From positions 1 to 34,581 of the forward strand of contig WTJA01000044.1 of the NCBI GenBank assembly GCA_011524995.1: DNA of 34,581 bases, read 5' to 3'. Made by a program: the position numbers and the translations under genes. The notes under the pieces were generated by a model. That model saw only the letters and a list, made by a program, of their open reading frames with translations, made no database searches and was not told the origin of the DNA. Each line of letters opens with the position of its first letter. The stretch's first letter is position 1. Source of the DNA: Alphaproteobacteria bacterium (GTDB lineage: Bacteria; Pseudomonadota; Alphaproteobacteria; Puniceispirillales; Puniceispirillaceae). Shown in pieces: positions 1-34,581 of the stretch.

Positions 1-511
1 CAGCTAGGCCAATCACATCATTTACCTGTACTTCGCGGCAGGCGCGCACACACAAGTTACACTGAATACACGCATCCATATTCACTGCAATGGCTGGATG
101 AGAGCTGTCAGCTTCTGGTGAGAAAGAAGCCGGGAAACGGCTATCTTCAACTTCTTGGGCATCAGCGAATTGCCATAATTGGCTTTGCGGATCATGCGCG
201 GCTTCTTTTGGTGGTTGGTCAGATACCAATAATTCCATCACCATTTTGCGCGCTGTCTCAGCGCGTGTCGTCGCGGTTTTTACGACCATGCCATCTGTTG
301 GCTTACGCAAACAAGAAGCCGCAAGCACCCGTTCGCCCTCAATTTCCACCATGCAAGCGCGGCAATTGCCATCGGCGCGATAGCTGTCATCATCCTTATA
401 GCAAAGATGGGGGATATCGGTGCCTTCGCTTTTGGCGATTTGCCAGATGCTCTTATCGGCATCAGCTTTGACTATTTTACCATCAAGCTCAAATTCAACA
501 AATTTTGTCAT
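1..511 (-). CDS. fdh1A: NAD-dependent formate dehydrogenase alpha subunit, N-terminal part (cut by window edge)
   Basis: This is the large catalytic subunit that oxidises formate to CO2 and passes electrons through Fe-S clusters to the beta subunit. Only the first 170 codons lie in the window, and the 3' end runs off the left edge. The visible part is a NuoG-like [2Fe-2S] ferredoxin domain with cysteines in HLCYKDD, NCRACMVEI and ASCLRKP. After a linker comes the start of a 4Fe-4S ferredoxin-like segment, CIQCNLCVRACREVQ. The molybdopterin or tungstopterin domain is outside the window. The start is the ATG whose complement ends at 511, five bases after the stop of the beta-subunit gene, so the two are almost certainly co-transcribed and perhaps translationally coupled. 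The two-subunit FDH1 type of Methylobacterium, a tungsten enzyme, is the closest family I can name. The metal used here cannot be told from this fragment. Confidence 0.9.
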   Translation of the reverse strand, partial: MTKFVEFELDGKIVKADADKSIWQIAKSEGTDIPHLCYKDDDSYRADGNCRACMVEIEGERVLAASCLRKPTDGMVVKTATTRAETARKMVMELLVSDQPPKEAAHDPQSQLWQFADAQEVEDSRFPASFSPEADSSHPAIAVNMDACIQCNLCVRACREVQVNDVIGLA

Positions 512-516
512 TGTCG

Positions 517-2244
517 TTACGCCTTATCTGTCATCGCTGGTGAGATGGTTGGCACATCGTCAGGGAAATGTTTCATCACAGAGGTAAGAGGGTTGGAGGC
601 CGCTTGACCCAAACCACAAATAGACGCATCTGCCATAGTTTGTGACAGCTCACCTAGCAAAGCTGTGTCGACTTGAGGCTCGCTCATCAGCATCACAGCC
701 TTCTCAGTCCCATTCCGGCATGGTGTACATTGCCCACATGATTCATGCTTAAAGAATTGCATCAGATTCAAAGCTGCATTCCACATATTATCATGGTCTG
801 ACAAAACAACCACGGCGTGCGAGCCGACAAAACAGCCTTCCTCGGCTAATTTGCCGCCAAAATCGAGTGGGATATCTGCTTTAGCGGCTGGCAAAATGCC
901 GCCAGAGGCGCCGCCTGGTAAATAGCCTTTGAAATTATGACCCTCTGCCATGCCGCCACATAGCGCGATTAACTCAGCCACTGTGCTGCCAGCAGGGGCT
1001 TTCACAAGACCAGGATTGGCAACGCGCCCTGATACGGAGTAGGTGCGGAAGCCAGGATGGTCTGCGCTGCCTTGGTCATTAAACCAATCAGCCCCTTTTT
1101 CGACGATGTCACGGATCCAGAATAAGGTTTCAACATTATTCACAAGTGTAGGGCGTCCGAACAGCCCGACCTCAGCCACATAAGGCGGGCGTTGGCGCGG
1201 AATGCCTCTTTTGCCTTCGATTGATTCAATCATCGCTGATTCTTCGCCGCAAATATAGGCGCCAGCGCCACGACGAAGCTCAACCACTGTATGATCATCA
1301 AGGCCGGCAGCATGAACTTTTGCCAATTCCTCTTTTAATAGCGCTAGGATTTCAGGATATTCATCACGCATATAAATATAGCAATGATCAATACCAACGC
1401 TCGCAGCGGCAATCAAAATGCCTTCGATCATGCGATGCGGGTCTGTTGTGAGGTAAAACCGGTCTTTGAATGTCCCAGGCTCACCTTCATCGCCATTAAT
1501 CGCCATGAGGCGTGGGCCGTCATAACCAGCCACAATTGACCATTTACGCCCTGTTGGGAAACCAGCACCGCCCAAGCCGCGCAAGGCTGACGATGATAGC
1601 GCACCAATGATATCAGCGCCTGTTTTTTCCCCCGATTTCAAAGCTTTTAATAGCTGGTACCCTCCTTGGGCAACATAAGCGTCAAAATCGATATAGTCAG
1701 GACTATCATGATGAGGGGCAGGGGCCGCGGCACGGGCACGCAAGCTGTCTGTTGTTACATGGCTGACAAGGTCATGCCCATCAGCGGCTGCAGGTGCTTT
1801 ATCACAGGCACCAATGCAAGGCGCAGGCACAAAGCGAACGTCATCACCGGCGCTTGCTTGCAATTCAGCTAGAATTGTCTCGCCGCCAGCCATCATGCAG
1901 GACAGGGATGTGCAAACACGAATGGTCCGTTTGGCAGGGGCGGTCTCGCCCTCTTTGACGAGGTCAAAATGATCGTAGAAGCTGGCTACTTCCCACACTT
2001 CTGCCATCGGTATCTTCATCAGATGCGCCAGCGCTGCTAAATTCTCGGCAGAGAGATGCCCATGTTCATCTTGGATGATATGCAAATATTCGATCAACAT
2101 ATCCCGCTGGAAAGTTGCGCCAGACAGCAATGTTTCCACATGGCGCAATGCAGCTGGATCGGTCAGGCGGCCTTTTGGCTTAAAGCGGCCTTTGCGGCCT
2201 TTTTTCTGAGATGGTGTCTGGGCGTTATCAAACGAATCAGGCAT
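517..2244 (-). CDS. fdh1B: NAD-dependent formate dehydrogenase beta subunit, NuoE-NuoF fusion
   Basis: This electron-transfer subunit carries electrons from the alpha subunit to FMN and NAD+. It is a natural fusion. The first ~165 residues are a NuoE/FdsG-like thioredoxin-fold [2Fe-2S] domain with cysteines near 111, 116, 143 and 147. The rest is NuoF/FdsB-like, with the glycine-rich NADH/FMN motif RGLGGAGFPTGRKW, GDEGEPGTFKDR, GAGAYICGEESA, an SLBB region (VSGRVANPG) and the C-terminal 4Fe-4S ligands ESCGQCTPCRNG plus SICGLGQ. About 575 residues matches the Fdh1B fusion of Methylobacterium, whereas Ralstonia-type Fds splits these domains between two genes. An in-frame ATG at 2262 would add six residues. 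I chose 2244 because GGAA sits about seven bases before it and no Shine-Dalgarno is visible before 2262. The alpha-subunit gene follows. Confidence 0.93.
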   Translation of the reverse strand: MPDSFDNAQTPSQKKGRKGRFKPKGRLTDPAALRHVETLLSGATFQRDMLIEYLHIIQDEHGHLSAENLAALAHLMKIPMAEVWEVASFYDHFDLVKEGETAPAKRTIRVCTSLSCMMAGGETILAELQASAGDDVRFVPAPCIGACDKAPAAADGHDLVSHVTTDSLRARAAAPAPHHDSPDYIDFDAYVAQGGYQLLKALKSGEKTGADIIGALSSSALRGLGGAGFPTGRKWSIVAGYDGPRLMAINGDEGEPGTFKDRFYLTTDPHRMIEGILIAAASVGIDHCYIYMRDEYPEILALLKEELAKVHAAGLDDHTVVELRRGAGAYICGEESAMIESIEGKRGIPRQRPPYVAEVGLFGRPTLVNNVETLFWIRDIVEKGADWFNDQGSADHPGFRTYSVSGRVANPGLVKAPAGSTVAELIALCGGMAEGHNFKGYLPGGASGGILPAAKADIPLDFGGKLAEEGCFVGSHAVVVLSDHDNMWNAALNLMQFFKHESCGQCTPCRNGTEKAVMLMSEPQVDTALLGELSQTMADASICGLGQAASNPLTSVMKHFPDDVPTISPAMTDKA

Positions 2245-2326
2245 AGCGCATTTCCATATCATAGCTGCACATAAATGGGTCGCATTACCCTAGCACAAAT
2301 ATGAAAATGACTATAGAATTTCTGGC

Positions 2327-2512
2327 TTAATCTGTTCTGTCACCGACAGCGATCAAAGTGACATGTTCACAATTAATCATAATCTTGCCAGCTTCAGGGA
2401 AATTCACCACAACACGCATGCCTGTAATGGACTGCACCTGCCCAATGCCCCATTCAGGTTTTTCGGGATGTTTGACAAATTCACCAAGGGTAAAATCCAA
2501 AAATTGTGCCAT
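2327..2512 (-). CDS. DUF3553 family small protein
   Basis: A 61-residue protein that I recognise as DUF3553, a small conserved alphaproteobacterial family of unknown function. A related module is found at the C-terminus of some UvrD/PcrA helicases. The visible family pattern is HPEKPEWGIGQVQSITG followed by VVVNFPEAGK, an all-beta, tudor/KOW-like small domain. The start is the ATG at 2512, preceded by AGGCAGG. A TTG one codon upstream is less likely. It lies between ctrA and the formate dehydrogenase operon on the same strand, about 130 bases after ctrA, so it could be on the ctrA transcript or have its own promoter. The function is not known. Confidence 0.8.
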   Translation of the reverse strand: MAQFLDFTLGEFVKHPEKPEWGIGQVQSITGMRVVVNFPEAGKIMINCEHVTLIAVGDRTD

Positions 2513-2640
2513 CAATGCCTGCCTGTGATCAAAGCTGCCAGTCTGGCGTTCGTTGTATCACATGAAAGGGCAGTGATGGTCTAAAAAATAAGGATAAAAT
2601 GGTCGAAAGGCCATGGTGAGGCGTTTTCTTGTGAGGCTCA

Positions 2641-3345
2641 TCAATGGATGCTGGCGCGTCCATCTTCTAATTCGATTAATTTATAGCCTTGGCCCCATAC
2701 CGTTTCGATGCGCACACCGCGCATCCCGGCTATTTTCAATTTGTGGCGTAATTTACAGACAAATACATCCACGATTTTGGATTCAGGCTCATCTCTGCCG
2801 CCATATAAATGGCTGATAAAAGCTGATTTGCTGAGCACTGCGCCACGCCGTACTCCTAAGAGGTTTAAAATCTCATATTCTTTTCGTGTTAGGGCGAGGT
2901 GGCGGCCATTCACACTGACAGTTTTGCGCTGCAAATCAATCATCATATTTCCCACTTCAATCTGCAGGGAATTATGGCCGTTAGCGCGGCGAATAATTGC
3001 TTCGAGATGGGCGAGTAGTTCATGCTTATCAAAGGGCTTGCTGAGATAACCATCGGCACCGGCGCCAAGCGCCATGATGCGGTCGTCGACCGAGTTATTC
3101 CCCGAAACAACAAGGATGGGAACCAGCTGCTTTTCTTTTTTGGCCCGGATGAGGCGCGCCAGACGCGTGCCATCGCCATCTGGTAGTTTTAAGTCAAGTA
3201 ACACAGCATCAATTTCATTTAAACTTAGTTCTTCCAAGGCATCATGAATGGTTGTAGAGGCAACAGTGAAATAGCCCGCTTGTTCCAATGTCATAGAGAC
3301 GGCATCTGCCACAATAGGATCATCTTCCACCACCAAAATATTCAT
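2641..3345 (-). CDS. ctrA: CtrA-family cell cycle response regulator
   Basis: A DNA-binding response regulator of the OmpR/PhoB class, 234 residues. The receiver domain (about 1-120) has the acidic pocket VVEDD and the phospho-acceptor Asp51 in LLDLKLPD, the same position as in Caulobacter CtrA, with the conserved Lys in LSKPF. The winged helix (about 130-225) contains ALTRKEYEIL, then SHLYGGRDEPESKIVDVFVC and ETVWGQGYKL, which are CtrA hallmarks. The receiver is fairly divergent from Caulobacter CtrA, so a CtrA paralogue is possible. In the family, CtrA is phosphorylated through CckA-ChpT and controls division, motility and replication. The start has GGAAAGG about eight bases upstream. A perfect TTAA-N7-TTAA box lies 137 bases upstream, suggesting autoregulation. 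Confidence 0.85.
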   Translation of the reverse strand: MNILVVEDDPIVADAVSMTLEQAGYFTVASTTIHDALEELSLNEIDAVLLDLKLPDGDGTRLARLIRAKKEKQLVPILVVSGNNSVDDRIMALGAGADGYLSKPFDKHELLAHLEAIIRRANGHNSLQIEVGNMMIDLQRKTVSVNGRHLALTRKEYEILNLLGVRRGAVLSKSAFISHLYGGRDEPESKIVDVFVCKLRHKLKIAGMRGVRIETVWGQGYKLIELEDGRASIH

Positions 3346-3693
3346 CTATTTGCCTTTCCGAAATTGAACACTTTATGTCTATGCGCTGCAACCATAGGGA
3401 GGAAATTCCCCCAGATGCGTTATAGGGTGCACAACAAAAGATGAGTGGGATCATCTCTTCAGGCAAATCACATCTTCGTGATTAATAATTCCTTAATAAT
3501 TAGGAGTTATGACTTAGCCGCAATGCAGGATTGGCATGAGGCGATATCATGATCATCTCTATGAAAAAATCTAACTTGCGCAAAAAGGTGAATCTCATTA
3601 TTTTAGCGTTTCACTTTTTGGACTGTCTGATTGCACTGGGGCGCTGGTACTTTCGTATCAGCCGCAGTGGTAGGAAAAAAAAGGAGACCATTT
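3346..3693. other. ctrA-dksA divergent intergenic region
   Basis: About 350 bases separate the divergent ctrA and dksA starts. It holds a TTAA-N7-TTAA box at 3482-3496, a GANTC methylation-type site (GAATC, 3590-3594), and the dksA Shine-Dalgarno AAGGAG at 3681-3686. An open frame starting at 3549 runs into dksA in another frame, but it has no family-like sequence, so I do not call it. I could not place confident -35/-10 pairs for either gene. Confidence 0.6.
3482..3496. promoter_or_regulatory. CtrA-type binding box TTAA-N7-TTAA
   Basis: The sequence TTAATAATTCCTTAA matches the CtrA consensus TTAA-N7-TTAA in all eight fixed positions. It lies between the CtrA-family gene and dksA, 137 bases before the ctrA start. 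In Caulobacter, CtrA binds its own promoters through such sites. The region is AT-rich, which raises the chance of a coincidental match. Confidence 0.55.
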
Positions 3694-4146
3694 GTGTCAT
3701 CTGCGAAAACAAAATTAGACGACGCTGTATCTGCAACTTTGCTTCCTGAGGGCTATAAGCCATCAGCTGATGAAGAGTTTATGAACCCGCTCCAGCTTGA
3801 ATATTTTAAGCAGAAGCTGCTGAAATGGCGCGCTGAGCTTTTAAATGAAGCCAACCAGACACTACAGAATCTCTCGACTGAATCGCTTCACAAGCCTGAC
3901 CAAATGGACAGAGCGCAAATTGAAAGCTCGGCTGCTCTTGACCTGCGGACAAGAGATAGAGAGCGTAAATTAATTCAAAAAATTGAGTCTGCGCTTCGCC
4001 GTATTGAGGATGGCAGCTATGGCTATTGTGAAGATACAGATGAGCCGATTAGCCTTGAGCGCCTTGAAGCACGACCGATTGCCTCAATGACGATTCAGGC
4101 GCAAGAACGGCATGAAAAGATGGAACGCATTCATCGCGACGATTAA
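3694..4146 (+). CDS. dksA: DksA-family RNA polymerase regulator (alphaproteobacterial form)
   Basis: DksA binds the secondary channel of RNA polymerase and, with ppGpp, adjusts transcription to nutrient state. The 150-residue protein has a coiled-coil segment (WRAELLNEANQTLQNLS to RTRDRERKLIQKIESAL) with Asp residues between the helices, then DGSYGYCEDTDEPISLERL and ARPIASMTIQAQERHEKM. Only one of the four zinc cysteines of the E. coli protein remains. This is the usual form in alphaproteobacteria as I recall them, not a sign of decay. The start is the GTG at 3694, with AAGGAG seven bases upstream. A longer in-frame ATG at 3631 adds 21 residues unlike the family and overlaps that Shine-Dalgarno. 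A strong terminator follows. Confidence 0.9.
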   Translation: MSSAKTKLDDAVSATLLPEGYKPSADEEFMNPLQLEYFKQKLLKWRAELLNEANQTLQNLSTESLHKPDQMDRAQIESSAALDLRTRDRERKLIQKIESALRRIEDGSYGYCEDTDEPISLERLEARPIASMTIQAQERHEKMERIHRDD

Positions 4147-4180
4147 GTCATCATAATGTAAGATATAATTATTGGTAAGG

Positions 4181-4208
4181 CAGGCGCTTTCAGGCGCCTG
4201 TTTTTTTG
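4181..4208 (+). terminator. Rho-independent terminator after dksA
   Basis: The arms CAGGCGC and GCGCCTG pair with a six-base loop and are followed directly by seven T residues. It lies about 35 bases after the dksA stop. Confidence 0.9.
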
Positions 4209-4389
4209 CGCTTTCTTAACCATTCCTCAAGACTAAGGAAATTTTGTAATAATCTGTTAACCTTTTTACTTTACACTGCTCTTTTAAGTTGTTTATATCT
4301 TTTTTTATTAGGGAATGACGAGTGTTTATGTGGTCATAATCTGGCCAGCTTTGTAAGGTGATAAGGGAAGGCAGTGTGCGGCTGCCAGC

Positions 4390-4413
4390 GATAATAGGTC
4401 CCTATCTATTATC
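4390..4413 (+). repeat. Inverted repeat in the 5' leader of the kinase gene
   Basis: GATAATAG and CTATTATC form a perfect 8-bp stem with an 8-base loop. GGTCCCT at 4397-4403, which starts at the last stem base and runs through the loop, is also complementary to AGGGACC at 4470-4476 over the Shine-Dalgarno. The stem-loop and that pairing could therefore compete or form a pseudoknot. It may be an operator or an RNA structure. Confidence 0.45.
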
Positions 4414-4438
4414 CAAATCAATGAATGTTAGAGCGAGC

Positions 4439-4452
4439 CGCCTACCTAGGCG
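4439..4452 (+). repeat. Short inverted repeat CGCCTA-CC-TAGGCG
   Basis: A perfect 6-bp palindromic pair with two central bases, about 30 bases before the kinase start. It could be a regulator half-site pair or part of a leader RNA fold. No regulator can be named. Confidence 0.35.
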
Positions 4453-4480
4453 CGCGTTCCATTGATGTCAGGGACCCTTT

Positions 4481-5290
4481 ATGCCGGTAAAAAAAGATGC
4501 CTCAACTTGCACCTCACATGAGGTGAATATCGCCTCTTCAGGTGGTCGTCGTCTCTCAGCGCATGAGCAGCATATGAAACATATCATTCATGATGCTAAT
4601 CACTGCTTGATGTTGATTGCGATCGCAGGAGACCAGATTGAGCGTCAAATTGGCCAAGGGCAATTAACGCCACATGAAGGAGACGGGGCAGGGGCGTCGG
4701 CACGTGCTGCCATCTCAATTCTGCGGCAAAATGTGGATGTGGTGTCCCGGTTACTGTCCTCCTTAAATGGGGAGTTGGTGTGCAAGGAGCAATTATCATC
4801 CCTCACAGCTGCGCAATTTCACCCCTTTTTGCAGGCGCAATTGCAAGAATGGCAGTTGATTGTTGGGGGAGAGATTCATATCTCACTCTCACAAAAACCT
4901 TTTGCAGGTGCTGTTACGGTGAAATTGGTTGCGCTCAAGCGGGCACTATTAAACCTCATTATTAATGCAATGGATGCGCTACAAGAGGTTGAGAGACCTT
5001 ATAAGGAAATACGTATCTCTGTGCGCCCTTGCCATCAACAGCTTTATATTCATATCCAAGATAATGGCGCTGGTATTGCGGAAGACTTTACCCCCCATAT
5101 GTTCCAAGATGGCGTGTCTAGTAAAGATCCGACCACCGCCTATCGTGGGTTGGGTCTGCCATCGACCAAAAAATTGGTGGCCAGCTGGGGCGGTGTCTTG
5201 CGTTATATTCCCCAACCAGGGCAAGCAGGCAGTCATTTCATGATAAGCGCGCCCTTAGGTCCCCTACAAAATGACCCTGATTTGTTCTAA
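4481..5290 (+). CDS. Short soluble sensor histidine kinase, CckA/NtrB-like core without sensor or receiver
   Basis: A 269-residue protein with the transmitter core of a histidine kinase. The H-box is HIIHDANHCLMLI with the likely phospho-acceptor His37. The N-box is NLIINAMDAL (Asn162), the G1 box DNGAGI (about 194-199), an F-box-like MFQDGVSSK, and the G2 box YRGLGLPSTKKLV (about 221-233). The H-box and the following RQNVDVVSRLLSSL resemble CckA/NtrB kinases. It has no transmembrane segment, PAS domain or C-terminal receiver, all of which CckA normally has. In many alphaproteobacteria cckA sits just upstream of recA, so this gene may be a reduced relative at that locus. Equally, it may be an unrelated kinase that gets its signal from a partner. 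ChpT is less likely because the ATP-binding G-boxes are intact. The ATG has AGGGA as Shine-Dalgarno. Confidence 0.8.
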   Translation: MPVKKDASTCTSHEVNIASSGGRRLSAHEQHMKHIIHDANHCLMLIAIAGDQIERQIGQGQLTPHEGDGAGASARAAISILRQNVDVVSRLLSSLNGELVCKEQLSSLTAAQFHPFLQAQLQEWQLIVGGEIHISLSQKPFAGAVTVKLVALKRALLNLIINAMDALQEVERPYKEIRISVRPCHQQLYIHIQDNGAGIAEDFTPHMFQDGVSSKDPTTAYRGLGLPSTKKLVASWGGVLRYIPQPGQAGSHFMISAPLGPLQNDPDLF

Positions 5291-5350
5291 ATAGCGGTCG
5301 CAAATACCCACAGAGCTAACTACAAATGAGAACAAAAGAAGAATTTATGC

Positions 5351-5392
5351 TTGACAAGTGAGTGGCTTCTGGTGTAAGAACAAAACTAGATC
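5351..5392 (+). promoter_or_regulatory. Candidate recA promoter with a near-consensus LexA box
   Basis: TTGACA at 5351-5356 is a good -35 element, with a weak -10-like TAAGAA at 5375-5380. A GAAC-N7-GATC element (5378-5392) overlaps it. The alphaproteobacterial LexA operator is GTTC-N7-GTTC, read here as GAAC-N7-GAAC, so there is one mismatch. A second one-mismatch copy, GAAC-N7-GAAT, lies at 5330-5344. Confidence 0.4.
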
Positions 5393-5507
5393 ATGTCTTG
5401 TTTTGCCTGTGGATGGCTGGACCATCTGGAAAAGGGCAAAAAAGCCAAAATCAGAGTGGTTTGTGGCTGGACAGAGGCAGTAGTTCATGCATGATGGGAG
5501 CAGCAAA

Positions 5508-6581
5508 ATGTCAGCACAAATCGTGGATCTCAAAATGAATAATGATGATAAGAATAAAGCGCTAGAAGCAGCGATTGGTCAGATTGAAAAGGCCTTTGGT
5601 AAAGGGTCCGTGATGAAATTGGGCCAGCGGGAATCAGTGGTTGATGTCCAAGCTGTTTCAACAGGCTCGCTTGGTCTTGATATCGCGCTTGGCATTGGCG
5701 GTTTTCCAAAAGGCCGTATCATTGAGGTATATGGCCCTGAATCATCAGGTAAAACAACTTTGGCGCTCCATGCTGTGGCAGAAGCGCAGAAGGCGGGCGG
5801 TAACTGCGCCTTTGTCGATGCTGAGCATGCGCTTGACCCGATTTATGCGAAGAAGCTTGGTGTTGACCTTGATGAGCTCTTAATCTCGCAGCCTGATGCG
5901 GGTGAACAAGCGCTTGAAATCGCTGATACGCTTGTGCGGTCTGGTGCGATTGATGTGTTGGTTGTGGATTCGGTGGCGGCCTTGGTACCGCGTGCTGAAT
6001 TAGAAGGTGAGATGGGTGACACGCATGTCGGTTTGCAAGCGCGCTTGATGAGCCAGGCATTGCGTAAATTGACCTCTTCGATTTCACGTTCGAACTGCTT
6101 GGTTATCTTCATCAACCAGATTCGTCTGAAGATTGGTGTGATGTTTGGTAACCCAGAAACCACAACAGGTGGTAACGCCTTGAAATTCTATGCGTCTGTT
6201 CGTCTTGATATTCGCCGTATTGGCGCCATCAAGGACAGAGAAGAAGTGGTTGGTAACCAGACAAGAGTGAAAGTGGTAAAGAATAAAGTAGCTGCGCCAT
6301 TCCGTACGGTTGAGTTTGATATTATGTATGGGGAAGGTATCTCAAAAACAGGTGAATTGCTTGATTTGGGTGTGGCCGCAGGGCTTGTTGAGAAAGCCGG
6401 GGCTTGGTTCTCCTATAATGGGCAGCGTATTGGCCAGGGACGTGAGAATTCGAAAACATTCTTGCGGGAAAACCCAGCCATCGCTGATGAAATTGAAATG
6501 GCCATCCGTCAAAATGCAGGGCTCGTGCAAGACCAGATGATGGATGCCTCGATTGCACAAGATCCAGAGGCGGAAAGCTAA
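5508..6581 (+). CDS. recA: Recombinase RecA
   Basis: RecA forms filaments on single-stranded DNA, drives strand exchange in homologous recombination, and triggers LexA self-cleavage in the SOS response. The protein is 357 residues, normal for the family. Visible motifs are the Walker [10 protein letters not shown] (about 76-84), the Walker B region [16 protein letters not shown], and the L2 DNA-binding loop with [20 protein letters not shown]. The start is the ATG at 5508, with GGGAG seven bases upstream. An earlier in-frame ATG at 5487 adds seven residues without a comparable Shine-Dalgarno. A terminator follows and alaS comes next, an order common in alphaproteobacteria. Confidence 0.98.
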
Positions 6582-6622
6582 GTCGGCTCTCCCTCATTTT
6601 TTCTCCGATAGATATGATAAGG

Positions 6623-6645
6623 CCACCTCTCTGAGGTGGTTTTGT
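6623..6645 (+). terminator. Terminator after recA
   Basis: CCACCTC and GAGGTGG form a 7-bp stem with a three-base loop, followed by TTTTGT, about 40 bases after the recA stop. Confidence 0.75.
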
Positions 6646-6775
6646 CATTTCCAGACGCTTTTGGCAGGTAATCAGGGGTTTTCATGGTCTCCAGACTAGA
6701 CCAAGACGGCGTTTTCCGTTAGGTATCAGCATAGGAATTCTCTTTAACTCATTGCTTGCAAGGACGTGCCGCACG

Positions 6776-9418
6776 ATGTCGAGTGTCAAAGATATCAGAT
6801 CAGCTTTTTTGGATTATTTTGTAAAACAAGGACATGCGGAAATCGCATCTAGCCCTCTTGTACCTCAAAATGATCCAACATTGATGTTTACCAATGCTGG
6901 CATGGTGCAGTTTAAAAATGTCTTTACGGGCATGGAGCGTCGTGATTACAGCCGCGCTGTCACCTCTCAGAAATGTGTACGCGCAGGCGGTAAGCATAAT
7001 GACCTTGAAAATGTGGGCTATACAGCGCGTCACCACACGTTTTTTGAGATGTTGGGGAACTTCTCTTTTGGTGATTATTTTAAAGAAAATGCTATTGAGT
7101 TGGCTTGGAACCTGATCACGGGTGAGTTCGCTCTCAATAAAGAGAAACTTCTTGTTACCGTCTATCATGAGGATGAAGAGGCGGCCGCTTTATGGCGTAA
7201 GATTGCCGGCATTTCAGATGACCGTATCATTCGCATCGCTACATCAGATAATTTCTGGTCGATGGGTGACACAGGGCCGTGCGGGCCATGCTCAGAGATT
7301 TTCTATGATCATGGCGAACATATTTTCGGGGGCCCTCCAGGCTCACCAGATGAAGATGGCGATCGCTTTATTGAGATTTGGAATTTGGTCTTTATGCAAT
7401 TTGAGCAGACCGAAACAGAGCGTTTGTCTCTGCCAAAGCCCTCTATCGATACTGGTATGGGCCTAGAGCGGATTGCCGCCGTATTACAAGGCCAGCATGA
7501 TAATTATGATATTGATTTGATGCGGTCTTTAATTGAGAGCTCAGCGCACCATTCTCAAACTGACCCGGATGGTGACTTTAAAACATCTCACCGCGTCGTG
7601 GCCGACCATTTGCGGTCTGCTGGTTTCCTGATTGCTGATGGTGTTTTGCCATCCAATGAGGGGCGCGGCTATGTGTTGCGCCGCATTATGCGACGGGCGA
7701 TGCGCCACCTCCATCAGATGGGGTGCAAGGATCCCGTCATGCATGAATTAGTGCCGACTTTGGTCTCTGAAATGGGTGGCCATTTTGATGAGTTGGTGCG
7801 TGCGCAAAGCCTTATCTCTGAGACGTTGAAGCTTGAAGAGACGAGATTTAAAGAAACTGTCGGACGCGGTATCAAGATCTTGAATGAAGAGGTAGACGGC
7901 AAGGGCGAAGGTGGCACATTAGCAGGTGATAAGGCATTCCGGCTCTATGATACCTATGGCTTCCCTCTCGATTTGACGCAAGATTTCTTGCGTGGTTATG
8001 GCTGGCAAGTGGATGTGGCTGGCTTTGACGAAGCTATGGCGGCGCAAAAAGCAGCTGCGCGTGCTGCCTGGACTGGATCAGGGGGCACAGCCGAACAAGC
8101 GGTGTATCTTGAGCTTGCTGATGCCCATGGGGCGACCGAATTCTTGGGCTATGTTCAAAATACTGCCGAAGCAGAAGTGCAAGCCATGCTAAAAGACGGC
8201 GCTGTTATTGAGGCCGCTGCAACAGGCGACAAGATTGAACTTGTGCTGAATCAAACCTGTTTTTATGGCGAATCTGGTGGCCAGCTAGGTGACACAGGTG
8301 AGGTATCATGGGCGTCAGGCACAGCCCAGGTTACGGATACCACAAAGACAGCGGCGGGATTATTCCTTCATCATGTCGAAATCACCTCAGGCACGCTAGC
8401 AAAGGGTGAGGCCGTTCAGTTGCAGATTGATGATGTACGCCGGTCAATGACACGGGCGAACCACTCAGCGACCCATCTATTGCATGAAGCTTTGCGCGAA
8501 GTGCTAGGCGACCATGTGGCACAGAAAGGCTCCATGGTTGGGCCGGACAGATTGCGTTTTGACTTCTCGCATCAGAAAGCTGTCTCAGATGACGAGCTAG
8601 CAGCGGTAGAAGAGATCGTGAATGAGCGCATCATTATGAATAATGATGTGACAACAAGATTAATGACACCTGATGAAGCAATTGCCGAAGGGGCGCTGGC
8701 CTTATTTGGCGAGAAATATGGCGATGAGGTGCGTGTTGTCTCAATGGGGGGCCCAACTGAGGTTGAAGGGCGTTCGGCATGGTCAGTTGAATTATGTGGC
8801 GGCACACATGTCTCTCGTACAGGTGACATTGCTGTCTTGAAGATTGTATCTGAGAGTGCGGTCGCTGGCGGTGTTCGTCGTATTGAAGCGGTTACCCAAA
8901 AAGGTGCGCGCAAATGGATGACTGAAAAAGATAATCAGCTCTCTGCGGTCGCCCAGCTATTGAAAACAGCACCAGAGCAGGTCGCAGAGCGTGTGGCGGC
9001 CCTGATTGACGACCGCAAAAAGCTCGAAAGAGATATGAGCGAGCTACGCAAAAAGCTGGCCACGGGTGGCGGCGCCGCGCAAGAGGCAGAAACAATAGGC
9101 AACATCCAATTCATCGGCAAAATTCTTGATGATGTTCCGGCTAAGGACTTAAAGCCTATGGCGGATGAATTGAAATCATCAGGCTCTGGACTTGTTATCG
9201 CCCTGATTGCCAGAAGCGATGATAAGGCCAGTCTTGTTGTGAGTGTAAGCGCTGATGCCACTGATAGCTTTAATGCGGTAGACCTTGTAAAAATTGGCTC
9301 ATCTGCATTAGGCGGCAAAGGGGGCGGTGGCCGCCCTGACATGGCGCAAGCTGGTGGCCCAAATGGTGCCGCTGCAGAGGCTGCTCTAACCGCCATCAAA
9401 GAGGCGCTCTCCTCATAA
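6776..9418 (+). CDS. alaS: Alanyl-tRNA synthetase
   Basis: AlaRS attaches alanine to tRNA-Ala. The 880-residue protein has the class II catalytic domain ([37 protein letters not shown]). The editing domain carries zinc-binding [11 protein letters not shown] and [10 protein letters not shown]. The C-terminal DHHA1-type domain ends in the glycine-rich [18 protein letters not shown]. The length is normal. The start ATG at 6776 has AAGGA 11 bases upstream, a rather long spacing. An in-frame TTG at 6752 would add eight residues unlike the family. It lies downstream of recA beyond a terminator and converges with icd across a shared terminator. Confidence 0.97.
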
Positions 9419-9460
9419 AGGGGGAGGCCAAGCCTCATCATTAAAATAAGACAAAAGAAA

Positions 9461-9485
9461 AGGCGCTGAAATCAGCGCCTTTTTG
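9461..9485. terminator. Bidirectional terminator between alaS and icd
   Basis: AGGCGCTGA and TCAGCGCCT pair almost without a loop, so a four-base loop is likely in practice. T-runs follow on the plus strand and an A-rich stretch precedes the stem, giving a T-run on the minus strand. It can serve both convergent genes. Confidence 0.88.
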
Positions 9486-9506
9486 ATTTTTTATATCTGG
9501 TGTCTA

Positions 9507-10724
9507 CTACGACGCCATCGCGGCTTTCAGATTTTCATCCAAAGCATCTAAGAACTCATCAGTTGTCAGGAATGGCTGGTCAGCGCCGATCAACAAGGCC
9601 AAATCTTTGGTCATCTTGCCTTTTTCAACCGTCTTGATGCAGACCTCTTCCAATGTGTTGGCGAATTTCTCAACTTCTGGCGTGTTATCGAAGCGCGCAC
9701 GATAGGTAAGGCCTCTTGTCCAGGCAAAGATTGACGCAATTGGGTTTGTTGATGTTTGCTTGCCTTGCTGGTGCTGGCGATAGTGACGTGTCACTGTGCC
9801 ATGCGCTGCTTCAGCTTCAACAGTTTGCCCATCTGGTGTCATCAAAACTGATGTCATCAAGCCAAGCGAGCCAAAGCCTTGTGCGACAGTGTCTGATTGC
9901 ACATCACCATCATAGTTCTTACATGCCCAAACAAAACCGCCATCCCATTTCATGGCACAAGCAACCATATCATCAATGAGGCGGTGCTCATATGTGATGC
10001 CAGCAGCAGCGAACTTCTCTTTAAATTCAGCTTCGAACACTTCTTCAAACAAATCTTTGAAACGACCATCATAGGCCTTCATGATTGTGTTCTTTGTTGA
10101 CAGATAAACTGGCCAGCCAAGGTCAAGACCATAATTCATACAAGCTCTGGCGAAACCACGAATTGACTCATCAAGGTTATACATCGCCATAGCCACGCCG
10201 CCTTCTGGGAAGTCAAACACATTATGTGTTGTGGCAGGGCTGCCATCAGCAGGTTGGAAAGTAAGGGTCAAAGTACCAGCACCTTCAACAACCATATCTG
10301 TGGCGCGATACTGGTCACCAAACGCATGACGGCCAATGACGATAGGACGTGTCCAGCCAGGGACAAGGCGCGGAACGTTAGAACAGATAATCGGCTGTCT
10401 GAATACAGTACCACCTAGAATGTTACGGATTGTCCCATTTGGTGAGCGATACATCTTTTTGAGGTTAAACTCCTCAACGCGCGCTTCATCAGGGGTAATC
10501 GTCGCGCATTTTACGCCAACACGGTGCTCTTTAATAGCGTTTGCAGCATCAATCGTAATTTGGTCATCAGTGGCATCACGAGATTCCATGCCCAAATCGA
10601 AATATTTCAGGTCAATGTCCAGATATGGGAAGATCAATTTATCTTTGATCTTCTGCCAGATAATTCTGGTCATTTCATCGCCGTCCATTTCAACGATTGG
10701 ATTTGCTACTTTAATTTTTGACAT
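9507..10724 (-). CDS. icd: NADP-dependent isocitrate dehydrogenase (homodimeric, eukaryote-like type)
   Basis: This TCA-cycle enzyme converts isocitrate to 2-oxoglutarate and CO2 with NADP+. The 405-residue protein starts with the conserved [16 protein letters not shown]. It shows [18 protein letters not shown] (substrate-binding Ser, Asn and Arg residues), GRHAFGDQY, the metal-binding [11 protein letters not shown], and [12 protein letters not shown] near the NADP site. This is the homodimeric class found in alphaproteobacteria and mitochondria, not the E. coli class. The start ATG at 10724 is preceded by AGGGGA at about eight bases. An in-frame upstream start at 10748 adds eight residues without support. 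It converges with alaS. Confidence 0.97.
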
Positions 10725-10847
10725 AAGATCTTCCCCTATAGGTAACAATCAGGAGTGGGGCGCTAGCTCTCTGGCAAAGCGCGCAACTGTGTGTCGTCTC
10801 TATAGCGATTTATGACAAAATTTGCAAGTTTTGGAGGTGTTCCTGCG

Positions 10848-11390
10848 CTAAAAATAATCGGAAATGCAGTTTGCCATTTCGTTATATTCATGTGCCCAGA
10901 AAATATCACTGACCTCTGAAGTGTGCACAAATCCCTCATCAGCGATGTGAGATAATAGCTCGCGCATGGGATCCCAATAGCCATGAGGCGAATAGATAAA
11001 GACCGGTCCGGACAATTTGCCTAATTGCCGCCAGGTGAGGACTTCCATCGTTTCATCAAGCGTTCCTAGCCCGCCAGGTAGAATAAGAAACCCATCAGCT
11101 GGCTCATACATAAGCATTTTACGCTCATGCATTGTGGTCGTCACAACCATTTTTGACACACCCTGATGGGCCACTTCGATATCTTCCAAAAATTGCGGGA
11201 TGACGCCCTCAATATAGCCGCCCGCGGCAATAACCCCATCAGCGAAAGCGCCCATCAGGCCGGTGCGTCCGCCCCCATAGATGAAATCAAAACCAGCTTG
11301 TGAGAGAGAGCTCGCAAGTGCAGTAGTTGTTGTTTGAATATCGGCTGTTTTGCCAGCAGCAGCGCCAGCGAAGATGCATAATTTAGGCAT
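10848..11390 (-). CDS. LOG-family protein (TIGR00730), putative nucleotide 5'-monophosphate phosphoribohydrolase
   Basis: A 180-residue Rossmann-like protein of the lysine-decarboxylase-like/LOG family. Characterised members release the free base from cytokinin riboside monophosphates or related nucleotides. The family signatures are GGGRTGLMGAFADG and the active-site motif PGGLGTLDETMEVLTW (PGGxGTxxE). The function in this organism is unknown. Cytokinin production should not be assumed, because many bacteria keep LOG proteins for nucleotide salvage or unknown roles. It lies upstream of icd on the same strand with about 120 bases between them, so co-transcription is uncertain. It is divergent from the LysM gene. 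Confidence 0.9.
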   Translation of the reverse strand: MPKLCIFAGAAAGKTADIQTTTTALASSLSQAGFDFIYGGGRTGLMGAFADGVIAAGGYIEGVIPQFLEDIEVAHQGVSKMVVTTTMHERKMLMYEPADGFLILPGGLGTLDETMEVLTWRQLGKLSGPVFIYSPHGYWDPMRELLSHIADEGFVHTSEVSDIFWAHEYNEMANCISDYF

Positions 11391-11602
11391 ATTTTCTTAA
11401 CTCTTTGTCTTTCATTATCTTTTTATCATCGCTTCAGTGTAAAGCTAGTCATCTTTTTTACCAAATCATTGGGCAAGAGATGGATATAGGGGAATTATGA
11501 TGGCGCTAAATGGCTGAACAAAAGCTAGTAAGAGGCAAAGAACGCTGTTACTCTTTTTATATGAATTAGAGATGTGTGACCAAAGCGGGGGTTCGGGACA
11601 AC

Positions 11603-12745
11603 ATGAAATCATATACTTTGCCAGCCATCATTGCTGCATCAGTGCTAGCGCTCGTAACTTTACTTTACACGCTCATGGCCCCTGTTACCGAAGAGGCCTC
11701 AACTCCGCAATTGGTTGAGGCCACGCCTGTCACAAAAGCACCAGAGGATACAAAGCAAGCTGTTATTGTAACTGAGGCAGAACAAAGCAAAGATAGTGAC
11801 GCCCCACTGCCAGAACTTATTATTGATATTGCCCGTGTTCAACCGGATGGTATGGCTGTCTTTGCCGGCAAAGGCGCGCCAAATGGCACGATTTTCGTTA
11901 CCGAAGCTGGGCAAGTGCTTGCCCAAAACGGCATTGATGATAATGGCCAATGGGTAGTATTGCCTGAAGCACCGCTTTCTGCCGGCGCGCATTTATTAGA
12001 ATTAGAAATGATTACAACTGATGGGCGGCGTGTGCGTGCAGATATCTCGCTCGTGGTTGAGATTTCTGTGACAAAAGATGAAAAGCCGCTTGTGGCGATT
12101 GTACCGCAAAGTGATGACGAAACCCCGCGTATCTTACAGGCGCCAGAAGAGCTGGCGATTGCCGAAGCGCCTTCGTCTGATGTCAGTGAAGACACACCAT
12201 TAAGCGCTAATCCAGAAGTGACCGAAGAAGAAGCAGAAACTGTTGCGGCTTTATTGGGGCAAGAAGATATCTTTATTCAGATTGGGTCGCTTAGCTGGCG
12301 TGATGACACCACGTTGGCCGTTCATGGGGTTGCTAGCGGCGGCGCACGTGTAACAGGCGAGATTGGCAATGTGGCACTCATTAGCGCAGATTTGCCAGAG
12401 ACTGGGCGCTGGACAGTGCTAGCTGATGGCAATCCATTCGCGGCAGGGCCAAACCAAAATTTAACCATTCGCCTGCTGGATGATGAGGGTGATGCGCTCG
12501 CCACCACATCTTTGATGATCTCACAAGATCAATTGCGCTCTGGTTTGGATGGCAGCCTCATGGTTGTGGTTCATAAAGGCGATGCCTTATGGCGCATTGC
12601 CTATCGTAGCTATGGCCGCGGTGTCCGTTATGTTGATATTTTCAAACGCAACCAGGATAAGATCAATGACCCTGATCTCATCTATCCTAATCAGATTTTT
12701 GCCGTACCAGGTGTTGAACAGCCAACGAATGCCCCAACAGAATAG
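11603..12745 (+). CDS. Membrane-anchored LysM protein with Ig-like segments
   Basis: A 380-residue envelope protein. A single hydrophobic segment near the N-terminus (about residues 5-24, LPAIIAASVLALVTLLYTLM) acts as signal anchor. It is followed by an acidic, Pro/Thr-rich linker. Two beta-rich, Ig-like segments begin near PELIIDIARVQPDGMAVFAG and IFIQIGSLSWRDDTTLAVHG. A C-terminal LysM domain (VVHKGDALWRIAYRSYGRG to PDLIYPNQIFAVPG) should bind peptidoglycan from the periplasmic side. The start at 11603 has GGGA close by. A GTG at 11576 would add nine residues and cannot be excluded. The next gene's Shine-Dalgarno overlaps its stop, so the two form an operon. Confidence 0.85.
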   Translation: MKSYTLPAIIAASVLALVTLLYTLMAPVTEEASTPQLVEATPVTKAPEDTKQAVIVTEAEQSKDSDAPLPELIIDIARVQPDGMAVFAGKGAPNGTIFVTEAGQVLAQNGIDDNGQWVVLPEAPLSAGAHLLELEMITTDGRRVRADISLVVEISVTKDEKPLVAIVPQSDDETPRILQAPEELAIAEAPSSDVSEDTPLSANPEVTEEEAETVAALLGQEDIFIQIGSLSWRDDTTLAVHGVASGGARVTGEIGNVALISADLPETGRWTVLADGNPFAAGPNQNLTIRLLDDEGDALATTSLMISQDQLRSGLDGSLMVVVHKGDALWRIAYRSYGRGVRYVDIFKRNQDKINDPDLIYPNQIFAVPGVEQPTNAPTE

Positions 12746-12757
12746 GAGCCAAATCCA

Positions 12758-13396
12758 ATGTCGCCCGTAATTTCAAAGATGACAGCGAGATATCAGCAAA
12801 TTGGCTGGCCTATCAGTGCGCTTGCTGGTCTTTTGGTTATCGGGCTGACATGGCTATCTCTGCCACTTGGCGTGATTGGTTTTATCGGGTTCTTATATTT
12901 GCAACTTTTGGTGCAACAACAAGGTGATTTTTTGCCGTTCGTGGGCACTCTTGATGCCGAGGCGATAGTTGCCCCCATTGAGGGTATAGTCTCATCCATT
13001 GAGCATAAATCAGATGCAATAATCATCACTTTCACAGGGCAAGCTACGTCCTCTCAGATTTGTTATTCGCCGGTTAATGGTGTTGTTGAAGATGTCTTAT
13101 GGATAGATGGAGAATTCACCGAGCCACATGATAATCTGTGGGCGGTTCACGCTGCCCGTCATGAGTGTGTGATTGATATGGGGCGTGATCCTATTATCCT
13201 ATGCCTGATGGGCACAAAATGGACGCGCTATCTCACCTTGTCCTACACACAAGGGCAATCTATCAATCGAGGTGAGCCATGCGGTCTGTCTTTGTTACGC
13301 AGCACAGTGCGCCTCATCATTCCAACGCATTATGATATTGCCGTCCTTGAAGGGCAGCGTGTGCTGGGCGGTCAAACCGTCATAGCAAACCGATGA
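12758..13396 (+). CDS. Phosphatidylserine decarboxylase-like protein lacking catalytic residues
   Basis: A 212-residue membrane protein whose layout follows short (type II) phosphatidylserine decarboxylases. It has an N-terminal GWPISALAGLLVIGL hairpin of two membrane segments (about 16-52), then a beta-rich domain with APIEGIVSSI, SPVNGVVEDVLWIDGEF and EGQRVLGGQTVIA. The residues needed for self-cleavage and decarboxylation are not there. SPADG reads APIEG (Asp to Glu75), the catalytic His region reads SSQICYSP, and the cleavage Gly-Ser reads Arg181-Ser182 (LLRSTVRL). It is therefore probably not a self-processing decarboxylase. AGGAG nine bases before the ATG supports the start. It overlaps the next gene by ATGA, where active psd genes usually sit with pssA. 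Confidence 0.75.
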   Translation: MSPVISKMTARYQQIGWPISALAGLLVIGLTWLSLPLGVIGFIGFLYLQLLVQQQGDFLPFVGTLDAEAIVAPIEGIVSSIEHKSDAIIITFTGQATSSQICYSPVNGVVEDVLWIDGEFTEPHDNLWAVHAARHECVIDMGRDPIILCLMGTKWTRYLTLSYTQGQSINRGEPCGLSLLRSTVRLIIPTHYDIAVLEGQRVLGGQTVIANR

Positions 13397-14001
13397 TCGA
13401 TACTAAAATCAGGCAGTTAATTGACGCGCCTTTGCGCCGAATAGGGCAGCGCCTTGTCAGTGTAGGGCTCACAGCTAATCATTTGACCTATATTGGCTTT
13501 TTACTGGGTGTGGCAGCAGGGTGCGCCATCATTCAAGGGGCATTTGGGTGGGCGCTGGCTCTTATTCTTCTCTCGCGTTTGTGTGATGGGCTAGATGGTA
13601 CAGTGGCGTGCCTGACGGGCCCCACTGATAGGGGCGCCTTTCTAGATATCAGTCTCGATTTCCTATTCTATGCGTTTATCCCTCTCTCTTTTGCCATCTA
13701 TGACAGCGCCAATGGGCTTGCGGCCGCCTTCTTGTTGTTTTGCTTTATTGGTACCTCTAGCTCTTTTCTGAGTTATGCAGCGATTGCTGAGAAAAGAGGC
13801 CAAACGGCGCAATCGCGCGGAAGCAAAGGCATACGCTATCTTGGTGGGCTCACAGAAGGGGCAGAGACGATTGCTTTTTTATGCCTTATTTGCCTGATAC
13901 CGTCTTACTTCACGCTCTGCGCTTATATATTTGGCGGGTTATGTCTTATCACAATCGCAACAAGGCTCTATCAAGGCTTTATCGATTTTGATGAGGGGTA
14001 G
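13393..14001 (+). CDS. CDP-alcohol phosphatidyltransferase family membrane protein
   Basis: A 202-residue polytopic membrane protein of the CDP-alcohol phosphotransferase family. These enzymes transfer a phosphatidyl group from a CDP-linked donor to an alcohol in lipid synthesis. The signature lies in DGLDGTVACLTG and DRGAFLDISLDF. All four metal-binding Asp residues are present (65, 68, 85, 89), as are both glycines (69, 81). The conserved Ala-Arg reads Ala72-Cys73. About five to six hydrophobic segments are visible. The acceptor alcohol cannot be told. The subfamily, with YLGGLTEG and TATR-like ends, is widespread in alphaproteobacteria and is not clearly PssA or PgsA. Its start overlaps the stop of the decarboxylase-like gene, so translation is probably coupled. 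Confidence 0.85.
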   Translation: MIDTKIRQLIDAPLRRIGQRLVSVGLTANHLTYIGFLLGVAAGCAIIQGAFGWALALILLSRLCDGLDGTVACLTGPTDRGAFLDISLDFLFYAFIPLSFAIYDSANGLAAAFLLFCFIGTSSSFLSYAAIAEKRGQTAQSRGSKGIRYLGGLTEGAETIAFLCLICLIPSYFTLCAYIFGGLCLITIATRLYQGFIDFDEG

Positions 14002-14087
14002 GTGCCACTTGTCATCTGATGCCAGATGATTACATCACAAAGCAGTAGAGCCTTATGAAAAGACAAGTGAAAAGAGGAGCGAGTGCT

Positions 14088-14495
14088 ATGGCGCCCAAAA
14101 TCACAAAATCAAATCGTGAATGGCAGGAAGAATTAACCCCTGAACAATATCGCGTCACAAGACAGCATGGCACTGAGCGTGCCTTTTCCGGCGAATATTG
14201 GGATAATCACCGAGAGGGGCAATATCGTTGTATTTGCTGTGATGCGCCTCTCTTTCATTCTGAAACAAAATTTGAATCAGGCACGGGTTGGCCCTCTTTC
14301 TATGAGCCATCGCATGACGACCATATTGGCACGAAAACAGATAGAAGCTTTTTCATGAAGCGCACAGAAGTACATTGTAGCCAGTGCGAAGCTCATTTGG
14401 GCCACGTCTTCGAAGATGGTCCGGCGCCAACAGGGCTGCGCTATTGCATTAATTCAGCAAGCTTATCCTTTCAGGATGAGGAAGAGTCCGAATAA
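14088..14495 (+). CDS. msrB: Peptide-methionine (R)-S-oxide reductase
   Basis: MsrB reduces methionine-R-sulfoxide in proteins, repairing oxidative damage with thioredoxin. The 135-residue protein has the two zinc CxxC pairs, CICC and CSQC, the fold motif [13 protein letters not shown], and the catalytic cysteine in [13 protein letters not shown] resolving cysteine at the usual alternate position is not evident. The start ATG at 14088 has AGGAG eight bases upstream. The longer frame from 14055 adds 11 basic residues before a clear Shine-Dalgarno, so I rejected it. The protein is probably cytosolic, with no signal peptide. It may follow the lipid genes in the same transcript, about 90 bases downstream, and ends in a terminator. 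Confidence 0.96.
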
Positions 14496-14500
14496 CGAAA

Positions 14501-14523
14501 AGGCCACCTAATGGTGGCCTTTT
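14501..14523. terminator. Bidirectional terminator between msrB and the EF-hand gene
   Basis: AGGCCACC and GGTGGCCT form an 8-bp stem with a TAAT loop. It is flanked by AAAA on the left and TTTT on the right, so it can end both convergent transcripts. Confidence 0.88.
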
Positions 14524-14553
14524 GCTCTTGGAGGAAATGGGAGGATTGAACTT

Positions 14554-15000
14554 CTAGGAGTCTGTGCTTGGTGATGGCGCAGCTTCATCGTCATGATGAT
14601 ACCCTTTTTTGCCCCATCTTTTATGGCCCTTCATTTTGCGGGGCCATTCGTCACCAGCAATCAGGCCGTTAGCATCTGCATCTAAGGCGGTAAATCGTTC
14701 TGTTGGCTTGGCAAGAAACTCGTCTTGGCTAACGGTGCCATCTTGATTGGCATCAAGCGTGTTAAATAAAGTCGCCGCTCTTGCTGTGAATTCTTCTAAT
14801 GAAATTTGGTCATCATCATTGCTATCTAGCCGGTGCATGCCGCGCATGCCTTTTTTGCCAGACTTGTCCATCATATAGTCGCCATGGCCATAGCCGTGGT
14901 GATGGTCATGTTTATAGCCGGCATAAACCGCGCCTGATATGATGAGAGACGCAGCGAGAAGCCCGCCGCCAACGATATATTTTTTTCTTGAAGCACGCAT
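14554..15000 (-). CDS. Exported EF-hand protein with a His/Gly/Met-rich segment
   Basis: A 148-residue protein with an N-terminal signal sequence (basic RASRKK, then a hydrophobic stretch to about residue 27, AVYAG), so it is likely periplasmic or membrane-anchored. A His/Gly/Met-rich stretch follows (YKHDHHHGYGHGDYMM, about 29-44) that could bind metal ions. Three EF-hand-type loops come next: DSNDDDQISLEEF, DANQDGTVSQDEF and DADANGLIAGDEW, with the usual Asp/Asn ligands and closing Glu. The likely role is binding Ca2+ or another divalent metal. No enzymatic domain is seen. GGGA about eight bases before the ATG supports the start. It is divergent from the shikimate dehydrogenase-like gene. 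Confidence 0.85.
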   Translation of the reverse strand: MRASRKKYIVGGGLLAASLIISGAVYAGYKHDHHHGYGHGDYMMDKSGKKGMRGMHRLDSNDDDQISLEEFTARAATLFNTLDANQDGTVSQDEFLAKPTERFTALDADANGLIAGDEWPRKMKGHKRWGKKGYHHDDEAAPSPSTDS

Positions 15001-15127
15001 AATTTGGTCCCAATGATAAAAGTGAGTCAGTGTGTGAAGAGAGAAATGCCGCTGATAGGGGAGTATCGTTCGTCATTCGGCTTTGTGAGTGATAAATGAA
15101 CTGACATCACCCTCTTCACATGTGCTA

Positions 15128-15133
15128 TATAAT
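15128..15133 (+). promoter_or_regulatory. Possible -10 element ahead of the aroE-like gene
   Basis: A perfect TATAAT about 105 bases before the gene start. A -35 partner is not clear: TGACAT lies 20 bases upstream, which is too far for a good match. Confidence 0.3.
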
Positions 15134-15236
15134 GCTTGGAAAAAGGCACAAATAGGGCACCTTCTAGACATTTTAGAGGTGTTTTCACGGCTTCGCTGCC
15201 GTAATCTGCTTATGGTGGCATAAAGGAAAAACGCAA

Positions 15237-16043
15237 ATGGCTGTTATCATTGATGGGAAAACGGAATTATTTGGTTGTATCGCGCATCCTACTGCACATG
15301 TACGCGCCCCCTCATTATTCAACCCTCTCTTTGCAGAGCATAATCTAAATCGTGTTATGGTGCCGATGGATATTACGCCAGACGGTTTGGCCTCATCTGT
15401 GGCGGCTTTTAAGGAAATGCCAAATTTTAGAGGTGCCGCTGTTACCATTCCTCATAAAATGACCCTTGCTGCTTTATGCGACGAGCTTGGTGATGTGGCG
15501 CAAATCACAAGTGCGGTGAATGCCGTGGTGATGAAAGACGGAAAATTATGCGGTGATAATTTTGATGGGGCTGGCTTTGTGGCGGGGCTCAAAGGTGAGG
15601 GCAATGACCCAGCAGGGCGCAAGGTTGCGTTGATTGGCGCAGGTGGGGCTGCTCGTGCTATCGCTTATGCTTTATGCTGTGAAGAAATTGAAAGCCTCAC
15701 AGTGCATAATCGCACGCTATCTAAGGCGGAAGATTTGCAGCAAGCGATCACAGCATTTATACCGCAGGCGCCGTTATCCGTAAGTGATAGCACCGATTTT
15801 CATGAATATGATATGATTATTAATGCAACAGCATTAGGGCTATATGAAGGAGATGCACTGCCATGTCAGCTTGATGATGTGTCAAGAGATGTGGTGATTT
15901 GTGATATCATCATGGCCCCTGTTGAGACAGCTTGGTTGAAGCAAGCTAAAGAGCGGGGCCTGCGCTGTCATTATGGTCGGCATATGCTTGATTATCAATT
16001 GGCGTTAATTGGCAAATTTATTGGCGCCACTAGCGCACGCTAG
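15237..16043 (+). CDS. Shikimate dehydrogenase-like oxidoreductase (AroE superfamily)
   Basis: A 268-residue NAD(P)-dependent dehydrogenase of the AroE/YdiB superfamily. The conserved Lys74 in VTIPHKM, Asn95 in SAVNAVV and Asp110 in GDNFDGAGF match the shikimate-site catalytic and binding residues. The dinucleotide-binding loop is LIGAGGAARAIAYAL, and the late Gln is in MLDYQLALIGKF. The N-terminal substrate motif is unusual: HPTAHVRAP stands where AroE has a GxPxxHSxSP pattern, so both serines that hold the shikimate carboxylate are replaced (Val22, Ala24). It is therefore more likely an AroE-like paralogue with another cyclic acid as substrate than the biosynthetic AroE. AAGGA nine bases upstream supports the start. 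Confidence 0.8.
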   Translation: MAVIIDGKTELFGCIAHPTAHVRAPSLFNPLFAEHNLNRVMVPMDITPDGLASSVAAFKEMPNFRGAAVTIPHKMTLAALCDELGDVAQITSAVNAVVMKDGKLCGDNFDGAGFVAGLKGEGNDPAGRKVALIGAGGAARAIAYALCCEEIESLTVHNRTLSKAEDLQQAITAFIPQAPLSVSDSTDFHEYDMIINATALGLYEGDALPCQLDDVSRDVVICDIIMAPVETAWLKQAKERGLRCHYGRHMLDYQLALIGKFIGATSAR

Positions 16044-16144
16044 AGATGGCTTTAGCCTTTGGTAGGCTGGAGAATATGATTGAAAGATGTGGTGTCTTTG
16101 GGTAAAACAGAGCACCGTGCAGTGATGGTAAATGGACGAATAGA

Positions 16145-16540
16145 ATGGCAGACGATAAAAATAGCTGGACCGAAGAGCGCCTCGATAAGTTGCGCGCCTT
16201 ATGGGACAAGGGCTTATCAATTTCTCAAATTGGGGAAGAGCTTGGCGTCACACGGAACGCTATTGCCGGAAAGGCGCATCGTCTAGGCTTGCCAAAGCGC
16301 CAATCTCCTATTGCCTCAAAGAAAGCAGCAGTTGAAAAGCAGCCTGTCTTAGAAGATGTGCAAGAGCTGCCGCTTCGCCTTGCTTTGCGCAAATTAAATT
16401 GGTCACGGTCAAAATGTGCCTGGCCATCAGGTGATCCGAAGCACACAGATTTTAATTTCTGTGGCAAGCCGATTGTAGCGGGCAAGCCTTATTGCAATGA
16501 CCATTGCATCGAAGCCTACACGACGTCTCGTGATGGCTAA
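16145..16540 (+). CDS. gcrA: GcrA cell cycle regulator
   Basis: GcrA is an alphaproteobacterial transcription factor that works with sigma-70 RNA polymerase and, in Caulobacter, prefers promoters methylated at GANTC by CcrM. The 131-residue protein has the N-terminal helix-turn-helix SWTEERLDKLRALWDKGLSI followed by GVTRNAIAGKAHRLGLPKR. The C-terminal conserved segment has cysteines and histidines (SKCAWPSGDP, DFNFCGKPIVAGKPYCNDHC). The length is somewhat shorter than Caulobacter GcrA because the linker is short. The Shine-Dalgarno is weak. The last eight bases overlap the start of pepN, so the two are co-transcribed. Confidence 0.93.
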   Translation: MADDKNSWTEERLDKLRALWDKGLSISQIGEELGVTRNAIAGKAHRLGLPKRQSPIASKKAAVEKQPVLEDVQELPLRLALRKLNWSRSKCAWPSGDPKHTDFNFCGKPIVAGKPYCNDHCIEAYTTSRDG

Positions 16541-19142
16541 GCAAACGCAGCAAGTGATTTATCGCGCTGATTACCAGCCGCCGTCCCATCAGGTCGCAAA
16601 GCTGTCTTTGGATGTTCAGATCTTTGACGACAGGGCAGACATCACATCACAGATGACACTAACGGCCACTGGTGGCGACGATAAGGTGGTGTTGCAGGGT
16701 GAAGGGCTAACGCTTTTATCTGTCGTACGTGATGGCACAACCCTATCAGAGGCCGATTATGATTGTCAGGATGGCACCTTAACCATCGCTGGATGTCCAA
16801 CGGATGCCTCCTTTACGCTATCAGTGACATCTTCCTGTGACCCTTATCACAATACGGCCCTTGAGGGGCTCTATCAATCCGGTGGGATGTTATGCACACA
16901 GTGTGAACCAGAAGGGTTCCGCCGTATCTGTTATTATTTTGACCGCCCTGATGTGCTGGCACCTTTTGATGTGCGTATTGAAGCCGATACAAAATATCGC
17001 CAGCTTCTCAGTAACGGTAATTTGCTTAAGACAGGTGCCGCTGGTGAGGGGCGTCATTATGCGTTGTGGGAAGATCCGCATCCCAAGCCTAGCTATCTCT
17101 TTGCGCTTGTGGCTGGTGATTTAGAGCTGGTTGAAGATGCGTTTACAACAGCATCTGGTCGCAATGTTGCGCTTCATATCTATGTGGAAGCAGGCAATAG
17201 CCACTTAACAGCGCATGCGATGGATAGCCTGAAGCGCTCTTTGAAGTGGGATGAGGAAGTCTATGGGCTGGAATATGATTTGGATTTGTTCCAGATCGTA
17301 GCGGTTAGCCATTTCAATATGGGCGCGATGGAGAATAAAGGGTTAAATATTTTTAACTCAAAATTTGTCCTCGCTGATCCTGCGACAGCCACTGATGATG
17401 ACCTTGATAGGGTAGAGGCCATCATTGCTCATGAATATTTTCATAATTGGACGGGCAACCGTGTCACATGCCGTGATTGGTTTCAATTAACCTTAAAAGA
17501 GGGCTTAACCGTCTATCGTGACCAATGTTTCTCTGCTGATATGCATGATGCCGGGGTGAAGCGCGCGTCTGATGTTGCGACCTTGCGCGCTATCCAATTC
17601 CCAGAAGATGCCAGCCCAACTGCCCATCCTATCCGACCTGATTCCTTTGTTGAAATTAACAATTTCTATACGCCCACCGTCTATGAGAAGGGCGCTGAAG
17701 TGATCCGCATGATGGCGACATTGCTTGGCAAAGAGGGCTATCGGAAAGGCATTGATTTATATTTTGCGCGTCATGACGGGCAGGCCGTGACATGTGATGA
17801 TTTTATCGCGGCGATGGCTGATGCGAATGATGCCGATTTATCAGCGATGCAACGCTGGTATCAACAAGCAGGGACGCCCCGCCTAACGGTGGCACGGGTG
17901 GGTTCTGATGAGGCATTGACCTTGTCTCTGACACAAGACGTGCCAGAAACCGCGGCGCAAACCACAAGATTACCTGTGCCTATTCCTGTGCGTTTGGGCT
18001 TCCTAGATGCGGCAGGACAGCCGGCGGCCTTTTCGGTGGATGGCGCAGCCCCGTCAACCGACGCGCTGCTATGTCTGACAGAGGCAGAGGCGCGGCATGC
18101 CATTTCATTCGCAACTCCAGATACTGGTCCATTTACACCGTCCTATTTGCGGGATTTCTCGGCACCTGTGCGCTTGCATGATGATGTCAGTGATGAGGAA
18201 CGCCTCCATTTGATGGCGCATGATAGTGATTTGTTTAATCGCTGGGACCAAGCGCAGAAATTATTGGAACAGGCTATCCATAAAGCTGTGCAGTCAGATG
18301 CTGATGATGCACGCCTCTCAGCATTGGCAGGGGCCTATCGTGCGATTTTGGCTGATAACAGCCTACGTGATGATTATAAAGCCATGATGATGGCCATGCC
18401 AGGTCAAGCGGTTATTGAAGCCTCCTTAAAGCCGTGTGATCCTGTGGCGATATACCAAGCGCGTGACGGGTTGCGCGCCTCATTAGGGCGCTGGTTGGCT
18501 GATGATTTGCAAACAGCTTTGCAGGATGAAGCCTCTGCTGCACGTCGCAATTCTGCTGCAGGGCGCCATCTTCAAAATGCGCTTCTTAGCTGGGCTGTCG
18601 CCGCCCGTCTAGAGGGGATGGATGAGCGCGCGCTCTTGCAGTCGCAAGACCCGCTAATGAGCCTCTCGCAAGGGGCGCTGAGCGCACTAAACCGTATTAA
18701 TTGCGAGGCACGGCACACAGCCCTCTCTATCTTCCATGATAAGTGGCAAGATCAATCACTGGTGATGGAGAAATGGTTCTCGCTTATGGCGATGGCACCA
18801 GAAAATGGCACGATTGATATTATCCGGACATTGATGACACATCCTGCCTTTGATCCGCAGAATCCGAATAAGCTACGCTCCGTTCTGGGGAGTTTTGTGG
18901 CAGCGAACCCTGTGCAATTCCATGCAGAAGATGGGGCTGGCTATGAGTTTGTGGCGCATCAGCTTATTGAACTCGATAAACGCAATCCGCAAATTGCTGC
19001 GCGCATGGCATTGGGCCTAACGCGTGTCTCCTCTTATGATAAGGCACGTCAAGCACGGATGAAGTCAGCCCTTGCAACCTTGCAAGCAGGGGCGACATCA
19101 CGTGACTTAACAGAGGTTGTAGAAAAAGCCCTATCAGCCTAG
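16533..19142 (+). CDS. pepN: Aminopeptidase N (M1 family)
   Basis: A zinc metallopeptidase that removes N-terminal residues from peptides in the cytosol. The 869-residue protein is normal for bacterial PepN. It has the exopeptidase motif GAMENKG, the zinc site HEYFHNWTGNR (HExxH) and the third ligand Glu in LTLKEGLTVYRDQ. The N-terminal beta domain (YRADYQPPSHQVAKLSLDV) and the helical C-terminal domain are complete. I chose the ATG at 16533 inside the last codons of gcrA because the family begins near AKQTQQVIYRADYQ. The in-frame start at 16497 would lie deep inside gcrA. Its TAG stop overlaps the TAG stop of the convergent helicase gene. Confidence 0.95.
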   Translation: MAKQTQQVIYRADYQPPSHQVAKLSLDVQIFDDRADITSQMTLTATGGDDKVVLQGEGLTLLSVVRDGTTLSEADYDCQDGTLTIAGCPTDASFTLSVTSSCDPYHNTALEGLYQSGGMLCTQCEPEGFRRICYYFDRPDVLAPFDVRIEADTKYRQLLSNGNLLKTGAAGEGRHYALWEDPHPKPSYLFALVAGDLELVEDAFTTASGRNVALHIYVEAGNSHLTAHAMDSLKRSLKWDEEVYGLEYDLDLFQIVAVSHFNMGAMENKGLNIFNSKFVLADPATATDDDLDRVEAIIAHEYFHNWTGNRVTCRDWFQLTLKEGLTVYRDQCFSADMHDAGVKRASDVATLRAIQFPEDASPTAHPIRPDSFVEINNFYTPTVYEKGAEVIRMMATLLGKEGYRKGIDLYFARHDGQAVTCDDFIAAMADANDADLSAMQRWYQQAGTPRLTVARVGSDEALTLSLTQDVPETAAQTTRLPVPIPVRLGFLDAAGQPAAFSVDGAAPSTDALLCLTEAEARHAISFATPDTGPFTPSYLRDFSAPVRLHDDVSDEERLHLMAHDSDLFNRWDQAQKLLEQAIHKAVQSDADDARLSALAGAYRAILADNSLRDDYKAMMMAMPGQAVIEASLKPCDPVAIYQARDGLRASLGRWLADDLQTALQDEASAARRNSAAGRHLQNALLSWAVAARLEGMDERALLQSQDPLMSLSQGALSALNRINCEARHTALSIFHDKWQDQSLVMEKWFSLMAMAPENGTIDIIRTLMTHPAFDPQNPNKLRSVLGSFVAANPVQFHAEDGAGYEFVAHQLIELDKRNPQIAARMALGLTRVSSYDKARQARMKSALATLQAGATSRDLTEVVEKALSA

Positions 19143-20422
19143 GCAGAGCGCAAGAAGGCGGGGATATGGTCGCAATCTTTGAAGCTATTGCCGCCGACCC
19201 AAGCCACGGGACGCAATTCGCCATGCTCATTGCGATTCTCTGACTTGTTCGGCTTTTTTGCTTTGCCTTTTGTCTTGTCTGGTGCTGGTGTTGCATGAGG
19301 CTCATGACCTTCGAGTACGTCAATCGGGGCGCCTGTCAATGTTTCAACAGCGGCGACGAGCTTGCGATCATCATCATTCGGCATGGCAAGCGTAAAGGCT
19401 TTACCAGAGCGGCCTGCGCGACCTGTACGCCCAATCCGGTGCACATAATCTTCGGCATTTGACGGCACATCAAAGTTAAACACATGGCTCACTGAGGGAA
19501 TATCTAGCCCTCGCGCCGCCACATCTGAGGCAATCAGAAGTGGTGAGACCCCTTCTTTAAACTCATCTAGGGCGGCTAGTCTGGCCGATTGTGTCATGTC
19601 ACCATGCAGTGCCACAGCTTTGAATTCATGACGTTTTAGCGAGGATAGCAATGTCGAAATATCACGTTTCCGATTGCAGAAAATAACCGCATTCTGGATC
19701 TCTTCAGAGCGCAAGAGATGGCGCAATGTCTCACGCTTTTTGCGTGGCGGTGTCCATAGTAATTTTGCTTCGATTGTCGAGGCGGTTGCCGCGGGTGGGG
19801 CAACGGAAATGACCTTCGGGTTAATCACAAATTTGCTGCCAATGCCTTTGATTTCATCTGACAGAGTCGCAGAGAAAAAGAGCGTCTGGCGCATCACAGG
19901 AAGCGTGCCGACAATGCGTTCAATATCGGGGATAAAGCCCATATCAAGCATCCGGTCAGCTTCGTCAATCACAAGGATTTTCACATCTTGGAGAAGGACT
20001 TTGCCGCGTTCAAAATGATCAAGCAGCCGGCCTGGTGTGGCGATAAGCACATCAACACCCTTATCAAGGGCCGCTTCTTGGTCAGCGAAGCTCACCCCAC
20101 CGATTAAGAGCGCCATTGATAGATTGTGATTTGTCGCAAATTGATTGAAATTATCAGCGACCTGCGCCGCGAGTTCCCTGGTGGGCGCCAGGATGAGCGA
20201 GCGCGGCATGCGTGCTTTGGCTCTGCCATTGGCGAGAATGTCGATCATGGGTAAGGTGAAAGAGGCTGTCTTGCCTGTCCCTGTTTGCGCGGAACCTAAA
20301 ATATCACGCCCCATCAATACGAGGGGGATAGATTGTTCTTGGATGGGGGTAGGGGTTTCATAGCCTAGCGCGGTAACAGCAGCTGTTAATTCGTCACTCA
20401 GGCCGAGATCGGCAAAGTTCAA
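19139..20422 (-). CDS. rhlE: DEAD-box RNA helicase, RhlE-type
   Basis: An ATP-dependent RNA helicase, 427 residues, with the full DEAD-box set: the Q motif GYETPTPIQEQSIPLVL, motif I AQTGTGKTAS, Ia PTRELAAQV, II VIDEADRMLDMGF, III SATL, and VI HRIGRTGRAGRSGKAF. The C-terminal tail after about residue 375 is short and basic (DKTKGKAKKPNKSENRNEHG). RhlE-like proteins act in ribosome maturation and RNA decay. The start is TTG at 20422. An in-frame TAA lies only five codons upstream, TAAGGA gives a good Shine-Dalgarno, and there is no ATG before the Q motif. Other DEAD-box subfamilies (CsdA, SrmB) fit less well by tail length. Confidence 0.92.
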   Translation of the reverse strand: MNFADLGLSDELTAAVTALGYETPTPIQEQSIPLVLMGRDILGSAQTGTGKTASFTLPMIDILANGRAKARMPRSLILAPTRELAAQVADNFNQFATNHNLSMALLIGGVSFADQEAALDKGVDVLIATPGRLLDHFERGKVLLQDVKILVIDEADRMLDMGFIPDIERIVGTLPVMRQTLFFSATLSDEIKGIGSKFVINPKVISVAPPAATASTIEAKLLWTPPRKKRETLRHLLRSEEIQNAVIFCNRKRDISTLLSSLKRHEFKAVALHGDMTQSARLAALDEFKEGVSPLLIASDVAARGLDIPSVSHVFNFDVPSNAEDYVHRIGRTGRAGRSGKAFTLAMPNDDDRKLVAAVETLTGAPIDVLEGHEPHATPAPDKTKGKAKKPNKSENRNEHGELRPVAWVGGNSFKDCDHIPAFLRSA

Positions 20423-20565
20423 AAACTCTTGTCCTTATATCAGTGGAGGGCCCAAATGGCGCTCAATCATTCGTCACAACAAATCGAATTGTCTAAACCT
20501 GACCAAAGTGATACATCCATCAGGCTTTGAAATCAAGAATTCTGGTGAAAAAGGGTCAGTTTTCC

Positions 20566-23321
<2,756 letters not shown>

Positions 23322-23374
23322 TTATCGGTGACGATAGAGCGCAAAAAAGCGCACCCTATATTAGGGAGATGCAT

Positions 23375-23408
23375 AAAAAAACCCCTCGGAACCGTAATCC
23401 CGAGGGGT
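23375..23408 (-). terminator. Terminator after glnA
   Basis: Read on the minus strand, ACCCCTCGG and CCGAGGGGT form a 9-bp stem with a ten-base loop, followed by a run of seven T residues. It sits about 27 bases after the glnA stop and before parE. Confidence 0.92.
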
Positions 23409-23434
23409 CATTATCGAAGGTCTGTCTGTGAGAT

Positions 23435-24844
23435 TTAGACTGAGTAGTACATCTCAAATTCGACAGGAGCAGGTGTGTGCTCAAGCTTGATAACTTCTTC
23501 CATCTTCAATTCGATGTAGGCATCGATTTGATCATCTGTGAAGACGTTACCTTCTGTGAGGTAAGCACGGTCTGCGTCAAGCGCTTCAAGTGCTTCACGA
23601 AGTGAGCCACATACTGTTGGGATTTGTGCCAACTCTTCCGCTGGAAGATCATATAGATCCTTATCCATTGCTTCACCTGGGTGAATCTTGTTGCGGATAC
23701 CATCAAGGCCAGCCATCAACATAGCTGAGAAGGCCAAATATGGGTTTGCTGTTGCATCTGGGAAGCGAACTTCAACGCGCTTACCTTTTGGATTTGCCAC
23801 ATGCGGGATACGGCATGATGCAGAGCGGTTACGAGCTGAGTAAGCCAAAAGAACAGGTGCTTCATAGCCTGGGATCAAACGCTTGTAGCTGTTTGTTGAG
23901 GCATTTGTGAAAGCGTTCAATGACTTCGCATGCTTGATGATACCACCAATGTAGTAAAGAGCTGTGTCTGATAGATCAGCATAGCCATTACCTGCGAATA
24001 GAGGCTTGCCATCTGACCATAGTGACTGGTGCACGTGCATGCCTGAACCGTTATCGCCAGCAATTGGCTTTGGTAGGAATGTCGCTGTTAGACCGTAAGC
24101 GTGAGCCACTTGATGCACTGTATACTTGTAAAGCTGCATGTTATCAGCTGTTTCAAGCAATGTGCCAAACTTCATGCCTAGCTCGTGCTGTGATGGCGCC
24201 ACTTCGTGGTGATGCTTTTCAACTGGCACACCCATGTCAGCCATGACTGACAACATTTCTGTACGGATGTCTTGGCCTGAATCGATTGGCGGTACTGGGA
24301 AGTAACCACCTTTTACGCCTGGGCGGTGACCCATATTGCCTTCTTCATAGGCACGGGCGCTGTTGTATGGGCCTTCTACTGAATCAACTTCGAACATGCC
24401 GCGGTTCATTGACACGTCAATCTTCACATCTTCAAAAATGAAGAATTCGGCTTCTGGGCCAAAGAATGCTGTGTCTGCAAAGCCGGCTGCTTCCATGTGT
24501 GCCAACGCTGCTTTCGCTGTACCGCGCGGGTCACGTGAATAGGCTTCGCCTGATGATGGCTCAAGAACGTCACAGAACAATGCCAATGTTGGTTGGGCAA
24601 AGAATGGGTCCACATAAGCGCGTGATAGGTCAGGCATCAACGTCATGTCTGATTCGTTAATGGCTTTCCAACCAGCGATTGATGAGCCGTCGAACATAAA
24701 GCCTTCTGCAAGAGCTTCTTCGTCGATTGTATCAATATGCTGTGTCACATGCTGCATTTTACCACGTGGGTCAGTAAAGCGCAGATCTACATAGGAAATG
24801 TCATTTTCTTTGAGCATTTCCATGATTTTTTTTGCATCAGACAT
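23435..24844 (-). CDS. glnA: Glutamine synthetase type I
   Basis: GlnA makes glutamine from glutamate, ammonia and ATP and is the central nitrogen-assimilation enzyme, a dodecamer in the cytosol. The 469-residue length is typical of type I. Motifs include [13 protein letters not shown], the glutamate-site loop [27 protein letters not shown], and the adenylylation tyrosine in [10 protein letters not shown], which implies control by GlnE. The start at 24844 has AAGGA seven bases upstream. An ATG at 24859 is in frame but lies before that Shine-Dalgarno. It follows glnB by 53 bases, the classic alphaproteobacterial glnB-glnA operon, and a strong terminator ends it. Confidence 0.98.
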
Positions 24845-24897
24845 CGTCATTCCTTCCATCTGTTACAGGTCATAAATTCCGTTCGCGTAAATGCGGT

Positions 24898-25287
<390 letters not shown>

Positions 25288-25338
25288 TTAACTGTTTCAC
25301 GCAAGATATCTCAGTCACTTCCCATGACCTTATTATTT

Positions 25339-25359
25339 TTTGCCCAAAAAATAGGCAAA
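25339..25359. repeat. Short inverted repeat between the aminotransferase gene and glnB
   Basis: TTTGCC and GGCAAA pair around a nine-base A-rich loop, just after the aminotransferase stop on the minus strand. The run of T residues expected for a terminator is missing on that strand, so its role is unclear. Confidence 0.3.
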
Positions 25360-25386
25360 TTAAATGGGAGGGCTAAGGCAAGGAGG

Positions 25387-26568
25387 TTAGCGGTTCTTCA
25401 GCATATCTGCGAGACGGTCCATCGCTGTGCTGATAGCATCATCAGAATTCGCGCAAGAGAACCGCACATAGCCTTCGCCCAAGTCACCAAAAGACGTACC
25501 TGAAATCAGCGCAATTCCATATGATTCGAGCGCAATATTCTGGAAGTCACGAGATGCCATGCCAGTACCAGTGATATTGGCAAAGGCATAAAAAGCGCCT
25601 TTGGGGGCAGGGCAGCTTATACCATCTAGTTGGTTAAGGCGGTCATGAATGAGCTTTGCGCGTCTGGTAAAAGCATGGCGCATGTCGTCAACGCAATCCT
25701 GCGGTCCTGTTGTTGCAGCTAAGGCAGCAAATTGAGTCGGGGCATTGACGCATGAATGAATGTTAACAGCAAGCCTATCGGCATAATCAACAACTGAGGT
25801 GGGCCAAATGGCATAGCCAGCGCGCCACCCTGTCATGGCATAGGTCTTCGACCAACCATTTAGGATGATCGTCCTGTCAGCAATCTCTGGATAAGAGACA
25901 AGACTTACCGCTTCGCCGTCAAAAGTGAGGCGGTCATAAATTTCATCGGATAAAACTGTCACATGTGGGAACTGGGCCAATCCTGCCACTAACTTATCAA
26001 GTTCGGATTTCGGTGTGATTCCGCCCGTCGGGTTGGCTGGGCTATTGATAATGATAAGCCGCGTTTTTGGTGTGATCTTTGATAACACCTCATCCGCATC
26101 AAAGGCATAGCCCTTTTCTTCGACCAATCCATACGGCACAGGCGTCGCACCAGAATAATTGACAGCTGATGCATAAATAGGAAAGCCCGGATCAGGATAA
26201 AGAATCTCATGTCCGGCGCCACCATATATCAGACAGGCAAAAAACATGGTTGGTTTCCCGCCAGGCATAATCTGGATTTGGGAGATGGGAATTGAAGCGC
26301 CATAGCGCATTTGGATATCTGCTGATACCGCCTCTCTTAAAATAGGCAAACCCATCGAAGGTGTGTAGCCGTGATGCCCATCAGTGATGGCTTTTATGGC
26401 GGCCTCTGTAATATGGGACGGTGTTGGGAAATCCGGCTGCCCAATCCCTAGATTGATGATGTCATGCCCTGTCTGCGCCAATTCGGTTGCTCTGGCGAGA
26501 ACGGTAAAAGCACTCTCGGTGCCAAGGCGGTCATTTGCAGGGTTCAGGGAAATAGAGCTCGTCATCAT
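25387..26568 (-). CDS. PLP-dependent aminotransferase, class I/II (aspartate aminotransferase-like)
   Basis: A 393-residue fold-type I aminotransferase. Motifs are INLGIGQPDFPTP and HGYTPSMGLPILREAV at the N-terminus, NSPANPTGG (the Asn and Pro pocket), and the PLP lysine in GWSKTYAMTGWRAGYA. FSCANSD near the C-terminus has the Arg in YVRFSCA that binds the substrate carboxylate. The family includes aspartate, alanine and other transaminases. Sequence alone does not give the substrate. Two ATG codons are adjacent (26568 and 26565) and either may serve, with AAGGTG upstream. It lies upstream of glnB with about 150 bases between, so separate promoters are likely. Confidence 0.92.
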   Translation of the reverse strand: MMTSSISLNPANDRLGTESAFTVLARATELAQTGHDIINLGIGQPDFPTPSHITEAAIKAITDGHHGYTPSMGLPILREAVSADIQMRYGASIPISQIQIMPGGKPTMFFACLIYGGAGHEILYPDPGFPIYASAVNYSGATPVPYGLVEEKGYAFDADEVLSKITPKTRLIIINSPANPTGGITPKSELDKLVAGLAQFPHVTVLSDEIYDRLTFDGEAVSLVSYPEIADRTIILNGWSKTYAMTGWRAGYAIWPTSVVDYADRLAVNIHSCVNAPTQFAALAATTGPQDCVDDMRHAFTRRAKLIHDRLNQLDGISCPAPKGAFYAFANITGTGMASRDFQNIALESYGIALISGTSFGDLGEGYVRFSCANSDDAISTAMDRLADMLKNR

Positions 26569-26661
26569 CTTGAAAAAACACCTTCATTTAGAGTTGACGA
26601 GAGGTTATCATTGCGGCTAAACAAGGCAAACTATTTTCCAGCCTTTTCTGGAAAATGTGAT

Positions 26662-26739
26662 GGCGGGTGTAGCTCAGTTGGTTAGAGCGCCAGTTTGTGG
26701 CACTGGAGGTCGCCGGTTCGAAACCGGTCACTCGCCCCA
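26662..26739 (+). tRNA. tRNA-His (GTG)
   Basis: It folds as a cloverleaf: acceptor GCGGGTG/CACTCGC, D-arm GCTCAGTTGGTTAGAGC, anticodon stem CCAGT/ACTGG with anticodon GTG, T-arm GCCGG/CCGGT, and encoded CCA. The extra G-1 (26662) and discriminator C73 (26736) are both present, which is the canonical bacterial histidine identity pair. Confidence 0.97.
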
Positions 26740-26884
26740 TCTCTCCTAGATATGTTGAGGCAGAACGCTATCTTTTACAGGCGGCGACATTTGCACTTTA
26801 CCCGCTGATGTGGCTCTTGTTGCTAGTTTGCGAGCTGATTTGACTAATTGTCCGCATTTTTCCGGTTCTGGTCTCTTTTTTCTA

Positions 26885-26914
26885 TTGACGAGACCCCCCC
26901 TTATTGCCTAATAC
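26885..26914 (+). promoter_or_regulatory. Promoter of tRNA-Leu
   Basis: TTGACG (26885-26890) and TAATAC (26909-26914) are near-consensus sigma-70 elements separated by 18 bases. The -10 ends 43 bases before the tRNA-Leu 5' end. Confidence 0.65.
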
Positions 26915-26957
26915 TGCGCGTCACAAGTTGAGCTCTGGCTCAACGGCCGGTAAGGAT

Positions 26958-27042
26958 GCGGGCGTGGCGAAATTGGTAGACGCGCCAGATTTAGGTTCTG
27001 GTATCTAACGATGTGGGGGTTCAAGTCCCTCCGCCCGCACCA
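26958..27042 (+). tRNA. tRNA-Leu (TAG)
   Basis: A class II tRNA of 85 bases with a long variable arm. The acceptor is GCGGGCG/CGCCCGC, the anticodon stem CCAGA/TCTGG with anticodon TAG reading CTA codons, followed by the variable arm, T-arm and encoded CCA. The discriminator is A, as expected for leucine. Confidence 0.97.
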
Positions 27043-27193
27043 ACTCCCACCAAAAAAGAAATGTAAAGAGCTTCAAGCGTAAGCGCGTGGCTCTCGATGC
27101 ATTTGTGGGAACGGCACGAGACGATTTGTTGATGCAAGGCTGGTACCGCCTAGCGCTGAGTGAATGGCGCGCACAAATGCAAGGATAATTATC

Positions 27194-28696
27194 ATGAACA
27201 TCACCGAAACATTGAATGAAGGCCTAGCGCGCGAATATGAAATCGTGATTACAGCCGCTGAGCTAGATGCCAAAATTGAAGTTAAGCTCCAAGAGCTTGC
27301 CCAATCTGTAAAGATGCCTGGCTTCCGCCCTGGGAAAGTGCCCATGGGTGTTGTGAAAGCCCGCTTTGGCGACCAAGCAAAAGGTGAGGTTATCCGCACA
27401 GCGCTCGATGATGGTGCAAAAGAAGTTATCGAAAATGGTAACATGCGTCTCGCTAGCCAACCGTCAATCGATATCAAATCATATGAAGATGGTTCAGATT
27501 TGACAGCTGTTCTGACAGCAGAAGTGATGCCTGAGATTGCATTGCCTGATTTCTCAAAAATGTCTGTTGAACGCCCAACTATGGCGGTTGATGAAGCCGA
27601 GGTTGAAGATACGCTGAACCGTATCGGCGAAGAAAATCGCCCGACAAGCCCTGCCAAAGATGGCGCAAAGGCAGCGATTGGTAATACAACGGTTATTGAT
27701 TTTGTCGGTCGTATTGACGGCGAAGCATTTGAAGGTGGTGCTGGTACAGACCATCCGCTTAAGCTTGGCTCAAACAGCTTTATCCCTGGTTTTGAAGATG
27801 GTCTTGTTGGCGCCAAGAAAGGCGATACAATTGACGTGCCAGTGACATTCCCAGCTGAATATCAAGCGGCCCATCTCGCTGGTAAAGATGCTGTGTTTGA
27901 AGTAACTGTCAAAGACCTACTAGAAGATGGTGACGTATCACTTGATGATGAGTTGGCAACAAAGCTCGGCTTTGAGAAGCTAGATGATTTGCGTAATGCC
28001 ATCCGTGACCAAATTGGCATGCAGCATGCGGGTGCGCTTCGTCAGGCGGTTAAGAAAAACGTGCTTGATGAATTGGCCAATGATGTTGATTTCGAAGTGC
28101 CGCCATCACTTTACAAGTCTGAGTATGAGCAGGTTGCACGTGCGATGAAGGCAGAGGCTGGCATCGAAGATCATAGCCACGATCACGACCATGACCATGA
28201 TCACGACCATGATCATGACCATCACCACCCAGCGGCTGATGAAGGCCTAGACGATGCGCAGAAAGAAGAAGCCGCATCAGTGGCGACACGCCGCGTGCGC
28301 CTTGGTCTGTTGTTGACAGAGGTCGGCACACAGAATGATGTGCAGGTGACAGAAGAAGATTCGCGCAGAGCTGTGTTTGAGCAAGCGCGCAACTATCCTG
28401 GCCAAGAGCAGCAGGTTCTTGAGTTCTATCAAAAGAACCCAGAAGCAATGCAACAGCTAGCTGGTCCAATCTTTGAAAATAAGGTCATCGACTATATCCT
28501 CGAGATTGCGCAAGTTACTGAAAAAACTGTGACGGTAGAAGAGCTTTATGGCGAAGCAGCGAGCGAAGAGGCAAAGCCAGCAGCCAAGAAAGCTGCAAAA
28601 AAGGCAGCCAAGAAAGCCGCAGCCAAGAAAGCCGCAGCCAAGAAGGCTCCTGCGAAAAAAGCAGCCGCTAAAAAAGCAGCCGCAAAGAAAAAATAA
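27194..28696 (+). CDS. tig: Trigger factor with His/Asp insert and Lys/Ala-rich tail
   Basis: A ribosome-bound chaperone with peptidyl-prolyl isomerase activity that receives nascent chains. The 500-residue protein is longer than the usual ~430-450. Parts in order: the ribosome-binding domain with the signature GFRPGKVPMGVVKARFG, the FKBP-type PPIase domain (VIDFVGRIDGEAFEGGAG), and the C-terminal chaperone arms. Two additions stand out. One is a run of alternating His and Asp at residues 327-346 with 11 histidines. The other is a tail from about 460 to 500 made of AKKAA-type repeats like histone H1. The ATG at 27194 has AAGGA eight bases upstream. clpP, clpX and lon follow, forming a protein quality-control cluster. 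Confidence 0.95.
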   Translation: MNITETLNEGLAREYEIVITAAELDAKIEVKLQELAQSVKMPGFRPGKVPMGVVKARFGDQAKGEVIRTALDDGAKEVIENGNMRLASQPSIDIKSYEDGSDLTAVLTAEVMPEIALPDFSKMSVERPTMAVDEAEVEDTLNRIGEENRPTSPAKDGAKAAIGNTTVIDFVGRIDGEAFEGGAGTDHPLKLGSNSFIPGFEDGLVGAKKGDTIDVPVTFPAEYQAAHLAGKDAVFEVTVKDLLEDGDVSLDDELATKLGFEKLDDLRNAIRDQIGMQHAGALRQAVKKNVLDELANDVDFEVPPSLYKSEYEQVARAMKAEAGIEDHSHDHDHDHDHDHDHDHHHPAADEGLDDAQKEEAASVATRRVRLGLLLTEVGTQNDVQVTEEDSRRAVFEQARNYPGQEQQVLEFYQKNPEAMQQLAGPIFENKVIDYILEIAQVTEKTVTVEELYGEAASEEAKPAAKKAAKKAAKKAAAKKAAAKKAPAKKAAAKKAAAKKK

Positions 28697-28756
28697 ATCT
28701 GCCTCGTTAAAAGGCTTTATCAATGAGATAAGCCAAACGATGCTATAAAAAATCAG

Positions 28757-28789
28757 TTAGGGGTTGGCGTTCTGTACGTTAACCCCTAA
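28757..28789 (+). repeat. Inverted repeat between tig and clpP
   Basis: TTAGGGGTT and AACCCCTAA form a perfect 9-bp stem with a 15-base loop, starting about 60 bases after the tig stop. No T-run follows, so it is a poor terminator. The right arm overlaps the first copy of an 18-bp tandem repeat. It may be an mRNA stabiliser or an operator. Confidence 0.5.
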
Positions 28790-28820
28790 ATTTATGGTAG
28801 CGCCTAAATTTATGGTAGCG
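28785..28820 (+). repeat. Perfect 18-bp tandem duplication upstream of clpP
   Basis: The unit cctaaatttatggtagcg occurs twice head-to-tail (28785-28802 and 28803-28820) with no mismatch, 60 bases before the clpP start. This is either a recent duplication or two operator copies. Confidence 0.9.
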
Positions 28821-28879
28821 AATGATTAACCGCGTTATGATGAACATCACTTCAGTTTAGTTAAGAGTAAGAGACGATA

Positions 28880-29500
28880 ATGTTGCCTTTTGATACACCC
28901 GAACAATCAGCCCTTATCCCTATGGTCATCGAACAGACCAGCCGCGGTGAGCGCTCATTCGATATTTATTCTCGTCTTTTAAAAGAGCGTATCATTTTCT
29001 TAAATGGCCCTGTTGAAGATAATATGGCCTCAGTTATTTGCGCCCAGCTACTATTCTTAGAATCTGAAAATCCAACCAAAGATATCTATATGTATATCAA
29101 CTCGCCTGGCGGTGTTGTGACATCTGGCCTCGCGATTTATGACACAATGGAATATATCCGCCCAGATGTGGCGACCGTCTGCATGGGGCAAGCGGCCTCA
29201 ATGGGATCCTTGCTACTCACCGCTGGTGCGGCCGGCAAGCGCTATTGCCTTCCCAATGCGCGGATTATGACTCACCAGCCATCAGGCGGTTTCCAAGGCC
29301 AAGCCACTGATATCGAAATCCATGCCAGAGAAATCATTAACCTGCGTGGTCGCCTCAATGGCATCTACACCAAACATACAGGTCAAACTCTGAAGCAAAT
29401 TGAGAAGATTATGGAGCGTGATACCTTTATGTCTCCTGAAGAAGCCAAATCGCTGGGTTTGATTGATGAGGTGGTATCGCAACGTCCTAAGGCAGAATAA
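28880..29500 (+). CDS. clpP: ATP-dependent Clp protease proteolytic subunit
   Basis: ClpP forms the two-ring tetradecameric serine protease chamber fed by ClpX or ClpA. The 206-residue protein has the Ser-His-Asp triad: Ser in [11 protein letters not shown], His in IMTHQPSGG, and Asp in the following helix-strand region. It also has the oxyanion loop [11 protein letters not shown]. The short N-terminal propeptide form is typical. AAGAGACG precedes the ATG. It lies between tig and clpX; ClpX works as its unfoldase. In Caulobacter this protease clears CtrA, whose homologue is also in the window. Confidence 0.98.
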
Positions 29501-29524
29501 GCCCCTAAATTAGGAAAAAAATCT

Positions 29525-29550
29525 TTCAGACAGCTTTTTTGTTGTCTGAA
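29525..29550 (+). repeat. Stem-loop between clpP and clpX
   Basis: TTCAGACA and TGTCTGAA form a perfect 8-bp stem around a T-rich ten-base loop, 25 bases after the clpP stop. It lacks a trailing T-run, so it may attenuate or stabilise the clpP message rather than end it. Confidence 0.45.
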
Positions 29551-29639
29551 GTTATTGCCCGAGACTAGACTGATGATGAGGGATAGGGGGCAGGATAGAC
29601 GCAACAGGGTATCCTGTAGCACAAAAGAAGGAGCCACCA

Positions 29640-30893
29640 ATGGCGAAAACAACAGGTGACGACAGCAAATCAACGCTCTTTTGCTCATTTTGCGGCAAGA
29701 GCCAGCATGAAGTGCGGAAATTGATTGCGGGTCCAACTGTTTTCATTTGTGACGAATGTGTTGAGCTTTGCATGGATATCATCCGTGAAGAGCATAAAGG
29801 GTCACTGCCAAAAGGGCATGATGGGGTTCCAACACCTGCGGATATCAACAAAGTCCTTGATGACTATGTCATTGGTCAGGCAAAAGCCAAGCGTGTTTTA
29901 TCTGTCGCAGTTCATAACCATTATAAGCGTCTAGCCAATGCAGGTAAGACAGGCGATCTTGAAATCGCAAAGTCAAATATCCTGCTGGTAGGCCCAACAG
30001 GTTGCGGTAAGACACTTCTGGCGCAATCATTGGCGCGGATGCTTGATGTGCCATTTACCATGGCAGATGCGACCACATTGACCGAGGCGGGCTATGTTGG
30101 CGAAGATGTTGAAAATATCATTTTGAAGCTTCTGCAAGCGGCCGACTATAATGTGGAAAAAGCCCAGCGCGGTATCGTCTATATTGACGAGGTTGATAAG
30201 ATTTCTCGTAAATCAGACAACCCTTCCATCACGAGAGATGTATCTGGGGAAGGGGTGCAGCAGGCGCTTTTGAAAATCATGGAAGGCACGGTAGCCTCTG
30301 TGCCGCCACAAGGTGGTCGTAAGCATCCTCAGCAAGAATTCTTGCAAGTTGATACAACAAACATCCTCTTTATCTGTGGCGGTGCCTTTGCTGGCTTGGA
30401 TAAGATGATTGCCGGGCGTAATGCGGGGGCTGGCATCGGCTTTGGGGCTGATGTGCGCGGCCCTGATGATAAGAGCCTGTCTGAGTTATTCTCTGAGCTT
30501 GAGCCGGAAGATCTCATCAAATTTGGTCTCATCCCTGAATTTGTGGGGCGTCTTCCTGTGATCGCGACGCTCGAAGATCTTGATGAAGATGCGCTGGTGC
30601 GGATTTTGACTGAACCGAAGAATGCGCTGACAAAGCAATATAGTGCGCTATTTGATATGGATGATGTGCGTCTCGAATTCCGTGAGGAAGCGTTGCGTGC
30701 CATTGCCCGTAAAGCGATTGAGCGCAAAACGGGGGCTCGCGGCCTGCGCTCCATCATGGAAAGCATCTTGATGGATACGATGTTTGATATCCCAACAGCG
30801 AATGATATCGAAGAAGTCGTGATTAACGAAGAGGTGGTAAATGATAATGCCAAACCTCTCGTGGTGCATGCTGCTAGCCCGAAAAAAGCCTAA
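29640..30893 (+). CDS. clpX: ATP-dependent Clp protease ATP-binding subunit ClpX
   Basis: ClpX is a hexameric AAA+ unfoldase that recognises tagged substrates and threads them into ClpP. The 417-residue protein has the N-terminal zinc-binding domain ([24 protein letters not shown]), Walker [13 protein letters not shown], and Walker [14 protein letters not shown]. It also has the pore loop region with [10 protein letters not shown], the IGFGADV segment near the ClpP-contacting loop, and the sensor-2 arginine in [12 protein letters not shown]. The length is normal. AAGGAG lies about eight bases before the ATG. It sits between clpP and lon, each with a gap of 130-170 bases, so internal promoters are possible. 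Confidence 0.98.
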
Positions 30894-31064
30894 AATAAGG
30901 GGGTGCCATTATAACGGCGCCTTCCTTGTCTTTGCGGCTCTCTTGCAAGCCTTTGGTTTGTGACTGGTGGAAAAAGTAAAAACAATGTGCCTCGCCTCTT
31001 GAAGTTGAGGCGCTGAACACACATTTCCAAAGAATAGACTTTGGTAAATGGGGAACCTATTAAA

Positions 31065-33464
31065 ATGTCTGAAACCACTGCTCATGTCCTGCCAGTTTTG
31101 CCACTGCGTGATATTGTTGTCTTTCCGCATATGATCGTGCCGCTTTTTGTGGGTCGTGAAAAGTCAGTGAAAGCGCTTGAAGCTGTAATGGCAGAGAATA
31201 AGCAGATTTTGCTTTTGACGCAGCGTGATGCCGCAACCGAAGACCCGCAGCAATCAGATATGTATGAAATGGGCACGCTTGGCCATATTCTGCAATTATT
31301 GAAATTGCCGGATGGCACGGTCAAAGTGTTGGTCGAAGGCACTTGCCGCGCGCAAATTACCTCATTCCATGAAAATTCTGAATTTATGGCAGCCGAATTC
31401 ATCGAATTGCCAGATGATGATAATCCTGAATCTGAAGTTGTCGCGATGGGACGCGCTGCGGTTCAGCAATTTGAAAATTACATCAAATTGAATAAGAAGA
31501 TCGCATCTGAAGTGATGGTCTCTGTGAACCAGATTGAAGAGCCATCTAAGATCGCAGATACGCTGGCATCTCATTTGTCGGTTAAGATTGAGGAAAAGCA
31601 GGATTTGCTTGATCAAACCTCAGTCAAAGACCGTCTCGAAGCCATTTTCACAATGATGGAAGGCGAGATGTCTGTCCTCCAGGTGGAAAAACGCATTCGC
31701 AATCGCGTCAAGCGCCAGATGGAAAAGACACAGCGCGAATATTATTTGAATGAGCAAATGAAAGCCATTCAGAAAGAATTGGGCGAGGGCGAGGATGGCC
31801 GCAGTGAATTAGACGAGCTGGAAGCCAAAATCGAAGAGCGCCGCATGCCAAAAGAGGCTAAGGAAAAAGCGCAAGCTGAGCTGAAAAAGCTGCGCAATAT
31901 GGGGCCAATGAGTGCCGAAGCCACTGTGGTGCGCAATTATCTTGATTGGATGACTGATGTGCCGTGGAAAAAGGCCTCTCGTCTCAAGAATGATATTCAG
32001 GAATCACGCGCGATTCTGGATGCTGACCATTATGGCCTAGAAAAGGTGAAAGAGCGCATTATTGAATATCTTGCCGTGCAATCACGGACAAAGAAGCTCA
32101 AAGGCCCGATCTTGTGTCTCGTCGGACCGCCTGGCGTTGGTAAAACATCCTTGGGTAAGTCAATTGCCAAAGCAACAGGCCGTAAATTCGTGCGCATGGC
32201 GCTTGGCGGTGTCAGAGACGAAGCTGAGATTAGAGGCCATCGCCGGACATATATCGGCGCGATGCCGGGCAAAATTGTGCAAGGCATGAAGAAGGTAGGG
32301 ACAAATAACCCTCTCTTTTTGTTGGATGAGATTGATAAGCTTGGTGCCGATTGGCGCGGTGACCCGTCTTCAGCTTTGCTTGAAGTGTTAGACCCAGCCC
32401 AGAATAATACATTCCAGGATCACTACCTTGAAGTGGATTTTGACTTATCGAATGTCATGTTCATCACGACATCAAACAGCATGAATATGCCGCAACCTTT
32501 GTTAGACCGGATGGAGATCATCAATTTATCTGGCTACACAGAAGATGAGAAGGTGGAAATTGCCAAGCGTCACATGGTGTCAAAGCAGATAGCGGACCAT
32601 GGATTGCGTGACGGTGAGCTGACTATCGAAGATAGCGCGCTGACAGCGATCATTCGTTATTACACGAGAGAAGCTGGTGTGCGTAGCCTTGAGCGAGAAA
32701 TTGCAAAAATCGCACGTAAAGCCGTGACAAAGATTGTGTCAGGTGACGAAGTGACCGTCACGGTGAATGCCGATAATATTACCGACTATCTTGGCGTGAA
32801 ACGCTTCAAATTTGGTGAAATTGATTCTGAGGATCAAGTTGGGATTGTGACAGGCCTTGCTTGGACACAAGTCGGCGGTGAATTATTGCAGGTAGAAGCT
32901 GTTAAAGTGCCTGGAAAAGGGCGCGTCACTGCGACTGGTAAATTGGGCTCAGTGATGAAAGAATCAATTCAGGCCTCTGAATTTTTCATTAAATCACGTG
33001 CCAATTCCTTTGGTATTAGCCAAACGCGCGCTGATAAATCTGATATTCACGTGCATGTGCCTGAAGGTGCGACACCAAAAGATGGCCCATCTGCGGGCGT
33101 CGCCATGGTGACAGCGATTGTCTCAGCGCAAACAGGTATCCCTGTGCGCAAAGATGTCGGCATGACAGGGGAGATGACCTTGCGCGGCAGAGTGCTTGCC
33201 ATTGGCGGGCTGAAAGAAAAGCTCCTGGCAGCGCAAAGAGGCGGTATCCGTACGGTATTGATTCCTAAGGAAAATGAAAAGGATTTGGCTGAAATCCCAG
33301 ATAATGTCAAAGAGGATTTAACCATCATCCCTATCACCTACATTGATGAAGCGCTTGAGGCGGCTTTGACTGAGATGCCAAAAGCCCTCACCGAAGAGGA
33401 AGAAGCAGCGATTGCGGCCGAAGCGGCGAAATCAAAGGCTGATTCCGAGCGGGTCACTCATTAG
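31065..33464 (+). CDS. lon: ATP-dependent protease Lon
   Basis: Lon is a soluble AAA+ serine protease that degrades misfolded and regulatory proteins. The 799-residue protein has the LonN substrate-binding domain ([20 protein letters not shown]), a coiled-coil region ([14 protein letters not shown]), Walker [16 protein letters not shown], Walker [13 protein letters not shown], and the proteolytic domain with catalytic Ser in [14 protein letters not shown] and the paired Lys further on. The tail is slightly acidic. The ATG at 31065 has GGGGAA about nine bases upstream. The in-frame start at 31041 adds eight residues before that Shine-Dalgarno. Lon degrades DnaA and CcrM in Caulobacter. Confidence 0.98.
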
Positions 33465-33485
33465 GATTTGTTGTCAATAGATAAA

Positions 33486-33519
33486 TCTGCGTGAAAACCG
33501 CAGAAACGCTAAGTTTTTT
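33486..33519 (+). terminator. Possible weak terminator after lon
   Basis: TCTGCG and CGCAGA pair around a seven-base loop, but the T-run begins about nine bases after the stem. It may only partly stop transcription before hup. Confidence 0.35.
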
Positions 33520-33521
33520 TG

Positions 33522-33551
33522 TTGACCACCTGCGCGGGCTGTGGCTACCAT
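33522..33551 (+). promoter_or_regulatory. Candidate hup promoter
   Basis: TTGACC (33522-33527) and TACCAT (33546-33551) stand 18 bases apart, about 45 bases before the hup start. The -35 is good and the -10 moderate. Confidence 0.5.
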
Positions 33552-33596
33552 CAGAACACAAATTTGTATTAACCATTTCAAGCTAGGGGGCATCCC

Positions 33597-33872
33597 ATGA
33601 ATAAAAATGATCTTGTATCTGCGGTTGCAGAAGGTTCAGGTCTTTCAAAGGCAGACGCAGGCCGTGCTGTTGACGCAGTTTTCGCAAGCATCGAAGGCGC
33701 TTTGAAGAGCGGTGATGAAGTACGTATCGTTGGTTTTGGTTCATTCTCAGTTGCACATCGTGCAGCAAGCACAGGCCGTAACCCACGCACAGGCGAAACA
33801 ATCCAGATTGCCGCATCAAAGCAGCCAAAGTTCAAAGCTGGTGCGCCATTGAAGGCAGCTGTAAATAGCTAA
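33597..33872 (+). CDS. hup: DNA-binding protein HU
   Basis: HU is a small, abundant nucleoid protein that bends DNA and is active as a dimer. The 91-residue protein is full length. It has the N-terminal helices (MNKNDLVSAVAEGSGLSKAD), the core VRIVGFGSFSVAHR, and the DNA-binding arm with AASTGRNPRTGETIQI, ending in KQPKFKAGAPLKAAV. The Arg-Asn-Pro tip is present, which wedges into bent DNA. A GGGGG stretch precedes the ATG. The position after lon and before tRNA-Val is the usual alphaproteobacterial order. Confidence 0.97.
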   Translation: MNKNDLVSAVAEGSGLSKADAGRAVDAVFASIEGALKSGDEVRIVGFGSFSVAHRAASTGRNPRTGETIQIAASKQPKFKAGAPLKAAVNS

Positions 33873-33892
33873 ATTTTTTGCTTTATTTTTCT

Positions 33893-33928
33893 GCGCTGAC
33901 TAGTTATAAGCTGGTCAGCGCTTTCTAT
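33893..33928 (+). terminator. Terminator after hup
   Basis: An 11-bp stem (GCGCTGACTAG with CTGGTCAGCGC, one G-T pair) with a seven-base loop, followed by TTTCTATT. It starts about 20 bases after the hup stop. Confidence 0.8.
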
Positions 33929-33942
33929 TGGCGACTTATGAC

Positions 33943-34018
33943 GGGTGGTTAGCTCAGCTGGGAGAGCAACTGGTTTACACCCAGTAGGTCGGGGGTTCGA
34001 GCCCCTCACCACCCACCA
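33943..34018 (+). tRNA. tRNA-Val (TAC)
   Basis: It folds as a cloverleaf: acceptor GGGTGGT/ACCACCC, D-arm AGCTCAGCTGGGAGAGC, anticodon stem ACTGG/CCAGT with anticodon TAC, a T-arm with GGTTCGAGCC, discriminator A and encoded CCA. It is 76 bases long. Confidence 0.97.
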
Positions 34019-34072
34019 TAAGGTCTTGCTAAATTGCCCTTGGGCCATGCGTTTCCCTTTGAAAATATATGT

Positions 34073-34104
34073 TTATGCTTGTCAGATTCAGTGAATAAGC
34101 ATAA
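34073..34104 (+). repeat. Inverted repeat upstream of the small gene
   Basis: TTATGCTT and AAGCATAA form a perfect 8-bp pair separated by 16 bases, about 90 bases before the 53-codon gene. The spacing suits an operator better than a tight hairpin. Confidence 0.35.
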
Positions 34105-34193
34105 GATTCAAAAAGATAGCTTAAAATTGTGTCGGCTTCGGCACCTTACAGTACTGGTAGCAAGTTTGCGCTAGTGCAATGTGGAGAGCGAAA

Positions 34194-34355
34194 ATGAAAA
34201 CAAAAGAATTTTTAAAGCTCAAAATGAAATATTTTTCTCATTTAGCGAAAGATAAATTGGGCAAAGCTGATAAAGAGCGCCGCATTTTGTTAGCAGAAAC
34301 AGCGCGCCGTGCAGCAGAGGGCCGCAAGATTAAGGCCACTCATAATTATCGGTAG
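34194..34355 (+). CDS. Small basic protein of unknown function (53 aa)
   Basis: I do not recognise this protein. It encodes 53 residues, starting MKTKEFLKLKMKYFSHLAKD and ending in ATHNYR. It is rich in Lys, Arg and Ala and predicted mostly helical by eye, with no signal peptide or membrane segment. The region from about residue 20 to 45 is highly charged (KADKERR, AETARRAAEGRK). Three points support a real gene: GGAGAG seven bases or so before the ATG, a strong terminator 30 bases after the stop, and an isolated place between two tRNA genes with nothing else to explain the terminator. It may bind nucleic acid or a ribosomal partner, but that is a guess from charge alone. Confidence 0.7.
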   Translation: MKTKEFLKLKMKYFSHLAKDKLGKADKERRILLAETARRAAEGRKIKATHNYR

Positions 34356-34382
34356 TGATGATTTAAAAAAACTAATCACGTA

Positions 34383-34411
34383 AAAACACCCTTCGCGGGT
34401 GTTTTTTTATT
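34383..34411 (+). terminator. Terminator after the 53-aa gene
   Basis: AACACCC and GGGTGTT form a 7-bp stem with a TTCGC loop, followed by a run of T residues. A-residues before the stem may extend the pairing. Confidence 0.92.
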
Positions 34412-34449
34412 TTTGTGACAAATAGCTGAATTTTCATGCATATTTTTGC

Positions 34450-34479
34450 TTGCATCTTTCAGTTGCTTTGCGTTATACC
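34450..34479 (+). promoter_or_regulatory. Candidate tRNA-Asp promoter
   Basis: TTGCAT (34450-34455) and TATACC (34474-34479) are 18 bases apart, or 17 if the -10 is read as TTATAC. The -10 ends about 35 bases before the tRNA. Confidence 0.5.
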
Positions 34480-34514
34480 ATGCGCACCGCAGCAAGATGC
34501 GATTGTCATATTGC

Positions 34515-34581
<67 letters not shown>

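Follow-up and report, generated by a model that had tools for sequence, protein, structure and literature searches.

The window analyzed here, a stretch of 34,581 nucleotides from an alphaproteobacterial genome of the family Puniceispirillaceae (SAR116), contains a cassette of three consecutive genes on the forward strand. The first (11576-12745, +) encodes an envelope protein with a LysM domain (Pfam LysM, 5e-6) and an Ig-like domain (Big_6, 8e-5). It is followed by an ATG-initiated gene for a protein of 212 aa (12758-13396, +), a paralog of phosphatidylserine decarboxylase (Psd) that is predicted to be catalytically dead and that we refer to as pseudo-Psd. The third gene encodes a CDP-alcohol phosphatidyltransferase (13393-14001, +; PF01066, 4e-10), the start of which overlaps the stop of the pseudo-Psd gene by four bases (ATGA, 13393-13396). 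Predicted promoters and terminators in the cassette were not in excess over shuffled sequences, and an Rfam search of the window detected tRNAs only, none of them inside the cassette. Elsewhere in the window, a gene for a small EF-hand protein (14554-15000, minus strand) is flanked by msrB and the gene for shikimate dehydrogenase; the protein matches lanmodulin and further EF-hand families weakly.

The pseudo-Psd of the window matches the Pfam profile PF02666 over residues 86-210 (E 9.4e-11; score 42.2 bits, cut-off 22), and none of the NCBIfam psd equivalogs scored above cut-off (best 54 bits vs 183). In a profile-profile comparison, its relatives aligned with canonical Psd from end to end (probability 100, E 3e-40, 221 columns, 20% identity). 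A search of the PDB by sequence only found no significant PSD match, even for the intact Psd of the same genome, and we therefore used fold comparison instead. The AlphaFold2 model is confident (mean pLDDT 89.8, pTM 0.83), and its Foldseek matches in the PDB are headed by pyruvoyl decarboxylases, namely PsiD and the PSD of E. coli (prob 1.0, TM about 0.5); the genome's own intact Psd, included as a control, scored no better than the pseudo-Psd model. The model also predicts two long N-terminal helices (residues 3-33 and 35-52; 12764-12913, +), which probably form a membrane anchor by homology to E. coli PSD, a monotopic membrane protein (PMC7952604). Thus, the membership in the Psd family and the end-to-end likeness to short Psd proteins that a first, sequence-only reading of this DNA had proposed are both upheld by the profiles, and the model shows a Psd fold with an N-terminal membrane hairpin.

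Pyruvoyl decarboxylases build their cofactor from their own backbone, and loss of the serine involved should end catalysis for good. The same reading had reported changes at three catalytic sites, and alignment places all of them as it described. Glu75 (codon 12980-12982, +) occupies the site of E. coli Asp90 in the SPADG strand, Gln100 (13055-13057, +) replaces the essential His144 (E. coli numbering), and Arg181-Ser182 (13298-13303, +) replaces the Gly-Ser self-cleavage pair (Gly253-Ser254 in E. coli); all four residues were confirmed by position in the window protein. No other Gly-Ser pair occurs in its 212 aa, and the possibility that intact catalytic residues lie in another part of the chain was rejected, as neither the sequence nor the alignment shows any. 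Mutagenesis of E. coli PSD has shown that decarboxylation requires His144, that self-cleavage is mostly due to His144 and Ser254 but persists slowly without His144, and that D90 mutants retain both cleavage and function (PMC7952604). The Asp-to-Glu change, which is conservative and rare in the group, is thus the least telling of the three and not decisive. To the extent that the E. coli results carry over, the substitution of Gln100 for His144 would exclude decarboxylation by the window protein, and that the protein is dead is well supported by its sequence. The additional claim that it stays uncleaved is uncertain, since Ser182 is retained and slow cleavage may occur.

The changes are not peculiar to one genome. 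Among 47 distinct SAR116 pseudo-Psd copies, none retains the Gly-Ser pair and none combines the His with the Ser, whereas all 24 canonical alphaproteobacterial Psds in a comparison set have the Asp, His, Gly and Ser. The cleavage Ser is kept in three of the 47, all from the genus of the window and preceded by Arg, Cys or Gln; another relative from this genus (L004) has Arg-Ala at the cleavage pair. The His144 position holds His in eight copies and otherwise Gln, Lys, Arg or Leu, and the Asp90 position holds Asp in 44, the change to Glu being confined to the remaining three. The copies without the Ser, nearly all of the rest of the group, are predicted from their sequences to be unable to make a pyruvoyl group at the cleavage site.

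To judge from its distribution, the pseudo-Psd is a well-supported, conserved paralog group of a single family. A profile of the group matches 57 of 61 Puniceispirillaceae genomes, a few incomplete ones via canonical Psd only, and all 28 high-quality genomes, one of which has the pseudo-Psd split across two contigs. Full-length pseudo-Psds score about 200-277 bits against this profile and canonical Psds about 100-138 bits. The remaining families of the order encode the canonical type of Psd or nothing, and 382 genomes sampled from other families in the class yielded no match above 162 bits, the top-scoring proteins having intact catalytic sites. Named loci from the same genera belong to the SAR116 cluster or Candidatus Puniceispirillum. 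Most SAR116 genomes also hold a separate, intact Psd. This includes the window genome (1.96 Mb, 98% complete), in which the second psd envisaged by the sequence-only reading was found as an intact short Psd (L001; 1456-2166, minus strand; PF02666) beside a typical pssA on another contig, C8. The SAR116 paralogs split from all other Psds with 98% support in an unrooted tree; long branches prevent rooting, so the timing of the duplication rests on distribution and gene order.

Gene order is highly constant. Wherever a SAR116 locus has enough flanking sequence, the LysM, pseudo-Psd and transferase genes follow one another on one strand, and the transferase lies directly 3' of the pseudo-Psd in all 55 loci long enough to tell, some of which represent one genome from two collections. 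In the three other families of the order, the LysM and transferase genes are adjacent with no psd between them (20/20 loci), which suggests that the LysM-transferase pair is the older arrangement and that the dead psd entered it in the SAR116 stem. The earlier suggestion that the gene keeps the operon place of psd does not hold: the true psd-pssA pair is on contig C8, and the gene considered here is an insertion between the LysM gene and a different transferase. In 11 of 26 loci from other alphaproteobacterial orders (L167, L169-L172, L180, L182, L184, L188, L192 and L193), intact psd and pssA come first and the transferase third, an arrangement that points to an older tie of the transferase to genes for phosphatidylethanolamine (PE) synthesis. 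Many alphaproteobacteria encode the transferase without a pseudo-Psd, so the latter is not needed by the transferase in general. No fused form of the two proteins was seen among the loci.

The transferase itself keeps its active site. The motif, DGxDGxxA...GxxxDxxxD (codons 65-89; 13585-13659, +), has all acidic residues intact, and the acidic and glycine positions of the motif, together with its Ala, are invariant in 24 sequences (D65, G66, D68, G69, A72, G81, D85 and D89). The Arg that follows in DGxDGxxAR (position 73) is Cys in the window transferase (13609-13611) and Gln in one other member (L022). The best sequence matches are of the archaetidylinositol-phosphate or PIP synthase type (72 bits in NCBIfam; PDB 4mnd and 4o6m), yet this nearest score is far under the equivalog cut-off of 180 bits. 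These closest characterized relatives use inositol phosphate. No gene for inositol-1-phosphate synthase (PF01658) turned up in 19 genomes from the order; on this basis inositol phosphate was rejected as the acceptor, which is probably another compound.

The pseudo-Psd gene has dN/dS values (Nei-Gojobori) of 0.10-0.27 in nine pairs, within the range of both neighbor genes, which indicates purifying selection after the loss of catalysis. Frameshifted-looking copies in two genomes (L249 in G072, and contig 209 of G036) may be assembly errors. Mean column identity is 36%, compared with 51% for the adjacent transferase, and only seven columns of the alignment are invariant, mostly Gly and Pro. Few residues of the old Psd pocket are invariant. 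As judged from these sequences, we regard the pseudo-Psd as a real pseudoenzyme conserved across the SAR116 family; because the paralog was kept family-wide after the Ser was lost, it must do something else.

Some SAR116 lineages retain the cassette where the PE genes appear to be gone. An intact Psd is missing from all ten genomes of genus g7 and pssA from all five that were tested, and both genes are absent from one genome of genus g11. These assemblies are incomplete, although the pattern of absence recurs across genus g7. The pseudo-Psd cassette is kept in all these g7 genomes and in the g11 genome. A second PF02666 relative in g7 also looks dead, with Ser or Asn for Asp (APVSG or APLNG for APADG) and FGG for FGS. 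In the loci read for this second protein (L093, L095, L097-L100 and L104), one flank is a long gene resembling those for secreted proteins, and no pssA is nearby. From the gene content, PE synthesis via the Psd/pssA route seems to have been lost in g7.

We propose, with roughly an even chance of being right, that the pseudo-Psd serves the neighboring transferase as a subunit without catalytic activity, anchored in the membrane and binding lipid. According to this proposal, a psd paralog arose or arrived in the SAR116 stem between the LysM and transferase genes, and lost the Gly-Ser pair and a complete catalytic triad early in SAR116, after which selection kept the gene. The protein would stay uncleaved, its N-terminal hairpin keeping the beta-fold typical of Psd at the inner membrane, and its former substrate site could bind the head group of an anionic phospholipid. 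Translated together with the transferase, it would be an accessory subunit that senses or presents lipid and tunes the activity or placement of the enzyme. We infer the physical contact from the fixed adjacency and the four-base overlap of the two genes; the lipid binding and the regulatory effect are put forward in the same conditional sense. A processing-deficient malarial PSD binds PS and PG with Kd values of about 80 and 66 nM (PMC10172927), and thus an uncleaved PSD can bind anionic lipids well. Against the proposal stand the absence of a fused form, the many alphaproteobacteria whose transferase does without a pseudo-Psd, and the modest conservation of the pseudo-Psd sequence and of its old pocket. 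A role as regulator, scaffold or lipid-binding protein, which the sequence-only reading had already considered, would be the most plausible use of the protein.

Alternatively, the dead paralog could pair with the intact Psd of the cell and activate or restrain it, as a prozyme would. Most SAR116 genomes do encode such a Psd, E. coli PSD is a dimer of heterodimers (PMC7952604), and there is a precedent in another pyruvoyl decarboxylase, the AdoMetDC of trypanosomes (PMC5201418). However, the pseudo-Psd adjoins the transferase and not the intact psd in every locus examined, and its retention in g7 and in the g11 genome makes a role solely as an activator of Psd unlikely; overall we regard this explanation as rather doubtful. 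It is unlikely, too, that the protein has acquired a new enzyme activity, either without a pyruvoyl group or at another site of the fold. Purifying selection, the confident predicted fold and the persistence of several Psd residues (Arg157 is invariant, and the Asp is kept in 44 of 47 copies) would fit such an activity, but the few invariant columns and the lack of any conserved polar cluster resembling a new active site in the pseudo-Psd alignment speak against it.

We also considered a lipid-binding or envelope role in which the transferase has no part, perhaps one shared with the LysM protein, in which case the gene order would serve expression only. The LysM gene is equally constant upstream and is an older neighbor of the transferase. 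On the other hand, the four-base overlap seen in the window and the unvarying position beside the transferase point to a tie with this enzyme, which acts on lipids, just as the pseudo-Psd has the fold of a lipid enzyme, and we judge this role to be very unlikely. The chance that the window protein and its close Ser-keeping relatives are not fully dead, cleaving at Arg-Ser (or at Cys-Ser or Gln-Ser) and forming a pyruvoyl group, is slighter again. The Ser and the slow cleavage of His-less E. coli PSD would permit it, whereas E. coli needs His144 for decarboxylation itself, this residue is Gln in the window protein, the Ala of L004 shows the Ser replaced within the same genus, and the Ser is absent in all other genera read. 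Finally, a decaying pseudogene or sequencing artefact, which the lost catalytic residues might have suggested, was rejected as vanishingly improbable on the strength of the dN/dS values, the open frames in dozens of genomes and the presence in every high-quality genome.

If the proposed subunit role is correct, the pseudo-Psd is a clean example, open to experiment, of how a lipid enzyme can become a lipid-binding regulator, and it comes from bacteria that are abundant in the ocean. The pseudo-Psd draws attention to an uncharacterized CDP-alcohol transferase that is widespread in Alphaproteobacteria. It also cautions that a match to PF02666 is no proof of PE synthesis, as one SAR116 genus has two Psd-type proteins that appear dead and no intact one. 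In the open-access literature, the scope of our search, we found no description of a bacterial pseudo-Psd and no paper linking phosphatidylserine decarboxylase with pseudoenzyme or similar terms.

Among known systems, the short bacterial Psd, represented by the intact copy of the same genome, is like the pseudo-Psd in fold, length and N-terminal membrane hairpin, aligns with it end to end and shares the AP-x-DG-like strand and the C-terminal G-T-x-A strand. It differs in having the Gly-Ser pair and catalytic His that the window protein lacks, the triad being complete in none of the 47 relatives, and in its gene neighborhood. A further dead Psd-like protein occurs in the alphaproteobacterial family f129, in 45 of 60 good genomes (loci L244, L245 and L250-L279). 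It is likewise a PF02666 relative, in which Gly-Gly replaces Gly-Ser (all 30 sequences read) and the His is Asn or Thr, but unlike the SAR116 protein it is about 300 aa long, has an acidic tail and is encoded beside an ABC transporter gene with no transferase adjacent. Since it scores nearer to canonical Psd and has a different neighborhood, its loss of catalysis was probably independent. We tentatively suggest, although the balance leans somewhat against so broad a statement, that dead Psds are recurrent lipid-binding regulators in bacteria, that the SAR116 one was inserted beside a lipid-making transferase and now controls it without any dependence on PE synthesis, and that a dead Psd evolved separately in at least one further family of Alphaproteobacteria. 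By analogy, the closest functional precedent is the AdoMetDC prozyme of trypanosomes, a dead pyruvoyl-decarboxylase paralog kept in the genome beside an active copy (PMC5201418). The pseudo-Psd likewise coexists with an active copy in most SAR116 genomes, but not in g7 or the g11 genome; unlike the prozyme, its gene is linked to that of another enzyme and persists after the loss of the active paralog.
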